Assembly (NCBI RefSeq): GCF_028618665.1
Contig: NZ_JAQITF010000003.1
Coordinates: forward strand, 124,001 to 188,000
DNA length: 64,000 bases
Direction of reading: 5' to 3'
DNA from: Bartonella sp. AU16XJBT
GTDB taxonomy: Bacteria > Pseudomonadota > Alphaproteobacteria > Rhizobiales > Rhizobiaceae
Shown here piece by piece: positions 1 to 64,000 of the stretch. Under the pieces are notes generated by a model. The model did no database searches. It worked only from the letters and a program-made list of their open reading frames with translations, and was not told where the DNA came from. How positions within the stretch are numbered: the first letter of the stretch is position 1; each line of letters opens with the position of its first letter. The translations under genes and the position numbers were made by a program.

Positions 1-71
1 TCAACAGAAAGCTCTTCAATAATTTGTGGCAGAGGGAGTTGTGGGAGTGGTAAAGGTTCAAACTCTGTCAT
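1..71 (-). CDS. Mu-like baseplate protein J, N-terminal fragment (runs off the window)
   Basis: Only the first 23 codons are present. They begin MTEFEPLPLPQLPLP and go on to an IIEELSV stretch, which resembles the start of gpJ/Mu gp47 baseplate wedge proteins. The ATG lies inside the last codons of the preceding W-like gene (its TGA is at 58-60), so the two are translationally coupled. V, then W, then J is the usual baseplate order in Mu/P2-type phages. Identification depends on this context and the proline-rich start, because too little protein is visible for a domain call. Confidence 0.6.
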   Translation of the reverse strand, partial: MTEFEPLPLPQLPLPQIIEELSV

Positions 72-444
72 CACCAACCTCTAAATTGATGCTCATTGGC
101 TCTTTGTGTGACCAATCGCCCAAATGCCCATCGGGATAAAAAACACCCGTTAAAACAAAATGGAATGTGCCTTCACGCGTTGCTTTTGTCAGATCAATCC
201 TCTGCAACGAAAACCCGGGCTCTCCACACTCTGGATCATCGAGTGCTTCAACAATTGCTTGATAAAGCTGCATCATCGTCGCAGGATCAGCATTGGCGTC
301 TTGGAATGCTCCAACATCGCACCCATAATGACGACGCAAAACCCGTGTCCCAATTCTTGTCGTCAGACATTTACGCAGTGACTGTTGGCAATGCGCAAAG
401 CCATATAAAAGAGAGCCGTCCTTTTCGCTCATCCCGCACCGCAT
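58..444 (-). CDS. Baseplate protein W (GPW/gp25 family)
   Basis: A protein of 128 residues. The segment SLRKCLTTRIGTRVLRRHYG (about residues 22-41) is the conserved GPW/gp25 pattern (L...L.T..G.R...P.YG), followed by a DPEC...SLQRIDL stretch and a C-terminal strand-rich part. Proteins of this family are wedge components of contractile-tail baseplates. The gene lies between a 66-residue gene and baseplate J, as expected for a W homologue. The start at 444 has a purine-rich AAAGGGG upstream. An internal Met at residue 5 is an alternative start. Confidence 0.85.
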   Translation of the reverse strand: MRCGMSEKDGSLLYGFAHCQQSLRKCLTTRIGTRVLRRHYGCDVGAFQDANADPATMMQLYQAIVEALDDPECGEPGFSLQRIDLTKATREGTFHFVLTGVFYPDGHLGDWSHKEPMSINLEVGDDRV

Positions 445-447
445 GCT

Positions 448-648
448 TTAAGCCCCTTTGCTTGTCTTTGTGGTAGAAACAGTTGGGGGCGCAGAAACAA
501 CAGGGGCTGGTTTTTCAGCAATCTGACCAAGCAGCAAGGGATATTTAGCCGCTTCCTCACTTAAACAAATTTCTTCACCTTTGCCCGGTGAACGCTTACC
601 TGCAACAAAGTCTGCATTGGTTAAAATAACATAAGTATTCTCACGCAT
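448..648 (-). CDS. Small phage structural-region protein of unknown function
   Basis: A protein of 66 residues starting MRENTYVILTNADFVAGKR. A good Shine-Dalgarno (AGGAG, 9 bases before ATG) selects the start at 648 over the longer frame that runs back into the spike gene. It ends in a proline/alanine/threonine-rich tail. Tiny proteins with a YV.L..A.F..GKR pattern are common between head/tail genes of siphophages and Mu-like phages, but I do not recognise a named family. It sits between V and W, so a baseplate or tail role is only a positional guess. Confidence 0.6.
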   Translation of the reverse strand: MRENTYVILTNADFVAGKRSPGKGEEICLSEEAAKYPLLLGQIAEKPAPVVSAPPTVSTTKTSKGA

Positions 649-661
649 GATAAAAACTCCT

Positions 662-1255
662 TTAAAGAGGACTAGAGGTTGTGGAGGGACCCATTTTGAC
701 CCCACCGTGTTTGTGGCTTGCGCCAACCGATTTTTGATTGTGCTGTAAATCTTCTGCTTGAATCTGCACACTGCCCGTTAATGCAACACGGGTTGATTGA
801 TGAGAAAGCACCAAACCTTGGCTACTCAAATGAATTTGGTTTTCCCCATGGGAAAGAATAAGCTCATCCTTCGTGATACGCAAAGCACCACCCGCATAAC
901 ACAGAGCAAATTCTTGGAAAGAGCGTGCGCAATTAGGTGCATCCTCACTATAACTATCGCGCACCACCAGAGAGGCAGAACCAATTTCGCCATGGGGATT
1001 TAACAAGCGCACCGGATCACCAACATGGAGGGGCATATTGCTTGAAACAGCACCAGAAGCTTCTTGCGCTTGTAGCCAAGGCGATAAAACCGCTTGTCCA
1101 TTGGAACCCTGTTCGGAAAGTTTTACCCGCACCCTATGACCATCAACTTCTGCAACCCGCCCAATCATGTGCTGGTTGGCAAGACAGCGTTCAAGCGCAT
1201 CAAGACGCTTCATCATTTGCCGCAAAGTGTCACTCAAAAGGTGCGCATCATTCAT
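662..1255 (-). CDS. Baseplate assembly protein V / tail spike (gpV, Mu gp45-like)
   Basis: A protein of 197 residues. The N-terminus is helical (LSDTLRQMMKRLDALE), followed by an OB-like segment (RVAEVDGHRVRVKLSE, then LHVGDPVRLLNPHGE) typical of gpV. A repetitive beta region follows, and the C-terminus carries SHKHGGVK. An HxH pair at this position is characteristic of the membrane-piercing spike tip of P2 gpV/Mu gp45. The protein would form the trimeric central spike of the contractile tail. The start overlaps the stop of the DUF1834 gene by 4 bp. The gene is followed by W and J. Confidence 0.88.
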   Translation of the reverse strand: MNDAHLLSDTLRQMMKRLDALERCLANQHMIGRVAEVDGHRVRVKLSEQGSNGQAVLSPWLQAQEASGAVSSNMPLHVGDPVRLLNPHGEIGSASLVVRDSYSEDAPNCARSFQEFALCYAGGALRITKDELILSHGENQIHLSSQGLVLSHQSTRVALTGSVQIQAEDLQHNQKSVGASHKHGGVKMGPSTTSSPL

Positions 1256-1773
1256 GCCTCCACCTCATCATCACATGAGATCAAACCAGCTTTGAGTTGT
1301 CCTTCATCACAAAAAATATCCTGTCCCAACTGATGCAAATCTTGGTGCCATTCCACCACGCTTATCGATACACCACGCTGCTTAATCGCCGCAGAGATAA
1401 TCGGTTCGATCTCGACATCCCGCGGGGCACTCAAATGCGTTAGCCCCCACAATTGCCCGCTATGACAAAGCACCGCAATGGCTTCTGCTAAAAGCCAACT
1501 GGAAACATCCCGCTCTTTACCCGTGGTGATAATAAAAGCCCCTAAATGAAGATCAGCACTCTGCTGCCCAGAAGCCACAGAAGTTAAGCGACTTTCTAAA
1601 ACCGCAACACGCACAGCTGGTGCCACAAGCATTTGTGTTTCCAGTTCTTCTAAATTAAAGCGTCCAAATTGACAGCCGCAATCGCGCACATCCGGCAAAG
1701 CCCTTTTAAGGCTCTTTATCACCGCCTCACGAAAGGCATTAATACGCCCTGCTTGTGTGATCGTTTGACTCAT
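1252..1773 (-). CDS. DUF1834 family phage protein (Mu gp37-like)
   Basis: A protein of 173 residues from the start MSQTITQAG. The start at 1773 is chosen because GGAAAGGG lies just upstream and because its ATG overlaps the preceding TGA by 4 bp. A longer frame starting at 1794 lacks this support. The pattern (EAVIKSLKRALPDVRDCGCQFGRF, then VRVAVLE, then SWLLAEAIAVLCHSGQLWG) fits the DUF1834/gp37 family found in Mu-like tails. The precise role is unknown, and involvement in tail assembly is inferred from gene order. Confidence 0.75.
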   Translation of the reverse strand: MSQTITQAGRINAFREAVIKSLKRALPDVRDCGCQFGRFNLEELETQMLVAPAVRVAVLESRLTSVASGQQSADLHLGAFIITTGKERDVSSWLLAEAIAVLCHSGQLWGLTHLSAPRDVEIEPIISAAIKQRGVSISVVEWHQDLHQLGQDIFCDEGQLKAGLISCDDEVEA

Positions 1774-2264
1774 AAAAAGACCCTTTCCAACCAATCCTCT
1801 GCCGCTTTGACAATTTCCACTTTATTTTGCTCTGAAAGCCCTAAATAAGGGCGTGCCGGCATAGTCACTTGAGGCACACAAACAAAACGCTGTGCTTTGC
1901 TGCTTTTCAGAAAAAAGCGCAATGTCTTGCCATTTTTGGGGCGAATAACCCCACCCAATTGATGAATCCGCGCATAAACCAACCCACTCCCCACCATCAC
2001 CTTTTCTGGTGAAGCTTTCATATCAATGGAGCGTGAGAGCGCCCCACTGGCAAAAAGAATAGAGGTACGGGCATGGTTGTTTTTCCACTTCTCTTCTTGG
2101 GCAGACATTTTTTCACTTTGAATCCGCCGTCTAGTACTCTCTTGAATGAGACGACCAACCCCTTGTGCCAAAGTTCCCATCGGGGCATGAGCCCTCTTTT
2201 GTAAAAAGGATAAAGCCGCTTCAAGCCCGCTCTCTTTAATCTCAATATGGGTTGAAACAGACAT
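1770..2264 (-). CDS. Phage virion morphogenesis protein (gpG / tail-completion S-like)
   Basis: A protein of 164 residues. It begins MSVSTHIEIKESGLEAALSF and continues with LIQESTRRRIQSEK...W, a LFASGALSRSIDMKASPEKVMVGSGLVYARIHQLGG core, then MPARPYLGLSE. The motif 'YA.IHQ.GG...PARP.LG.S' is the signature of the phage virion morphogenesis (gpS/Mu gpG) family. These proteins act in head-tail joining or tail completion. The gene is downstream of DUF1320 with a one-base gap and overlaps the next gene by 4 bp. Confidence 0.88.
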   Translation of the reverse strand: MSVSTHIEIKESGLEAALSFLQKRAHAPMGTLAQGVGRLIQESTRRRIQSEKMSAQEEKWKNNHARTSILFASGALSRSIDMKASPEKVMVGSGLVYARIHQLGGVIRPKNGKTLRFFLKSSKAQRFVCVPQVTMPARPYLGLSEQNKVEIVKAAEDWLERVFL

Positions 2265-2265
2265 G

Positions 2266-2688
2266 TTACCTTCCCATCAAACGCGGTTTGGCATGGAAAA
2301 AAGCCCCATCACGCACGGGACCATCTTCGCTCATAATTTTAGGTTCATCGACCCCTAAACCCGCTTTGCCTTCCGCAATGCGTTTCAAAAGTTCAACCGC
2401 CTGTTTGTAACGATCTTCAATGGTCGTGGTCAGTGCCGTATGGCGTATGGCTAAATTATAAACAGCAATATTGACACAAATCATGCTGAGAGCCGCCGGC
2501 TGTCCAGAAATCGGGACCACGTAGCGATGAGACAAATGCACATCAATCTCACCGCTTGCTTGGTTTAGAGCGCGGGCAATGGCTTGCTCTGAAAAAACTG
2601 GATCAGAATTCTCATCCATCCCACATAAGTCATCCAAGAAGTCATCACCCCAGAGCTCTTCAATCAATGTTTTGCTTGCATAAGCCAT
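2266..2688 (-). CDS. DUF1320 family protein (Mu gp36-like head-tail connector)
   Basis: A protein of 140 residues. The segment IARALNQASGEIDVHLSHRYVVPIS with the later YNLAIRHT...EDRYKQAVELLKRIAEGKAGLGVD is the DUF1320 pattern (a gp6-type adaptor helical fold is usual). The location between the major capsid gene and the morphogenesis gene matches Mu gp36. The probable role is a neck/adaptor ring protein. This is family knowledge plus position, because nothing catalytic is visible. Confidence 0.82.
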   Translation of the reverse strand: MAYASKTLIEELWGDDFLDDLCGMDENSDPVFSEQAIARALNQASGEIDVHLSHRYVVPISGQPAALSMICVNIAVYNLAIRHTALTTTIEDRYKQAVELLKRIAEGKAGLGVDEPKIMSEDGPVRDGAFFHAKPRLMGR

Positions 2689-2700
2689 TAAGTCTTTTCC

Positions 2701-3666
2701 TTAAACAACGTCTTGCAACAAAACGCCGGCATCTTTTGCGGCGACCAATTCACACACACGTTCCCCCACACGCACCCGTTTACCGCCTGATAAGCCGATA
2801 TCTGGATCAATGATCACTCCAGACAAACGTTCACCCAATTGGGCACTAAAGCCCCAACTGATGACCGAACCATCAGCCTGTTGTTTGGTGGGGTCAATAT
2901 AAAGCAGTGCAATCTTATTGCCCCAAACGCGTGCCAATTGCGCTGAACGCCCTTTGCGGGCCAAATTCACTTGCGATTCACCAATGAGTAAACGATCGGG
3001 GTGTATTTCCATCAGATCAGCAAATTGCGCCTTGGTGACAAAACCATCAGCAGTGCCACCTCCTTTAACGGCTTTAATGATTTTGGGATGGCGTTTGAGT
3101 TTTGACCAAACAACTTTACCCATCACAATGGTGTTGGGCGTATAGACGAGAGCTTTATCCATCGCCTCATCTAAAGTGGCATAAGGATCAGATTTCTCAT
3201 AATCACTGAATTTATTCTCACCTTTGAGCGTTATCACGCGCTCTGGTGCGTAATTTTCACTTCTTTGCACAAGGGCTGCAACACGCACTTCACGCCCCAA
3301 TTCTAGCAAATTGGCAAGTCCTTCCACGGCTGTCTTTTCGGGGTTATAACGAGAGCGTCGCTCAGCCCTGGCGCGTGCCGCTGCTTCAATATCTGAATTG
3401 GGGATAAGATCATCAAGTCCATAATCTTTGACACTGGCTTCCCGTTCAAAGGCAGAAAATTCCACCACATTCGGGCGCCCTTTTCGCCCAACCTCAAGTT
3501 CAGGCACCGTAAAATTTTCCGCTAAAGGAAATTCACTATATTTAAACACCTCACTTAAAACAGAAACGCGTGGCAAAACTTTATCGCCAATAAGAGAACC
3601 TGCTGGATTGCGATAACCAATAGCAATAGCAGTGAGTGTTGGATCAATGGGAAAAGGTCTGTTCAT
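2701..3666 (-). CDS. Major capsid protein (Mu gp34-like)
   Basis: A protein of 321 residues starting MNRPFPIDPTLTAIAIGYRN, a common opening for Mu-type major head proteins. The motif PRVSVLSEVFKYSEF follows, and later KVVWSKLKRHPKIIKAVKGG, then FADLMEIHPDRLLIGESQVN, LLYIDP and SWGFSAQLG. These are the hallmarks of the HK97-fold major capsid proteins of Mu-like phages. The gene lies downstream of the protease/scaffold and decoration genes and upstream of the gp36 homologue. It should be the most abundant virion protein. Confidence 0.9.
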   Translation of the reverse strand: MNRPFPIDPTLTAIAIGYRNPAGSLIGDKVLPRVSVLSEVFKYSEFPLAENFTVPELEVGRKGRPNVVEFSAFEREASVKDYGLDDLIPNSDIEAAARARAERRSRYNPEKTAVEGLANLLELGREVRVAALVQRSENYAPERVITLKGENKFSDYEKSDPYATLDEAMDKALVYTPNTIVMGKVVWSKLKRHPKIIKAVKGGGTADGFVTKAQFADLMEIHPDRLLIGESQVNLARKGRSAQLARVWGNKIALLYIDPTKQQADGSVISWGFSAQLGERLSGVIIDPDIGLSGGKRVRVGERVCELVAAKDAGVLLQDVV

Positions 3667-3678
3667 TTTAAGCCTCGA

Positions 3679-4020
3679 TTAATTAATTTTAAAAGAAATA
3701 ACATCACCAGCAGAGCCATCACTCATGGCAATGCCAATGGTGCGATCTGCTGCTTCTGCCTTTATGGCGTGCCCTTTGGGGTCAGAGGTTAAAAAATCAC
3801 CAAAGGAAACATTGCCTCCACAAACCACTTCGCCCCAACCGCATTGAGCAACATCAATCATCTCACCAGCCTTGGCTTCACAAGAGCCGGCAGTGCCTAA
3901 TAATTTATCACCCTTACCAGTAGCCGTTGCCACCATTCCCTCAGTGCGGGCTGCAACAATGCAATAAGGCGAGATCACATCTCCAGCGCGAAAAGATTTC
4001 ATCAAAATTGTCGTACTCAT
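3679..4020 (-). CDS. Head decoration-type protein (DUF2190-like)
   Basis: A protein of 113 residues, mostly short beta segments: AGDVISPYCIVAARTEG, KGDKLLGTAG, GEMIDVAQCGWGEVVCGG, DFLTSDPKGHAIKAE and RTIGIAMSDGSAGDVISFKIN. This is the repeated beta-tulip style of DUF2190/capsid decoration proteins. Its place between the scaffold/protease and the major capsid gene fits a head-stabilising protein. The start overlaps the stop of the protease gene by 4 bp. Confidence 0.72.
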   Translation of the reverse strand: MSTTILMKSFRAGDVISPYCIVAARTEGMVATATGKGDKLLGTAGSCEAKAGEMIDVAQCGWGEVVCGGNVSFGDFLTSDPKGHAIKAEAADRTIGIAMSDGSAGDVISFKIN

Positions 4021-4499
4021 AATTGGCGCTCCTTTTGCTCGCTAATATAATCAACTGCTTGGCTAATGGTGATGTCGAAGCCTTGTGCTTTCTGCTCTTG
4101 TTGATAATGGCGTGCCGCAAGCGCAACCTCTTCTGGCGCAAGCTTTGCTTCTTGCACCAAGGCACACACTTCTAAAGGGCTTGTTGAGGCAAGCGCCGGC
4201 AATTTTTCTATCAAACTTTTAAAATGCTCCACGCCCCCTTCAAGGGTACAAAGGGCACAATATTCTTCACGTGCAGCAGGCAAAATCTTGCCCTCTTCAA
4301 TCGCTTTGTCTAAAAGACTCTCAATCGTCGCCTTTTTTTGCTCTTCCCGCAAAAGTGCTAAATCTTCTCGCGCTTTTGTTAATTGGGTATTTAATTCCAC
4401 CCGTTCTTTTTCGCGTGCTGCAATGCTTGCTAAAATTTCTGCAGGTTTTGCATCTTCTGCCAGCTCCAAAGCACTGGCAATGGCTGTTAAATCCATCAT
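4017..4499 (-). CDS. Nested in-frame scaffold protein (gpZ-like) from an internal start
   Basis: Inside the protease gene, in the same frame, two adjacent ATG codons (4497-4499 and 4494-4496) follow a strong GGAG Shine-Dalgarno that lies 3 and 6 bases from them. The product would be MMDLTAIASALELAED and about 145 further residues, with heptad-like charged helices typical of head scaffolds. In Mu the scaffold gpZ is the separately translated C-terminal part of gene I. The internal ribosome site is seen in the sequence. Separate translation is inferred. Confidence 0.6.
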   Translation of the reverse strand: MMDLTAIASALELAEDAKPAEILASIAAREKERVELNTQLTKAREDLALLREEQKKATIESLLDKAIEEGKILPAAREEYCALCTLEGGVEHFKSLIEKLPALASTSPLEVCALVQEAKLAPEEVALAARHYQQEQKAQGFDITISQAVDYISEQKERQL

Positions 4500-5075
4500 T
4501 TTCTCCGTCAAGGTTGTTGGGGACACCACAAGGGGTATCAAAGGGGGTGTTAAAGGGTATTCACGGCTTAAAGCCGTCATCACAAGGGCAGGACGGTTCA
4601 CCAACCCTGCCCCTGCCAAACTTAAAATCTCACCATTTTTAGAATGACGAAACTCAGGGGAAAGATAGCGATACTCTCGGGCAATAATCTTTTTAGCTGC
4701 CATATCGGTCCATTTAACCCGACCCCAAATCGCACCATCCCGCTCTGCGAGTTCTTCAATCCAGCCACTAGCCGGCGCTTCCAAGCCGTTCCTCGCTCGG
4801 TGATGTTGCCCATGCTCATAATCAATCACAAGCGGTCCTTTATTGGCTGCAAAAGCCTTTAAAATCCTTTGTGGGTCATAATGCCATTCCCGTCCATCAC
4901 GCGCCTTCACATGGGGCGCTTTAGGCAACAACTCGACCCATTCCGGCGCTTGGCTAACGGTGGCGTCTTGGCATAAAATATCTTGGCATAAAACGTCTGG
5001 GCAAAGATCTATGAACGCGGCATAAAATGTTTCTGCATCCCCATCTTCTTGATCTTCGTGAAATTCCTGTTCCAT
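4017..5075 (-). CDS. Head maturation protease with C-terminal scaffold (Mu gpI-like)
   Basis: A protein of 352 residues. The N-terminal half contains the Mu protease I pattern: PLVIDYEHGQHH (about 81-92), PASGWIEEL, REYRYLSPEF (133-142) and LSLAGAGLVNRPAL (151-164). The C-terminal half (from about 193) is a long helical, Glu/Lys-rich scaffold. The Mu I gene has the same protease-scaffold arrangement with an internal start for the scaffold Z, and a matching internal start is present here (see the nested entry). This gene opens a new transcription block after an 870-bp non-coding gap. A palindrome 73 bp upstream is shared with the endolysin operon. Confidence 0.85.
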   Translation of the reverse strand: MEQEFHEDQEDGDAETFYAAFIDLCPDVLCQDILCQDATVSQAPEWVELLPKAPHVKARDGREWHYDPQRILKAFAANKGPLVIDYEHGQHHRARNGLEAPASGWIEELAERDGAIWGRVKWTDMAAKKIIAREYRYLSPEFRHSKNGEILSLAGAGLVNRPALVMTALSREYPLTPPLIPLVVSPTTLTEKMMDLTAIASALELAEDAKPAEILASIAAREKERVELNTQLTKAREDLALLREEQKKATIESLLDKAIEEGKILPAAREEYCALCTLEGGVEHFKSLIEKLPALASTSPLEVCALVQEAKLAPEEVALAARHYQQEQKAQGFDITISQAVDYISEQKERQL

Positions 5076-5141
5076 ACATTGCCTATTGCTTTACAATTGT
5101 CATTGGCAATACAATGCATGAAACTTACTCCCACTATAAGT

Positions 5142-5154
5142 CTGACACTGTCAG
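5142..5154. promoter_or_regulatory. Perfect palindrome upstream of the head operon
   Basis: CTGACACTGTCAG is a perfect 13-bp dyad (6-bp arms, 1-bp centre), centred 73 bp before the protease start. The same dyad with matching flanks (TATAAG on one side, TCAAAA on the other) is centred 71 bp before the endolysin start at 13045-13057. On the minus strand a TTGACT lies at its upstream edge and a TTATA(G)T just downstream. It is most simply the site of a phage late-gene activator (Mor/C type) or repressor. The identity of the protein is inferred. Confidence 0.6.
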
Positions 5155-5384
5155 TCAAAAGAGCATTTCTCAAAAAAGCACTCTTTTCCCTATTATTCTC
5201 CTTGTGAGAGAAACCCCCGTGCTAAACCATCCCATAAAATCGTTTTCAAAGGCACTTCAAAGGCGATAGAGCGCCGTTGTGAAGTTAGAGGTACAAATTA
5301 TCACTCCATACAAAAAAGCCTCTCTCAAGGCGCGTTTTTTTAAAGATTGCTTTTTGGCTTAAAAACATTATATCATTGGAGATA

Positions 5385-5451
5385 AGGCGTGAGCCAGTTT
5401 TGCCAGGACGGCTTTGCCGGATCTGCGAGGAGTTGACCGCCCTCCACGCCT
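5385..5451 (+). ncRNA. Candidate structured small RNA, copy 1 (C4-antisense-like fold)
   Basis: AGGCGTG at 5385 pairs with CACGCCT at 5445-5451, closing a domain that contains the hairpin CGGC-TTT-GCCG (5409-5419) and a GAGG...CCTC pairing. A sigma70-like plus-strand promoter TTGCTT (5347-5352), 16 bp, TATATC (5369-5374) ends 11 bases before the closing stem. A pyrimidine-rich TTCTCATTTC follows the stem. The closed multibranch layout recalls C4 antisense RNA of P1/P7-type phages. That family link is from memory and not computed. Confidence 0.55.
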
Positions 5452-5663
5452 TCTCATTTCACAAAAGCCAACAGGTCTTTCCGGTGTTCTCTTTACAACA
5501 ACCGTTCATTCTTCTTTTCCCTTTTAAAGAAAACACCCCCAGTCTCAAACACTCTTAATAAAAGTCAAACACTCTTATAAAATTGTTTTCAAAGACACTG
5601 GCGATAGAGCACCATTTTTTTAAAAGATTGCTTTTAAACGTTGAAACTGTTAGATTACCCGCG

Positions 5664-5730
5664 AGGCGTGAGCCAGTTATACCAGGACGGTTTTACCGGA
5701 TCTGCGAGGAGTTGACCGCCCTCCACGCCT
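5664..5730 (+). ncRNA. Candidate structured small RNA, copy 2
   Basis: This is the same 65-nt core as copy 1. The inner hairpin here is CGGT-TTT-ACCG (5688-5698), so a C-G pair has become T-A on both sides of the stem. This is a compensatory change that supports base-pairing. The promoter TTGCTT (5628-5633), 17 bp, TAGATT (5651-5656) lies at the same distance upstream. A TTCTTATTTTCT run follows. The plus strand is antisense to the phage late transcript. Confidence 0.58.
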
Positions 5731-5835
5731 TCTTATTTTCTCACGCATTGACTCTCTTCACAAAAGCCAACATGGTTTTCTCAAAGCGTTTTTTTAAGAT
5801 TGCTTTTAAACTTTTAAACTGTTAGATTACCCACG

Positions 5836-5902
5836 AGGCGTGAGCCAGTTATACCAGGACGGCTTTGCCGGATCTGCGAGGAGTTGACCGCCCTCCACGC
5901 CT
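5836..5902 (+). ncRNA. Candidate structured small RNA, copy 3
   Basis: The hairpin core is almost identical to copy 2, with the copy-1 version of the inner stem (CGGC/GCCG). The promoter TTGCTT (5800-5805), 17 bp, TAGATT (5823-5828) would start transcription about where the closing stem begins. A TTCTCTTTTC run lies after the stem. It ends about 40 bp from the 3' end of the MuF gene, with which a longer transcript would be antisense. Confidence 0.58.
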
Positions 5903-5943
5903 TCTCTTTTCACAAACACCAACAGAGCTTTACGGTATTCTCT

Positions 5944-7149
5944 TTACAACAACCTCTCGCCCTTTTTTTCAGCCGCGTTTAACAAACGTTGAATTTCGCG
6001 AAAGCTCTTTTTATGCATGGAGGTCAACCACCATTCTTGTTTGCTTGCCACAAATTTAACCGCTAAGCGCCACCATACCCCATCATTTTCACCCAAAAAC
6101 ACAACGCTCGGTACACCTTTTCGCCTGATAATTCCATGGGGGCGGATAAGTGTTTGAATGGCGCCTCGAAAATCCTCCAAGTGAAGAGACCGCGCTTGAT
6201 GCTCTAACAAAATATGTTTTACGCTGTCTGAAGATAAGCGAATAAGAGAATTGTCCCCACCAAAAACATCACCCACCTTTTGTAACATCGGGGCTATGGG
6301 AATAAATCCACGAGACATGCGTCCTTCAAACATGGCTTCCAAAAGTGGTGAGCCCACAATATCTTCAATGGCAATACGCTTGCCATTGTCCCCCATCACA
6401 GAGACTTTATCACTCAAAAATCGGCTTAAATTTTGTGAGCGATGTTTCCCAGGATTAGAATGCCATCCAGGATCAATCCCTACGGGTATCTTCTCAACTT
6501 TCCCCGTCCGTTTATTGCGCCAAACCTGCTTTTCAACATGAAGTGGCTCTGCCCCCTCTTCATAGCCTAAATTGTCCGCCTCATAACGGCTTACCTGTCG
6601 CACACTGCATTTACATCGCCAGCCATTGGGCGGATAAAGCCAATCCCAAACCGGATCATCAACAGGTGCCGTAAACCCCACCCAACTTTCATGTTCTAAA
6701 CGCTTATGTTCTGAACTCGACAAAGCATAGGTGAGATAGGGCAAAAATTCTTTATTATTTTGTGTGCGCTCCCATTCCCCTGCCGCATGGGCACTCATGG
6801 TATTAGCCCAATAGACCGTTTCTAAACGCCGCGGGCTGCCCAATTGCACCACGCTCTTTTCACCCGTTTTCGGGTCAATAGCAGTCTTTTTCCCCCACCA
6901 ACCCTTTTCCTGTAAAATCGGCATTAAATTTTTTTGAAAATCTTGAAAAGGAACTTGATGTTTTATGGCTTCTCCAACCGCTCGCTTAAAATCATCCAAA
7001 ATGTCATAGCCTACCGATTTTGCCACCGTAAAGGAAAAAGCATGTTCTTCTGGTGCTATATCCCGCCAATCAAAGCTTGGAACAATATTTTTGGCTGCAA
7101 AATAACGGGTGACCTCTTTGGGTGCTGTTTTAAAAAGTTCCTCATCCAT
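5944..7149 (-). CDS. MuF head protein fused to a C-terminal nuclease-toxin-like domain (Mu gp30/F-like)
   Basis: A protein of 401 residues from the start MDEELFK. This start overlaps the portal stop by 8 bp and has GGGG upstream. A frame 7 codons longer exists. The first 240 residues are a MuF/SPP1-gp7 minor head domain: RRLETVYWANTMSAHAAGEW, HESWVGFTAPVDDPVWD, then LYPPNGWRCKCSV. The last 110 residues are a separate compact domain with SSDSVKHILLEH, a P-H-G-I turn after AIQTLIRP, and WLTSMHKKSF. This is the pattern of the phage barnase/EndoU/colicin/RelE-like (PBECR) nucleases attached to many MuF proteins. The MuF part is well supported. The nuclease assignment is by motif only. Confidence 0.8.
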   Translation of the reverse strand: MDEELFKTAPKEVTRYFAAKNIVPSFDWRDIAPEEHAFSFTVAKSVGYDILDDFKRAVGEAIKHQVPFQDFQKNLMPILQEKGWWGKKTAIDPKTGEKSVVQLGSPRRLETVYWANTMSAHAAGEWERTQNNKEFLPYLTYALSSSEHKRLEHESWVGFTAPVDDPVWDWLYPPNGWRCKCSVRQVSRYEADNLGYEEGAEPLHVEKQVWRNKRTGKVEKIPVGIDPGWHSNPGKHRSQNLSRFLSDKVSVMGDNGKRIAIEDIVGSPLLEAMFEGRMSRGFIPIAPMLQKVGDVFGGDNSLIRLSSDSVKHILLEHQARSLHLEDFRGAIQTLIRPHGIIRRKGVPSVVFLGENDGVWWRLAVKFVASKQEWWLTSMHKKSFREIQRLLNAAEKKGERLL

Positions 7150-8743
7150 GATACCCCAGTCCCCGCGCAATCATTTGCACCTTTGCCAAGCGTGCTGCCA
7201 AGGCATGATGATCCATCTCGCCTAACAATTCATCTAAGCCTTTGAGGATATCCTCATAACTTTTTGCTTCTCTCACAAGCTTTTTAAAAGGCTCTAAAAG
7301 GGGTTCTAAATCCTCTTCCCAGTCACTTAAAGCTTCTTCAGAAAGTCGGTCCAATTCGTCGTGATATTTCCCACCATGCTCTTTTCCACCCTTGCCCTCT
7401 CTTGTCACAGAAACATCAAAAGCACCCCCACAATCAGCACAAACATGAGCTTTTTGTTGCCCCGCATCATCCTCTTGTCCCCTCTCATCATCAGGCGCAT
7501 TATCAGGAGCCTTTAAAACATCTTCTTCCTTTTTTGGTTGCGAAAAGCCAATCTTATTGCGTACTTCTTGTGCCCCAACACGCAAACCTAAAGGCACAAG
7601 TTTTTCCAGCGCATCACTAATCGCTTTAATATCTTCATTTTCCGAAATCGGCCAATAGACAAGGGGAGTGCGCTCTTGGCGCCCAAAATTAATCTCAACA
7701 AAAGGCACGATCAAATCACGATTGGCCGTCAATGCCAATTGCCGTGCATCAGCTCTGGCAATATCATGGCGCACATTTTCATGAATGCGCGCTTGTGAAA
7801 AGGACGACCCATCATCCGTCGTCATCGTTTGCCCCAATACCCCTTTAGAGATCTGTCGATCTAAATATTCCGCCTTTGCGGCAAAAACCGCATTGCCACT
7901 GCCCCCTGCCGCTTCAATAAACTCAATCTCCATCTCTTTGGGAATAATCGCTGCCGCATCACTGGATAAATCACGCACAGCCTTCATGAGAACCCGCCGT
8001 TCCTCATGAGAAGAGCTTGCCCCATATTTTCCCACACGCAACGGCATGCCGTAAACTTCTAAGAAAGCCATCCAATCTTTTAAGGTATAAGACTTAAACA
8101 AAAATGCCCAAGCCGCAAGCCGTGCAAGCCCCGTACGGATAGGTAAGCCACTTTTCAACTTGGGTCTGTGAATGGAAAATTTATAAGCAGGCAACTCTGT
8201 TCCGTACAAAGACCCCTCTTCTTTTAAACGCAAATGAAAGCCATCTCGCCGGTCCAATTGAAAAAACCGCTGATCACGCCATTTCCAAGCAACCGGCCAC
8301 CATTCTTTGGCACTCTTGTCCCACAAGGTTTCAACAATCGCATAGCCTTTTCCCAAAGCATCTAACAAATCCGTCACATAATCATCAACAAAGGTAGGTG
8401 CACTAATCATTTCTCGAACAGCATCGGCAATTTTTTTGTCCAGTGCACTGTTGCTTGCAGCAATCACCCCAGGCTCCACCCCTGTGAGAGCATTTTTACG
8501 CATGCCAAGCACAGCACGATAATGTAAATCACGCTCTTCCATATCATCAGCAAGTTGGAAAAATTGTTCAGGCGCCCCCCTCGCTGCCTGCTGCAAAATA
8601 TCAGCAAGTTGCGCAGGTGTTAAACCACTGACAATGGTTTGTGACCATACATCACGAACACCACCAATGCTTGGACTTGCCACCTCCCGCTCCAACCCTT
8701 TGATATGAAGCGCCCTACCCCACTGATCTAAAAGTTTTACCAT
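7142..8743 (-). CDS. Portal protein, DUF935 family (Mu gp29-like)
   Basis: A protein of 533 residues. Conserved DUF935 stretches include GLTPAQLADILQQAARGA, FFQLADDMEERDLHYRAVLGMRK, YAIVETLW, WRDQRFFQLD, LARLAAWAFLFKSYTLKDWMAF (split over residues near 205-230), EVYGMPLRVGKY and LGQTMTTDDGSS. The family forms the dodecameric portal at the head vertex. An acidic C-terminal region contains a CADCGGAF pair of cysteines near residue 445. It is preceded by the terminase and overlaps the MuF gene by 8 bp, as in Mu. Confidence 0.9.
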   Translation of the reverse strand: MVKLLDQWGRALHIKGLEREVASPSIGGVRDVWSQTIVSGLTPAQLADILQQAARGAPEQFFQLADDMEERDLHYRAVLGMRKNALTGVEPGVIAASNSALDKKIADAVREMISAPTFVDDYVTDLLDALGKGYAIVETLWDKSAKEWWPVAWKWRDQRFFQLDRRDGFHLRLKEEGSLYGTELPAYKFSIHRPKLKSGLPIRTGLARLAAWAFLFKSYTLKDWMAFLEVYGMPLRVGKYGASSSHEERRVLMKAVRDLSSDAAAIIPKEMEIEFIEAAGGSGNAVFAAKAEYLDRQISKGVLGQTMTTDDGSSFSQARIHENVRHDIARADARQLALTANRDLIVPFVEINFGRQERTPLVYWPISENEDIKAISDALEKLVPLGLRVGAQEVRNKIGFSQPKKEEDVLKAPDNAPDDERGQEDDAGQQKAHVCADCGGAFDVSVTREGKGGKEHGGKYHDELDRLSEEALSDWEEDLEPLLEPFKKLVREAKSYEDILKGLDELLGEMDHHALAARLAKVQMIARGLGYHG

Positions 8744-8755
8744 CTCATCATCCCA

Positions 8756-10378
8756 TCAATATATCTTTGATCTCGTCGTTGAAAAAAAAGGCGTTGAAAA
8801 GAGTGGGCTTTCATCAAAACCATAAACCTCTCTCACAGGCGTATATTCGTAAATTTCAGGCGCCTGCCGACTGGCAAAATAAGCCAAAGCGCAAGCAATC
8901 GCGCTATCACCATGGCGCATAAAACCGTCACTGCCTTTAAAACGATGATTGTCTGGAATTTTCACAATGCCATTGACATAAGCAAGCGCTTGATGATCCG
9001 CCACAATGTCACTATCGCGCGGCAAAACAATGGACCCATCACCAAAAGCTTCCAAATAAGCCGGCATTTCTTTGCCATACCAACTTTGCGACAATTGTAC
9101 TTCCCTCACACAAGCCCCATAACGCTGCGCTGCTTTTTCCGCTAAATAAGCCCCATTGCCCCGCGCATCTAACGCGCCCCCCAACAAACGTGGCAAACCA
9201 TTCACCCCATAAAATAAAATCTCTCTTTGTTGATCAAACGGCGTATTGCGCAATTCCACCATAAACCGGACACGGCGCACCAAATCTTGCCCCACTTCCA
9301 TCACCACAATCGACGTTGCATCGCCGCTGCGCGCAAAATCAACACCAAAAACATGTTGGCGCCGTCGGTCAAGCCCAATATGAAGAGGCTTTAAGCGCCC
9401 CTCACACCAAGCAAACGCCACTTGACTTCGTTGATCATCCGATTGATTTTTAAAATCATCCGCACAAGCAAAACGCAGCACCGCAATATCTCGCGCACAA
9501 CAATTTTCAATCTGTAAGCGTGTTAAAGCCGCCCCTTCTTGATCTGCCGGTATGGCATCTAATTCTTGGCGCATAGCACTCAAACGCACCCCATAAGAAG
9601 CACGGATTTGCTCTTCCCATTTTTGCTCAGCTGCTAAACTCCACACCTCCCCCTTCATGGCACAAACCCGTTTAAATAAACCATTTTTAACCGCCTCACC
9701 AAAGGGATAACAATGCAGAGAAAAAGGAACCTTGCCCGCGCGTGCCTCACGGATCAGTTCATTGAAAGGATTAAGCACACCATTGTGTGTTGAGATCACA
9801 CGGATCTTGCCTCCCCAAATCAACAAGGCATTCACCGCATCCAAAACAGAGCGCACATCTTTATGAAACGCCGCCTCATCAATCACCACAATGCCCTGGA
9901 GACCACGGATATTTTCAGGGCGGCTAGAAAGCGCCTCAATCCGAAAACCTGAAGCAAAGCGCACGCGGTAAGCAGAGATATATTTTGTTGACCCATCATC
10001 TTTTTGATCAGAGAATAAAAATTCCTCCACATCACCACTATTGCTGGTAAGTGCTGAAGCAAAATTGCTCACATAGCCAATAAATTCACGCCCCTTTTCT
10101 TTGGTGTCGCCAATGTAAAAAACATTATCACCACCAGCCTCAAGCGTTGCCGCCGCAATAAGGGTATCATCCAAAGCTTCCGCAAAAGTAATGCCGGTCC
10201 GCCGCCCTTTTTCAACCAATTTTAATGGTGACTTATCTTCAATCCATGCCCGTTGATGCGCCATCAAAATGCCTTCCGCTAAAGGATCCCTCTCTTGCGG
10301 AAAAGAGCTTTCCCTCCAAATATCAAAACCGCTCTGATGATCAAAGACATGACTTTTTGAGAGAGGCTGTTCAGCCAT
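8756..10378 (-). CDS. Terminase large subunit (Mu gp28-like)
   Basis: A protein of 540 residues with both terminase engines. The ATPase has a Walker A-like GRRTGIT (58-64) and Walker B GIVVIDEAAF (162-171). The nuclease domain begins VFGVDFARSGD with the metal-binding Asp at about 347, and LGGALDARGNGAYLAE follows. It cuts and packages phage DNA, which for Mu-like phages means headful packaging from the integrated copy. It overlaps the DUF3486 gene by 8 bp. Confidence 0.92.
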   Translation of the reverse strand: MAEQPLSKSHVFDHQSGFDIWRESSFPQERDPLAEGILMAHQRAWIEDKSPLKLVEKGRRTGITFAEALDDTLIAAATLEAGGDNVFYIGDTKEKGREFIGYVSNFASALTSNSGDVEEFLFSDQKDDGSTKYISAYRVRFASGFRIEALSSRPENIRGLQGIVVIDEAAFHKDVRSVLDAVNALLIWGGKIRVISTHNGVLNPFNELIREARAGKVPFSLHCYPFGEAVKNGLFKRVCAMKGEVWSLAAEQKWEEQIRASYGVRLSAMRQELDAIPADQEGAALTRLQIENCCARDIAVLRFACADDFKNQSDDQRSQVAFAWCEGRLKPLHIGLDRRRQHVFGVDFARSGDATSIVVMEVGQDLVRRVRFMVELRNTPFDQQREILFYGVNGLPRLLGGALDARGNGAYLAEKAAQRYGACVREVQLSQSWYGKEMPAYLEAFGDGSIVLPRDSDIVADHQALAYVNGIVKIPDNHRFKGSDGFMRHGDSAIACALAYFASRQAPEIYEYTPVREVYGFDESPLFSTPFFSTTRSKIY

Positions 10379-10952
10379 TTTTTACCCCCAACACCTGCGC
10401 ACGAATAGCCCGTGCCGTCTCTTCTGAGAGCCCCGCTGCTGCCGCTGCCACCTCAACCGCTTTGCTTGCCTTGCTTGTAAAATCCTTTTCCAACTTTTGC
10501 CGCCTCGTGGTCGACAAATGTTCAGCAGCCAAAACCCCTTTAAGCGCATTCGCCAATTCTTGTGCCGCTTTTGGCGAAAGGTTTTTCCCACTGCTTAACG
10601 TGGAAAAAATAAGCTCTTTAATCGCAGCGGCTGTCAACAAAGTAATATTATCAGAAGCTTTGGCATCAAAGCGCTGCGAAAGGCTTGCAGCAATTTCACG
10701 GGTTTGCTCCAAGCGCCTTGACATCACAGCCAAACGCAAAGAATAACGATTAAAACTGGAAAAGGAGGGTATAGAAAAGTTGAGACCCATTTCTTTTTGT
10801 AAAGCCTTCAAAGCCGCTTTAAACTCACCATAAATGGCTTTTTGCGTCTTTTCACGACCATTTAAAGCCTCAGCCGCCTCTGCAATAATTTGATCACAAG
10901 CTTGCGGCAATAAATCAATCGCCGTTAAGCGTCCACGCCCGACCTTGCGCAT
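10371..10952 (-). CDS. DUF3486 family protein, probable small terminase (Mu gp27-like)
   Basis: A protein of 193 residues. It opens RKVGRGRLTAIDLLPQACD, a DUF3486 signature in which a short HTH-like segment predicts D/E-rich positions after LP. It continues with FSIPSFSSFNRYSLRLA and a long helical alanine-rich C-terminus. Its position immediately upstream of the large terminase, with an 8-bp overlap, supports a small-subunit role. The start has a clear GAGGTGAAAG ribosome site. Confidence 0.82.
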   Translation of the reverse strand: MRKVGRGRLTAIDLLPQACDQIIAEAAEALNGREKTQKAIYGEFKAALKALQKEMGLNFSIPSFSSFNRYSLRLAVMSRRLEQTREIAASLSQRFDAKASDNITLLTAAAIKELIFSTLSSGKNLSPKAAQELANALKGVLAAEHLSTTRRQKLEKDFTSKASKAVEVAAAAAGLSEETARAIRAQVLGVKNG

Positions 10953-11271
10953 CTTTCACCTCGTCTTTTATTGATGAACGTTTAGGCCGCTTAATCCCCT
11001 CAATCGAAAAGCTCCGGTCTAAATGACGTGCCCCCCGTTCCGTTAAAGCCGCAAGCAAAACAGAACCCACACATTTTAACGTAACAGCCCCTTGATCTTC
11101 CATAAAAGCCAATTCATTGCGGACAAAATCACCATCCCGCCGGATACCATAACTGTATAACAACCGCTCAATCATCGCACTCGATAACGTTTCGCTGCGC
11201 TCACAAGCTAGCCCTTTTAAAATAATCAGCCGCGCTTCTTCACGGATGATTTTATCCATATCTGCTTTCAT
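10915..11271 (-). CDS. Mu gp26-like small winged-helix protein
   Basis: A protein of 118 residues. The segments MIERLLYSYGIRRDGDFVRNELAFMEDQGAV and LLAALTERGARHLD look like a winged helix (helix-turn-helix plus wing) of the short phage proteins that replace Mu gp26. It overlaps the DUF3486 gene by 38 bp, a long overlap for this prophage. Its function is unknown. A role in packaging or regulation is positional only. Confidence 0.68.
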   Translation of the reverse strand: MKADMDKIIREEARLIILKGLACERSETLSSAMIERLLYSYGIRRDGDFVRNELAFMEDQGAVTLKCVGSVLLAALTERGARHLDRSFSIEGIKRPKRSSIKDEVKDAQGRAWTLNGD

Positions 11272-11582
11272 TTCTTGGCATTCTCCAGTAAAAACTCTTG
11301 CAAGCGCTCACCAATGGCTGCCACCGGTTGTAATTGCGCAGAAAGCGTGTTGAGACGACCATTCAATTTCTCCATATTCACTTCCAATCTTTGCAACGCA
11401 TCGCGATCAGGCAAAAAGTCCATCTCCGTTTCTAACTTTTGTACACGCTCTTTAAGCACAACGAGATCTTTCAGCATTTCCCGCGCACCTGAAGAAAAAT
11501 AGGCTCTCAAAACCCCACAAATCGCAACAATCGATAACAACAACGATAACCAACCATTGGCCACACTAATATCTAAATTCAC
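11268..11582 (-). CDS. DUF2730 family membrane-anchored coiled-coil protein (Mu gp25-like)
   Basis: A protein of 104 residues. An N-terminal hydrophobic segment (WLSLLLSIVAICGVLRAYF) is followed by a coiled coil, KDLVVLKERVQKLETEMDFLPDRDALQRLEVNMEKLNGRL in part. The L.DRD...LE...L.G.L pattern is that of DUF2730. The role is unknown. It overlaps its neighbours on both sides by 4 bp, so it belongs to the same transcript as lysis and packaging genes. Confidence 0.78.
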   Translation of the reverse strand: MNLDISVANGWLSLLLSIVAICGVLRAYFSSGAREMLKDLVVLKERVQKLETEMDFLPDRDALQRLEVNMEKLNGRLNTLSAQLQPVAAIGERLQEFLLENAKK

Positions 11583-11860
11583 GAACCCCTCCTTGACTTC
11601 ATTAAAATGGCTTTAACCGCAGCTCCTCTGCGCTGTTCGCAGATCAATAAAGCAGCACGATCACGGCTCCAATAATGCACCACTTCGCGCCCATTCAAAG
11701 CATGCTCTGGCAGTAAAACAGGGCGGCTACACGCCATGCGAACAACAGGCGGCAATTCAACCGATAAAAACTGATAAGCAAAACTATCCCTTGGCTTGCT
11801 TGTTGAGCAAGCGCACACGCTCAAGCCCAATAGCACAGCCAGTAGTTGGCAATACTGCAT
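11579..11860 (-). CDS. Candidate outer-membrane spanin lipoprotein (Rz1-like)
   Basis: A protein of 93 residues. The signal MQYCQLLAVLLGLSVCAC ends in a lipobox (V-C-A before Cys18), followed by a SerThr-rich stretch and a short globular tail with two more cysteines. It overlaps the Rz-like gene by 77 bp in another frame, which is the classical overlapped Rz/Rz1 arrangement. It would sit in the outer membrane and pair with the inner-membrane spanin during lysis. It is long for Rz1 and not proline-rich, so the call rests on lipobox and position. Confidence 0.62.
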   Translation of the reverse strand: MQYCQLLAVLLGLSVCACSTSKPRDSFAYQFLSVELPPVVRMACSRPVLLPEHALNGREVVHYWSRDRAALLICEQRRGAAVKAILMKSRRGS

Positions 11861-12122
11861 TGACCTCCTCCATTTTCATAAGCTTTTGTTCCAGAGCCGA
11901 AATCACCCCTTGCGCTTGATGCTCTGCTTCAAACACTGCTTGCCTTTGGCGCTCCTGCGCAAGCTGTGCGCGTGCTGAAGCCTTGGCTATCTCTAAGCGC
12001 CAATACAAATCACGCGCTCTTTCCGCCTTTAAAATTTCAGCTTTCATAAAGCCAAAAGCCGCTAACATCACACTTGCCAAAACAAGCAAACCAAAAGACA
12101 ATTTTGAAAGTGGGCTAAACAT
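11784..12122 (-). CDS. Candidate inner-membrane spanin (Rz-like)
   Basis: A protein of 112 residues. One N-terminal membrane anchor (LSFGLLVLASVMLAAFGF) is followed by a long helical periplasmic stretch rich in Ala/Gln/Glu (KAERARDLYWRLEIAKAS to EHQAQGVISALEQKLMK), as expected for i-spanins. The downstream lipoprotein gene overlaps its 3' end in a different frame. It is 8 bp overlapped by the candidate holin gene. Function is inferred from topology and neighbours. Confidence 0.66.
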   Translation of the reverse strand: MFSPLSKLSFGLLVLASVMLAAFGFMKAEILKAERARDLYWRLEIAKASARAQLAQERQRQAVFEAEHQAQGVISALEQKLMKMEEVNAVLPTTGCAIGLERVRLLNKQAKG

Positions 12123-12402
12123 TGTGTTTATCCCCCCACCCCGCTATCTCCCCGCCATCATAGGAACTGCTATGCCGCTTATGGGAATGCTTCCTATTGG
12201 AAAAATCCAACGAACCAAAACCGCGATGCACCCCCAGATTGCCAACAATAATCGCCACCATCGAAGGAATAGAAATCGCCGCCATATCAACAATATGCGG
12301 TGCCCCAAACAAACCACCAGAAACGAGCAAAAAAATAACCCCCCAAGCAAACCAAAAGGACCACCATAAATAACGTCGAGACCCCCGATACGATGGCTTC
12401 AT
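12115..12402 (-). CDS. Candidate holin / small two-TM lysis protein
   Basis: A protein of 95 residues from the start MKPSYRGSRR. The start at 12402 follows a GGTGGAG ribosome site and overlaps the endolysin TGA by 4 bp. The basic N-terminus precedes two hydrophobic segments (LWWSFWFAWGVIFLLVSGGLF and AAISIPSMVAIIVGNLG) and a hydrophilic His/Ser-rich tail. Between endolysin and spanins a holin or antiholin is expected. The topology fits but no family signature is visible. Confidence 0.6.
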   Translation of the reverse strand: MKPSYRGSRRYLWWSFWFAWGVIFLLVSGGLFGAPHIVDMAAISIPSMVAIIVGNLGVHRGFGSLDFSNRKHSHKRHSSSYDGGEIAGWGDKHNV

Positions 12403-12980
12403 GTCTCCACCTCGCATAAAAGTCCTAAAAGCTTTTTGGCGCGGTTTAAATAAGTCAAACGCTGCACAAGTCCATTCTTGCCCCCATTAATCGCCTTGGT
12501 AATCCTCACAACATCATCTTGGTCAGCAAGCTTATTTAAGCCTTTCATCTGCCAAAACCAAACAGCCGACCAAAGCGCTGCTGGAAACTGTTCCAGCACT
12601 TCTGGAAATGCCTCACAATCAACCGCTTGTTCATCAACTGAGCACCAAAACTGGGTAAAGCGTTGATAATTCTTCCGCCCCGTCAACTGGATCAAACCAC
12701 GCCCTTTAAAGCGCACCCCATCCCCAGGCTTAACATTGCCTAAATCACGCCGCCCCTCATAAGCACGCCCTGAGGCATATTCACGCAGGGTAAAAAAGCC
12801 ATCACTCTCATGGGCACATTGGCTTAAAAAATGCGCAATACGCAAATGCGTCGTGAGTGCGCCATAAGACAAAACTTCAGGCAATGCGCGTGCCATCTCA
12901 ACAATAATATAATCTTGACGTGCATGATGCGTCAGTTTAGGCACAAGGCAATGAAGAAAAGAGGCATCTATTGAAATCAT
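12399..12980 (-). CDS. Endolysin, glycoside hydrolase family 19 type
   Basis: A protein of 193 residues. The GH19 chitinase/lysozyme pattern is clear: HFLSQCAHESDGFFTLREYASG (the Glu of HES near 58 and the Glu of REYA near 67 as the catalytic pair), then YEGRRDLGN, GDGVRFKGRGLIQLTGRKNY, and W.SAVWFW with a terminal ITKAINGG.NG stretch. It would cleave peptidoglycan for host lysis. No signal peptide is seen, so export would need the neighbouring holin. It is the first gene of a late operon, with a palindrome centred 71 bp upstream. Confidence 0.88.
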   Translation of the reverse strand: MISIDASFLHCLVPKLTHHARQDYIIVEMARALPEVLSYGALTTHLRIAHFLSQCAHESDGFFTLREYASGRAYEGRRDLGNVKPGDGVRFKGRGLIQLTGRKNYQRFTQFWCSVDEQAVDCEAFPEVLEQFPAALWSAVWFWQMKGLNKLADQDDVVRITKAINGGKNGLVQRLTYLNRAKKLLGLLCEVET

Positions 12981-13044
12981 AACAAACCGCTCAATGAATA
13001 AAATTCATCCGCAGTTTATGAAATCTCACGCCCCCCATATAAGC

Positions 13045-13057
13045 CTGACACTGTCAG
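13045..13057. promoter_or_regulatory. Perfect palindrome upstream of the lysis/packaging operon
   Basis: CTGACACTGTCAG, identical to the site at 5142-5154, with the same TATAAG and TCAAAA flanks. It lies in the 86-bp gap between the Mor-type activator gene and the endolysin gene, 71 bp from the endolysin start. The Mor-type protein encoded next to it is the first candidate for the binding protein. A second, looser palindrome ATGAAT-AAA-ATTCAT (12994-13008) lies between it and the endolysin start. Confidence 0.6.
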
Positions 13058-13066
13058 TCAAAACTC

Positions 13067-13474
13067 TCAATACTCATAAAACTCTGGAAATAATAAACCT
13101 TGGGGCTCTTTTGAAGAAATTCTCTTCTTCAAGCGATAGGCTGTACGCACATGCATACCAGAAACCGCAGCTGCAGCATCTACCGACCAGCCCTTTTGCA
13201 GCGCTTGCATCATTTTTTGCCGCCGTTCAGCATCTCTACCAAGGGGGATAAGAAGGCGCACACCAGAACCATTAAAACAAAAATACTTGATCAATTGCTC
13301 CGCCTCTTCAAACCCAACAATTTCAATCAACCAATCCGCATTCTCAAGACGCCCAGGGATATAAACTTCTCGTCCACCAAAAGCACGCATCATATTCCAT
13401 GCTGCCTCACTGCCCGCAACAGCGGCTATTTCACGCAATAAGGCAGGAAAATCGCTATAGACTTCCTCGTGCAT
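13067..13474 (-). CDS. Mor-family transcriptional activator of middle/late genes
   Basis: A protein of 135 residues. The N-terminal dimerisation part (ALLREIAAVAGSEAAWNMMRAFGGREVYIPG) is followed by an HTH segment (MMQALQKGWSVDAAAAVSGMHVRTAYRLKK). The GG..IYIP motif followed by a C-terminal HTH is the Mor/C activator signature of Mu. The protein is expected to bind as a dimer to a dyad and recruit RNA polymerase at late promoters. It lies between GemA and the operon that it probably controls. Confidence 0.85.
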   Translation of the reverse strand: MHEEVYSDFPALLREIAAVAGSEAAWNMMRAFGGREVYIPGRLENADWLIEIVGFEEAEQLIKYFCFNGSGVRLLIPLGRDAERRQKMMQALQKGWSVDAAAAVSGMHVRTAYRLKKRISSKEPQGLLFPEFYEY

Positions 13475-13480
13475 GCATGC

Positions 13481-14098
13481 TTACCCCTCGCTTGTAAATC
13501 CTTTACGGATGACCCGCCCCCAAACATTCATAACGCGCATAAAATCGCCCCCAGCCATCTCCCCCAAAGCTTTACCACTTAACGCCATAACACTTTGATG
13601 AAAAGCTTCCACATCAAACACAACATCGGGATTCAAACGCTTCCATTGGGCACACAAAATGGCAATGCTTGGGTGTATTCCCCTTGAATCTTGGCGGACT
13701 TTTCCTCTCCAGTCAACCCCACCCTCACGCTGCAACCAGCTTTTCAACGCCTCAATAGCTCTACACGCATCATCGCTATCGCGTAAAAAGCGAATATGAT
13801 CAATCCCTGTCTGTCTCTTCACAAAGGCTAGCAACGCCTTATCTGAACGATCACGAATAATGCCAAGATTCCACCCTGCAATCCATAAAGCTTGAAGCTT
13901 CTTAGCATATTTTCCTCTCAAAAGCTTGCCATTGACGCCACCCCCATAGGCGCGCATTTCTTGCATCACCAAGCGCTGTTCTAAAAAATTCAAATCTTTT
14001 GCCGATTGCTTGCCCGTCAATCGAAAAAGCAGTGCGCGATAGGTCTCATCATCAAGACCTAACGCGCGTTTGCCCATATGAATAGCCGCTAAAGACAT
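13481..14098 (-). CDS. gemA: GemA / DUF1018 regulatory protein (Mu gp16-like)
   Basis: A protein of 205 residues. The opening MSLAAIHMGKRALGLDDETYRALLFRLTGK with later KLQALWIAGWNLGII and FVKRQTGIDHIRFLRD is the GemA (DUF1018) signature. Mu GemA modulates host gene expression early in infection. The C-terminal extension ends in VWGRVIRKGF. The gene directly precedes the Mor-type activator with a 6-base gap, the same neighbourhood as in Mu. Confidence 0.82.
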   Translation of the reverse strand: MSLAAIHMGKRALGLDDETYRALLFRLTGKQSAKDLNFLEQRLVMQEMRAYGGGVNGKLLRGKYAKKLQALWIAGWNLGIIRDRSDKALLAFVKRQTGIDHIRFLRDSDDACRAIEALKSWLQREGGVDWRGKVRQDSRGIHPSIAILCAQWKRLNPDVVFDVEAFHQSVMALSGKALGEMAGGDFMRVMNVWGRVIRKGFTSEG

Positions 14099-14120
14099 GG
14101 TATCCCCTTACTAATTCCCT

Positions 14121-14744
14121 TTATGTCTTCGCCAAATCAAGCGTTACAGCGCGCCAAGGGCTTTCTAATGTATCACGCTCATAAAAACGCACATATTCCT
14201 TAGATGTTGTCACACGAATGGCTTCACGGATCGCCCGCATCGCCTCATTCCAACGTGGATCATCAATATCCAAGCGCAACAGCATAAAAATTTCACCCCG
14301 ATTCACCTTGCCTTCCTTATCCGTATTAAAAGCACGCGTAATAATCGCACGGATTTCAGGGCGCGCATCCGCAGACCATTCATTCAAACACTCATCAAGA
14401 AGGCTTTTGGCAATTTGCAATTGCGGACCAAAATCAAAGCTTTCTTGTACCTGCACCTTAATACGTTGCAAACCATCAAAACTGGTGTACGTACAATTGC
14501 CCTTTTTGCCACGCCACTCCACACCATATTCTTGCGCAAGCAAGCTATCAAAACCACTCAAATCCGCAATCGTATGGTTGTTAAAACGCGCAATCCGTGC
14601 TGAGAGCTCTTTGGCATACCCCATAACCTTACGCACCGTTTCATCTTCCAACAAATCCGCAGGGCGGATCAGGCTTACTGGCACCAAAGCCCCTTTTGCA
14701 TCCTTCATATAACGCGTGCCTTCAAGTTCAATCTGTTTATTCAT
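14121..14744 (-). CDS. DUF3164 family phage protein
   Basis: A protein of 207 residues from the start MNKQIELEGTRYMKDAKGALVP. The start at 14744 follows AAGGAGG and overlaps the end of the previous gene by 8 bp. A longer frame to 14810 is not needed. Motifs: LEDETVRKVMGYAKELS, then EYGVEWRGKKGN.TYTSFDG, QLQIAKSLLDECLNEWS, and WNEAMRAIREAI...TSKEYVRFYER. The family is nearly always found in Mu-like early regions. Its role is not established. Confidence 0.8.
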   Translation of the reverse strand: MNKQIELEGTRYMKDAKGALVPVSLIRPADLLEDETVRKVMGYAKELSARIARFNNHTIADLSGFDSLLAQEYGVEWRGKKGNCTYTSFDGLQRIKVQVQESFDFGPQLQIAKSLLDECLNEWSADARPEIRAIITRAFNTDKEGKVNRGEIFMLLRLDIDDPRWNEAMRAIREAIRVTTSKEYVRFYERDTLESPWRAVTLDLAKT

Positions 14745-15009
14745 CGCTAAATTCCTCCTTCTTTTCCTGAAACCGGCGAAACGGCAAAACATCCCCTGAA
14801 GAAGGCGCACATCCCGCTTTCAATTGCCAACGACACCGCATAAGCTCATGACCTAAAATGTGGTTATAGCCTGCTAAGCGCCGTAAATACGCATTCAATT
14901 CTCGAACATCTTGTGCATGCAAAAAAAGTCCATTCATCTCATACTTCAAAAAGCCAGAGCGCAAAGCAATCAAGCAATCTCTCACCATATAAGGGTTCCG
15001 TTCCATCAT
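14737..15009 (-). CDS. Hypothetical phage early protein (90 residues)
   Basis: The protein begins MMERNPYMVRDCLIALRSGF and has two predicted helices around LFLHAQDVRELNAYLRRLAGYNHILGHELMR, ending in a charged tail. No family was recognised. It overlaps its upstream and downstream neighbours by 4 and 8 bp, so it is firmly part of the early operon. Confidence 0.6.
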   Translation of the reverse strand: MMERNPYMVRDCLIALRSGFLKYEMNGLFLHAQDVRELNAYLRRLAGYNHILGHELMRCRWQLKAGCAPSSGDVLPFRRFQEKKEEFSDE

Positions 15010-15275
15010 TTTCCGCCTCCAAAATCCATATAAATCACACGATTGGTCTTATCTTCATCTCGATCAGAGCCTTCACACTCAGCCAAAACTTCTGCAACTT
15101 CAGCTTCCAAAACCGCATCCGCTTCCCCCAAACGGTGAACACTCAATTCCAATTCAAGCGATAAAGCCAAATCCACACACAATTTAAGTTCTTGGCTAAT
15201 ATCCAAACCGCATTGATAATCATCATAAAGACCAACAAGCGTATCGGATAATTCTTTAGGGCTTAAGCTCATCAT
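15006..15275 (-). CDS. Hypothetical acidic phage early protein (89 residues)
   Basis: A strongly acidic, leucine-rich protein (LALSLELELSVHRLGEADAV, then EAEVAEVLAECEGSDRDED) ending VIYMDFGGGK. The starts at M1 or M2 overlap the B gene by 4 bp. No family was recognised. It lies just after transposition gene B in the early operon. Small acidic early proteins of phages are often inhibitors or DNA mimics, but nothing specific supports that here. Confidence 0.58.
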   Translation of the reverse strand: MMSLSPKELSDTLVGLYDDYQCGLDISQELKLCVDLALSLELELSVHRLGEADAVLEAEVAEVLAECEGSDRDEDKTNRVIYMDFGGGK

Positions 15276-16303
15276 GCCAATTCCTCCACATTACGGTTTT
15301 TCCATGCCGCTTTGACATGTTTCAGGGTCACCTCACACCCATCTCCAAGCGCTGCCATACGTGCCAACATCATGGTTTTGTCAATTTGCCGCAAAGCCCC
15401 AGCCTTTAAGCCTATCCCTGTCAAAAACTTTATCGCCCCAACATCTTCAATCCCCCAATCATGAATACGCGCTGCAATATCCTCACTATAGGGTTTGCGG
15501 CGCTTCAGATGCATTGCCAATCGGCTTTTAATTTGCGCATAAGAGGGACCATTTTGACGGTGAACCAACCTCCCCGAGATCTCATCATTCCCAACCAAAG
15601 CGAGCCCCGTACCATTGATATCAACAAAATGGCGCAACTGATTAATCGCCTCATCCGTTAAATTTTGCGCCTCATCAACGATCAACAATGTTCCACCCCC
15701 CACACGCTCTAATCTCTTACCAATCGCACGCGTTAAGCGGGTGGGATTATATTCCACCACTTCCAATTCTGCTGCCATATCATTCAAAATACCGTGAACA
15801 CTGCGCGTATGCGGGCTGGCTGTCACCAGATAAACATGCGGACGGGTAGAGCGATAATGGCGGCAGGTTTCGGTCTTACCACTGCCCGCATCAAGCGTAA
15901 TCATCACCATATCCCCCGTGCTTTGTGCCAATGTTAAAGTATCAATAATCTCACTGGCAATTCGATTCCTCTGAAAGGCTGGTTTTTCAGGGATCTTTTC
16001 CAAAAACCCCGCCGTTTCTTTTAAAACTTCAACCCATTGTTGAACCTTCGCATTTTGCTTACCCAATTGCCCCGCATAACTGCCCGCATACCATTGCGAA
16101 AACGTCCCATCCGGCATGCCAATGCGCCGTGCCACCTCTGCTTTCGACCAATCATTCATTTGCCCCAAAGCTCTGACTGAATCCACAAGCTCATTCCATA
16201 AAGCAATGTCATCACTGTTGCGGTTTTGTGCTGTTCCATTAGGCTGGATTTTAGGTCGCGCCCAAGGATTTTTATCGACCGTTGCATTTATCGCGTTTTT
16301 CAT
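15272..16303 (-). CDS. DNA transposition AAA+ ATPase (Mu B-like)
   Basis: A protein of 343 residues. The N-terminal HTH (WSKAEVARRIGMPDGTFSQWYAG, about 52-74) is like that of MuB. Then follow Walker A GSGKT (140-144), Walker B LLIVDEAQN (206-214) and a sensor region ALVGNDEISGR. The helical C-terminus is RQIDKTMMLARMAAL. MuB coats target DNA and delivers it to the transposase. The start is preceded by AAAGGGGAA. It is unusually separated from gene A by 350 bp carrying hairpins. Confidence 0.9.
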   Translation of the reverse strand: MKNAINATVDKNPWARPKIQPNGTAQNRNSDDIALWNELVDSVRALGQMNDWSKAEVARRIGMPDGTFSQWYAGSYAGQLGKQNAKVQQWVEVLKETAGFLEKIPEKPAFQRNRIASEIIDTLTLAQSTGDMVMITLDAGSGKTETCRHYRSTRPHVYLVTASPHTRSVHGILNDMAAELEVVEYNPTRLTRAIGKRLERVGGGTLLIVDEAQNLTDEAINQLRHFVDINGTGLALVGNDEISGRLVHRQNGPSYAQIKSRLAMHLKRRKPYSEDIAARIHDWGIEDVGAIKFLTGIGLKAGALRQIDKTMMLARMAALGDGCEVTLKHVKAAWKNRNVEELA

Positions 16304-16317
16304 GTATATTCCCCTTT

Positions 16318-16370
16318 CGTATTGATTTTAGACTACTGATAAGGGGAAGGGCTCCAACCAGCCCCTTATC
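16318..16370 (-). promoter_or_regulatory. Repeated leader element before gene B
   Basis: CGTATTGATTTTAGAC (16318-16333) recurs at 20511-20527 with one extra base. In both places a GATAA...TTATC inverted repeat follows: here GATAAGGGG (16338-16346) with CCCCTTATC (16362-16370), a perfect 9-bp stem. Read on the minus strand, the hairpin comes first, then the motif, then the ribosome site of gene B. It could be a processing site, attenuator or protein-binding element. The function is unknown. Confidence 0.5.
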
Positions 16371-16393
16371 TTTGGTCTTCAATGAACATTTAA

Positions 16394-16418
16394 AGCCGTA
16401 CGCGATACTAAAACGGCT
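16394..16418 (-). other. Hairpin H1 in the A-B intergenic gap
   Basis: AGCCGT (16394-16399) and ACGGCT (16413-16418) flank the loop ACGCGATACTAAA. The loop is almost the same as that of hairpin H2 while the stem sequence differs, so pairing rather than sequence is kept in the stem. Downstream, up to about 16480, is a degenerate copy of the last codons of the transposase gene. Confidence 0.55.
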
Positions 16419-16585
16419 AACCTTATAAAATCCCCTTCTCCTTCGTCTTTTGGGAAAGTTGAATCACTCCATGTTCCTCACCTAGTCAGATAAAGGCATC
16501 TGAAGATTTGCCTAAAAATTTAATTGTATTGATTAAAACTTTTAAAGGATTAAGACTTCTCCCCCCGTTTCTTTGTTAACGCTTC

Positions 16586-16613
16586 AAGCTGGTACGCGAT
16601 ACAAAACCAGCTT
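16586..16613 (-). other. Hairpin H2 directly after the transposase stop
   Basis: AAGCTGGT (16586-16593) pairs with ACCAGCTT (16606-16613) around the loop ACGCGATACAAA. It lies 40 bp beyond the transposase stop codon in transcript order. It shares its loop with H1 and has a covarying stem. No U-run follows on the minus strand, so a simple terminator is unlikely. Confidence 0.55.
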
Positions 16614-16652
16614 CCTTTTGAGAATTCTTGCAAATCCCCCCTCTTTCCTTTC

Positions 16653-18632
16653 CTATCGTTTAGGAAACTTAATCACTTCACGCCCCTCATCAGAGGCGGA
16701 AAACTTTCTTAAAGCTTTATGCAAGTGCGTGCTAAATTCTTCCTCCCCCAAAACCTCATCATCGTCTGCTGTCAAAGCTAAATTCCCCACATGGTTTGGC
16801 ATCAAGCGGCTCACCTTCGGCTTTATCGGAGCCTTGGATTTCAACGCTTCATCCTTTTTCTCAAAGCGCCCATAAACATCGGCCAAGTGATCAGGCGCAA
16901 GCTTTGCTGCTAGCTGTTTTTCTGCTTTAACAGCCTTCACATATTCTTTACGCAAACGCCCATTCAAGCGCGCCGCATGCTGGTCATAAAAACCTACATC
17001 ACAAAGGCATGGTGCCAAACAAAGCAACCGATTGTTCAAATCATAAACCCGTAAATCTTGATGCAAATTATCCGGATCAAAGCGTACAATAACCTTCTTC
17101 CCCGCATGCTCATTCAACGCCCGCGCCCAATAACGATTGCCATAAAAATGGATCTCGCCCGTACCCTTTTGCGCACGCAATGCCTCAGAGGTTAAAAGCC
17201 ATAAAGCCCTCTGTGCTGCGCTCGCTTGCCGAACTATCGTCCCCTCGGCTTGCAAGCTCTCAGTAAAGGTCTCATCAAAACTGCGCCCCGCACAATTAAC
17301 CGCCTTACGCCCCGCTTGCGCATTGTGTGCACAAATTTGCGCACCAACATGGGCTTTGAATTCTTCAAATCCTATCGCACGCTTGCCATAATCTTCCGGC
17401 TTGGCATCCGGTTTATTGCCCGTATAAGCCCCCGCACAAAAGGGATGTTTAGAAATCGCTTCTGCCAGATCACGCCATGCCCGCTCAATCGGTTTAGACT
17501 GTCCGCTATAAGGGGTCGTCCATTGCAATTGCACACCCAAACTCGTCAAAAGCCCCTGCGGATCATCCGGCTTAATCTTAAAACGAAAACGGTTTTGCAC
17601 ACCTCCAGAAATCCACTTGCTAGTAAAGGCACGCCCATTATCCAAAGTCATACGCTCCGGTATCCCATAAGCCTCCACCATGTCCCCAATCACCAAACGA
17701 ACGATTTCCCAAGTCTCAGCATCCGACAAGCGCCACGATAAAATCTTGCCCGAATAAAGATCTTGAATGGCAATCAGATAAAGCCGCACAGGCTTTTGCC
17801 CCCAAGGAACACGCACAAAAACATCCAGCTTATGCCCGTCCATATTCACCGCTTGCAGTGCATGCAGGCTTGAGCGATCACGCCGTTGTGCCGGATAAAG
17901 CTTTTTTGCCTTTTCTTCGCCCTCACGCGCTAACGCCACAACCGCTTTGGAAACTTGCGCCTTAAAACGACGCCGCAAAGCCCGCTCAGAAGGAATGGGC
18001 GCCCAACCTTTCTCCTGCGCAACCGAAACCATCCGCCGATAACATGCCGAAAAAGCAGGGCGAGAGGAACGCAAATAATCCGAACATAAAACCTCCCACG
18101 CCCCCTCATGACACGGCGCAAATTGCGAAACAGTCTCCTCACCATAACAAGGCGCCAGCGCTGCCAACCAATCACACCTCTCATACCCTTCAACCATCTG
18201 CCGCCAATTAAAAAGCGACATCCGGCTAACCCCAAATTGCACCGCACTCAAACTTGCCGCATCATGCACACCCATACCGCCATGGAGCAAATCTTCCCAA
18301 AAACAAAGCGCCTTCAAACGCTCTTCACAGCGCCTTTTATGCGCCTTTGAAAGCCCCTCATAACGCACCCAAATACTTGTCTTTTGCTCCCCTTGCGTTT
18401 GTTTCACATCAACACCCACTCCAAACCGCACCAACAATGCCGCCTGCGCCCCCTCCGGCAATAAAGAAATGTGATACTCCCAAACCGGCTTGGTTTTGCC
18501 TAATGTTTGGCGAAACAATTGTGTATTCAAACGCCATTTCTTAAGCGCAAGATTGTTGAGACCGATCTTTGTTTTCGGCAATCCTGGCAAAGCCGCTTCA
18601 GCCAATTCAGCAATACTAAACCATTCTTTCAT
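16653..18632 (-). CDS. DDE transposase (Mu A-like)
   Basis: A protein of 659 residues, close to the 663 of MuA. The N-terminus EWFSIAELAEAALPGLPKTK is the Mu-type DNA-binding winged helix. The HTH-like part continues to about residue 220. The catalytic core shows the DDE triad: MDGH (Asp265), LDNGRAF (Asp331) and KPIERAWRDL (Glu383), with spacing matching MuA. The Mu C-terminal beta domain begins near 490 (RYWARALNEHAGKKVIVRFDPDNL). It performs integration and replicative transposition. It overlaps the upstream gene by 4 bp. Confidence 0.93.
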   Translation of the reverse strand: MKEWFSIAELAEAALPGLPKTKIGLNNLALKKWRLNTQLFRQTLGKTKPVWEYHISLLPEGAQAALLVRFGVGVDVKQTQGEQKTSIWVRYEGLSKAHKRRCEERLKALCFWEDLLHGGMGVHDAASLSAVQFGVSRMSLFNWRQMVEGYERCDWLAALAPCYGEETVSQFAPCHEGAWEVLCSDYLRSSRPAFSACYRRMVSVAQEKGWAPIPSERALRRRFKAQVSKAVVALAREGEEKAKKLYPAQRRDRSSLHALQAVNMDGHKLDVFVRVPWGQKPVRLYLIAIQDLYSGKILSWRLSDAETWEIVRLVIGDMVEAYGIPERMTLDNGRAFTSKWISGGVQNRFRFKIKPDDPQGLLTSLGVQLQWTTPYSGQSKPIERAWRDLAEAISKHPFCAGAYTGNKPDAKPEDYGKRAIGFEEFKAHVGAQICAHNAQAGRKAVNCAGRSFDETFTESLQAEGTIVRQASAAQRALWLLTSEALRAQKGTGEIHFYGNRYWARALNEHAGKKVIVRFDPDNLHQDLRVYDLNNRLLCLAPCLCDVGFYDQHAARLNGRLRKEYVKAVKAEKQLAAKLAPDHLADVYGRFEKKDEALKSKAPIKPKVSRLMPNHVGNLALTADDDEVLGEEEFSTHLHKALRKFSASDEGREVIKFPKR

Positions 18633-19087
18633 GGCTGCCCCCTTTTAATGCGCACTGGTGTTGCACGCATGGCTTTCAAGCGCACAGCAATCTCCCGCTG
18701 TTCCTGCTGGAGGCGCGCAATTTCTGCCAAACGCGCTTCATCCCCTTGCAACAACAGCAAACCATCTTCACTCACCACCTCATCCCAGAGCCAAAATGCC
18801 TCTGTCGCCCGCACAAATGCCTTAAACCGTGGTAGGGAAATATCAACCTGCTTACTTTCCGCAACATACGCATCCAAACTTGCCTTACTTAAACACCCAA
18901 TCCCTAAATAATGCGCCATACGCTCTGCAATCACACTGCGCTCAACCCGGCATTCTCTCAAAGCCCGCGCCATCGCCCGCTTAATGCGAGAACGAAACCG
19001 CCCTAAATCAATCTGCGCAACGGGTTCGCGGCAGGGAAAAACCGGCTTTTGGAAAAAATCAAGCTGCCCGCAACCATGCCTCTTCAT
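18629..19087 (-). CDS. Conserved phage early protein upstream of transposase (152 residues)
   Basis: The opening MKRHGCGQLDFFQKP is followed by a helical region RFRSRIKRAMARALRECRVERSVIAERMAHYLG and LSKASLDAYVAESKQVDISLPRFKAFVRAT, which looks like an XRE-style DNA-binding fold. The C-terminus is a short coiled coil (EIARLQQEQREIAVRLKAMR). I recognise it only as a type often found between ParB-like and A genes of rhizobial Mu-like phages. It has 4-bp overlaps with both neighbours. Confidence 0.6.
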   Translation of the reverse strand: MKRHGCGQLDFFQKPVFPCREPVAQIDLGRFRSRIKRAMARALRECRVERSVIAERMAHYLGIGCLSKASLDAYVAESKQVDISLPRFKAFVRATEAFWLWDEVVSEDGLLLLQGDEARLAEIARLQQEQREIAVRLKAMRATPVRIKRGQP

Positions 19088-20031
19088 GCCTGCCCCTCCC
19101 CCGATTGTTTGTTCAAATAATCATAAAACCGCGCCCGTGTCTGTGCATCTGCTCTCTGCCACACACTCAACAATTGAGCAAAAATCCGTTCCTGCTCATT
19201 AATTTGCGGAGGCGTATTAATCCCATTGACCAAATCAACAGCCCGCCGTAAATCCCCCTCAACCTGTTGTAAAGCAATCGCCACCCGCCGTTGCGAAACC
19301 GGCTCCATCTTTGCTAATTTCAACAACTGCGCTTGATTATCTGCTAAGGCGGTCCCCCGCAAAACAGAGCGCAACTCCGGCTGTAAATGCTGGGCAATGC
19401 GATTGAGGAGTTTCACCGACTCCTTCGATAAACCAATGCGATCTGCCACATGTTTGGCAAAGTGCAAAGTTTGCATTTTGCCATTTAAGTCACCATCATT
19501 TGGCAAAGGTGCAACTTGCACCTTTGCCACTTTGTCCTCTTCACACCCGATTTTATTGTCATTTGAAGAGGCATTATCACTGATTTGAGCAATAGGGTAA
19601 ACTTTACCCAATTGCTCTTTTTTGGCTTTATGTTGATTACTACCATCCCCACCAACCTTAATCTCCCCATACTTCTTTTCCCACAATTCGCGGTAAGTCT
19701 GGACAAAAAGCGCACGGTCAATAACAGACAATTCATTGCGAAACAAATTCTCTGCTACTTCTAAAAGCGCGGCATTGTCCTTATCAGCCTGCACCACAAC
19801 GGCATCAATATCACTATACCCCAAAAGCTCAGCAGCACGAAGCCGGTGCGCACCAGCAATAAGTGTATAATTTCCCTCTTTCGCATTGGGCGTATGGCGT
19901 ACCGTAATGGGATTCATCAATCCCTCCCGCGCCATTGATTGTGCAAGTGCCTTAGCATGCTCATCATCTACAGGGCGTATACGCTCCGGTACCACAATCA
20001 CATCAAGAGCAAGCTTTTGAAACTGTGCCAT
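19084..20031 (-). CDS. ParB/Spo0J-like nuclease-domain protein
   Basis: A protein of 315 residues from the ATG at 20031, which overlaps the preceding TGA. The ParB-N fold is evident: VPERIRPVDDEHAKALAQSMAREGLMNPITVR, then YTLIAGAHRLRAAELLGY and AENLFRNELSVIDRA. A Lys/Asn-rich linker (about 145-195) is followed by a helical domain with an HTH (HVADRIGLSKESVKLLNRIAQHL). Such proteins occur in the early operons of Mu-like phages of Alphaproteobacteria. A segregation role is not implied. Confidence 0.8.
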   Translation of the reverse strand: MAQFQKLALDVIVVPERIRPVDDEHAKALAQSMAREGLMNPITVRHTPNAKEGNYTLIAGAHRLRAAELLGYSDIDAVVVQADKDNAALLEVAENLFRNELSVIDRALFVQTYRELWEKKYGEIKVGGDGSNQHKAKKEQLGKVYPIAQISDNASSNDNKIGCEEDKVAKVQVAPLPNDGDLNGKMQTLHFAKHVADRIGLSKESVKLLNRIAQHLQPELRSVLRGTALADNQAQLLKLAKMEPVSQRRVAIALQQVEGDLRRAVDLVNGINTPPQINEQERIFAQLLSVWQRADAQTRARFYDYLNKQSGEGQA

Positions 20032-20429
20032 CACGCCCCCGCCTTTCTGATCTCTTTAAAGAATAAATCCATCGCACGCCCCGCCCATCTTCGATAAGCT
20101 TTCGCAAAAACGGGTTCTTCCAAACGCCGGTTAATCACTTGTAAAGCAAGAAAGATAGCAGTCTGCTTCCGTACTTGCATGGCAACAATACGCCGCCGCG
20201 GCACCTCAAATTGATAATGCAAAATATGAATAGCAATCTGCCGTGCTAATATCGCATCAAATAAGCCATGCGGGGGGTCAATAACATACCGGATCGGTAT
20301 ATGTCGAAAGCCTCCACTCACTGCTTTTAAAGAACAGGAAAGCATCATTTGTAATCGCTCAGCTTCTGAATAAGGATTAAAAATTTCTCTTTTTGCCTCT
20401 GGCATCCATAAATTATAAGCTGCAACCAT
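20031..20429 (-). CDS. DnaA domain IV-like helix-turn-helix protein
   Basis: A protein of 132 residues from the ATG at 20429, which follows GGGGGTGG. A GTG two codons upstream is also possible. The central part (ILARQIAIHILHYQFEVPRRRIVAMQVRKQTAIFLALQVINRRLEEPVF, residues about 62-110) parallels the DNA-binding domain of DnaA (ARQIAMYL..., then a GR.RTTV.HA..R.E-like helix). Short stand-alone DnaA-C proteins occur in alphaproteobacterial phages. A DNA-binding role in replication or transcription is inferred. Confidence 0.55.
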   Translation of the reverse strand: MVAAYNLWMPEAKREIFNPYSEAERLQMMLSCSLKAVSGGFRHIPIRYVIDPPHGLFDAILARQIAIHILHYQFEVPRRRIVAMQVRKQTAIFLALQVINRRLEEPVFAKAYRRWAGRAMDLFFKEIRKAGA

Positions 20430-20510
20430 AACCACCCCCTAATCGCCAAAACCAACCCGTCCAAACGGCTGTTCCATGATGCAACTCTATGCAATTTATC
20501 TTGCCCATTT

Positions 20511-20546
20511 CGTATTGATCTTTAGACATTGATAAACCTCTTTATC
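20511..20546 (-). promoter_or_regulatory. Second copy of the repeated leader element
   Basis: CGTATTGATCTTTAGAC (20511-20527) matches the element before gene B, again followed by an inverted repeat GATAAA (20531-20536)/TTTATC (20541-20546). The flank CCC.TTT before the motif is shared too. It lies in the gap between Ner and the DnaA-like gene, about 80 bp upstream of the latter. Confidence 0.48.
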
Positions 20547-20602
20547 TTATGGTATCTAAATGCATGGCAAATGCGCAAAAACGCAAAGCCGTGTAACGAA
20601 GT

Positions 20603-20908
20603 TTAAGCAGCATTTCCGCGCAAAGCAGAATGCGCACGCGAATCTGTGTTGGCATGTTTTGCTGCTTTAAAAATGCGACGGCGACTTTTGGGGTAGCGGT
20701 CACTAAACACCTGCTCGACGGGCAAACCGATAAAATCGGCAATAGCGCGTTCAGCTTTCTCGTTGGTCCGTGTCCAGATATGTTGAACACTGGATGACGG
20801 TAGTTGATATGCTTTCGCGAGCTCCGCCAAGGTCATATTACGGCGGCGTAGCTCAGCTAAAATACTATGGCGATCCCATACTTGAATGCATGTTTGTGTG
20901 GTTGTCAT
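20603..20908 (-). CDS. Ner-like DNA-binding regulator
   Basis: A protein of 101 residues. WDRHSILAELRRRNMTLAELAKAYQLPSSS (about 11-40) with RTNEKAERAIADFIGLPVEQVFSDRYPKSRRR is the Ner/SfsB/Nlp pattern. Mu Ner represses the early and repressor promoters. It is the first gene of the early operon, divergent from the repressor, exactly as in Mu. Confidence 0.85.
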   Translation of the reverse strand: MTTTQTCIQVWDRHSILAELRRRNMTLAELAKAYQLPSSSVQHIWTRTNEKAERAIADFIGLPVEQVFSDRYPKSRRRIFKAAKHANTDSRAHSALRGNAA

Positions 20909-21003
20909 AACTTTCGCTCCTGCTTCAAACGGATGCTCAAACCATCCGTTTTTTGTGGGGTTAAATGTATAATAAACGCCCTTCGTATCGGGCTCTAATA
21001 TGA

Positions 21004-21042
21004 GGTATATCTACAAATGGGATATTAGTCAACCCCGTTTGT
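21004..21042 (-). promoter_or_regulatory. Early promoter with overlapping inverted-repeat operator
   Basis: On the minus strand TTGACT (21027-21032), a 17-bp spacer and TATACC (21004-21009) make a good sigma70 promoter pointing at Ner. An imperfect inverted repeat, ACAAATGGG near 21013 and CCCCGTTTGT near 21033, straddles it and is a likely repressor or Ner site. On the plus strand TATAAT occurs at 20968-20973 and again at 21050-21055, just before the repressor ATG. Confidence 0.6.
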
Positions 21043-21055
21043 AAACATTTATAAT

Positions 21056-21583
21056 ATGAGACGACAAAAAAATGAGCCCAAAACTGCATTAGCAAAACGA
21101 CTCACAGAAGTTAGAAAGCTTGTGGGCTTATCTCGTGATATATTTTCACTTAAAATTGGTATCAGTATTCAAGGGCTTGGAAATTACGAACGCGGTGATA
21201 GAACTCCAGATGCAACGGTTTTATCAGCATATAAAGAAAAATTTGGAGTGAACCTGAATTGGCTTTTGACCGGTGAAGATGCAATGTTTATAGACATGAT
21301 GATGGCTCGGTCTTTCAATATCTCTCCGCCTACCATTCCTGCTGGACTCATGAAAAAGCTTGGTCGCATAGCTTATACAACCTATCGCGATGCTAAAATA
21401 AAACTCCCCCCTGAAGATATAGCGGAACTCGCGGCGGAACTTTATAAAAAACTGCAAGAGCTTGTTCAAGACATCAACGACACGGAAGAAATAGAGCTTA
21501 CTTTGCCTCTTCTAAAATTGCATTTAAAGCGTCAAATCGAAGCTGAAAAAGAACACTCCAAAGCTGCACAAAATTCGGCTTAA
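21056..21583 (+). CDS. Phage repressor, XRE-type HTH (Mu c-like position)
   Basis: A protein of 175 residues. The N-terminal HTH is LAKRLTEVRKLVGLSRDIFSLKIGISIQGLGNYERGDRTPD (about 12-52), followed by NLNWLLTGED, an XRE-family feature. The C-terminal half is helical and acidic with no visible peptidase Ser/Lys pair, so it is not a LexA-type self-cleaving repressor. It is the only prophage gene on the plus strand. No Shine-Dalgarno precedes the ATG, and TATAAT ends one base before it, so a leaderless or unusual start should be considered. Confidence 0.82.
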   Translation: MRRQKNEPKTALAKRLTEVRKLVGLSRDIFSLKIGISIQGLGNYERGDRTPDATVLSAYKEKFGVNLNWLLTGEDAMFIDMMMARSFNISPPTIPAGLMKKLGRIAYTTYRDAKIKLPPEDIAELAAELYKKLQELVQDINDTEEIELTLPLLKLHLKRQIEAEKEHSKAAQNSA

Positions 21584-21766
21584 TGCTCCTCTAAAATGAA
21601 AAATCGATATGAAAATCTTTTTACATTAGAAAAATTATATAACAATTTGATTTATAAGTATAAATTACCTCTAAAAATAGATAATCACCAATAGGTGAAA
21701 ATCTTTTTTGCTTTTTTGGTTATTTTTGGCTGATTTTGGAGTCAATTGAACTTTTGGAGTGATTTT

Positions 21767-21839
21767 TTTCACAGGGTCTTCAAAGGCGGTTTTCTGGGCT
21801 TTCACAGACTTTTCAAAATTTTTCACAGGGTTTTCAAAG
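21767..21839. repeat. Iterons near the presumed left end of the Mu-like prophage
   Basis: Three related 19-mers of the form TTTCACAG...TTTTCAAA occur at 21767-21785, 21800-21818 and 21821-21839 (the middle one has ACT instead of GGT). A further CAAAG-rich cluster lies at 22064-22122. Mu carries three transposase-binding sites of this general kind (TTTCA...CGAAA-like) at its left end beyond the repressor gene. This location is right, but the exact prophage boundary and its target duplication cannot be seen. Confidence 0.45.
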
Positions 21840-21871
21840 ACCTTTCAAAGCCTTCTCTCATTTTTACCCTT

Positions 21872-22044
21872 AAATTCCAATTTTCGCTCTTTTTTACCAT
21901 TTTTTGCAATTTTAGGTGTCAAAATCTATTTTGACAAAACACGCATTTAATGGTAAAAAATAACCATAAAAACAACAAATTACCACGTATTCCTATCTAA
22001 TCCCACCTAATCCCACTTAGTATAAAACCTAGTGTCAAACTACA
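21872..22044. repeat. Direct repeat, copy A (about 170 bp)
   Basis: This stretch aligns along its length with 22780-22950. Shared blocks include TTTTTTGCAATTTTAG.TGTC, CGCATTTAATGGTAAAAAA, CATAAAAACAA.AAATTA and AGTCAAACTACA-like ends. The two copies bracket the dnaB fragment. The remaining 21584-21766 and 22045-22231 hold no gene that I can support. Confidence 0.7.
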
Positions 22045-22231
22045 GCAGGTTTTGCATCAATTTATTTTTTTCAAAGGGTTTTTAAGAGGTTCTCAAAGGG
22101 TCTTCAAAGACCTTTCAAAGGCTGTTTTAAGATTCGTAATTTTGAGTGCGAATCTATTGGATTTTGCTCCTTGATCATCAGGTAACAATTTTTACCTCAG
22201 AAAGAATAATTGTCACTCATAAGAAAGTGCT

Positions 22232-22779
22232 TTAAGCGGGCATTTCTAAAAAGTTATCGTTATCCGTTAGATCGCTAAAGCGTGTAAAATCGGATTGAAA
22301 GGCAAGAGGAACTATTCCTGTTGGATCATGGCGTTGTTTAGCTATAATAACCTCGACTTTGCCTTTGGCTTTCTCCATTGCCTCTTGCCATTTTCTATAC
22401 TCAGCGCTGCCTTCTTTTGGTTCTTCCTTTTTGAGATAATATTCTTCACGATAAACAAAAAGCACAATATCGGCATCTTGTTCAATGGAATCTGATTCTC
22501 GTAGATCTGCAAGCTATGGACGTTTATCTGTTCGGTTTTCAACTTGGCGTGAGGGCTGTGACAGAGCAATGATAGGAATATTAAGTTCTTTTGCCAAAGC
22601 TTTAAGCCCCATGATAATCGCTGTTATTTCTTGAACGCGGTTTTCTAATGAGCGTTTTGAATGGATTATCATGAGTTGGATATAATCAATAATCAAAACA
22701 TCTAGACCATATTGTCATTTGAGATGCCTTGCACGGGCAGCTAATTGTGCAAGGGATACACCGCGCTCTTTTTGCTACC
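22232..22779 (-). pseudogene. Replicative DNA helicase (dnaB) C-terminal fragment, broken
   Basis: The translated fragment follows the DnaB RecA-like core: KERGVSLAQLAARARHLK, then a TGA where Arg is expected, QYGLDVLIIDYIQLM (H3/Walker B region), RVQEITAIIMGLKALAKELNIPIIALSQPSRQVE, DKRP followed by a TAG where Gln is expected, LADLRESDSIEQDADIVLFVYREEYY, and KVEVIIAKQRHDPTG to the end. Two in-frame nonsense codons and loss of the N-terminal half make it a pseudogene. The 5' break coincides with the start of direct repeat B. It may be a remnant of an older phage or a duplicated chromosomal dnaB. Confidence 0.85.
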
Positions 22780-22950
22780 AAATTTCAACTGCTATTTTTT
22801 ACACTTTTTTTGCAATTTTAGCTGTCAAAATTCATTTTGAAAAAACGCGCATTTAATGGTAAAAAAACAGTCATAAAAACAATAAATTATCACATATCCA
22901 CCCTAATCTTATCTTTTCCCGTTCAATATAAAACATAAAGTCAAACTACA
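22780..22950. repeat. Direct repeat, copy B (about 170 bp)
   Basis: The partner of 21872-22044. It begins exactly where homology to dnaB ends. From 22951 to the promoter at 23261 the DNA is very AT-rich and I see nothing else in it. Confidence 0.7.
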
Positions 22951-23260
22951 TACAAAAAGATTTATTCCTTATCGACTTTAAAACGATAAAATTCTTTCCC
23001 TTTTGGAAAAATATACAACTTTTAAAACACTGATATTTTCTTTTACATTATGTTTTTTTACTATCTTTTCTATTCATGTATTGCTAAATCATATACCAAT
23101 GAATATTGGCATCAAAGAATATCTTGCTATCAATAAAAATATCACAACTTTATAATATTACTATAAATATGAAAAAAAACTACTTTATAAATATACTAAA
23201 AAAATACATTATAAAGTAAACATACATATTGCGTATTTAAATATAAATCCAACTTTAATT

Positions 23261-23289
23261 TTGACAGAGAAAGCAAAATAAATTATTAA
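23261..23289 (+). promoter_or_regulatory. Predicted promoter of the first autotransporter gene
   Basis: TTGACA (23261-23266), a 17-bp spacer and TATTAA (23284-23289), about 60 bp before the reading frame. The second autotransporter gene has an equivalent promoter at 27519-27547. Confidence 0.5.
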
Positions 23290-23352
23290 AATGATGCATT
23301 ATTAAAATAAAAGCAATACTCTTTCTTTTCTTCTTTTGAAGACTGCGGAGAA

Positions 23353-26300
23353 ATGAATATTGGGGGCTTTAAAAGGAGAGTATTTGTGTATAAAAAATTC
23401 CTTCTATCATCTATGGCAACAGCAGTGGTCGTACTGTTTAATGTTCAATTCAGTGCATACGCTAAATCTCTTAAAGTTTCTGATGGAAAAACAGTAACAG
23501 TACATGGAGAAACCTATGATGCACTTCATGCAAAAAACGGCAGTAAAATCATCGGTAAGCATTTAACTGTAACACACTCAAACCTCAATCACGATGCATA
23601 CGCTATAACAGCTGAAGGCTCTAACACTACGATTGAATTACTGGATGGCACAACAATTAAAGGAACTGCTTTTGACGTTTTATTTGGTCTTGAAGCAAAA
23701 GACGGTGCTACAGTGAAAATGATCGGGGGAGCCATTTCAGTTTCTCGCATAGGCACTAAGTTCTCGAACAGCAAGAGTGATAAAAACAAGCTAAAAAGTG
23801 TGAAAATATCAAGCAGTAAAAATAAAAAAACTCTTATTACAGGAATAGTTACTGATAAAGAAAGTAACGTCACTTTAGAAGATGTAACCATTACACAAGC
23901 AAAACACAGCATAGTTGCATATAATCAATCACAAATAACGATCTCTGGAGGATCATTTGAGGGAAAAGACGTAGGGGTATATGCTGGAAACGGCAGCAAA
24001 ATTACTTTAATCAGCAGTAAAGAAGGCACTCCCCAAATTACGTCATCATCAAATGGCAAAGGGCTCTATACAAATGGATTACATTCTAGCATCGCAATGA
24101 CAGGAGGGACAATATCTGGAGAAGTAGCATTACTTGCAGAAAACGGCGGACACATTAAGGTCACTGATGTTTCTCTAACAACAAATGGCCATGGGGTCGC
24201 TGCAGCAGTCGATAGCTTTGATAGTATGATTGAATTGTATGGAAATACAATGATTAAGGATACTAAAGGCGGGCTTTTTGCAAGTAACAGTGGCAGAATT
24301 AAAATGGTTGGAGGAACCATTATGGCTTCCAAAGCTGGCGTCGGCTTTATAAATAGTAAGAGCGATGAAAATAAGCTGGAAAACGTAACAATATCGACCG
24401 GCAAAGAGAAAAATTCAGGCAAAGGGATAGTTTTAGAGAAAGAAAGTGTCGTTACTTTAAAAAATGTAAAAGTGACTCAAACAGGCAACAGCATAATTGC
24501 AAATAATCATTCTAAAATAATAATTTCTGGAGGATCATTTGATTCAAGCTATGCAACAATATGTGCTCAAAACGGCAGCAGTATTACCTTAACTGACAAT
24601 GCTCAAATTACATCATATGATGAAGCAGGTCTCTTTGCAGAAGACTCAAAATCGACCATCACCATGATAGGAGGAAGCGTAACAGGAAAATATACAGCCT
24701 TAGAAGCAGACATAGGTGGCCATATTACGGTTACAAATGTTGCTCTAAAAGCAACGAATGATGGCAACGGTGTAGCTGCAGGTGCAGCTGCCTCTGGCTC
24801 TAACAGTGTGATTGAATTGCTTGGAAATACAACAATTAGTAATGTTAAAATCGGAATTGATGCGCAAAACAATAGCACAATCAACATGATCGGAGGAACC
24901 ATTAAGAGTTCCGAAGCAGGCGTTCACCTTTTAAAAAATAAGAGCAATAACAAACTGAAAGATGTAACAATATTAAATAGTAAGGACAATGCACTACTAA
25001 TCAATGCAATAATTGCAAGAAGAAGTAACATTACTTTAGAAAATGTAACGGTTAAGCAAGCAATCAATAGCATAATTGCAAATAATGATTCTCACATAAC
25101 CGTCTCTGGAGGATCATTTAGCGCAAAAGGTGCAGCAATATCTGCCCTAAACGGCAGCACTATTACTTTAACTGACAATGCTCAAATTACATCATCTGAT
25201 AACAGTGGGCTCTATGCAAAAGACTCAAAATCTACCATCACCATAACGGGAGGAACAGTGACGGGGAACACAACGTTGTTTGCAGAAAAGGGTGGACATA
25301 TTAAAGCCACGAATGTCACTCTAACAACGATAGATGGTAACGGAACCGCCGGTGTAGTAAGCCAAGATATGGGTAGTTTGGTTGAGTTATATGGGAATAC
25401 AACAATTAAAAATGCTGAGATCGGACTTTATGCAGAAAATGGTAGCACAACCAAAATGAGTGGAGGAGCAATAATTGCTAAAAAAGATGCATTTGTTGTA
25501 AACAATAATGGACATATTGATGTAACAAATGTGTCTGCTACAGCAGAAAACAGAGGTGTGATATTTGAAAAATCCAAGAACAATAAAACATCCGAAATCA
25601 ATTTAACCAATACAAAGCTTCACATTAAAAATGGTACTGGAATTAATGCAAATGAATCAATCGGCAAAGCTAATCTCAGAAATTCAGAAATTCATGCCGA
25701 TGTTTTATTAGCAACCAAAGATTCAGCTAAAAAAAATAATTTTATTCTTACATTAAACGCTGATCATTCCATATTAGAAGGCAAAGCAAACATTGCACCA
25801 AAGAGAGACGTACACTTTAACCTGAAAAACAGTACACAATGGATATTGAAAACCAGCAAGCAAGAAAAAGACACTGATGGAAAACTTCTTGATATTGCTC
25901 AAAGAGCACGTTCTGATATTTCTGTACTAAATCTCGAAAACAGCTCTATTTCTTTTGCAAAACCAATAGAAGATCATTACCATACACTGCATATAGGTTC
26001 AGGAAAAACAAATACCAAAGCTGTCTATAACGCAAAAGGCGATGCACAGATTTCCTTCAATACTTTGTGGAGTGATGGTGCACCAATAGCAAAACAAAAA
26101 ACCGATCGTCTTCTAATTCATGGTGATGTTTCAGGTACTACATTGGTTTATGTCACTGGACATTTAGAAAAGAACAATATTGCAACAAATACTTCTGCTC
26201 CTAGCAATATGGACGGTTTTTCACTAATTCAAGTTTTTGGAAAAGCAAATCAGAACTCTTTTAAACTCGCCAATGGCTATATCACAATAAATGGTTCACC

Positions 26301-26457
26301 TTATAAATATATACTGAAAGCTTATGGGCCAACATCAAACCATAGTAAAACAAGTACTAAAAAAATCCTTTTAGAAGAAAATAAAAACTTTTGGGATTTT
26401 CGCTTACAGCCAGTACTTCTTGATAGTGATTCAGCAGAAAAAAACATTGTGCCCTAA
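23353..26457 (+). CDS. Autotransporter passenger domain (barrel lost; probably non-functional or silent)
   Basis: A frame of 1034 codons. A signal peptide ends near residue 37 (LLSSMATAVVVLFNVQFSAYA). An in-frame GTG at 23386 with AGGAGAG five bases upstream may be the true start. The passenger is a right-handed beta-helix of short repeats. Three larger modules of about 190 residues recur, each with 'LTDNAQITSS...STITMIGG.VTG...GGHI.VTNV.L' (from about residues 222, 416 and 609). The C-terminal third matches the neighbouring gene. The frame stops at AEKNIVP just before the region that encodes the barrel, so the product cannot reach the surface by itself. Homology to Bartonella inducible/adhesin-like autotransporters is by general features only. 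Confidence 0.8.
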   Translation: MNIGGFKRRVFVYKKFLLSSMATAVVVLFNVQFSAYAKSLKVSDGKTVTVHGETYDALHAKNGSKIIGKHLTVTHSNLNHDAYAITAEGSNTTIELLDGTTIKGTAFDVLFGLEAKDGATVKMIGGAISVSRIGTKFSNSKSDKNKLKSVKISSSKNKKTLITGIVTDKESNVTLEDVTITQAKHSIVAYNQSQITISGGSFEGKDVGVYAGNGSKITLISSKEGTPQITSSSNGKGLYTNGLHSSIAMTGGTISGEVALLAENGGHIKVTDVSLTTNGHGVAAAVDSFDSMIELYGNTMIKDTKGGLFASNSGRIKMVGGTIMASKAGVGFINSKSDENKLENVTISTGKEKNSGKGIVLEKESVVTLKNVKVTQTGNSIIANNHSKIIISGGSFDSSYATICAQNGSSITLTDNAQITSYDEAGLFAEDSKSTITMIGGSVTGKYTALEADIGGHITVTNVALKATNDGNGVAAGAAASGSNSVIELLGNTTISNVKIGIDAQNNSTINMIGGTIKSSEAGVHLLKNKSNNKLKDVTILNSKDNALLINAIIARRSNITLENVTVKQAINSIIANNDSHITVSGGSFSAKGAAISALNGSTITLTDNAQITSSDNSGLYAKDSKSTITITGGTVTGNTTLFAEKGGHIKATNVTLTTIDGNGTAGVVSQDMGSLVELYGNTTIKNAEIGLYAENGSTTKMSGGAIIAKKDAFVVNNNGHIDVTNVSATAENRGVIFEKSKNNKTSEINLTNTKLHIKNGTGINANESIGKANLRNSEIHADVLLATKDSAKKNNFILTLNADHSILEGKANIAPKRDVHFNLKNSTQWILKTSKQEKDTDGKLLDIAQRARSDISVLNLENSSISFAKPIEDHYHTLHIGSGKTNTKAVYNAKGDAQISFNTLWSDGAPIAKQKTDRLLIHGDVSGTTLVYVTGHLEKNNIATNTSAPSNMDGFSLIQVFGKANQNSFKLANGYITINGSPYKYILKAYGPTSNHSKTSTKKILLEENKNFWDFRLQPVLLDSDSAEKNIVP

Positions 26458-27011
26458 ATACAAAGCTATTTGATCATGCCAAATGCCCTTTTCTATAACC
26501 AATATGGCTAAACAGAACGCGCTGTTAGCCAATATGAGAATAATTGAAAAATGCCAAAATGTTGTCGATCTCCACAACTGTTGGCAAACAATTTGCAACG
26601 GGTATACAAGGCGTAACATTCGAACCGCAGGCACAAGTTGCTTATCAACACTTGATGTTTAACACCATTGAAGATGCTGATAACTTTACCATTGATATGA
26701 AAAATCCTTCTCAATGGATGATCCGTGTTGGTGGGCGTTTGACCAAAACCATTTCCACTGAAAACAACCGTCCTATGTCTTTCTATGGAAAAGTAAACTT
26801 GATCAAAACCTTTGGTGATGATGGTAGCATTCATATTGGAAGAGACTTTGAGCTAGATCCTATGGGACCTGCAATTGAAGGCGGTATTGGCATCAATGCA
26901 CAACTGTCTCACAATTTCTCCCTTCATGGTGATGTGAGTTATCAACAAAAACTGCAAAAAACCGGTATATCGGGAGCAAATTTTTCTGGCGGCATACGCT
27001 ATCAGTTTTAA
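26458..27011 (+). pseudogene. Remnant of the autotransporter beta-barrel
   Basis: After the stop of the passenger frame, DNA similar to the second gene continues: the SYLVMPNALFY region is frameshifted. About 400 bp of barrel are then missing between a 'TTAGCCAATATGAGAATAA' point and 'TTGAAAAATGCCAAAATG'. The last 156 codons (from 26544) remain open and end GGIRYQF, the terminal aromatic residue typical of outer-membrane barrels. From about 26706 to the terminator the DNA is indistinguishable by eye from the second gene. Confidence 0.85.
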
Positions 27012-27048
27012 ATCAAGACTGTAAAAATAGCCCATCCAATTTAACAAA

Positions 27049-27073
27049 AAGGCGGCATATTGCTGCCTTTTTT
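27049..27073 (+). terminator. Rho-independent terminator of the first autotransporter locus
   Basis: GGCGGCA-TAT-TGCTGCC followed by TTTTTT. The same hairpin follows the second gene at 30763. From 27074 to the next promoter (27519) I see no gene, only AT-rich DNA. Confidence 0.85.
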
Positions 27074-27518
27074 GGCATCATCTATCTTTTGCGCCTCAAA
27101 GGGGCCATTTTGGCTCTTTGCGCACGAAACACGTGAAACAATAGCTTTTTGTGAAACGCATCCAACCAAATACAACAAACATAACAAGCTTCTTCAACAA
27201 ATTTATCAAAACCCTTAAGAAGAATACTAAAATTTATAAAAGTAGCCAATAAGCAGTCTTTAACTTAAATAAAAAACGCGTTTTACACCCAAAGTGAGAA
27301 AACTTTCTTTTAAGCTTTGCTTGTTGCATTCAACTACGCTTTTATTTTTTTAGACATAAAAAATGTACAATGATGCTGTATATCTTCAATATACATCTAT
27401 TATATTACTTACAATATTATTTTTATGAAATGATTAGTTTATATTTCTCTATTGAGATTAAACACCATATGAATTTAAATAAAATATTTTATATAATTTA
27501 TATTAAATTATATTTACT

Positions 27519-27547
27519 TTGACATATAAGCATAAATAAAATAATAA
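27519..27547 (+). promoter_or_regulatory. Predicted promoter of the second autotransporter gene
   Basis: TTGACA (27519-27524), 17 bp, TAATAA (27542-27547), 62 bp before the ATG at 27610. It has the same architecture as the promoter of the first copy although the surrounding sequence has diverged. Confidence 0.5.
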
Positions 27548-27609
27548 AAATGAACTAATTTATTAATAACTATTCATTTTCACTTCTTCTTATAAAGCCG
27601 GTGGGGGGA

Positions 27610-30600
27610 ATGAATATTGGTGGGAGCTTTAAAAGGAGAGTATTTGTGTACAAAAAATCCCTTCTGTCATCTATGGCGACAGCAGCTATTATGCTGTTTA
27701 ATATTCAATTCAACGTCCATGCTGAAACTCTTGAAGTTTCTGATGGAAAAACAGTAACAGAATCTGGAAAAAACTATGAGACACTTCATGCAATAAAGGG
27801 TGGTAAAATCATCGGCAATGATTTAAAAATAACTGGTTTTAAAACTGAAAAATACGACAGTACTGGTGTAACAGCTAGGGATTTTGGTCAAATTGAGTTA
27901 ACAGGCACAACAACCATTGAAAACGTGAGAAACGGGCTTTATGCATACCAAGGTGGAAACATCAATAGCGAAAATCTAACTATAACCGCTCTTAAAGACA
28001 AAGATGTAGGCATCGGTATATTCGCTCAAGATTCTAATAGTAAAATTGAATTAAAGGGAACAACAACCATTCAACAATTTAAGAATGGGATTGAAGCAAA
28101 AAATGCTGCTACAATCACTGCCAAAGATTTAAAAATAATCTGTCTTGAATCTCCAGAAACTGAGTTTAATACAACTGGTTTCGGTATAAAAGCAAATCAG
28201 AGTAAAATTGAATTAAATGGTAATACAACCATCGAAAACGTAGTTAACACTGGTCTTGGAGCAAATCTTGGTGGTAAAATCACCGGCAAAAATTTAACCG
28301 TCATCGGAGCAAAATCAATTAATCCAACCCCTGAAAAAGACCGCTATGGAATATTGACTTGGAATCCTGATAGCGAAATTCAGTTAACAGGCACAACAAC
28401 CATTAAAAACCTTGATATCGGTCTTTCTGCAAACGATGGAGGAAAAATTATTAGTAGAGATTTAATAATAACCGGCAGTGATAACGAAAAAGTAACCATT
28501 GGCGTAGAATCCTACGAAGATGGTATAATTGAATTAAATGGTAACACAACCATTAAAAATGTTGATGTTGGTCTTGTCACAATTGATGATGGTACAATTA
28601 AAACAAGTAATGACACTAAAAATAACATAGAAGCAAAAAAAAATGCATTAATCGTGATCAATGGCGGTCATATGGATCTCACAAATCTTTCTGCAACAGC
28701 AGGAATTGCTGGCTTACAATTCACAAGTGTTTCTGATAATGACCCACTTGATCCAATGGATCCACAAAAATATCGTAGCAATGAAATCAATTTAAGCCAT
28801 GCAGTTTTTCACGTTGACAATGGTACAGGAATTCTTGTTGGAGCTTTTGCCGCAAAAAGCATCGAAAATAGTCCTGCTCTATCAATCGGTACGCTCAATT
28901 TCAAAGATTCAGAAATCCACGCCGATGTGTTATTAGGTGATGGTATTTTTTGGAACAAAATTTCTTGGCCGGATAAAAATGTGTGGGATGATGAAAACAT
29001 GAAGGAAATACCCAACGGCAGCTTCACGTTAAATGCAGATCACTCTACTTTAGAAGGCAGAACAAATATTGCACAAGAGAGAAACGTAAGCTTCAACCTA
29101 AGAAACGGGACACAATGGTTCTTAAAAAACAGCACACAAGAAAAAGATGCTGAGGGCAATTTGCTTGATATTACTCAAAGGTCACGTTCTGATATTTCTG
29201 TTCTCGACCTCAATGACAGCTCTCTCATTTTTCAAGAACCAACAGAAGATCATTACCACACATTGCATATAGGCTCTGGAAAACCAGATACCAAAGCCGT
29301 CTATAATGCAACGGGTGATGCACAGATTTCTTTCAATACTTGGTGGAGTGATGGTAAGCCAATTACAGAGCAAAAAACCGATCAGCTTTTGATTAATGGA
29401 AATGTTTCAGGAAATACAAATGTTCTTGTTAATTTAAAAGGAAACACCACTCACAAAAAAACTTCTGATGTTGAGAAAAATGTACGGGGACTTTCTCTTA
29501 TCCAAGTTTCTGGAACAGCCGAAGAAGGCTCCTTCAAATTAGCCCATGGCTATACCACAATAAATGGTTCGCCTGATAAATATATGCTCCGTGCCTATGG
29601 ACCAAACTCAAGCCAAGGCAAAGCTGATATAAAACAAAATCTGTTTGATGAAAAGGATGAAAATTTCTGGGATTTTCGTCTACAACCTGAGTTTCTCAAT
29701 TCTAACACAGAGTCTGGCTCTAATCCAGGTTCCGGCTCTAACCCTGAAGCAAATGTGCATGCGCCTGTAGCACAAATGGCAAGCTATTTGGTCATGCCAA
29801 ATGCTCTCTTCTATAGTGGATTGACGGATATGGCGCAACAAAATGCATTGTTAGCCAATCTCAGAACATCTGTCTTGGCAAAAGGACAAGAAAAACAGAG
29901 CAGCTTCTTCTTACACACCTATGGAAGCACTGGAACCTTATCCTCTGAAAGTGCGCCCCGTCAATATGGTTATAGCGGTGCTGATCTTCGCTATGCTGCT
30001 CTACAAGGAGGTGTTAACTTCGCAACGCAGGAAGGACACAATACTACAACACATTTGGGTCTTTTAGGCACCTATGGACAACTCTCTTTCACCGCAAAAG
30101 ACATGCAAGATGCTGGAAAAAACACCATTAATAAATGGTCACTCACAGCCTACGGAACCATACAGCACGACAATGGCTTTTATCTTGATACGTTATTATC
30201 CTATGGCATCCTAAAGGGAAAAATCAGCAATGCCCTCATTGGAACAACCGCAAAGTTGAAAAATGCCAAAATGTTGACGATCTCCACAACTATTGGCAAA
30301 CAATTTGCAACCGGTATACAAGGCGTAACATTCGAACCGCAGGCACAAGTTGCTTATCAACACTTGATGTTTAACACCATTGAAGATGCTGATAATCTGA
30401 CCGTTGACATGCAAAATCCTTCTCAATGGATGATCCGTGTTGGTGGGCGTTTGACCAAAACCATTTCCACTGAAAACAACCGTCCTATGTCTTTCTATGG
30501 AAAAGTAAACTTGATCAAAACCTTTGGTGATGATGGTAGCATTCATATTGGAAGAGACTTTGAGCTAGATCCTATGGGACCTGCAATTGAAGGCGGTATT

Positions 30601-30723
30601 GGCATCAATGCACAACTGTCTCACAATTTCTCCCTTCATGGTGATGTGAGTTATCAACAAAAACTGCAAAAAACCGGTATATCGGGAGCAAATTTTTCTG
30701 GCGGCATACGCTATCAGTTTTAA
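27610..30723 (+). CDS. Autotransporter adhesin with complete barrel
   Basis: A protein of 1037 residues from the ATG at 27610. The GTG at 27646 after AAAGGAGAG is an alternative. The signal peptide has LLSSMATAAIMLFNIQFNVHA. The passenger (about 40-640) is built of repeated 'IELNGNTTIKNV..GL.A..GGKI..KNLTI' turns forming a beta-helix. A pertactin-like region (SFNLRNGTQWFLKNS, then SDISVLDLNDSSLIF, YHTLHIGSG) leads into a Gly/Ser linker (SGSNPGSGSNPEA, about 690). The 12-strand barrel runs from SYLVMPNALFYSGLTDMA to the final GGIRYQF. It is surface-exposed and probably binds host cells. This is the functional member of the pair. Confidence 0.88.
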   Translation: MNIGGSFKRRVFVYKKSLLSSMATAAIMLFNIQFNVHAETLEVSDGKTVTESGKNYETLHAIKGGKIIGNDLKITGFKTEKYDSTGVTARDFGQIELTGTTTIENVRNGLYAYQGGNINSENLTITALKDKDVGIGIFAQDSNSKIELKGTTTIQQFKNGIEAKNAATITAKDLKIICLESPETEFNTTGFGIKANQSKIELNGNTTIENVVNTGLGANLGGKITGKNLTVIGAKSINPTPEKDRYGILTWNPDSEIQLTGTTTIKNLDIGLSANDGGKIISRDLIITGSDNEKVTIGVESYEDGIIELNGNTTIKNVDVGLVTIDDGTIKTSNDTKNNIEAKKNALIVINGGHMDLTNLSATAGIAGLQFTSVSDNDPLDPMDPQKYRSNEINLSHAVFHVDNGTGILVGAFAAKSIENSPALSIGTLNFKDSEIHADVLLGDGIFWNKISWPDKNVWDDENMKEIPNGSFTLNADHSTLEGRTNIAQERNVSFNLRNGTQWFLKNSTQEKDAEGNLLDITQRSRSDISVLDLNDSSLIFQEPTEDHYHTLHIGSGKPDTKAVYNATGDAQISFNTWWSDGKPITEQKTDQLLINGNVSGNTNVLVNLKGNTTHKKTSDVEKNVRGLSLIQVSGTAEEGSFKLAHGYTTINGSPDKYMLRAYGPNSSQGKADIKQNLFDEKDENFWDFRLQPEFLNSNTESGSNPGSGSNPEANVHAPVAQMASYLVMPNALFYSGLTDMAQQNALLANLRTSVLAKGQEKQSSFFLHTYGSTGTLSSESAPRQYGYSGADLRYAALQGGVNFATQEGHNTTTHLGLLGTYGQLSFTAKDMQDAGKNTINKWSLTAYGTIQHDNGFYLDTLLSYGILKGKISNALIGTTAKLKNAKMLTISTTIGKQFATGIQGVTFEPQAQVAYQHLMFNTIEDADNLTVDMQNPSQWMIRVGGRLTKTISTENNRPMSFYGKVNLIKTFGDDGSIHIGRDFELDPMGPAIEGGIGINAQLSHNFSLHGDVSYQQKLQKTGISGANFSGGIRYQF

Positions 30724-30762
30724 ATCAAGACTGTAAAAATAGCCCATCCAATTTAACAAAAA

Positions 30763-30784
30763 GGCGGCATATTGCTGCCTTTTT
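30763..30784 (+). terminator. Rho-independent terminator of the second autotransporter gene
   Basis: GGCGGCA/TGCTGCC stem with a T-run, identical to the one after the first locus. The following 30785-31305 is AT-rich with no supported gene. Confidence 0.85.
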
Positions 30785-31305
30785 GGCTTATTATAAGTTG
30801 TTCTTTAAGCGCTTTTTTAAATAGAAAACAGCAAAATATTTGAAGACTGTCATTGACCATTGGATTTTTTTACAAAAACTTCTTTTTTATAAAGAATAAA
30901 GCTTAGCATTTTTCGATGAATAATGCCTAAAATTGTAAAAAAGAAAACAAATAAAAACAAAATGATATTGTAAAATAATGAGACGCTTTTCTAGAAAATA
31001 CAGCTTTACTCTCTTTTGTTATTTCTCACAAATTTAATGCTTAAAATCCCAAAATAAAACTTTTAAAATAAAATTATACGCAAAAAACAGTACAATAATA
31101 TCACACAAAGAATATATGTTATAAGACACTTGTATATTTCAAAACGGAAGTTCTTATAGGATTTTAAATATTATCGCTCAAACACTACCCAGCAAATTCA
31201 TGACTAAAAAAAATCCTATTACCCCCTTCCCTTTTAACAAGGCCGTCAAACATTTCTAGACACTTCAAAACACATAAAATTGCATTTTCTCTTCTATAAA
31301 ATTGA

Positions 31306-32088
31306 TCACGCTCTTTGCTCTCTATGAACGATAGGCTCAATACTCGCTTCAAAAAACTCTTTTGTATAATCGTGTTGCGCGTGGAGATTACGCAATTCAT
31401 CATTGCTAAGCTCTTCAAGAATAATCCCTTTATGCATAATGCCAACACGTTCACAAATATGTGCAACAACAGCAAGATCATGGGATACCATCAAATAAGT
31501 AAGCTTTTTTCTCTCGCGCAACGATTTCAACAAGTTTAAAATTTCAGCTTGTACCGACACATCCAATGCAGATGTTGGTTCATCAAGCAACAAAACTTCT
31601 GGCTCGATAATTAAAGCACGTGCAAGAGCAATACGCTGACGCTGCCCTCCGGACAACTCATGAGGATAACGATAAAGAAATGAAGCATCTAAACCAACGG
31701 AATCTAAAGCATCCTCCACCCGCTCTCTTTGATTATCCATACCATGGATTTTAAGCGATTCAGAAAGAACCGTATGGACCATTTTTCTTGGATGCAACGA
31801 AGCATAAGGATCTTGAAAAACCATTTGAATACAGCGTAAAAAGTCCTTACTTCTTTTTTTTTCGACTTCTTGTCCAGCAAAAAGGAACTTTCCACTATAC
31901 TCTGGAATACGCCCTACCAATGTATTCAAAATAGTTGATTTTCCGCATCCGGATTCACCAATCAACCCATAAGCTTCACCACGCTTAATATGAAAATTAA
32001 CATTTTTAACAACCGTTACGGCCTTGTGTCTATGCCCAAAGGTTACAGATAAATTAGAAACATCAATAATATTCTTACAATTTGTCAT
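31306..32088 (-). CDS. dppF: Peptide-type ABC transporter ATP-binding protein (DppF/OppF-like)
   Basis: A protein of 260 residues from [18 protein letters not shown]. The start at 32088 has a strong GAGGAGG and overlaps the end of dppD by 14 bp. A longer frame is an artefact. Walker A GESGCGKST, Q-loop VFQDPYASLHPRK, signature LSGGQRQRIALARAL and Walker [13 protein letters not shown] are all present. It is cytoplasmic and energises import of peptides (or, in related systems, heme or nickel) together with DppD. Last gene of the operon. Confidence 0.88.
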   Translation of the reverse strand: MTNCKNIIDVSNLSVTFGHRHKAVTVVKNVNFHIKRGEAYGLIGESGCGKSTILNTLVGRIPEYSGKFLFAGQEVEKKRSKDFLRCIQMVFQDPYASLHPRKMVHTVLSESLKIHGMDNQRERVEDALDSVGLDASFLYRYPHELSGGQRQRIALARALIIEPEVLLLDEPTSALDVSVQAEILNLLKSLRERKKLTYLMVSHDLAVVAHICERVGIMHKGIILEELSNDELRNLHAQHDYTKEFFEASIEPIVHREQRA

Positions 32089-32959
32089 GAGGAACCTCCT
32101 CAACACCATTAACAATCGTAGGATTATACAACCAATCAGGATCACGCTCAGGAACAGCCAAAACATCAACAGGATTATCAAGCCGTGGCAAACTCGCCAG
32201 CAAAGCCTTCGTATAAGGATGACAAGCATGAGACAAATCAGAAGCAGGTAACTCTTCTAAAACACGGCCCGCATACATCACCAAAATACGATCACAGAAA
32301 TCAGCAATCATATTCAAATCATGACTAATGAAAATAAGCCCTGTTCCAGACTTTGTCACAAGTTCATCTAATACGGATAAAACTTGTCGTCTAACTGTAA
32401 TATCAAGCGCAGATGTTGGTTCATCGGCAATAATTAAATCAGGTTTTGGAATGAGCATCATTGCAATCATCACGCGCTGCCCCATCCCCCCAGATATTTC
32501 ATGAGGAAAGAGGCGCATGACATGTTCAGGATCACGAATATGAACAGATTCTAACATAGCTATGGTTCGCTCCCGCGCTTCAGCTTTTGAAACACGGTAA
32601 TGAATACGGTAAGCCTCCATAATCTGTTCCCCAATCCGTATGAGTGGATTAAGTGAATATTTAGGATCCTGTAAAATCATTGAAATACGCTTACCGCGGA
32701 TTTTTCGCATCTGAGGTTCACTGGCACGCAATAAATCGACATCCTCAAAGCGCATTTTTTTAGCTTTAACAATGGCTGATTTTGGACTCAGCTTTAGTAT
32801 TGCACGCCCTGTCATCGATTTTCCAGATCCGGATTCACCAACAATGCCAATTTTTTCTTTTCCGACAGAAAAGCTAACACCACGCACAACTTCTGCAACG
32901 CCGCGCGTTGTAGGAAAAGAAATACGTAAATCTTCTACTTCTAATAATTTATTACCCAT
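32075..32959 (-). CDS. dppD: Peptide-type ABC transporter ATP-binding protein (DppD/OppD-like)
   Basis: A protein of 294 residues from [15 protein letters not shown]. This start overlaps the DppC stop by 8 bp, and the longer frame adds only an unlikely leader. Walker [10 protein letters not shown]-loop [11 protein letters not shown], signature [15 protein letters not shown] and Walker [13 protein letters not shown] are seen. The C-terminus carries the short oligopeptide-transporter extension ([12 protein letters not shown]...). It forms the heterodimeric motor with the DppF-like subunit. Confidence 0.88.
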
Positions 32960-33881
32960 TGCGTGGATCCAATACATCACGAAGACCATCACCTAAAAGG
33001 TTGAAAGCAAGACTTGCAAATAATATTGCACAGCCCGGTATTGCCGCCAACCACCAATTTGTCATCATAAATTCCCGACCTGAAGAAAGCATCGCCCCCC
33101 ATTCAGGACTTGGAAGTTGTGCTCCAAGCCCCAAAAATCCAAGGCCAGCAGCTGTTAAAATAATTCCAGACATATCTAAAGTTAATCGTACAATCACTGA
33201 AGGAATACACATGGGCGCAACATGAAACAAAATAATCCGCAAAGGAGAAGCCCCCTGCAAGCGAACCACAGAAACATAATCAGAAGAACGTATTGTCAAA
33301 GTCTCAGCGCGTGCTAAACGTGCGATTGGTGGCCATGCTGCAATTGAAATTGCAATAGAAGCATTTTCAATCCCTGGTCCCAATGCGGCTGAAAAGGCAA
33401 GAGCTAAAATTAACCCTGGAAAAGCAAGAAAAATATCGACAATGCGCATGAGCACAGTATCAACCCATCCCCCCATATAACCAGATACAGTTCCAACAAT
33501 AAGCCCTATTGGACCTACAATAATTGTTGTGAGAAAAACAACATAAAGAGTAATACGAGAACCAAAAACAAGACGACTAAAAATGTCACGTCCTAATTCA
33601 TCTGTCCCAAAATAATGCGCCATAGAGGGGGGCTGCAACCGATGCCCCAGATCATTGCTCAAAAAATCGTGCGTCGCAATCCAAGGAGCAAAAAGTGCGC
33701 ATATGATAATAATACAAATAATAAACAGACCAAATACAGCTGAAAAGTTATGAAAAAACTTCACCAGTGCATGATAAATTCTTTGTATGTTTGCTTGTAT
33801 TATGGACCGTGGAACCGGGTCGTTTAACCAAGAACTCAAAGAAGATGATGATTGCGATTTGTGATGATTACTGACTGTCAT
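32952..33881 (-). CDS. dppC: Peptide-type ABC transporter permease (DppC/OppC-like)
   Basis: A protein of about 309 residues. A cytoplasmic N-terminus (SSSSLSSWLNDP) is followed by TM1 (VFGLFIICIIIICALFAPWIA), then the OppC N-terminal motif (HYFGTDELGRDIFSRL) and five further membrane segments. The permease EAA-type loop reads RLARAETLTIRSSDYV...ALGAS-like (VVRLQGASPLRIILFHVAPM). A start at the ATG at 33881 is preferred to TTG at 33887. It overlaps its neighbours. Confidence 0.87.
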   Translation of the reverse strand: MTVSNHHKSQSSSSLSSWLNDPVPRSIIQANIQRIYHALVKFFHNFSAVFGLFIICIIIICALFAPWIATHDFLSNDLGHRLQPPSMAHYFGTDELGRDIFSRLVFGSRITLYVVFLTTIIVGPIGLIVGTVSGYMGGWVDTVLMRIVDIFLAFPGLILALAFSAALGPGIENASIAISIAAWPPIARLARAETLTIRSSDYVSVVRLQGASPLRIILFHVAPMCIPSVIVRLTLDMSGIILTAAGLGFLGLGAQLPSPEWGAMLSSGREFMMTNWWLAAIPGCAILFASLAFNLLGDGLRDVLDPRNG

Positions 33882-33883
33882 AT

Positions 33884-34957
33884 TCAACGTGTCCTTGGAT
33901 CAAAAATGCGATAAAGCAAATCAGAAAATAAATTAATGGCAACAAAGATAAATCCTACAAGTAAAGTACATCCTACAACAGCATTCATATCTCCAGCGAG
34001 AAGAGCATTTGTCAAATAATGTCCAAAACCAGGCCAAGCAAAAACTGTCTCCGTCAAAACAGCCCCTTCTAGTAAAAAAGCATAAGAAAGTGCAACAACG
34101 GTAATAATCTGAACAGCAGCATTCCGAAAGGCATGCCCCCAAACCGTCCGCGCCCACGATAATCCCTTTACACGTGCAGTAATGATATATTCTTGATTAA
34201 GCTGCTCAATCATAAATCCACGGGTCATACGACTAATATAAGCCATAGCACCGAAAGCCAAGATCAAAGCAGGCATAATAATGTGACTAAAGACATTCCC
34301 AAAAGCCTCCCATTGTCCTTGGCTCGCAGTATCCCAAAGAAAAAATCCTGTTTTGGGTTCAAAAGAATATTCATAAAGAAAATCAAGTCGCCCTGGACCA
34401 CCAACCCAGCCAAGCTTGGCATAAAATATTAACAACGCCATGAGCCCAAGCCAAAATGTCGGCGTAGAATAACTCAAGAGTGTAAAAACACGGACAACAT
34501 AATCAATAAATGAATCGCGATACATTGCTGCAAAAACCCCAAAGGGAATTCCAAGAGTTGTGCCAATAACAATAGCAACCGTTGCAAGCTCTAATGTTGC
34601 AGGAAATACGCGCATAATATCAGCTAAAACAGGACGCCCAGACGTTAAAGCATCTCCAAAATCAAATAAAAATACATTATGAAGATACTTCCAATATTGA
34701 ACAATCAACGGCTTATCAAGACCCAGCTTATAATACATGGCATCATAAGCTTCCTGACTGATATTATCACCAAGAATAGATAGAACAGGATCGAGAGGAA
34801 GAAGATGACCAAGAAAAAAAGTAATCGTCACCAACCCAAGCAATGTGATAAAAACTGAAATAAGAAGTTTTAATCCCTTAAACAAAAAATCCCATAAAAA
34901 TAATTTTTTCTGCTTTTCTGATACAGCTCTTTCAGTCTCTGAAAGTGGCAAAACCAT
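33884..34957 (-). CDS. dppB: Peptide-type ABC transporter permease (DppB/OppB-like)
   Basis: A protein of 357 residues. Inner-membrane protein with six segments. TM1 is LISVFITLLGLVTITFFLGHLLPLDP, followed by the family's periplasmic stretch (SQEAYDAMYYKLGLDKPLIVQYWKYL). The cytoplasmic EAA loop is YISRMTRGFMIEQLNQEYIITARVKGLSWARTVWGHAFRNA. It is slightly longer than DppB because of an insertion before TM5. It forms the channel with DppC. The gap to the binding-protein gene is 113 bp. Confidence 0.88.
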   Translation of the reverse strand: MVLPLSETERAVSEKQKKLFLWDFLFKGLKLLISVFITLLGLVTITFFLGHLLPLDPVLSILGDNISQEAYDAMYYKLGLDKPLIVQYWKYLHNVFLFDFGDALTSGRPVLADIMRVFPATLELATVAIVIGTTLGIPFGVFAAMYRDSFIDYVVRVFTLLSYSTPTFWLGLMALLIFYAKLGWVGGPGRLDFLYEYSFEPKTGFFLWDTASQGQWEAFGNVFSHIIMPALILAFGAMAYISRMTRGFMIEQLNQEYIITARVKGLSWARTVWGHAFRNAAVQIITVVALSYAFLLEGAVLTETVFAWPGFGHYLTNALLAGDMNAVVGCTLLVGFIFVAINLFSDLLYRIFDPRTR

Positions 34958-35070
34958 TATAAAAATCCCCTCTGTAGCGATAAAACATAAAGCGAATACC
35001 TTTTTTTATAGAATGAAACAACTTCTTATTAAGCATGTTCTACAATCCTTCTCCATAAACATGCTTCTTT

Positions 35071-36672
35071 TTATTTTTCTGCTTCATTGTAGTAAAGTCT
35101 GTAACTATTCCAAACCCATTTTTTGACATCAGGTCCCATACCAACGGTATAATATGTTTGAAATAAATAAACCATAGGACCATGCTCTAGCACATAATGT
35201 TGTAAAGTACGATATTGCACAATACGCTTATTAGGGTCTTGCTCAAACAAAGCATCCATCACCATTTTATTAATATTTTCATCATAATATCCAGCACGCC
35301 AAGCCAAATACATATTATGCTTTTTCGTAAATGTTGGATCAGGATTAAACACGTGATTCAATGAAGCAGGATGTCCATCAGGATCAGCACTCCCCCACCC
35401 CATAAGTGCAGTATCATAATTTCCACCCCGTACACGACTCAACAATTGATTTTGTGCCATTTTTTCAATTGTAAGCTCAACACCAATTTTGCGTGCATTC
35501 GCTTGAATAGACTGCGCAACAGATGACATATAACTAAGACTTCCGACGAGAAGATTAGCTTTAAAACCGTTAGGATAACCAGCTTCAGTAATTAACTGTT
35601 TTGCTTTTTCCAAATCCAATTTAAAGGGCAATCCTTCTTTTTCATCCAAAGCACCTGGAACACCTAAAGACATATAAGTTGCCCGTGGAATAGCAATCCC
35701 CTTTAAAACAGTTTTTCCAAGACCTTCATAATCAACCAAATAACGAAGTGCCAATCTGACCTTTTCGTTCGCAAAAATTGCATTCTTATTGTTTAACGAT
35801 AGATAAATAATCTGCGGACGCAAAACACGACTAATTTTGACTGAGCCACCTTTTTCTTCAAGATCTAAAATATCCTCTGAAGAAAGATCTCGCGCTATAT
35901 CCACATCACCTTTTTCCAAAAGAAGTCTTTGACTTGATGAATCCGCTACATGCCGCACAACAATCTGCTTAATTTTAGGCACTTTCCCCCAATAATGCTG
36001 TGTAGCCTCTAACACAACTTTATCCCCAGGGGACCAGCTTACTAATTTATAAGGTCCAACACAAGCCGAATGTGTCGCTAAATATTTATTTCCCATATCG
36101 CCGTTAATACTCTGCGCTTCAATTGTTTTCCGATCAAGCAGAGCAGAAGCATAAGATTGTCCAATAACAGTCAGTATGAGCTGAATAGGATAGGGTTTAT
36201 CTAATTTTAATTGTAAAGTCTTATCATTAAGAGCCTGAATATTTGTTTCAACATTATCTTTGGTAAACCCATAGTCCATTAAAGACTGAGCATAACTCAA
36301 ACCTAATTTAATAATCCGTCGCATCGACCACACGAGATCTTGCGCCGTTGCTGTTCTTCCATCATCAAACTTTAAATCATCACGAAGATGAAAAACTATT
36401 CTTTTGCCATTATCTAAAACGTCCCAAGATTTTGCCATAGCCGGACGAATTTTTGTAGGATCATGCTCATCATATTGCACGAGCGCACTGCAAATATTCG
36501 TCAATAACTCACTTGTCACAACCTCAACGGTTTGCGCTGGATCAAAACCACTCATTGAATCAATATTCCATGCCATCACCAATATATCTTTAGATGAGGC
36601 ACTCAATGCTGATACGATAGTCCCGTTTAAAAACCCCATTGTGCTTAATAAAATACAAATTCTTTTCAACAT
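35071..36672 (-). CDS. Extracellular solute-binding protein, family 5 (DppA/OppA-like), copy 1
   Basis: A protein of 533 residues with a signal peptide ending about residue 25 (MGFLNGTIVSALSA). SBP family 5 features: MAWNIDSMSGFDPAQTVE, IRPAMAKSWDVLDNGKRIVFHLRDDLKFDDGR, and MRRIIKLGLS. It is periplasmic and delivers substrate to the DppB/C permease encoded next to it. It is the most divergent of the five binding proteins here and is likely the ancestral operon member. The following 36673-37054 contains no gene that I can support. Confidence 0.88.
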   Translation of the reverse strand: MLKRICILLSTMGFLNGTIVSALSASSKDILVMAWNIDSMSGFDPAQTVEVVTSELLTNICSALVQYDEHDPTKIRPAMAKSWDVLDNGKRIVFHLRDDLKFDDGRTATAQDLVWSMRRIIKLGLSYAQSLMDYGFTKDNVETNIQALNDKTLQLKLDKPYPIQLILTVIGQSYASALLDRKTIEAQSINGDMGNKYLATHSACVGPYKLVSWSPGDKVVLEATQHYWGKVPKIKQIVVRHVADSSSQRLLLEKGDVDIARDLSSEDILDLEEKGGSVKISRVLRPQIIYLSLNNKNAIFANEKVRLALRYLVDYEGLGKTVLKGIAIPRATYMSLGVPGALDEKEGLPFKLDLEKAKQLITEAGYPNGFKANLLVGSLSYMSSVAQSIQANARKIGVELTIEKMAQNQLLSRVRGGNYDTALMGWGSADPDGHPASLNHVFNPDPTFTKKHNMYLAWRAGYYDENINKMVMDALFEQDPNKRIVQYRTLQHYVLEHGPMVYLFQTYYTVGMGPDVKKWVWNSYRLYYNEAEK

Positions 36673-37054
36673 TCTTTTTTCCCCATTTTATCTCTTTCTT
36701 TTGTATTCTTGTATTTTTTTACGCAAAGTGATTGTGATTTTGCTCTTTCATCTTTTAATCAGCATGCTATCAAACATCAACTTCATTTAATCAAACTAAG
36801 CATCTATAAAATAATTCTCTCATATATCAATCTATATTCGGGATGAAGAGGATCTATAAACATAAACAAAAACTCTCCCCAATATAACTTTCCATATTCA
36901 TCCCTCCTTATAAAATGACCTCAATCAGATACGGCACAATCCCCCACAATTTCATCCTTCTTTAAAAAACTGAAGGGCTTCTATGGGGGAGAATATTTTC
37001 ATCATGCAATGATGATCAAGCTCTTTTTATCTTTGACGATACGAAAAGACGCGC

Positions 37055-38680
37055 TTATTTTTCAATTGCACTATAAAAAATACGTGGCGCACTATTCCAA
37101 ACCCACTTTTTGACATCAGGTGTCATCGCGATAACATTATATTTCTGAAAGATAAACGCATAAGGTCCCTTTTGCATCAATTCACGTTGTAAATCAGCAT
37201 AGAGTTGTGCCCGTTTTTGTGAATCTTTTTGAAACAACGCCTCTTCAACCTTTTGATTCATCTTGGCATCAAAATACCCATGCTGCCAACTAGGATAGGC
37301 TGTATTTTTTGCCTCAAACCGATTATCCGGATTATAAACAAGACGTGAAGCCATGGTATGAGGATCCGTAGACCCGCTATTCCATCCGATAAAAGTCGTA
37401 TCAAAAGCTCGGGCATCCACCTTTGAAAACAACTGTGTACCTGCCACACGTTCAATTTTAAGACGCACCCCGGCCTGTGCGGCGCTATCTTGAAGGGACT
37501 GAGCAAGAGCTAAAGTATAAGGGGTATTTGAAACAAGAAAATTTGCCTCAAATCCATTCGGATAACCAGCCTCTGCTAAAAGCTGCTTAGCTTTTTGAAT
37601 ATCAAGCTTAAAGGGTTGCCCTTCTTTTTCATCTAAAGCTCCAAAGTTGCCAAGAGGAATAAAACTTGCCCGTGAAATACCAACACCTTTGAGAAGTTTC
37701 TTGCCAAAACCTTCATAGTCTATGAGATAGCGCATCGCCAAGCGTACTTTCTCCTTAGCCAAAATGGGATTTGTCATGTTAAATCCCCAATACATCATGC
37801 TTGGCACCAACACTTTTTCAACTTTAACATCTGTTGTTTTTTGTAGATCTGCAAGATCTTCAGGAGTTAAATTACGAGCAACATCAATATCGTGCTTTTG
37901 TAACAACAAACGTTGTGTTCCAGGCTCTGCAACATGGCGAATGAGAATCTGCTTCAGTTTCGGAGCTTCTCCCCAATAATGGGCGCTTGCACGCAACAAA
38001 AGAGCTTCTCCAGGACGCCAACTTTTTAACTGATAAGGACCAACACAAGCAGCATGCGTTTTTAAATACTGATTTCCCAGATCGCCATCTTTTTCATGCT
38101 TCATAATTGTCTTACGATCAAGCAAAGCAGTTACATGATTTGCAATAATATTATTAAGAATAAGCTCTGCTGGATAAGGCTTATCAAATTTCATCACTAC
38201 TGTTTTTTCATCAACGGCTTGCAAAGCATCATCAACATTTTGCTCTGTAATTCCATATTCATTAAAAGTTGCTGCATCGGCCATTTTTAATTTGACAACC
38301 CGCTTCATCCCCCAAACAAGATCATTGGCGTTGGCTGATCTCCCATCATTAAACTTCAAACCATCGCGCAAATGAAAAGTAATCACCGTACTGTGATCAT
38401 CGCTTGCAACATCCCAATGTGTTGCTAATGCGGGAACTATTTTCGTTGGATCATCTGTCGCTATACTGACCAAATTATCACAAATATTTTCAATAATTTC
38501 ACTTGCATAAACATCATTGCTTTGGGCAGGATCAAAGGTACTGACAGCATCGAGGTTCCAAGCCATTACAAGGGTATCAGCCGGTGTTTTCGCTGGGGCC
38601 TGTTGTACAACCATTCCCAATGCTATAAGAGCAGAAACAAGGAAGCTACTTCTTTGCAATATTTTTTTCTTCAAGTTCAT
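37055..38680 (-). CDS. Solute-binding protein, family 5, copy 2
   Basis: A protein of 541 residues with a signal peptide (FLVSALIALGMVVQQAPA, cleavage near residue 31). The family-5 start TPADTLVMAWNLDAVSTFDPAQ and the HLRDGLKFNDGRSANANDLVWGMKRVVKLK block are clear. By eye it is closest to copy 5 at 47582-49207, sharing for example DDHSTVITFHLRDGLKF and FDAKMNQKVEEALFQKDSQK. It is not accompanied by permease genes, so it probably works with the neighbouring transporter or has a different substrate. Confidence 0.88.
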   Translation of the reverse strand: MNLKKKILQRSSFLVSALIALGMVVQQAPAKTPADTLVMAWNLDAVSTFDPAQSNDVYASEIIENICDNLVSIATDDPTKIVPALATHWDVASDDHSTVITFHLRDGLKFNDGRSANANDLVWGMKRVVKLKMADAATFNEYGITEQNVDDALQAVDEKTVVMKFDKPYPAELILNNIIANHVTALLDRKTIMKHEKDGDLGNQYLKTHAACVGPYQLKSWRPGEALLLRASAHYWGEAPKLKQILIRHVAEPGTQRLLLQKHDIDVARNLTPEDLADLQKTTDVKVEKVLVPSMMYWGFNMTNPILAKEKVRLAMRYLIDYEGFGKKLLKGVGISRASFIPLGNFGALDEKEGQPFKLDIQKAKQLLAEAGYPNGFEANFLVSNTPYTLALAQSLQDSAAQAGVRLKIERVAGTQLFSKVDARAFDTTFIGWNSGSTDPHTMASRLVYNPDNRFEAKNTAYPSWQHGYFDAKMNQKVEEALFQKDSQKRAQLYADLQRELMQKGPYAFIFQKYNVIAMTPDVKKWVWNSAPRIFYSAIEK

Positions 38681-40071
38681 AAACTTTCCCCTTTATTTTT
38701 TATCAATTAATGACACTGAAATGACATGAAAAATCTATAATCATAAAGGGCAAATTTATAATTATAAAGATTGAACAAATACGTTCTTATCACCTATACA
38801 GAGTCATCTACTTTTTAATTCCATTCATTTTATCAATCCATTGACTGATCATCTCAATCAAACCATAGCGAACATGGAATATGTGTTTTGCTGACCAATA
38901 TGACATTCTTTTCATGACATCCCTTTGCATACGACAATAAATGAGCCCCCAAATTAATCATCAAAAGGACAAACCTTACATATTAACAAAGATAAAGGAA
39001 CAATGAGAAGAACTATTCCTTCCAAACTTTATCTTCTGAGAGATAAAGCTTGTAATAAAAGAATACACACTAAAATGCTCTTTCTCATTTATCAAAACAA
39101 AATTCATGACACAATTTCCCCCAAAGACATAACGAATATAAATCCTTCTAAACTTTAGTGTACATCATTGCTTTGCAGCTATAAAAATAAAATAGCAAAC
39201 AACATGCTGTAACAAAATGTTTAGCTCCAAAGAGCAACATACAGAGATTTAAAGAAGCAATGTAGTGAATACCCATCTGTCTGAGCTTAAGTATCCTCCC
39301 CAAAACTGGAGTTCACACGCAGCAAAACCCCTCTCTAATGGAAGAAAGTTATCAGATAATAAAACCTAACACAAGCAGCTTGAATTATTTAACGTCAATT
39401 TTTCATCGCTGTACTTTGTTTTGTATTGCCTAGACAAGTCTTGAACAATCGACCACCACACAAATAAACCAACGATCGTACAACAGAAGCAAAATATAAC
39501 AATGCAACAACAGCGCCCATCTAAAAACCTCTTTGCATTCATCAATAAACATGAATAAAATATTCATTCTTTAATTATGACATTCATGTCATTAATGGAA
39601 ATAAAAATACCTCCTCTAAAACATTTCAAATGCCAAGCGTTGTCACAATATTTTAGAGCGGGCAAAGTGTATGTGATAGAACCGACTCATTCCTTCATAA
39701 ACGTAAGACGTTGATGCTCAATAGTTTCCATCGTTATACCATTCACGAACATCAATACAAAATAAGCTTAAGAGCATTAAGAAATGTTTTTTTAAAGAAA
39801 GCGCGTGAATTGCCAACCTCATTCTGTTTTACACACAAGATATCACCATTATCTAACGCCAGATACATGATAGTAAGGAATTACTCTTTTTTGCATTTTT
39901 TTTATTCTCAAAAGTATATTTTTGTTATTTTAATGGCCAACAACAATAAAAAATCATCACTATTGTATCATTTGTATGTTTCAATTATTTTATACAACAG
40001 AGTTGTATAACCTGCACATTTATTATGATGCTCCTATTAATCATTGCCCTTATGACAGAAATTTTACCAAT
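38681..40071. other. Long intergenic stretch without a supported gene
   Basis: About 1.4 kb of AT-rich DNA between binding-protein copy 2 and tag. Unlike the other gaps of this locus I find no xseA remnant in it. The only long frame (39711-40010) has no ribosome site and no recognisable protein. No tRNA-like fold or terminator stood out. Confidence 0.5.
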
Positions 40072-40698
40072 TTATCGACAAAAACAGCCTTCAAGATGAT
40101 CATTGACAATCCCTACGGACTGCATAAAAGCATAACAAATTGTGGGACCAACAAACGTCCAGCCGCGCTTCTTTAAATCTTGAGAAAGACGAAGAGAAGC
40201 TGGAGTTATAGGATTTGCCAATAATGTTTGAAAATCTATCTTTTCATAACGCTCCGATTGTGGTGGCTGAAAAGACCAAAAATAGTGGGACAAGCTCCCC
40301 CACTCTGTTATAATTCTCTGTGCTCTCAGTGCATTATTAAGCACTGATCGAATTTTCGCTTGATGGCGAACTATATTTTTGTTCTGCATCAACATTTGCA
40401 CCTTCAGCTCATCATAATGAGCAATCTTTTCAAAGTCAAAATCATCAAATGCAACGCGAAAAGAAGAACGTTTTTTTAAAATTGTAAACCAAGAAAGCCC
40501 TGCTTGGAAACCTTCAAGACAAATTTTTTCAAACAAAGGGATATCCTCAAAAACAGGTTTTCCCCATTCGTTATCATGATAAGCACAATAAAGTGGATCG
40601 GTTCCTGCCCATGCGCAACGAACTTTTCCATCCCCCCCCTTAAGAAGACCCTCAGCAAGCATAATCTTCACCGTATTAAAAGAGAGTTCCTTGATCAT
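40072..40698 (-). CDS. tag: DNA-3-methyladenine glycosylase I
   Basis: A protein of 208 residues. The Tag signature is clear: [52 protein letters not shown] (with the catalytic-site Glu/Trp), [18 protein letters not shown], and the C-terminal [32 protein letters not shown]. The zinc-binding Cys/His residues (C of RCAW, H of AYHD, H and C of NDHLEGC) are all present. It removes 3-methyladenine from DNA. It overlaps xseA by 23 bp. The internal ATG at 40662, after GGTGAAG, is an alternative start. Confidence 0.93.
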
Positions 40699-42106
40699 CG
40701 CTTGGCGACTTTATCTTCTTGGGTTTTGAACGTGTCGCAGAAATAGGTTCTTGTGTTGCAACACGGATATCGCCATCAAAAAAGCGTAAATTTATTTGTC
40801 CACTTTCAGGAAACTGCGCCAACCGTTTAATAGGTTTATGATCTTGCCCCAAAGCCAAAACAAAACCGCGCTCTAAAATATTCTGATAAGAAGTGCTTTT
40901 TAAAAGCCTACATGCCAACTCTAATGCCGCGCGCTGTTTTTCTACACTGCGCATAAAAGCACGATGAAGGCGTGCCGTATATTCCTTTGTATGGCGTTGT
41001 GCTTTTTCACTCTTTAACAAACGGGGCGAAAGACGCAGATGAAGAGCATGAAAAGAAAAACGTTTTTTATCATAACTCACACAAAGAGCGCGCTGTAATC
41101 GACTGGAAATTTCATCAAAGCCACGCCTTGGTAGAGCGAAAAGTTGGTCGACAGTGGGAAGACCGCGTCTGGCTGCACGCAACTTTTGTTGATGAAAATC
41201 AAAAGAACGCGCAAGCCCTTTACGCAAACGTGCCCCAAGTGACGCGACACATACTTCAAGATCAAGCTTGACGGGAACAGCCTTTTCTGCGGCTCCTGTA
41301 GGGGTTGGAGCACGCCAATCAGCGACATAATCAATCAAAGTCCAGTCTGTTTCATGCCCGACAGCAGAAATAACAGGCAACTCAGAAGCATAAACAGCAC
41401 GAACAACAGCTTCGTCATTAAACCCCCACAAATCTTCTAAACTTCCCCCTCCCCGTGCAACAATAAGGAGATCAGGCTTTGGAATGAGCCCTCCTGGAGC
41501 AAGAGCATTAAAGCCTTCAACAGCAGCAGCCACTTCGCTCCCGCTTGTTTCTCCCTGAACACGGACAGGCCAAACCAAAACATGCAACGGAAAACGATCA
41601 GATATACGATGAATAATATCGCGAATAACAGCCCCCGTTGGGGATGTTACAACACCTATAATTCGAGGCATATAAGGCAAAGGTTTTTTCTTTGCTTCAT
41701 CAAATAAGCCTTCTTCTGCAAACTTTCTCTTACGATTTTCAAGAAGTGTCATCAAAGCACCAACCCCCGTTGGCTCAAGAGCCTCAATGACAATTTGATA
41801 TTTCGATGACCCTGGATAAGTCGTAAGTTTACCAACAGCGACCACTTCCATCCCTTCTTCAGGAGGAAATTTGAGCTTTTCCATCACGCCACGCCAAATA
41901 ACAGCTTCCAACCGTGCCTTATCATCTTTTAAAGCAAAATAAGCATGTCCCGAAGCATGAGCACCACGGTAACCTGAGATCTCCCCACGCACCCGTACAT
42001 AACCAAACTTTTCCTCAACAACACGCTTTAAAGCTCCTGCTATTTCGGAAACAGTAAATTCTGCTACATTCGTTGCACTTGCTTTTTCACCAAACAAACT
42101 TTCCAT
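40676..42106 (-). CDS. xseA: Exodeoxyribonuclease VII large subunit
   Basis: A protein of 476 residues. The OB-fold N-terminus reads [29 protein letters not shown], then [25 protein letters not shown]. The core motifs are [45 protein letters not shown] and [29 protein letters not shown]. Those motifs are diagnostic for XseA. The helical C-terminus is shorter than in E. coli. It forms ExoVII with XseB, which is not in this window. Truncated copies of its first third recur three times downstream at 44.3, 46.8 and 49.4 kb. Confidence 0.93.
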
Positions 42107-42118
42107 TTTTCAATTCTT

Positions 42119-42330
42119 TATGCCCGTTTCTGTGAATCTTTTTGGAACAACGCAATCTTTAAACTTTTGATTTATACTTCATCAAAAGTCCCATAACACC
42201 AACGAGAACAGCTTATATTTTTAATTTCAAACCGATCATCAAGATTAAAAAACTTGAAGCTGTTTGTATAGGGATCTACAGAGTCATTATTCCACCCACA
42301 AAATTGTATCAAGAGAAGTTAAAATATTCA
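42119..42330 (-). pseudogene. Fragment of a family-5 binding-protein gene beside xseA
   Basis: The DNA from TGCCCGTTTCTGTGAATC to about AAAATTGTATCAAG corresponds to the 3' quarter of the binding-protein genes (compare 37211 onward and 47736 onward): the CCCATA.CACCAAC, AAACCGAT.ATC and GAGTCATTATTCCA blocks are in the same order with frameshifts and short deletions. It occupies the short gap upstream of xseA and is a relic of another binding-protein copy. Confidence 0.7.
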
Positions 42331-42506
42331 ATCTTAACATCCACACAAACACATCTTTCATGAGAATTCCTAAAATAAAATTCTCTACACAACATAGCAA
42401 TCCATTACCGATAGAATTCAACGTATTGCAAAGCGTTGAAAAACTTTGCAATACATCAAATATATCATGATCATGTTTTTTTATATTTTATAAACTTGAT
42501 ACCCTC

Positions 42507-44138
42507 TTATTTTTCAATTGCAGCATAAAAAATACGTGGAGCACTATTCCAAACCCATTTTTTGACATCAGATGTCATCGCTATAGTGTGATACGTCTGA
42601 TAAATAAAAGCATAAGGTCCTTTTTGCATAAATTCACGCTGTAAATCAGCATACATTTGCGCACGTTTTTTGGGATCTTTTTCAAACAACGCATCCTGAA
42701 CCTTTTGATTCATAGTTTCATCAAAATACCCATGACACCAACTCGCATAGCCTGTATTTTTTTTCTCAAACCGATTATCAGGATTGTAAATAAGGCGTGA
42801 AGCCATTGTATGGGGATCAGCAGAGTCATTATTCCATCCGAAAAAAATCGTATCAAAGGCGCGTGCAGACAGTTTTGAAAACAACTGCGTACCTACAAAA
42901 CGTTCAATTTTAAAACGCACCCCAATCTTTTTTGCATTATCTTGGAGAGACTGAGCGATAGGCAAAGCAAAAGGATAAGGAGATGCTCCTGCAAAAATCC
43001 TAGCCTCAAAACCGTCCGGATAACCGGCTTCCGTTAAAAGCTGTTTTGCTTTTTGAAGATCAAGTTTAAAAGGTTGTCCTTCTTTTTCATCCAACGCTCC
43101 AAGATTACCAATAGGAATAAAGCTTGCCCGTGGAACACCAACATCTTTAAGAAGAGTCTTACCGAGTCCTTCATAGTCGATAAGATAGCGCATCGCTAAA
43201 CGCACTTTTTCATTGGCAAAAATTGAATTTGTCACATTGAACCCCCATATGATTACGGATGGCTCTAACACTCTTTCAACTTTAATATCCGCTGTTGCTT
43301 GGAGATCAGCCAAATCCTCTGGCATCAAATTACGTGCAACATCGATATCGTGTTTTTGTAACAATAAACGTTGTGTTCCAGGCTCCGCAACATGGCGAAT
43401 GAGAATCTTCTTCAATTTAGGCGCCTCCCCCCAATAATTGGAGCTTGCATGCAACAAAATCCCTTCTCCAGGACGCCAGCTACTTATCTGATAAGGACCA
43501 ACACAAGCAGAATGGCTCGCCAAATACCGGTTTCCCATATCACCATTTTTTTCCTGTTGCATGAGTGTCTCACGATCAAGCAAAGCAAGAGTACGAGTAG
43601 TGGCAAAATGGCTCAGAATAAGCTCTGCTGGATAAGGTTTATCAAATTTCATCACCACCGTTTTCTCATCCGGGGACTGAAAAGCCTCATCAATATTTTG
43701 CTCTGTAATTCCATATTCATTAAATGTCGCAGCAGAAGCCATCTTTAATTTAACAATCCGCTTCATGCTCCAAATAAGATCATTGGCATTCGCAGGACGA
43801 CCATCGTTGAACTTCAAGCCATCGCGCAAATGAAAAGTAATCACCGTATGCTGATCATCACTTAAAACATCCCAACTCTTTGCTAAAGAGGGAACAAGTT
43901 TAGCAGCATTATCTTTAGCTGGCTCGACTAAATTATCACAAACATTGACAAGAACTTCATTACCATAACGATCATTGATTTGCGCAGGATCAAATGTACT
44001 TATTGAATCAAGATTCCAAGCCATCACAAGCGTATCGGCAGGTGTTTTCGCTGAAACTTGTTGCACAAACATCCCCAGTGCAATAACAGCAAAAACAAGA
44101 GAGCTGCTACTTTTCAATATTTTTCCTTTCAAGTTCAT
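42507..44138 (-). CDS. Solute-binding protein, family 5, copy 3
   Basis: A protein of 543 residues. Signal peptide with SLVFAVIALGMFVQQVSA. The family-5 pattern continues TPADTLVMAWNLDSISTFDPAQ and ITFHLRDGLKFNDGRPANANDLIWSMKRIVKLK. It shares ASPYPFALPIAQSLQDNAKKIGVRFKIE with copy 4, its closest relative here. The frame is intact with no stop, so it is probably expressed. A lipoprotein signal is absent; the protein should be periplasmic. Confidence 0.88.
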   Translation of the reverse strand: MNLKGKILKSSSSLVFAVIALGMFVQQVSAKTPADTLVMAWNLDSISTFDPAQINDRYGNEVLVNVCDNLVEPAKDNAAKLVPSLAKSWDVLSDDQHTVITFHLRDGLKFNDGRPANANDLIWSMKRIVKLKMASAATFNEYGITEQNIDEAFQSPDEKTVVMKFDKPYPAELILSHFATTRTLALLDRETLMQQEKNGDMGNRYLASHSACVGPYQISSWRPGEGILLHASSNYWGEAPKLKKILIRHVAEPGTQRLLLQKHDIDVARNLMPEDLADLQATADIKVERVLEPSVIIWGFNVTNSIFANEKVRLAMRYLIDYEGLGKTLLKDVGVPRASFIPIGNLGALDEKEGQPFKLDLQKAKQLLTEAGYPDGFEARIFAGASPYPFALPIAQSLQDNAKKIGVRFKIERFVGTQLFSKLSARAFDTIFFGWNNDSADPHTMASRLIYNPDNRFEKKNTGYASWCHGYFDETMNQKVQDALFEKDPKKRAQMYADLQREFMQKGPYAFIYQTYHTIAMTSDVKKWVWNSAPRIFYAAIEK

Positions 44139-44284
44139 AGACTTTTCCTTTTAAAATTTATTGTATAAGTTCCCATGCAATAATAACGTGCAAAAAATAA
44201 TAAGATCAGACTTAGAAAATATACCTCCTCGAAATAAAATAAAAAAAACCTCAACAGCCACAGCTACTTACAAACAACTCGGTC

Positions 44285-44827
44285 TCTCTAAGCAGGTATA
44301 AGCGAAACCAAAATATGCAACAGAAAACGATCTGAATATAAAACGAAGATATCAAGTATAACAGTACCTGTTGGCGATATCACAGCGCTTACAATTCGGA
44401 ACAATATCAGGCAAAACTTCCTTTTGCTTCATCAAACAGACCTTCTTCTTCAAATTTCTTTTTTCGATTTTCTAAAAAGCATCGCTAAAACACCAACTCC
44501 GGTTGCTTCAAGAACCTCAATAAAAATTTGATATTTTGATGATCCTAGAGAAATTGTAATTTGCCGAAATTGATCATTTTCACCCCTTATCCAAGAGGAT
44601 AATTTAAATTTTTGCATCACTCCCCATAACAATAAAACCCTCCAATTGCGTCGTATCATCTTTCAAAGAAAAAGGAAACATAGGCACCATAAAAACCTGA
44701 TATTCCTCATTCCCCTAAAACAAAACTTTTCTTGCACATTGCAAAGTCTTTGCTCCTTTAACAAGGCTAAATGGCACGACATTTGTTATACGATTTTTTT
44801 CAGCAAATAAATTGACCACTTTTCAAT
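44285..44827 (-). pseudogene. Decayed 5' third of xseA, copy 1
   Basis: Homology begins around ACCAAAATATGCAACAGAAAACG (split; matches xseA near 41570) and ends at the start-codon region TTTTTCAGCAAATAAATTGACCA. Translation gives WRVLLLWGVMQKFKLSSWI, then ISLGSSKYQIFIEVLEATGVGVLAML, matching [10 protein letters not shown] and [25 protein letters not shown] of xseA, with frameshifts on both sides. It is the best-preserved of the three remnants. Confidence 0.85.
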
Positions 44828-45051
44828 TCACGGAAGTTGAAATATTCAGTCTAAAACATTCAGCAAACACATCTTTAATGAGAATGAAAGATCCTTTTTG
44901 AAATAGGAATCTTGAAAAGACATTCAGAAATATATCCCGAGCTTACTATCCACAATCTTCGACGTCTTGCAAAGCTCTAAAAAAACCTATGCAAAACGCC
45001 GAAGATATCATGATGATACTCTTTATTTATTTAACAGCATTGAAGACACAC

Positions 45052-46683
45052 TTATTTTTCAATGGCAGCATAAAAAATACGTGGTGCACCATTCCAAACC
45101 CATTTTTTGACATCAGGTGTCATCGCGACAATATTATAGACCTGATAGATAAAAGCATAAGGTCCTTTTTGCATAAAATCATGCTGTAAATCAGCATACA
45201 GTTGCGCGCGTTTCTGTGGATCTTTTTCAAATAACGCTTCTCTCACCTTCTTATTCATATCTTCATCCAAATAGCCATGGCACCAACTAGGATAACCTGT
45301 TTTTTTAGCCTCAAACCGATTATCCGGATTTAAAATAAGACGTGAAGCCATCGTATGCGGATCCGCAGAAGAATTATTCCATCCTATAAAAATTGTATCA
45401 AAGCTACGTGCATAAAGTTTTGAAAACAACTGTGTACCGATAAAATGTTCAATCTTAAAGCGCACTCCCACCTTTTTTGCATTATCCTGTATAGACTGAG
45501 CAATAGGTAAAGCAAAAGGATAAGGAGATTTCCCTGCAAAAATATTGGCTTCAAAACCATCTGGATAACCTGCTTCCGTTAAAAGCTGCTTTGCTTTTTG
45601 AAGATCAAGTTTAAAGGGTTGCCCTTCTTTTTCATCCAAAGCCCCAAAGTTACCAAGAGGAATAAAGCTTGCCCGTGGAATGCCAACATCTTTAAGAAGA
45701 GTCTTTCCCAAAGTGTCATAATCAATAAGATAACGCATTGCCAAACGCACCTTTTCATTGGCAAAAATAGGATTTGTCGTATTGAATCCCCATATAATCA
45801 TGGATGGCGCCAATATTTTTTCAACCTTAATATCTGTTGTTGCTTGAAGATCTTTTAGATTCTCTGGCGTTAAATTACGTGCCACATCAATATCGTGTTT
45901 TTCCAATAATAAACGTTGTGTTCCAGGCTCAGCAATATGACGAATTAAGATCTTCTTCAATTTGGGTGCCTCTCCCCAATAATTGGAACTTGCACGCAAC
46001 AAAATTCCTTCTCCAGGGCGCCAACTTTCTAACTGATAAGGCCCAACACAAGCAGCGTGACTTGCCAAATAGCGATTTCCCATATCACCATCTTGTTCGT
46101 GTTTCATAAGTGTCTCACGATCAAGCAAAGCAACAGTGCGATTAGTGGAAATATTGCTCAGAATAAGCTCTGCTGGATAAGGTTTATCAAATTTCATCAC
46201 CACTGTTTTCTCATCGGGTGCTTGAAAAGCCTCATCAACATTTTGTTCTGTGATACCATATTCATTAAAAGTTGCCGCATTAGACAGCTTCAATTTAACA
46301 ACCCGCCTCATCCCCCAAACAAGATCATGAGCACCAGCAGGCCGACCATCATTAAACTTCAAATCATCGCGCAAATGAAAAGTAATCTCTGTGCGTTGGT
46401 CATCGCTTAAAACATCCCAACTCTTTGCCAAAGAAGGAACGATGTGAGTTCCATCATTTTTAGCAGAATCAACCAAATTATCACAAACATTGATAACAAC
46501 TTCAGCGCCATATCGATCATTGAGCTGTGCAGGATCAAATGTACTGATCGCATCGAGATCCCAAGCCATCACAAGGGTATCAGCCGGTGTTTTTGCTGAA
46601 ACTTGTTGCACAAATATCCCCAGTACCATAAAAGCAGAAACAAAAGAACTGATAATTTTCAATATCTTTTTCTTCAAGTTCAT
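45052..46683 (-). CDS. Solute-binding protein, family 5, copy 4
   Basis: A protein of 543 residues. Signal peptide with SFVSAFMVLGIFVQQVSA. It is intact along its length and closest to copy 3 (SPYPFALPIAQSIQDNAKKVGVRFKIE, RPGEGILLRASSNYWGEAPKLKKILIRH). The N-terminal lobe differs at several positions (GTHIVPSLAKSWDVLSDDQRTEITF), consistent with selection for new ligands or simple drift. It is preceded and followed by xseA remnants. Confidence 0.88.
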   Translation of the reverse strand: MNLKKKILKIISSFVSAFMVLGIFVQQVSAKTPADTLVMAWDLDAISTFDPAQLNDRYGAEVVINVCDNLVDSAKNDGTHIVPSLAKSWDVLSDDQRTEITFHLRDDLKFNDGRPAGAHDLVWGMRRVVKLKLSNAATFNEYGITEQNVDEAFQAPDEKTVVMKFDKPYPAELILSNISTNRTVALLDRETLMKHEQDGDMGNRYLASHAACVGPYQLESWRPGEGILLRASSNYWGEAPKLKKILIRHIAEPGTQRLLLEKHDIDVARNLTPENLKDLQATTDIKVEKILAPSMIIWGFNTTNPIFANEKVRLAMRYLIDYDTLGKTLLKDVGIPRASFIPLGNFGALDEKEGQPFKLDLQKAKQLLTEAGYPDGFEANIFAGKSPYPFALPIAQSIQDNAKKVGVRFKIEHFIGTQLFSKLYARSFDTIFIGWNNSSADPHTMASRLILNPDNRFEAKKTGYPSWCHGYLDEDMNKKVREALFEKDPQKRAQLYADLQHDFMQKGPYAFIYQVYNIVAMTPDVKKWVWNGAPRIFYAAIEK

Positions 46684-46837
46684 AGATTTTTCCTTTTAAC
46701 GTCTATTGTATAAATTCCCCATGCAGCAAAACGTGCTTAATAATTAAGTTTAAACGAACTATAGGCTTCTAAAGACCAAGCTTTAAAATCTTCAAAAACA
46801 AGCACCTTTTGCCAATCACTCCTCCTGCCCACACTTA

Positions 46838-47365
46838 TAAGCCAAACCAAAACATACAAAGGAAAACACGCTGATAGATAATGAACGCTCACCAACAACA
46901 GTGCTTATTCACGATATCATAATGCCTACTATTGAAGACTATAAGACTAAGTTTCCTTTTCTCTCTTGCTGAGCAAACTTGTCTCTTGTTTCTTCTAATA
47001 TTTTTAATGTCATCAAAGCACTACCCCTCTTGGTTCAAGTACCTTAATAACAAAGAGCCTTCATAAGAATTTGAAACTTTGGTAAAACAGGAAAATTCGT
47101 CAATTTGCCAAATGCAACGACTTTTATTCCTTCTTCAAAAGAAAAATTTGAATTTTTTCATCACTCCCCGTAAAATAACACCCTCCAATTAGCATTTCCT
47201 TATCCTTCAAAGCAAAAGAAAATACGGATACTATAAAAAACTGATATCCCTCGTGTTCCCACCCATAACAAAACTTTCCTTCAACATTGCAAAGCCTTTT
47301 CAGCTTTAGCATTAGTAAATTCAGTGACATTTGTTTTTTAGCAAATAAATTAACCAATTTTCAAT
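46838..47365 (-). pseudogene. Decayed 5' third of xseA, copy 2
   Basis: It begins with AAACCAAAACATACAAAGG (compare xseA near 41568) and ends at the former start region, TTTTTAGCAAATAAATTAACCA. A 77-codon frame (47124-47357) still resembles the XseA N-terminus in places: LFAKKQ, KLKRLC, and FALKDKEMLIGGCYF against [16 protein letters not shown]. It contains frameshifts and deletions. Confidence 0.8.
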
Positions 47366-47581
47366 TCAGAGAAACTGAGATATTCAATCTTAATATCCAC
47401 ACAAAAGCACCTTTAATGAGAATGAAAAACCTTTCTTAACAGAATGTTTTGAAAAGACACTCAACAACACACACACCCCTCACCCCTAAATTCGACGCAT
47501 TGTAAAGCTCGAAAACTTATGCAAAACGCCGAATATATTATGGCTATGCTCTTTATCTATTTGACAGCATTGAAGACACAC

Positions 47582-49207
47582 TTATTTTTCAATTTTACTA
47601 TAAAAAATTTGTGGCGCGCTATTCCAAACCCATTTTTTGACATCAGGTGTCATCGCGATAACAGTATATTTCTGATAGATAAACGCATAAGGCCCTTTTT
47701 GCATCAGTTCACGTTGTAAATCAGCATAGATTTTTGCCCGTTTTTGTGAATCTTTTTGAAACAACGCCTCTTCAACCTTTTGATTCATCTTGGCATCAAA
47801 ATACCCATGCTGCCAACTAGGATAGGCTGTATTTTTTGCCTCAAACCGATTATCCGGATTATAAACAAGACGTGAAGCCATGGTATGAGGATCCGCAGAA
47901 TCATTATTCCATCCGACAAAAATCGTATCAAAAGCCCGTGCATAAAGTTTGGAAAACAATTGTGTCCCTGCCAAACGCTCAATTTTAAGACGCACCCCCG
48001 CCTGTGCAGCACTATCTTGCAGAGATTGGGCCAGTAATAAAGTATAAGGGGCATTTGAAACAAGAAAATTTGCCTCAAATCCATTCGGATAACCAGCCTC
48101 TGCTAAAAGCTGCTTGGCTTTTTGAACATCAAACTTAAAGGGCTGCCCTTCTTTTTCATCTAAAGCACCAAGATTACCAACAGGAATAAAACTTGCCCGT
48201 GGAATACCAACACCTTTGAGAAGCTTCTTGCCAAGACCTTCATAGTCTATGAGATAGCGCATCGCCAAGCGTACTTTTTCCTTAGCAAAAATGGGATTTG
48301 TCATGTTGAATCCCCAGTACATCATAGATGGCTCTAATACTTCTTCAACTTTAACATCTGTTGTTTTTTGTAGATCTGAGAGATCTTCAGGAGTCAAATT
48401 ACGAGCAACATCAATATCGTGCTTTTGTAACAACAAACGTTGTGTTCCAGGCTCTGCAACATGGCGAATGAGAATCTGCTTCAGTTTTGGTGCTTCTCCC
48501 CAATAATGAGAGCTTGCACGCAACAAAAGAGCTTCTCCAGGACGCCAACTTTTTAACTGATAAGGACCAACACAAGCAGCATGCGTTTTCAAATACTGAT
48601 TTCCCAGATCACCATCTTTTTCATGCTTCATAATTGTCTTACGATCAAGCAAAGCTGTCGCAGGACTTGCAACAATATTATTAAGAATAAGCTCTGCTGG
48701 ATAAGGCTTATCAAATTTCATCACTACTGTTTTTTCATCAACGGCTTGCAAAGCATCATCAACATTTTGCTCTGTAATTCCATATTCATTAAAAATTGCC
48801 GCATTACCCATCTTCAATTTGACAACCCGCTTCATCCCCCAAACAAGGTCATTGGCGTTGGCTGATCTCCCATCATTAAATTTCAAACCATCGCGCAAAT
48901 GAAAGGTAATGACCGTACTGTGATCATCCCCTGCAACATCCCAATGTGTTGCTAATGCCGGAACCATTTTAGCAGGATTGTCTGTAGCACCACTCACCAA
49001 GTTATCACAAACATTGCGAACAATTTCACTTCCATAAACATCGGTAAGTTGCGCAGGATCAAATGTACTGATTGCGTCAATATTCCAAGCCATCACAAGA
49101 GTATTAGCCGGTGTTTTTGCTGAAGCCTGTTGTACAACCATTCCCAATGCCATAAGAACAGAAACAAGAGAGCCGCTACTTTTCAATATTTTTCTTTTCA
49201 AGTTCAT
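47582..49207 (-). CDS. Solute-binding protein, family 5, copy 5
   Basis: A protein of 541 residues. Signal peptide with SLVSVLMALGMVVQQASA. It is very similar to copy 2, about 9 kb away, over most of its length (GITEQNVDDALQAVDEKTVVMKFDKPYPAELILNNI), but its extreme N-terminus and 5' flank are like copies 3 and 4 (ACTTTTCCTTTTAACG leader). This mosaic pattern suggests gene conversion. The frame is intact. Confidence 0.88.
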   Translation of the reverse strand: MNLKRKILKSSGSLVSVLMALGMVVQQASAKTPANTLVMAWNIDAISTFDPAQLTDVYGSEIVRNVCDNLVSGATDNPAKMVPALATHWDVAGDDHSTVITFHLRDGLKFNDGRSANANDLVWGMKRVVKLKMGNAAIFNEYGITEQNVDDALQAVDEKTVVMKFDKPYPAELILNNIVASPATALLDRKTIMKHEKDGDLGNQYLKTHAACVGPYQLKSWRPGEALLLRASSHYWGEAPKLKQILIRHVAEPGTQRLLLQKHDIDVARNLTPEDLSDLQKTTDVKVEEVLEPSMMYWGFNMTNPIFAKEKVRLAMRYLIDYEGLGKKLLKGVGIPRASFIPVGNLGALDEKEGQPFKFDVQKAKQLLAEAGYPNGFEANFLVSNAPYTLLLAQSLQDSAAQAGVRLKIERLAGTQLFSKLYARAFDTIFVGWNNDSADPHTMASRLVYNPDNRFEAKNTAYPSWQHGYFDAKMNQKVEEALFQKDSQKRAKIYADLQRELMQKGPYAFIYQKYTVIAMTPDVKKWVWNSAPQIFYSKIEK

Positions 49208-49359
49208 AGACTTTTCCTTTTAACGTTTATTGTATAAATTCCCCACGCAATAAGAACGTGCAAAATAACAAGTTTAGACGAACCATAGGCTCTGAAAGAC
49301 AAAGGTTTACAACTTTCAAACAACACTCCTTACCAACCACTCCTCCTACCATACTTATA

Positions 49360-49925
49360 AGCTCCCCCTCCAATATGCACCGAAAAACAATTTAATATAC
49401 AATAAATGGTATAACCGATAACAAAATCTACTTGTGATATCACAACGTCTACTATTGAAGACTATAAGACAAAGATTATTTCTCTTTTGTCGAGTAAGCT
49501 TGCCCCTTTTTTCCTCTAGCGTTTTTTACATTATCAAAGGCCCCCTCTTAGCGCAAACACCTTAATAACCCTTAATAATAAAAAGCCTTAACAACAATTT
49601 GAACTTTCAACAAAATTGATCTTTCAACAAAACAAGAACATTCACCCATTTTTCAACATCAACCACCTCTCCCCCTTTTTGCAAGAGGAGTTTTGAATTT
49701 TTCTATACTTCCCCGCTAAATAATAAGCTCCTCATTATATATTATTTCAAAATAAAATATCTTATTCAAAACAAAAAGAGCATGGGCACCACGCCCCCTA
49801 ATATTCACTCACGCACTCGTACAAAACAAAACTTTTTCAACGTTCTATTTTAATATCTTTGCTCCTTTAACAACACTCAATTCATTGCTTGCATTTTTCA
49901 GAAAAAAATATCTTTTCAATTCACT
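49360..49925 (-). pseudogene. Decayed 5' third of xseA, copy 3
   Basis: The most degraded remnant. Recognisable blocks in xseA order: GATATCACAACGTCTACTAT, AGAGGAGTTTTGAATTTTTC (the GVMEKLKF region), GAGCATGGGCACCACG (the SGYRGAHAS region) and a start region ending in TTTTCAATTC. From 49926 to 50341 I see no gene. Confidence 0.7.
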
Positions 49926-50341
49926 AAGGTTGAAATATCTAAATATAATACTTATATAAGCATACCCTTATCAGAATAGATAGTCTTTTTTTTAAGTAAA
50001 CTGCCTTGAAATATTATTTCTATACACGGACTAATAATAAGTCCGTTACAAAAGCCTTAACGGATGAGAACGTTTACCCTGATGAAAAATATCAAAACAT
50101 TATAAAATTCCCTTACAAATTCTTAAAAACAAAAGGAATTTTCTTCACTTAAATAAAAATAAGTGCCATGAAAATATCGCAAAAAATACAATAGAACATG
50201 CGTATATTTCAACAACCAGCACTGATATTACATCAATAAAAAACTCGTGAAAAAATAAGAAAATATTTTTCCTTTATGATAATAAAATCACTGTATGATG
50301 ATAATGCAAAAAAAACACAAAAGATTCGAAAGTATATTTAA

Positions 50342-50623
50342 ATGAACAGAAAGAAAAAATTGTCAAATTCTTTTCATGCATTTCTTGGCGGAACATTCAG
50401 CCGTGTCAGTCTAAAATTACTGATCCTTTCATTCTTCATTGGCATCGTGATGAAGTTTTTTGGGTGGACACCTCGAAACCTCACACAGAAAATAATAGAT
50501 TTCCTTCAATCTTTATGGGAAAGAGGATTTATAACGCTTACAAACTTCTTCCATATAACCATGATGGGCGCTATTATTGTTGTGCCTATTTTTCTTATCT
50601 CACGCATTTTTCATAAAAAATAA
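50342..50623 (+). CDS. Small inner-membrane protein (DUF6460-like)
   Basis: A protein of 93 residues. It has two membrane segments (VSLKLLILSFFIGIVMKFFGW and MMGAIIVVPIFLISRIF) with a W-x-P-R-N-L-T turn and an IDFLQSLWERGF amphipathic helix between. The pattern 'GW.PRN....I...W..GF......F...GA.IV.P' matches the small alphaproteobacterial DUF6460 proteins. The function is unknown. It converges with the next gene across 23 bp. Confidence 0.7.
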   Translation: MNRKKKLSNSFHAFLGGTFSRVSLKLLILSFFIGIVMKFFGWTPRNLTQKIIDFLQSLWERGFITLTNFFHITMMGAIIVVPIFLISRIFHKK

Positions 50624-50646
50624 ACGCTTTAAATATTTTTCTTGCG

Positions 50647-51456
50647 CTAGTCTTTTCGAAAAATCAAACGACATAAAAACCCTGTGCTCACAGCGATAAT
50701 CACCGCAACAATACCGTATAGGAAACGATACTTATGCGCTGCATAGAAAATTGTATAAGCGATATGTGCTTTAACAATTTCAAGAGTCGTTGTTGCACTA
50801 TCAATAAACAGCCCATCACGAAAAAGATAAGCACGAGCCTTATAATGTCCGACAGGAATGTTGGCTGGTAAACGAAAATGTGCTGTAAAAAGTGTATCAG
50901 AACCAAAACGCACACCACCTACTTCTTCATAATAAAGACTTTTAGCTTTTTGCAGTTTTATAAGTTCATCATGAAAGATTTGTATTTTTTTTTGATCTTT
51001 CTCATCTGTCTGTAATGGCAAATAGAGTAACCCTAACCCCAAATGTTTATAATCTTCAATGCTGGTAATATCATCGATTTCACGCGTTGTAACCATAGAG
51101 TAAAAAAGAGGAACATTTTTAAAAATAAGGGAATCCGTATTAACCCATACACCAGCATTACGTTTTTTTTCCCGCATGACCATTGTCCGGCTTTGTCCTT
51201 CCAAGCTGACAACAACATCATAACGGTTCTGTCGAGAATATAATGGATCAATATTTTCCAAGACACCAGCAATATAAAAATCACGACCAGCAAAATTTGC
51301 ATCCACGGTAATCGTATTCGTTGTGACAATAATTTGGACAGTTTCGTGATCAACTTGATCAATGAATGTTGCTGTTGTCCCAACATGTGACCATGTAGAA
51401 AAAGAAACAAAATAAAAGCAACCTGCTATGATGCATAAAGAAAATAATCTACCCAT
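50647..51456 (-). CDS. Alph_Pro_TM / TIGR02186 family membrane protein
   Basis: A protein of 269 residues. Signal-like N-terminus (LFSLCIIAGCFYFVSFSTWS), an all-beta periplasmic part beginning VQIIVTTNTITVDANFAGRDFYIAG (typical 'G..i.i.snf.G..l.vfGai'), and a C-terminal anchor (YGIVAVIIAVSTGFLCRLIFRK). The family is found almost only in Alphaproteobacteria, next to TauE/SafE-type transporters. The gene is 2 bp from one, so a joint role in export or anion transport is inferred. Confidence 0.82.
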   Translation of the reverse strand: MGRLFSLCIIAGCFYFVSFSTWSHVGTTATFIDQVDHETVQIIVTTNTITVDANFAGRDFYIAGVLENIDPLYSRQNRYDVVVSLEGQSRTMVMREKKRNAGVWVNTDSLIFKNVPLFYSMVTTREIDDITSIEDYKHLGLGLLYLPLQTDEKDQKKIQIFHDELIKLQKAKSLYYEEVGGVRFGSDTLFTAHFRLPANIPVGHYKARAYLFRDGLFIDSATTTLEIVKAHIAYTIFYAAHKYRFLYGIVAVIIAVSTGFLCRLIFRKD

Positions 51457-51458
51457 TT

Positions 51459-52391
51459 TTATCTCATAAGAATATCCAAAGAGAAAAGATTATCAGGGCG
51501 TACAAATAATTGAAAAGCAAGGCGCATACACACAATCAACACCAAACATGCAAGTGCCATACGCAATTGTTCAGCCTTTAACTTCCGTCCAGCTCGTGTT
51601 CCATATTGTGCGCCAATACTTCCTCCGAGCATTAACAAAAAAGCCAAGACAATATCAACGGACTGATGGGTCATACTTTGCAAAACTGTCGTGAAAGAAG
51701 ATACAAATGTAATCTGAAAAAGTGAAGTCCCTATCACGACACTGGTTGGAACACGCAGCAGATAAATCAATGCGGGGATCATAAAGAAGCCCCCACCTAT
51801 CCCCATAATAGAAGACAGCAACCCCACAATGAGACCAATCCCTAACACTGGAATAATGCTGACATAGATCATAGATGCTCGGAAACGCATTTTTAACGGT
51901 AAGTGATGAATCCAGTTATGGCGATGTCGACCTGCAAGACGGACATTGGCTTTTCCTAACCTACGCTTGCGCATCATATCATACCAGCTTTCAACAATCA
52001 TCAAGCTTCCTATACTTCCAAGAAGAATCACATAAAGAAGCGAAATCATTAAGTCTAATTGACCTAACTTTTTCAAAACAGAAAAAATCTGAATCCCGAT
52101 TAACGAACCAACCCCTCCTCCAATCGCCAAAAGAATACCAAGTTTGATATCAAGCGTACGTCGTCTAAAATGTGTAATTGCCCCCGTTACAGATGATGCA
52201 ATCATCTGGTTAGCACCTGTTCCAACAGCAATAGCAGGAGGAATATTATAAAAAATCAACAAAGGCGTAATGAGAAAACCACCACCAATGCCAAAAAGAC
52301 CAGAAAAAAAACCAGCAACGACTCCCATACCAATCAAGATCAGCATATTGAGTGACATTTCAGCAATTGGTAAATAAATACTCACTGACAA
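51459..52391 (-). CDS. TauE/SafE family sulfite/anion exporter
   Basis: A protein of 310 residues with about eight membrane segments in two homologous halves, each starting with a GGGFL/GGGFFMIP turn (VVAGFFSGLFGIGGGFLITPLL and GLLSSIMGIGGGFFMIPALIYLL), the family hallmark. A basic cytoplasmic loop lies between (MMRKRRLGKANVRLAGRHRH). The substrate is unproven; sulfite, sulfoacetate or related anions are usual. The start may be MSVS (52391) or Met12. Confidence 0.87.
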   Translation of the reverse strand: MSVSIYLPIAEMSLNMLILIGMGVVAGFFSGLFGIGGGFLITPLLIFYNIPPAIAVGTGANQMIASSVTGAITHFRRRTLDIKLGILLAIGGGVGSLIGIQIFSVLKKLGQLDLMISLLYVILLGSIGSLMIVESWYDMMRKRRLGKANVRLAGRHRHNWIHHLPLKMRFRASMIYVSIIPVLGIGLIVGLLSSIMGIGGGFFMIPALIYLLRVPTSVVIGTSLFQITFVSSFTTVLQSMTHQSVDIVLAFLLMLGGSIGAQYGTRAGRKLKAEQLRMALACLVLIVCMRLAFQLFVRPDNLFSLDILMR

Positions 52392-52566
52392 AACCTTTAA
52401 GATAATTTGAGGCTTTTAAACAATTGGAGAATCTTTCTCCAACTTATCCTCTTTGTCCAATAATCTCTGTTGCGTATTTTAAAGGACGATTTTAATTGCT
52501 ACCGCTTTCGCACAATGACGAATGCGCAAGACATTTCACATCTATCAACATCCACATCATAAAAAC

Positions 52567-53442
52567 TTAAAAAAAACGCGCTCCTTTTAAAAAGCTATAA
52601 AAACATAACGTTATCGCGACCATAAATGCAACGGTTAAAAAACAAAGAAGACTTCTTTTTACAAAATAAGATAAAAACGAGGCATGTCTTTGAGACTGTG
52701 CCTTTAAAGCAGGAGAAAAATCATCCTCAATGCAATGATGAGATACTGGACAATGGTGAGAAGCTGTTCCCCCCATCCCCTTTTCTTCTACCACAGGACA
52801 CTCCACTGCTCCTTCAGTCTTTTGAAAAGAAGACTTCAAAGCATCATCACTTGGCAAAAGTGTATCCTTGGGCAAAAGTGTATCACTGGGCAAAGAGCTT
52901 TTATTTTCTTGCTGCAACGCATTTTCAACATTTGTTTGGAGTGGCGTTATACTGTTTTGTCTTGAAAAATTTTGCACCTTTTGAAGGAATAAGCGTTCTT
53001 GATTTCCCTCACATTCCATATGAGCAAGTTTTTGCACAACGGAATCAGATAATTTTGAATGAGACACTCGTCGTGTTGCCTCTGCTTCTTTTAAGTTTTT
53101 TTTCTCACTCTGCAAACTTTGAACAAGTGTTTTAATCTGCTCTAAAGACTCAAAAAGCCTTTTTTCCCTTTGACGACGGATATAATGTTCAGCCAAAATG
53201 GCCCGACTAATATCATCTAAATAAGATTTAAAATGCTCTTCGCCCCCCCCCTGCTGATTCAAAGAATGGGGCAAATGCTTCATTTTCATTTGAGCATAAA
53301 CAGTGCGTAAATTTTGAGCAATGTCTGACATTGTTACTTCCACAGGCGCCTCTATTCTCTCCTTTTGCTCAATAAAAGAAGAAAATTGATCACCCCGAAC
53401 CTGATTGGTTGCCTGGTCGATCGTATGACCCTTCGTATTCAC
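52567..53442 (-). CDS. Hypothetical coiled-coil protein with C-terminal membrane anchor
   Basis: A protein of 291 residues. A hydrophilic N-terminal region with helices (YIRRQREKRLFESLEQIKTLVQSLQSEKKNLKEAEATRR) is followed by a low-complexity middle containing a short tandem repeat (LPSDTLLPKDTLLPSDD) and one C-terminal membrane segment (LLCFLTVAFMVAITLCFYSFL). I recognise no family. A tail-anchored, cytoplasmic-facing protein is the simplest topology. Confidence 0.65.
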   Translation of the reverse strand: MNTKGHTIDQATNQVRGDQFSSFIEQKERIEAPVEVTMSDIAQNLRTVYAQMKMKHLPHSLNQQGGGEEHFKSYLDDISRAILAEHYIRRQREKRLFESLEQIKTLVQSLQSEKKNLKEAEATRRVSHSKLSDSVVQKLAHMECEGNQERLFLQKVQNFSRQNSITPLQTNVENALQQENKSSLPSDTLLPKDTLLPSDDALKSSFQKTEGAVECPVVEEKGMGGTASHHCPVSHHCIEDDFSPALKAQSQRHASFLSYFVKRSLLCFLTVAFMVAITLCFYSFLKGARFF

Positions 53443-53731
53443 AAACGCCTACCCCTCATTAACCTTTTTGAAAAGAATCGTAAGAAATGATAAGAAAGTG
53501 TACTCTATTTTAGTAAATAGAGCTTTAAGAACGCCCAAAAACTTTCTTGTTAGAAATATTCTCCTACTATTCATCTAAAATATTTGCCCCATTTTTATTT
53601 TTTTTACTTAATTTTTCAGTGCATAAAGCCCCTCTTGCGCCATCATAAACAGAGCATATGAAACGAAATAAAGAATATTCTCATAAGACAGATTGATTTT
53701 TTTACTTTTTATTCAAGCAAATAAGGCAATT

Positions 53732-53830
53732 ATGGCAATGAACGAAGAGATGAAGATTGAAAATGACGACAAGAAAGTACAAGTAAACATGAAAAAAGCT
53801 TATATGAAAGAAAACACAAGTTATAAATAA
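53732..53830 (+). CDS. Candidate 32-residue charged small protein
   Basis: The ORF MAMNEEMKIENDDKKVQVNMKK... ends at TAA, after an AAGGCAATT ribosome-like site. It is highly charged (mostly Lys, Glu, Asp, Asn), with no hydrophobic segment. It lies 75 bp upstream of etfB on the same strand and could be a leader ORF or chance. I do not know a family. Confidence 0.3.
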   Translation: MAMNEEMKIENDDKKVQVNMKKAYMKENTSYK

Positions 53831-53905
53831 GACTTCATTTTAAACAATTTGGTTTCTTATGCGTATTGCTATAAACTTGTGACCATACAAACAAAGAGGA
53901 TCATC

Positions 53906-54652
53906 ATGAAGATAATTGTCGCTGTCAAACGTGTTGTTGATTATAACATCAAGATACGCGTCAAGCCCGATAGCACAGGCGTTGATCTGTCTCACGTAAA
54001 AATGTCTATGAATCCTTTTGACGAGATAGCCGTTGAAGAGGCAATTCGTCAGAAAGAATCTGGTAAAATTTCAGAAGTTGTTCTTGTTTCGATTGGACCA
54101 GAAGCCGCTCAAGAAACTTTACGAACAGGGCTTGCCATGGGAGCTGATCGCGCTCTTCTTGTTACAACGGATCAAACACTTGAACCCTTAAGCATCGCTA
54201 AGGTTATCAAAGCCATTGTTGATGAAGAAAAACCCGATATGGTCTTTTTAGGAAAACAAGCGATTGATGACGATAATAATCAAACAGGACAAATGCTCGC
54301 CGCTCTTCTTGGTTGGGGGCAGGCAACTTTTGCCTCACATCTTAACATAGAAAATGGACATGCTACAGTTACCCGTGAGGTCGATAATGGAACACAAACC
54401 CTTCGTCTTCCCCTTCCCATGGTTATGACTGCCGATCTCCGGCTCAATGAACCGCGTTATACTTCTCTACCCAATATTATGAAAGCAAAAAAGAAAATTA
54501 TTGAACAAAAAGCTCTAGCTGATCTTGGTATTGATACGAAAGCACGGCTCACAATTTTAAGTGTTGAAGAGCCCACCCCCCGTCAATCTGGAATTAAAGT
54601 TGCTAATGTAGCAGAGCTTGTCGGTGCACTAAAACAAAAAAACTGCATTTAA
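53906..54652 (+). CDS. etfB: Electron transfer flavoprotein subunit beta
   Basis: A protein of 248 residues from [14 protein letters not shown]. The start at 53906 follows AAAGAGGATC; the longer frame adds no family sequence. ETF-beta features: [21 protein letters not shown], the [18 protein letters not shown] block near residue 120 (AMP site), and [23 protein letters not shown], the ETF-beta signature/recognition loop. It forms the FAD/AMP heterodimer with EtfA that accepts electrons from acyl-CoA dehydrogenases. Confidence 0.94.
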
Positions 54653-54714
54653 TATTCTCTAGAGTACTAGAGTACTAGAGTAAAAGCAATACGCATATCA
54701 AAGGGTAAAAATTT

Positions 54715-55635
54715 ATGGCAATTCTTTTATTAGCCGAACATCAGACAGAAGAAACCGCAAAAGCGCTCACCGCAGCACACGCACTCAAGAGCGATATCGA
54801 TATTTTGGTTTGCGGAGAAGACATTCAAACGATAGCAGAAAAGAGTGCTAAACTTAATGGTGTGCGGCAAGTTCTTATTGCTGAGGCAGACTATTTAGCC
54901 CATCAACTCGCAGAACCTATCGCCGATACAATCATCTCACTCGCAAATGATTATGATGTGATCATGGCCCCATCCAGCAGCACTGGAAAAAATGTAATGC
55001 CGCGCGTAGCGGCTCTTCTTGATCTTATGCAAATTTCAGATATTACCGCCGTTCTTTCTCCCGATACCTTTAAACGACCCATTTATGCAGGCAATGCCCT
55101 TGAAACTGTCCGCAGCAATGACACCAAAAAGATTATAACCGTTCGCACAGCTTCTTTCACACCAACGCCTTCCCAAAATAATTCTGCGCCCATTAAAACA
55201 ATAACACCAGCGCCCAACCCCAATCTTTCTTCTTTCGTAAAAGCAGAAACCAACACAAGTGATCACCCTGATCTCACTTCTGCACGTGTTATTATATCAG
55301 GCGGGCGTGGTCTTGGTTCACAAGAACAATTTATGGCCCTTCTTCTTCCTCTTGCAAACAAATTAAATGCGGCTTTAGGGGCTAGCCGCGCAGCAGTTGA
55401 CGCAGGCTATGCGCCCAATGATTGGCAAATTGGACAAACAGGAAAAGTCGTTGCCCCTAAACTCTATATCGCCGTTGGCATTTCCGGTGCAATCCAACAT
55501 TTAGCCGGTATAATGGATTCTCAAATTATTGTTGCCATTAATAAAGATGAAGAAGCACCCATCATGCAAATTGCCGATTACGCCCTTGTCGGTGATCTCC
55601 ATCAAATTATTCCAGAATTGGAGAAAGCTTTATAA
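54715..55635 (+). CDS. etfA: Electron transfer flavoprotein subunit alpha
   Basis: A protein of 306 residues. The N-terminal domain starts ILLLAEHQ. The C-terminal FAD domain is clear: ARVIISGGRGLGSQEQF, GASRAAVDAGYAPNDWQIGQTGK, and YIAVGISGAIQHLAGIMDSQIIVAINKDEEAPIMQIADYALVGDL (the FAD-binding signature). The 62-bp gap from etfB carries a small tandem repeat (TAGAGTAC). Confidence 0.95.
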   Translation: MAILLLAEHQTEETAKALTAAHALKSDIDILVCGEDIQTIAEKSAKLNGVRQVLIAEADYLAHQLAEPIADTIISLANDYDVIMAPSSSTGKNVMPRVAALLDLMQISDITAVLSPDTFKRPIYAGNALETVRSNDTKKIITVRTASFTPTPSQNNSAPIKTITPAPNPNLSSFVKAETNTSDHPDLTSARVIISGGRGLGSQEQFMALLLPLANKLNAALGASRAAVDAGYAPNDWQIGQTGKVVAPKLYIAVGISGAIQHLAGIMDSQIIVAINKDEEAPIMQIADYALVGDLHQIIPELEKAL

Positions 55636-55638
55636 GCC

Positions 55639-57300
55639 ATGAAAGCAGCTCTGCATGATCAGCGTGAAAGTATGGCGTTTGACATCGTCATTGTTGGAGC
55701 AGGACCCGCAGGACTTTCTGCTGCCATTCGTCTAAAACAAATTAATCCCGATCTTTCTGTCACAATTGTTGAAAAAGGAACCGAAGTTGGGGCTCATATT
55801 CTCTCTGGCGCCGTTGTTGACCCCATCGGTATCGATACACTCTTACCGGAATGGAGAAGTGACCACGACCACCCCTTTAAAACCCCTGTTACCCGTGACC
55901 AGTTTTTTTTTCTAAAGCCTCACAAAGCAACACGGTTGCCCAATATCTTGCACCCCAAAATCTTATCTAATGACGGGTGTTATATCGTTTCACTTGGAAG
56001 CGTTTGCCGCTGGCTAAGCAAAAAAGCCGCGGCGCTCGGTGTTGAAATTTATCCCGGTTTTGCCGCAACAGAACCCATCCAGAATGAGAATGGAGCCATC
56101 ATTGGTGTTCTCACCAGTGATATGGGACTTAACAAAGATGGAACCCCTGGAAAAAATTATATACCTGGTATAGCATTATTGGCAAAATATACTCTGATTG
56201 CGGAAGGAGCACGCGGCTCAATTGCAAAACAACTGATACAAACTTTCAACCTTAGTAAAAATCGTGAACCCCAAAAATTTGGCCTAGGTCTTAAAGAACT
56301 CTGGGAAATTGAACCACAAAAACACCAACGCGGTTTAGTGCAACATTTTGCCGGTTGGCCCTTAGACAATAATACCGGCGGTGGTGGTTTTCTTTATCAT
56401 CAAGAAAACAATGTCATTTCTGTCGGTTTTGTTGTACACTTAGATTACAAAAATCCTTATCTTTCTCCTTTTGAAGAATTTCAACGTTTTAAAACACATC
56501 CAAAACTCTATGAAACCTTCAAAGGTGCAAAGCGTCTTTCCTATGGTGCCCGTGTTATCAGTGAAGGAGGGTGGCAATCTGTACCAAAGCTCACCTTTCC
56601 TGGTGGCGCGCTTATTGGCTGTTCTGCTGGCTTTGTTAATGTTCCTCGCATCAAAGGATCACACAATGCCATCTTATCTGGCATCTTAGCCGCCGATAAA
56701 ATTGCTACCGCTCTTGCGCAAGGACGTACCCATGATGAGGTCAAAGAAATCGAAGAACAATGGCGAAAAGGACCCATTGGCAAAGATCTTTATAAAGTGC
56801 GAAATGCCAAACCGCTTTGGGAAAAATATGGGACAAAATATGGAATTAAACTTGCCGGTTTTGATATGTGGTGGCAACAACTGTTCGGATTTTCCTTATT
56901 TAAAACACTCCCCCATGTCAAGGAAGATTATGCTTGTCTTGAACCAGCAGAAAAATTTCAACCCATAGCTTATCCAAAACCCGATGGTGTTGTAACGTTT
57001 GACCGCCTTACAAGTGTTGCCCTTTCCAATACGCACCATGAAGAAAATCAACCTTGTCATTTAAAAATAGCCTCATTAGAAAAGCAAAAGGACTCCGAAT
57101 ATGCCGTCTATGGAGGACCTTCCACACGCTATTGCCCCGCCGCTGTCTACGAATGGCTAGAGCATAAGGATCATCTCACTTATATGATCAACGCTTCAAA
57201 TTGCATACATTGTAAAACGTGCGACATTAAAGATCCCAACCAAAACATCACTTGGATCTGTCCGCAAGGCAACGAGGGCCCCTTCTATCCCAATATGTAA
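55639..57300 (+). CDS. Electron transfer flavoprotein-ubiquinone oxidoreductase
   Basis: A protein of 553 residues. N-terminal FAD dinucleotide fold DIVIVGAGPAGLSAAIRL with VEKG...GAHILSGAV, GLGLKELWEI, GGGFLYH, and GGALIGCSAGFVNVPRIKGSHNA. The C-terminal 4Fe-4S cluster binding uses CIHCKTC...CPQG (last 40 residues). It passes electrons from EtfAB to ubiquinone at the inner membrane. It begins 3 bp after etfA, forming an operon with both ETF subunits. Confidence 0.95.
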   Translation: MKAALHDQRESMAFDIVIVGAGPAGLSAAIRLKQINPDLSVTIVEKGTEVGAHILSGAVVDPIGIDTLLPEWRSDHDHPFKTPVTRDQFFFLKPHKATRLPNILHPKILSNDGCYIVSLGSVCRWLSKKAAALGVEIYPGFAATEPIQNENGAIIGVLTSDMGLNKDGTPGKNYIPGIALLAKYTLIAEGARGSIAKQLIQTFNLSKNREPQKFGLGLKELWEIEPQKHQRGLVQHFAGWPLDNNTGGGGFLYHQENNVISVGFVVHLDYKNPYLSPFEEFQRFKTHPKLYETFKGAKRLSYGARVISEGGWQSVPKLTFPGGALIGCSAGFVNVPRIKGSHNAILSGILAADKIATALAQGRTHDEVKEIEEQWRKGPIGKDLYKVRNAKPLWEKYGTKYGIKLAGFDMWWQQLFGFSLFKTLPHVKEDYACLEPAEKFQPIAYPKPDGVVTFDRLTSVALSNTHHEENQPCHLKIASLEKQKDSEYAVYGGPSTRYCPAAVYEWLEHKDHLTYMINASNCIHCKTCDIKDPNQNITWICPQGNEGPFYPNM

Positions 57301-57593
57301 CCTCGACCTCATCATTGTTTGTTCTGCTAAAATTGCAATATACAAAACACAATCGATAAAAATATTTTTTCAGATGAGAAATCTATCAATCACCTTCATA
57401 CATAGGCTCTTTCACGATATAAAAAGTTATCCTATTGTAAAGTAACCAACGATTTAAGCAAATCAACCCGAGTAAATAAGCCGTTGTCATGATAAAAATG
57501 TCCTGATAAAAATTAAGAAAAAATAGCTTATGAGTATGGATAAAATTTTGATAAGATCTTGGGGTCAAGGGAATTTAATGAAGAGAAAAAGGC

Positions 57594-58484
57594 ATGTGTG
57601 AGAACGCATATTTTATAGGTGCGCATGCTTATTCGGCCCCCCTCATAGAGCCAGGGCTTTATCTTGTGGCAACACCGATCGGGAATCTTGCAGATATTAC
57701 GCTTCGTGCTTTGCAAGTGTTGGCAGGCGTTGATATTTTAGCGTGTGAGGATACGCGGGTAACACGTGTTTTGTTGGAACGTTACAGTATTCGAAAAAAA
57801 ACTTTTCTCTATCATGAATATAATGCGCAAAAAGCAGGTCCAAAGCTCTTAGCGGCTTTAGCAGAAAACAAAACGGTAGCGCTTGTTTCAGATGCGGGAA
57901 CACCGCTTATTTCTGACCCTGGATTTCGATTAGTCGAAGAAGCCCGTAAGGCGGGTCATAAAATTATTCCGATCCCTGGAGCATCAGCTCTTTTAGCAGC
58001 TCTGATACCAACAGGGCTTCCGACCGATAGCTTTTTCTTTGCAGGTTTTTTAAGTGCACGCAAAGCGCAGCGTCAAAAACGATTAGAACAATTAAAAGAG
58101 ATTCCAGCAACTTTGATTTTTTATGAATCACCACATCGTCTTGTTGAAACTTTACAGGATATGGTCACTTTTTTTTCGGCAGATCGACCGGCCGCCATTT
58201 GTCGTGAATTAACAAAAAAATTTGAAACCGTAGATGTTTCTAATTTGGGAAGTTTGTTGGAAAACTATAGAAAACAGACACAGATTCGAGGAGAAATTGT
58301 TGTGCTTGTTGGAGAATCATCATCTTCTTGCTTAAATGTAATCAGTGATCAAGAAGTTGATGAAATGTTATTAGAAGGCGCTCGGACACATTCTGCTGCT
58401 CAAACAGCAGCTTTGGTTGCAAAAAAGACCGGTTTGAAAAAGCAGGAACTTTTCCAGCGATTAATTTCTTTAAAAAATACGTAA
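57594..58484 (+). CDS. rsmI: 16S rRNA (cytidine(1402)-2'-O)-methyltransferase
   Basis: A protein of 296 residues. The tetrapyrrole-methylase fold is typical of Rsm[89 protein letters not shown] and FYESPHRL. It uses S-adenosylmethionine to methylate the ribosomal decoding region. The GTCAAGGGAATTTAATGAAGAGA stretch precedes the ATG; the start may be as given. It pairs with yraN, as in many rhizobia. Confidence 0.95.
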
Positions 58485-58488
58485 AATA

Positions 58489-58869
58489 ATGCATAAGACG
58501 ATACCAAAAAAACAGAGAAAAAAGTCTTTTTATCGAGGGGTTCGTGCAGAAAAATTGGCTGCTTGGTGGCTGCGTTTCAAAGGATTTCACATAGCTGAAA
58601 TGCGTTTTAAAACAAAGTGTGGGGAAATTGATTTAATTGCACGACGTGGAAATTTAGTATTAATTGTTGAAGTCAAAGCACGTTCAACGTTGATGGAAGC
58701 AATGGAAGCGGTTTCCCGAATGAATGAAAAGCGAATTGAGGCAGCAGCTGATATTTGGCTCGCACGGCAAAAAGATTATGCCCTTTTGTCTGTACGCTTT
58801 GATTTGATTGCAATTTTACCTTGGCGTTGGCCAAAGCATATCCCCGCATTTTTTACATCTGATCGATAA
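58489..58869 (+). CDS. yraN: UPF0102 / YraN family protein
   Basis: A protein of 126 residues. The predicted endonuclease-like fold is seen in [50 protein letters not shown] (the G-E-I-D-L and V-E-V-K-A residues), then [14 protein letters not shown]. The E-x-K-like core is that of a restriction-type nuclease, but the activity is not established for the family. It begins 4 bp after rsmI. Confidence 0.9.
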
Positions 58870-58971
58870 GAGGAGTCCCCGTTTTAACCATGCTCAATAA
58901 AAAACATTTCGCCTTTATGTGTATATGCGTTAAAAAGTCTATAACAATTTAAGCGCTATAAGGAGCAAAAT

Positions 58972-59217
58972 ATGGATGATTATGAAAAGTTTGCAACAGG
59001 TTTGCTCATTGTTTTTGGAGCGCTGATTATTGGTGGTTTAATGGCAATGCATATTGTACTGATGAATAAACCAGGTTTTTTATTTGCATTAGCCGCAGCT
59101 GTTGTTGGTTGGTTTTCTGCTTTTGCCGTTCTATTTGACAAACCAAAAATCTATTTGGGCTTGATTATTCTTGCAATGCTCTGTGTTGCTTCCTCAATTA
59201 GCATTTATGTGAGTTAA
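58972..59217 (+). CDS. Small membrane protein of unknown function
   Basis: A protein of 81 residues with three hydrophobic stretches (GLLIVFGALIIGGLMAMHIVLM, FALAAAVVGWFSAFAVLF and YLGLIILAMLCVASSISIYV). A ribosome site AAGGAGCAAAAT precedes the ATG. No family was recognised. It is 100 bp after yraN and could share its transcript. Confidence 0.68.
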   Translation: MDDYEKFATGLLIVFGALIIGGLMAMHIVLMNKPGFLFALAAAVVGWFSAFAVLFDKPKIYLGLIILAMLCVASSISIYVS

Positions 59218-59272
59218 AACACCTGAAATGTTGATTGAGATTCCTTTTAAAATATAAAATTGAGAAATAAAA

Positions 59273-60064
59273 ATGAAACTTGGCTTTTTGGGAACAGGCA
59301 CAATCAGCGCTTCCATGGTGGATGGCCTCATGAGAAGCGCCTTTAATGTTTCCTCCATGATTGTTTCACCGCGCAATGCACAGACAGCAGAGCGTCTTTC
59401 ACGCACTTATGATAAGGTGATGATTGCTGAAAATAACCAAGCATTACTTGATATGAGTGATTGTGTTTTTCTTTGTTTACCCAATCAAATTGCAGAAGGC
59501 GTTTTGCGCTCCCTTCATTTTCATCCAGAACAGCTGGTTATCTCCGTTCTTGCTATGGCAAAAACCGCAGAAGTGGAAGCGTGGATCAACCATAAAGTTT
59601 ATCGTGCTGTTCCGTTACCTTTTGTCGCAGAGTGCAAAAATTTAACACCCATTTATCCCGATCATCCCTTTTTACGCACTTTATTTGATGCATTGGGGGG
59701 CACATTGGTGCTCGATAAAGAAGAGCAGTTTAATCTTTTTATGACAGCGGGTTCTCTTATGGGCGTATATTTTAATTTTATAGAAACAGCCCATCAATGG
59801 TTTATAACACAAGGGTTAAACAAACAACAATCAGCAGAGTTCCTTGCCATGATGTTTGGAAATCTTACAGATGAAATGCGTAAAATTATAGCAACGGATC
59901 ATTCTAGCTCTCTTAATTTTGCACTGCTTGAAAAAGAGTTTTCGACAAAGGGGGGAACAAATGAATTTTTGTCAAATTATTTTTCTCATCAAGGGGGGAA
60001 AAGTGCTCTAACAACGGCTCTTGAGGCGACTTTACAAAAAATGAATGCTTCTAAAAAGACTTAA
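59273..60064 (+). CDS. Pyrroline-5-carboxylate reductase-like NAD(P)-binding protein
   Basis: A protein of 263 residues. The N-terminal Rossmann motif reads MKLGFLGTGTISASMVDGL, followed by SPRNAQTAERLS (the SPRN turn of P5CR), VFLCLPNQIAEGVL and LVISVLAMA. The C-terminal half has LMTAGSLMGVYFNF and FSTKGGTNEFL, a weak version of the P5CR SPGGT signature. It is a family member, but the divergent active-site loop leaves proline synthesis unproven. Confidence 0.78.
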   Translation: MKLGFLGTGTISASMVDGLMRSAFNVSSMIVSPRNAQTAERLSRTYDKVMIAENNQALLDMSDCVFLCLPNQIAEGVLRSLHFHPEQLVISVLAMAKTAEVEAWINHKVYRAVPLPFVAECKNLTPIYPDHPFLRTLFDALGGTLVLDKEEQFNLFMTAGSLMGVYFNFIETAHQWFITQGLNKQQSAEFLAMMFGNLTDEMRKIIATDHSSSLNFALLEKEFSTKGGTNEFLSNYFSHQGGKSALTTALEATLQKMNASKKT

Positions 60065-60909
60065 CCAACCTTTTTCTCATCTCAAATATGAGAATTATGG
60101 ATCTATTGATTGGGCTCTTTGTGAACATGAATTAATAAAATTGTCTGCGATAGGTCTTTCAAGAGTAGGAAAAACAGATTTTTTAACTACCTATTCCTTT
60201 AATTTACATCAATAAAAATAAAACTTTTAATTAATCCTCAAGATATTTTTAGAGCACAAAATCACTTATAAGAAGAAAATTCGTCCTTTAATACTTTAAT
60301 ATTTGAAATGAGAATAGTGACAAAATCTTTTCCCATTGTACGTTCTCTTGTCATAAAATAAAAAATGTTTGTTTGTCTCTTAAAAAAGGAAGCAACATTT
60401 CGATAAAATCGTTTAAAAAGAACGTAAATAAACTTGCCAACTTTATGCAAAAATAGAGGAAAACTTTAAGGATGCAAAGAACATAATGGATATGACTTCT
60501 CTCTTTTTATTTAAGGAGAAATGCTATGGGATCTCTACAGTTCACAGAATTTTTTACGTTCTATCATTCACAAGCACTCTCGTGAAATGAATGAAACACA
60601 TTAAGAAATATTCTCTTTTCAAACAAGCACTTGCATAATAAACATAAATATATTCTTGAGAATTTTGTTGTTGCATAAAAAGCTTATCCCGATAAAAACC
60701 GCGGACAATGAAAACATGAGAGAATGCATCATCTCCACTTTTTTAAAGATCTTTTTTTCGATGCTTTTGAACGTAGAAAGACCGAATGAAAAGATGATGA
60801 TAAAAAATTATTTTCTCCGGATTAAAATTCATTTTCCCTTACAAAAGGGCAACTATTTTTATATCTTTCATAAGTGTATTTTAGCAAACTCTCTTAAACA
60901 AACATATGT
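60065..60909. other. Intergenic stretch without a supported gene
   Basis: 845 bp of AT-rich DNA. A 19-codon ORF at 60526-60585 (MGSLQFTEFFTFYHSQALS) has a good AAGGAG ribosome site and may be the remains of a gene start. The frame at 60656-60934 lacks both a ribosome site and any recognisable protein. Confidence 0.45.
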
Positions 60910-61971
60910 TCAAAAGAGTTTATTTTTTATTTGATCAACAATTGTACGATACAGTTGCGCATGTTCGCCATCAGGCTGAGCAACAAAAATAGGGTTCCCC
61001 TCATCGGAAGAAAATCGTAAGGCTGCATCAAGTGGTATTTCTGCTAAGAACGGGACCTCTCGACGTTCTGCTTCACCCCGCGCCCCACCATGGCCAAAAA
61101 TATCGTAGCGTTTTCCTGTATCAGGAGCGATAAAATAACTCATATTCTCAATCAGTCCTAAAATAGGAACATTGACTTTCATGAACATTTCTATCGCTTT
61201 ACGTGCATCAATTAAAGCAAGATCCTGAGGCGTAGAAACAACCAACGCCCCCGTTAATCGTACTTGTTGCGCAAGCGTCAATTGTGCATCCCCTGTACCC
61301 GGCGGCATATCCACGACTAAAACGTCCAAAGGCCCCCATACAACATCTCGTAACAATTGCGTTACAGCGGCCATCACCATAGGACCACGCCATACCACCG
61401 GCTTTTCTTCCTCCACCAAAAATCCCATCGACATCAATTTAAGATCGAATTTTTCAAGAGGTTGAATCTTTTTTCCGCCCATTAGTTGTGGTTTTTGGTT
61501 AACAAGTCCTGTCAAACGTGGCAAAGACGGACCATAGATATCTGCATCCATCACCCCTGTTTTGAAACCTGCATCTTGTAAAGCTAAGGCGATATTGATC
61601 GCCATCGTCGATTTTCCCACCCCTCCTTTTCCAGAAGCAACAGCAATGACATGGCGCACACCTTCTATAGGCATTTTTACAGGCAAGAGATTTGCTCTGC
61701 GTCTAGGTGCTCCCTTTGTTGTTTTTTCTGCTGTAAGCGTGACGACAACAGATTCCACGCCCTCCAAAGCACATACCAACTCTTCAGCAGAACGGCGCAA
61801 TGATTCCCATTCTTGCACACGTCCATCAGGAACTGTAATGGAAAAGAAAACCTTGCCATCAGCAATTAATATTTCTGAAAGAAGCCCCAACGATACAATA
61901 TCGCTTTCAAGATCTGGTCCTTTGATTTTACGTAATACGTTGCGGACAGTCTCACTTGTGATAGGATCCAC
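60910..61971 (-). CDS. mrp: Mrp/ApbC family Fe-S cluster carrier ATPase
   Basis: A protein of 353 residues. The N-terminal DUF59/MIP18-like domain (VRNVLRKIKGPDLESDIVSLGLL) precedes the P-loop ATPase: the deviant Walker A ASGKGGVGKSTMAINIA, switch DADIYGPSLPRL, VVDMPPGTGDAQLTLAQ, and LIENMSYFI. The CXXC metal motif expected after the MSYF turn is replaced by IAPDTGKRYDIFGHGGA, so the usual cysteine pair is not visible. It is implicated in iron-sulfur cluster assembly or transfer. The frame reads away from rpmH. Confidence 0.9.
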   Translation of the reverse strand: MDPITSETVRNVLRKIKGPDLESDIVSLGLLSEILIADGKVFFSITVPDGRVQEWESLRRSAEELVCALEGVESVVVTLTAEKTTKGAPRRRANLLPVKMPIEGVRHVIAVASGKGGVGKSTMAINIALALQDAGFKTGVMDADIYGPSLPRLTGLVNQKPQLMGGKKIQPLEKFDLKLMSMGFLVEEEKPVVWRGPMVMAAVTQLLRDVVWGPLDVLVVDMPPGTGDAQLTLAQQVRLTGALVVSTPQDLALIDARKAIEMFMKVNVPILGLIENMSYFIAPDTGKRYDIFGHGGARGEAERREVPFLAEIPLDAALRFSSDEGNPIFVAQPDGEHAQLYRTIVDQIKNKLF

Positions 61972-62436
61972 GCTCTTTCCTCTCTATAAAATACCAACAA
62001 ATACAAGCATAAGAACGAAAAATACTGACAGGTTCATCACCCTAAAATCTCTACTTTACTTAAGGATTATAAAGTATAAATGACTTATATTTTATCTCTT
62101 TTTAAAAACACGAAACCACCCTTAAATAAAGAAACTCAAGCACAAAATCTGCTATAAAAGCTTATCAAACACGTTTGTGTGCCAACACTTTAATGAATAT
62201 TCTGATAAGGGTTTTGTAAAACACAAAACTGAGAAAAACTCTTAATATCAAAGTATTTTTTAAATTGAGCATACAATAATCTGTCACACTTTTTTAAGTC
62301 TTTAACGCTCTCGTCATTTATTTTCTGTAGACTCAATCGCTATTTTCTGACATTTTCAAATGTATCATAAAAAAGTGTCACAAACAGTTATGAAAGTGCT
62401 TTATATTTTTTCAAGCGTAAGAAAAACAATCTAAGA

Positions 62437-62465
62437 TTGACTTTTTTTACATTTTTTCTTATGGG
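62437..62465 (+). promoter_or_regulatory. Predicted promoter of the rpmH-rnpA-yidC operon
   Basis: TTGACT (62437-62442), a 17-bp spacer rich in T, then TATGGG (62460-62465), about 97 bp before rpmH. Apart from it, the divergent gap 61972-62561 shows no gene. It contains several AT-rich repeats but no clear dnaA-box cluster was noted. Confidence 0.4.
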
Positions 62466-62561
62466 TTAACAGCCGTCTGATAGGATAAAATTGTTTATCT
62501 CGCGCATAACTGCTGATGAAACGAAAACTAAGAAGGGCCGCACTCCGCGGTATTTAAATAA

Positions 62562-62696
62562 ATGAAACGTACGTACCAACCCTCTAAACTTGTCCGTAAA
62601 CGCCGCCATGGGTTTCGTGCACGCATGGCTACAGCTGGAGGACGTAAAGTCATTGCTGCAAGACGTGCTCGTGGACGTAAGCGACTCTCTGCTTAA
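62562..62696 (+). CDS. rpmH: 50S ribosomal protein L34
   Basis: A protein of 44 residues, [20 protein letters not shown] followed by [24 protein letters not shown]. The sequence is the canonical bacterial L34 and its length is normal. It is the first gene of the rpmH-rnpA-yidC cluster. Confidence 0.98.
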
Positions 62697-62815
62697 CCCT
62701 TTAAATTTTCACAACCGTTGAGGATTGCTCATCATTTCTTCGTTGTGAAACTTTTGTTATGAACTTCTAATGCTTGGTCAGCCAAGCATTTAGTGAAATT
62801 GCGAAATGTTCTTTT

Positions 62816-63208
62816 ATGAAGAAAAAACATCCCTGCCGCATTCGCAAAAGAGCAGACTTTTTGGCTGTCCGTACAGGAGAAAAACGACGGGGGCCTTTAT
62901 TTTTACTCGAAGTAAAATCTCGTGAACAAACAACAGAAAGAAAATCTTCTCTTGTTGCGCGTGTGGGCTTCACTGTTACCCGTAAAAATGGTAATGCTGT
63001 GAAACGTAATCGTATCAAAAGACGCTTGCGTGAAGCCGTACGCGTTGGTGTAACAAACCACATGGAAGCAGGAACAGACTATGTTATTGTAGCGTATCGC
63101 GATGCGTTACATGCGCCTTTCACATCTTTGATTAGTGAATTAAATCGGCGAATAAAACCAAAAACAAAACATCAGCAACGACAACAAGGGTGTACGAATG
63201 GAATATAA
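62816..63208 (+). CDS. rnpA: Ribonuclease P protein component
   Basis: A protein of 130 residues from [19 protein letters not shown] 14 codons upstream is also open. The RnpA signature is clear: [51 protein letters not shown] (the RNR motif region with basic residues binding the RNase P RNA), and [11 protein letters not shown]. It works with the RNase P RNA to process tRNA 5' ends. Its last 11 bases overlap yidC. Confidence 0.96.
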
Positions 63209-64000
63209 CCGCAATTTCTTTATCGCTATTGGCTTATCTTTCCTAGTGCTCATCGCATGGCAATTTCTTCATGTTGCTCCCAAACAAGCAAAATTACAAA
63301 AACAACAAGCCATCACACAGCAACAGCAATTGTCAAAACAACAATCAGCCCTTTCTACTGCCACAGTGAATTCTTCTGACGATACCGCAACGCATCAAGC
63401 AACATCAATCATCGAACAGCCAATGACTCCCGAAATCCGGAAAGCTGTATTAGCCAAAACAGAGCGTGTTGCGATCAAAACCAATGAACTGGAAGGCTCT
63501 ATTAATCTTGTTGGTGCACAATTTGATGATCTTCGCCTTAAGAAATATCGTGTAACAGTCGATAAAAAATCACCGGAAATCGATTTGCTCAATCCTAAAG
63601 GATTCAAAACGACTTACCTTGCTGAATTTGGTTTTGCAAGTGCATCTTTGCCAGCAAAAGCCTTGCCACAATCCGATACACAATGGCAAATAGAGGGAAA
63701 CAATACGACCCTAACCCCTTCAACTCCCATCACTTTGATTTATAATAATGGACAAGGACAAATCTTCCGCCGCACCCTTTCTGTTGATGATCATTACATG
63801 TTTACCATTGAGGATTCTATCAGCAATGAAAGTGATCAACCAATATATCTCTCATCCTATGCCCGCGTTGCCCGTGCAGCACCACCAGAACATACAAATG
63901 CAACCTATTTGCTTCATGAGGGGATGATCGGTATTGCAGGGGATTCGCTCAAAACTGAAAAATATAAAACCCTAGCAGAGCTTGATCCAAATCCTGCTAA
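63198..64000 (+). CDS. yidC: Membrane protein insertase YidC, N-terminal part (continues past the window)
   Basis: The ATG at 63198 overlaps the rnpA stop by 11 bp. The visible 267 codons give [22 protein letters not shown] (TM1), a Gln-rich linker ([14 protein letters not shown]), and the start of the periplasmic beta domain ([30 protein letters not shown]). YidC inserts and folds inner-membrane proteins with or without Sec. No yidD gene lies between rnpA and yidC here, unlike in many proteobacteria. Confidence 0.95.

Follow-up and report, generated by a model that had tools for sequence, protein, structure and literature searches.

A putative structured RNA family near the capsid genes of some Mu-like phages of rhizobia and their relatives

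Judging from sequence comparison, a 70-nt repeat in a Mu-like prophage of Bartonella sp. AU16XJBT belongs to a structured RNA family that has no match in Rfam and is carried near the capsid genes by some Mu-like phages of rhizobia and their relatives. The RNA is probably a phage regulator. The reading that we favor, and consider reasonably likely, is a small trans-acting RNA of about 70 nt that would be made from its own sigma-70-type promoter, would act on a partner encoded by the host or delivered by the phage, and would hold back or time the phage programme.

Results

Three copies in the gap between F and I

The window, the whole 64,000-nt stretch of Bartonella sp. AU16XJBT DNA that was analyzed, contains most of the length of a Mu-like prophage. 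Its genes are on the minus strand, with Pfam matches to Portal_Mu, Phage_Mu_F, Mu-like_Pro (gene I), the Mu transposase, and the MuB C-terminal domain. The Mu F-like head morphogenesis gene (5944–7170, minus strand, PF04233) and the Mu I-like protease/scaffold gene (4017–5075, minus strand, PF10123) are on opposite sides of a gap of 868 bp (F end 5944, I start 5075), and this gap contains three copies of one sequence on the plus strand. A sequence-only reading of the same DNA had described a core of about 65 nt that recurs three times, and it does so as near-identical copies of 70 nt each, at 5384–5453 (copy 1), 5663–5732 (copy 2), and 5835–5904 (copy 3), the end of the F gene being 40 nt past copy 3. 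The copies scored 100.6, 98.3, and 99.0 bits with a covariance model that all three had been used to build. Beyond these three, the window's genome gave just one match at E ≤ 10, of 18 nt (E 0.28). The prophage is placed as if between two dnaB copies, since there is a dnaB-like gene just past its tail end and apparently a broken dnaB-like stretch past its repressor end (window 22260–22780, L036:5310–6800; judged by eye).

In the 71 Bartonella genomes, the window's genome included, 33 of the 34 I loci had the RNA (one copy at 11, two at 15, and three at 7 loci), counting I places with E below 1e-100 and excluding two weak ones (G031 and G057). At the exception (G050), F and most of the gap have been lost. 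All 62 strong copies were on the strand opposite I and at most 2 kb upstream of it; these are the strongest of 72 RNA places, the 10 divergent ones being excluded. One divergent copy (G020) passed one genus search and failed another. The divergent copies of six genomes (L037–L042) share a similar chromosomal locus and are partly decayed, several with broken stems. None of the 16 Mu-like proteins of the window matched at these loci, and the neighbors are what we take to be a parA-like gene and repeated small lipoprotein-like paralogs. G057 (L127:1308–4812) has, in a row, a ParB-like gene, two divergent tandem RNA copies in sense, and I, followed by a capsid gene of the Mu gpT type and a small gene resembling a regulator. 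Two other genomes, G027 and G066, each have several I genes of close similarity (four and five, respectively) accompanied by RNA copies, and thus probably contain as many copies of one Mu-like prophage.

Homologs beyond Bartonella

BLAST of window positions 5200–6000 against 50,697 phage records gave matches to POA1180, a Mu-like phage of Ochrobactrum that is entered under two accessions, and a weak match to one further record. POA1180 has one copy, in the F-I gap as in the window. Model R1, built from alignment A2 (17 sequences), was used to search 394 genomes from the family and 397 from the order. At E 0.01 or better it matched 13 and 8 genomes, respectively, the window's genome in both sets, with 20 loci beyond that genome. 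Eight new genomes were accepted from the family set: G151 (Martelella mediterranea, two loci), G205 (Nitratireductor sp. B36), G257 (Brucella haematophila), G275, G286, G333 (Phyllobacterium sp. 21LDTY02-6), G335 (Mesorhizobium xinjiangense lm94), and G372. Three were accepted from the order set (G571, G738, and G789). Seven weak matches (G228, G345, G351, G466, G519, G631, and G707; E from 0.0015 to 0.0071) were judged to be chance and excluded, promoter and motifs being missing by eye. G396 appears to be the decayed remains of a copy, next to what is left of an F-like gene, and was kept out of the alignments. Model R2, searched with filters at which weak matches are lost, matched only the window's genome among 385 genomes of the class.

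A sequence pattern run over the whole collections recovered the Bartonella copies and several accepted members. It matched 36 stretches; R2 was run on the 11 outside species already known and confirmed one of them, a Devosia MAG (L147), while L148 (E 0.007) and L138 (E 0.03) were taken as chance. Five of the seven viral stretches from the pattern were also confirmed by R2 (L165, L167, L169, L170, and L171). L169 is POA1180 in effect, with 100% protein identity in six late genes, and L170 is 93–98% identical to POA1180. L167 is probably the Martelella phage at the G151 locus L050, because the F identity is the same. The new viral members among the five contigs are L165 and L171. We left L049 (core as in L048), L167, L169, and L170 out of the alignments. 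L039, L040, and L042 are in A2 and R1 and absent from alignments A4 and A5, and two matches in L127 were uncounted.

One 151-base query gave no match in plasmids, and the I protein query gave none in the viral contigs. At the curated thresholds of Rfam 15, no family matched in the window, and the 11 homolog loci searched with Rfam 15 gave matches to tRNAs only. None of the titles and abstract openings among the literature matches listed described the RNA, and the passages of the POA1180 paper seen make no mention of an RNA in the F-I gap (PMC5492332). The Brt RNAs of Bartonella henselae are also repeated small RNA genes in this genus. They differ in size (194–203 nt) and in neighbors, being in tandem with DNA-binding protein genes, and their authors found no similar sequence outside Bartonella (PMC5387305), unlike the family described here, which has homologs outside the genus.

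Fold, covariation, and strand

The members fold as a three-way junction consisting of the closing stem P1 (8 bp), 12–17 unpaired nucleotides (12 nt in copy 1), the P2 hairpin, 1 nt, the P3 hairpin, and, with no gap, the other side of P1. P2 has a conserved A/GA internal loop. The closing stem GGCGTG/CACGCC of the sequence-only reading was present in all three window copies. The inner-hairpin change that it took as compensatory, CGGC-TTT-GCCG in copies 1 and 3 against CGGT-TTT-ACCG in copy 2, is a true two-sided change (C-G to U-A, in P2), and the U-G intermediate CGGT-TTT-GCCG was found in another Bartonella copy (L014:1503–1572).

Covariation among homologs, which that reading had proposed as a test of the structure, was found on both sides of 11 of the 20 pairs. 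In 22 distinct members, 97.9% of the cells pair and 43 cells are two-sided, against a shuffle mean of 8.8 (0 of 500 shuffles); such counts lean towards the model, to which alignments A4 and A5 had been fitted, and the cells are sequences and not events. With L147, L165, and L171 added (25 members), two-sided changes were again in 11 of the 20 pairs, with 49 cells against a shuffle mean of 11.5 (0 of 500). The sequence pattern that had found these three covers, of the closing stem, just the innermost 5' base. When the partners were slid by 1–3 columns, 37 to 48.5% of the cells paired and at most 11 were two-sided. Support from the first alignment (17 sequences, mostly Bartonella) was mixed: 94.7% of the cells paired (2 of 500 shuffles), four pairs were two-sided against 2.3 in shuffles (58 of 500), and further pair types gave 464 of 500.

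Among the clearest cases of covariation is L059, with four closing pairs changed on both sides. The closing stem of POA1180, AGCGCG/CGCGCU, differs from GGCGUG/CACGCC of the window by two compensatory changes. In two weak tandem matches beside an I gene in L127 (20.6 and 14.2 bits), missed by BLAST and by the pattern, the closing stem is complete and most of its sequence differs (CGUAUUG/CAAUACG and GUGCAUCG/CGAUGCAC). G-U cells far outnumber A-C cells (40 against 2 in the 22 members, 13 against 1 without Bartonella), and therefore the plus strand is the structured RNA strand.

These strand data bear on whether the repeats could instead be a DNA site at the prophage center, like the strong gyrase site of Mu, which is located mid-genome in the vicinity of genes G and I (PMC10052514 and PMC5977238). 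According to PMC10052514, the Mu nu mutations, whose DNA gyrase cleaves more strongly, have been mapped to the neighborhood of these two genes. The region of the copies corresponds to that of the Mu site, as it is between the head genes and protease I and near the middle of the Mu-like genome, about 46% along the stretch that starts at the repressor end (window 21583) and stops with the last tail-like gene (end at L036:6757), points taken here in place of the true prophage ends. However, the compensatory pairs, with G-U on one strand only, are of the RNA type, the promoter-like sequence is conserved, and some copies are found outside Mu-like genomes. We consider a DNA site very unlikely.

Folding single sequences added less. 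Each window copy folded no better than shuffles on either strand (z about −0.2 to −0.9), which is uninformative. The three helices were the best fold in four of eight members folded singly (L059, L044, L047, and the second L127 copy); in the other four, the first L127 match among them, P1 forms and the interior differs wholly or partly.

In 16 members, mean pairwise identity was 0.71 in unpaired columns and 0.73 in paired columns, and 0.81 in 20 core unpaired columns that were picked after the fact. The conserved unpaired nucleotides are GAG..A after the closing stem, GU, the A/GA internal loop, and the U.AC(G) loop of P3. A pseudoknot between the joining segment (GUU, CGUG, CGC, CGGA) and the P3 loop (GAC, CACG, GCG, UCCG) is suggestive only. 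In a register picked by eye, 82.6% of the cells pair and three are two-sided (1 of 500 shuffles); slid registers gave five and eight two-sided cells and a higher covariation score, and with a free register the observed value was reached in 320 of 5000, 241 of 5000 (a hand-chosen subset), and 399 of 2000 shuffles. The copies can also be read as short open reading frames, and a small protein was considered on either strand and rejected: no frame is kept among homologs because the indels in the joining segment and the P2 loop differ between them.

The sequence-only reading had likened the copies to the C4 antisense RNA of phages P1 and P7 (RF01695). C4 is also a phage-borne small RNA of 70–90 nt with a long closing stem round two hairpins. 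The Rfam model did not bear out this likeness: RF01695 gave no match in the window at the gathering threshold, none at E ≤ 10 in positions 5200–6000 or in the window's genome, and none at E ≤ 1 in the 11 homolog loci, while C4 of P1 itself scored 68.8 bits in the same kind of search. Conversely, our family model gave P1 C4 3.8 bits (E 1.4 in 601 bases). The c4-a1b1 RNA (RF03163) was found beside C4 in P1 and is absent from the window. The junctions also differ. The hairpins of C4 directly follow its closing stem, with 7 unpaired nucleotides on the 3' side, whereas the family described here has about 12–17 unpaired nucleotides on the 5' side, 1 nt between the hairpins, and none on the 3' side. 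Moreover, the copies are not part of an antirepressor operon, and no icd/ant-type gene with complementary target sites was found beside them. Since model, topology, and context all differ and the positive control worked, we rejected membership in the C4 family and see virtually no chance of a C4-type antisense RNA here.

Promoter-like and 3'-end signals

Ahead of each copy, on the plus strand, there is a promoter-like sequence: TTGCTT (5347–5352), 18 bp, and TATCAT (5371–5376) for copy 1; TTGCTT (5628–5633), 17 bp, and TAGATT (5651–5656) for copy 2; and TTGCTT (5800–5805), 17 bp, and TAGATT (5823–5828) for copy 3. TTGCTT and a TA-type −10 had been noticed before at each copy, and they are there, but the spacing is 17–18 bp and not 16–17 bp as then given. 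The −10 ends 6–7 nt ahead of the first paired base in the window copies. Both sequence and arrangement are kept across members: TTGNNN, 16–18 bp, and NANNNT ending 3–10 nt before the first pair was found in 18 of the 21 members tested, against 348 of 13,988 control positions (2.5%) of the same loci. It was absent in L171 and in two members, L045 and L051, that have the RNA in sense orientation. A generic promoter scan, tuned to TTGACA/TATAAT and requiring at least 4 of 6 matches to TTGACA, did not list the three window promoters; it found three others, against a shuffle average of 1.0. Conserved promoter-like sequence and conserved RNA structure, two marks of a phage small RNA with its own promoter, were both found, with the window promoters outside the list of the generic scan.

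The putative transcript end follows the closing stem (5453–5465, plus strand, for copy 1, and likewise for copies 2 and 3), where T makes up 31%, 54%, and 38% after copies 1, 2, and 3. Over 13 nt from the model end in 23 members, T was 41% and pyrimidine 74%, against 23% and 52% in a nearby control. A scan found no canonical terminator on the plus strand. The T-rich stretch after the stem suggests a transcript end. Each copy would thus be a small RNA gene of about 70 nt, transcribed on the plus strand from its own sigma-70-type promoter, with a start at or just before the closing stem and an end in the pyrimidine-rich stretch behind it.

Antisense, sense, and solitary copies

The antisense place in the F-I gap was also found in POA1180, G205, G286, G151 (contig 7), G738, and G789, and in L147, L165, L169, L170, and L171. 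In L167 and at the second G151 locus, F alone was found beside the RNA. Four I-like places in member genomes lack a match to the RNA (two in G286, and one each in G257 and G151), so not every such phage carries the RNA.

Brucella haematophila (L045) and Mesorhizobium xinjiangense (L051) differ: the RNA there reads in sense with the genes immediately downstream of it, which are a Mor-like gene, a short I, and a capsid gene. These two copies are in compact Mu-derived elements, in which the queries used found few structural genes. The element of M. xinjiangense lm94, of about 7 kb (L082:15240 to L083:2238), consists of a CI-like repressor, a MuA-like protein, an AAA protein, GemA, the RNA, Mor, the short I, and the capsid protein. 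The MuA-like protein is a weak match (24% over part, no Pfam match), and the capsid protein is 58% identical to that of POA1180, also with no Pfam match. Portal, F, and large terminase were not matched in the 24 kb examined. The element looks like a satellite or a remnant of a Mu-like phage.

Four copies are solitary (G333, G275, G372, and G571), with no match to the phage gene set within 15–20 kb. None of these four genomes has an I gene, and the remaining eight of the 12 member genomes have one. The solitary copies in G333 and G571 are near tRNA genes. In Phyllobacterium (L046:1501–1961), the copy follows a tRNA-Met gene at a distance of about 320 nt and has Gfo/Idh-like and DegT-like genes as neighbors; in the vicinity of the window prophage (L036:4996–5072), a tRNA-Met is flanked by similar genes, without the RNA.

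These settings bear on a cis-antisense function, by which full-length pairing of the RNA with the late mRNA of the F-I gap would silence the genes for the I protease and the capsid in lysogens, either through cutting by RNase III or through collision of transcription. The orientation of the 62 strong Bartonella copies and the 11 phages, genomes, and contigs with the same antisense place agree with it, and so does a small, structured RNA with a constitutive-looking promoter. Antisense RNAs of plasmids are small and structured and have a constitutive promoter; those of plasmid copy control and of IS10 are small and folded, have their own promoter, and lie on the opposite strand of a gene cluster, as do the copies in the F-I gap. 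The present family, however, also occurs without an opposite target: such a target in cis is missing for the sense copies (L045, L051, and L127) and for the solitary copies in chromosomes, and unpaired nucleotides are conserved between distant members, which pure self-complementarity would not need. Because homologs are also in sense or alone, antisense pairing is probably not the shared function. Thus the antisense RNA of the sequence-only reading stands as a structured plus-strand RNA opposite the late operon and is weakened as a function, and we consider cis-antisense control unlikely.

The sense copies, located in the compact elements ahead of Mor, I, and capsid genes, would also fit a cis-acting element in the nascent RNA that lies directly behind the promoter and lets polymerase read on. 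The put antiterminators of phage HK022 are nascent-RNA elements, and the likeness to them is by description. The structure does start at the expected transcription start, but what comes after it in most of the phages examined is just the antisense strand of F, and the T-rich average after the stem suggests an end. We regard such an element as highly improbable.

Discussion

Members without an opposite gene keep the fold and the unpaired nucleotides, which favors the trans-acting RNA with a conserved partner. In this RNA, the conserved unpaired nucleotides of the three-way junction would be the partner surface, and the partner would be common to phages, compact elements, and solitary chromosomal copies. 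Since the solitary copies lack phage genes nearby, the partner is probably host-encoded or phage-delivered. It could be a host factor, either an RNA-binding protein or an RNA, or else a target that Mu-like phages bring with them. In lysogens, the RNA would most likely serve as a trans-acting regulator which restrains or times the phage programme.

Scans for target sites covered phage genes. A duplex scan of nine regions from phages or elements, with the 5' segment as query, singled out no gene consistently. The 5' and 3' segments were also compared with the predicted gene starts of seven phages or elements, and no site recurred; the best mean z was −1.48 among 66 gene/segment tests, which are those present in at least four phages.

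A further reading, which we consider doubtful, is that the shared RNA is a currency of conflict among the chromosome, Mu-like phages, and the compact relatives of these phages that carry capsid genes and may be satellites, with the compact and solitary copies acting in trans on an incoming or helper Mu-like phage. If so, these copies might, for instance, pair with the late message of that phage just upstream of the I and capsid genes; the compact elements would redirect capsid supply to the I and capsid genes that they carry, and the solitary chromosomal copies would be an RNA-based immunity.

The comparison adds a putative structured RNA family without a match in Rfam 15 that recurs at one place of the morphogenesis operon in Mu-like phages of Rhizobiales, with up to three copies in Bartonella. 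As a probable trans-acting regulator, it may give a concrete handle on how transposable phages regulate themselves in alphaproteobacteria. With the solitary and compact-element copies, it can be asked whether phages, satellites, and hosts share one RNA switch.
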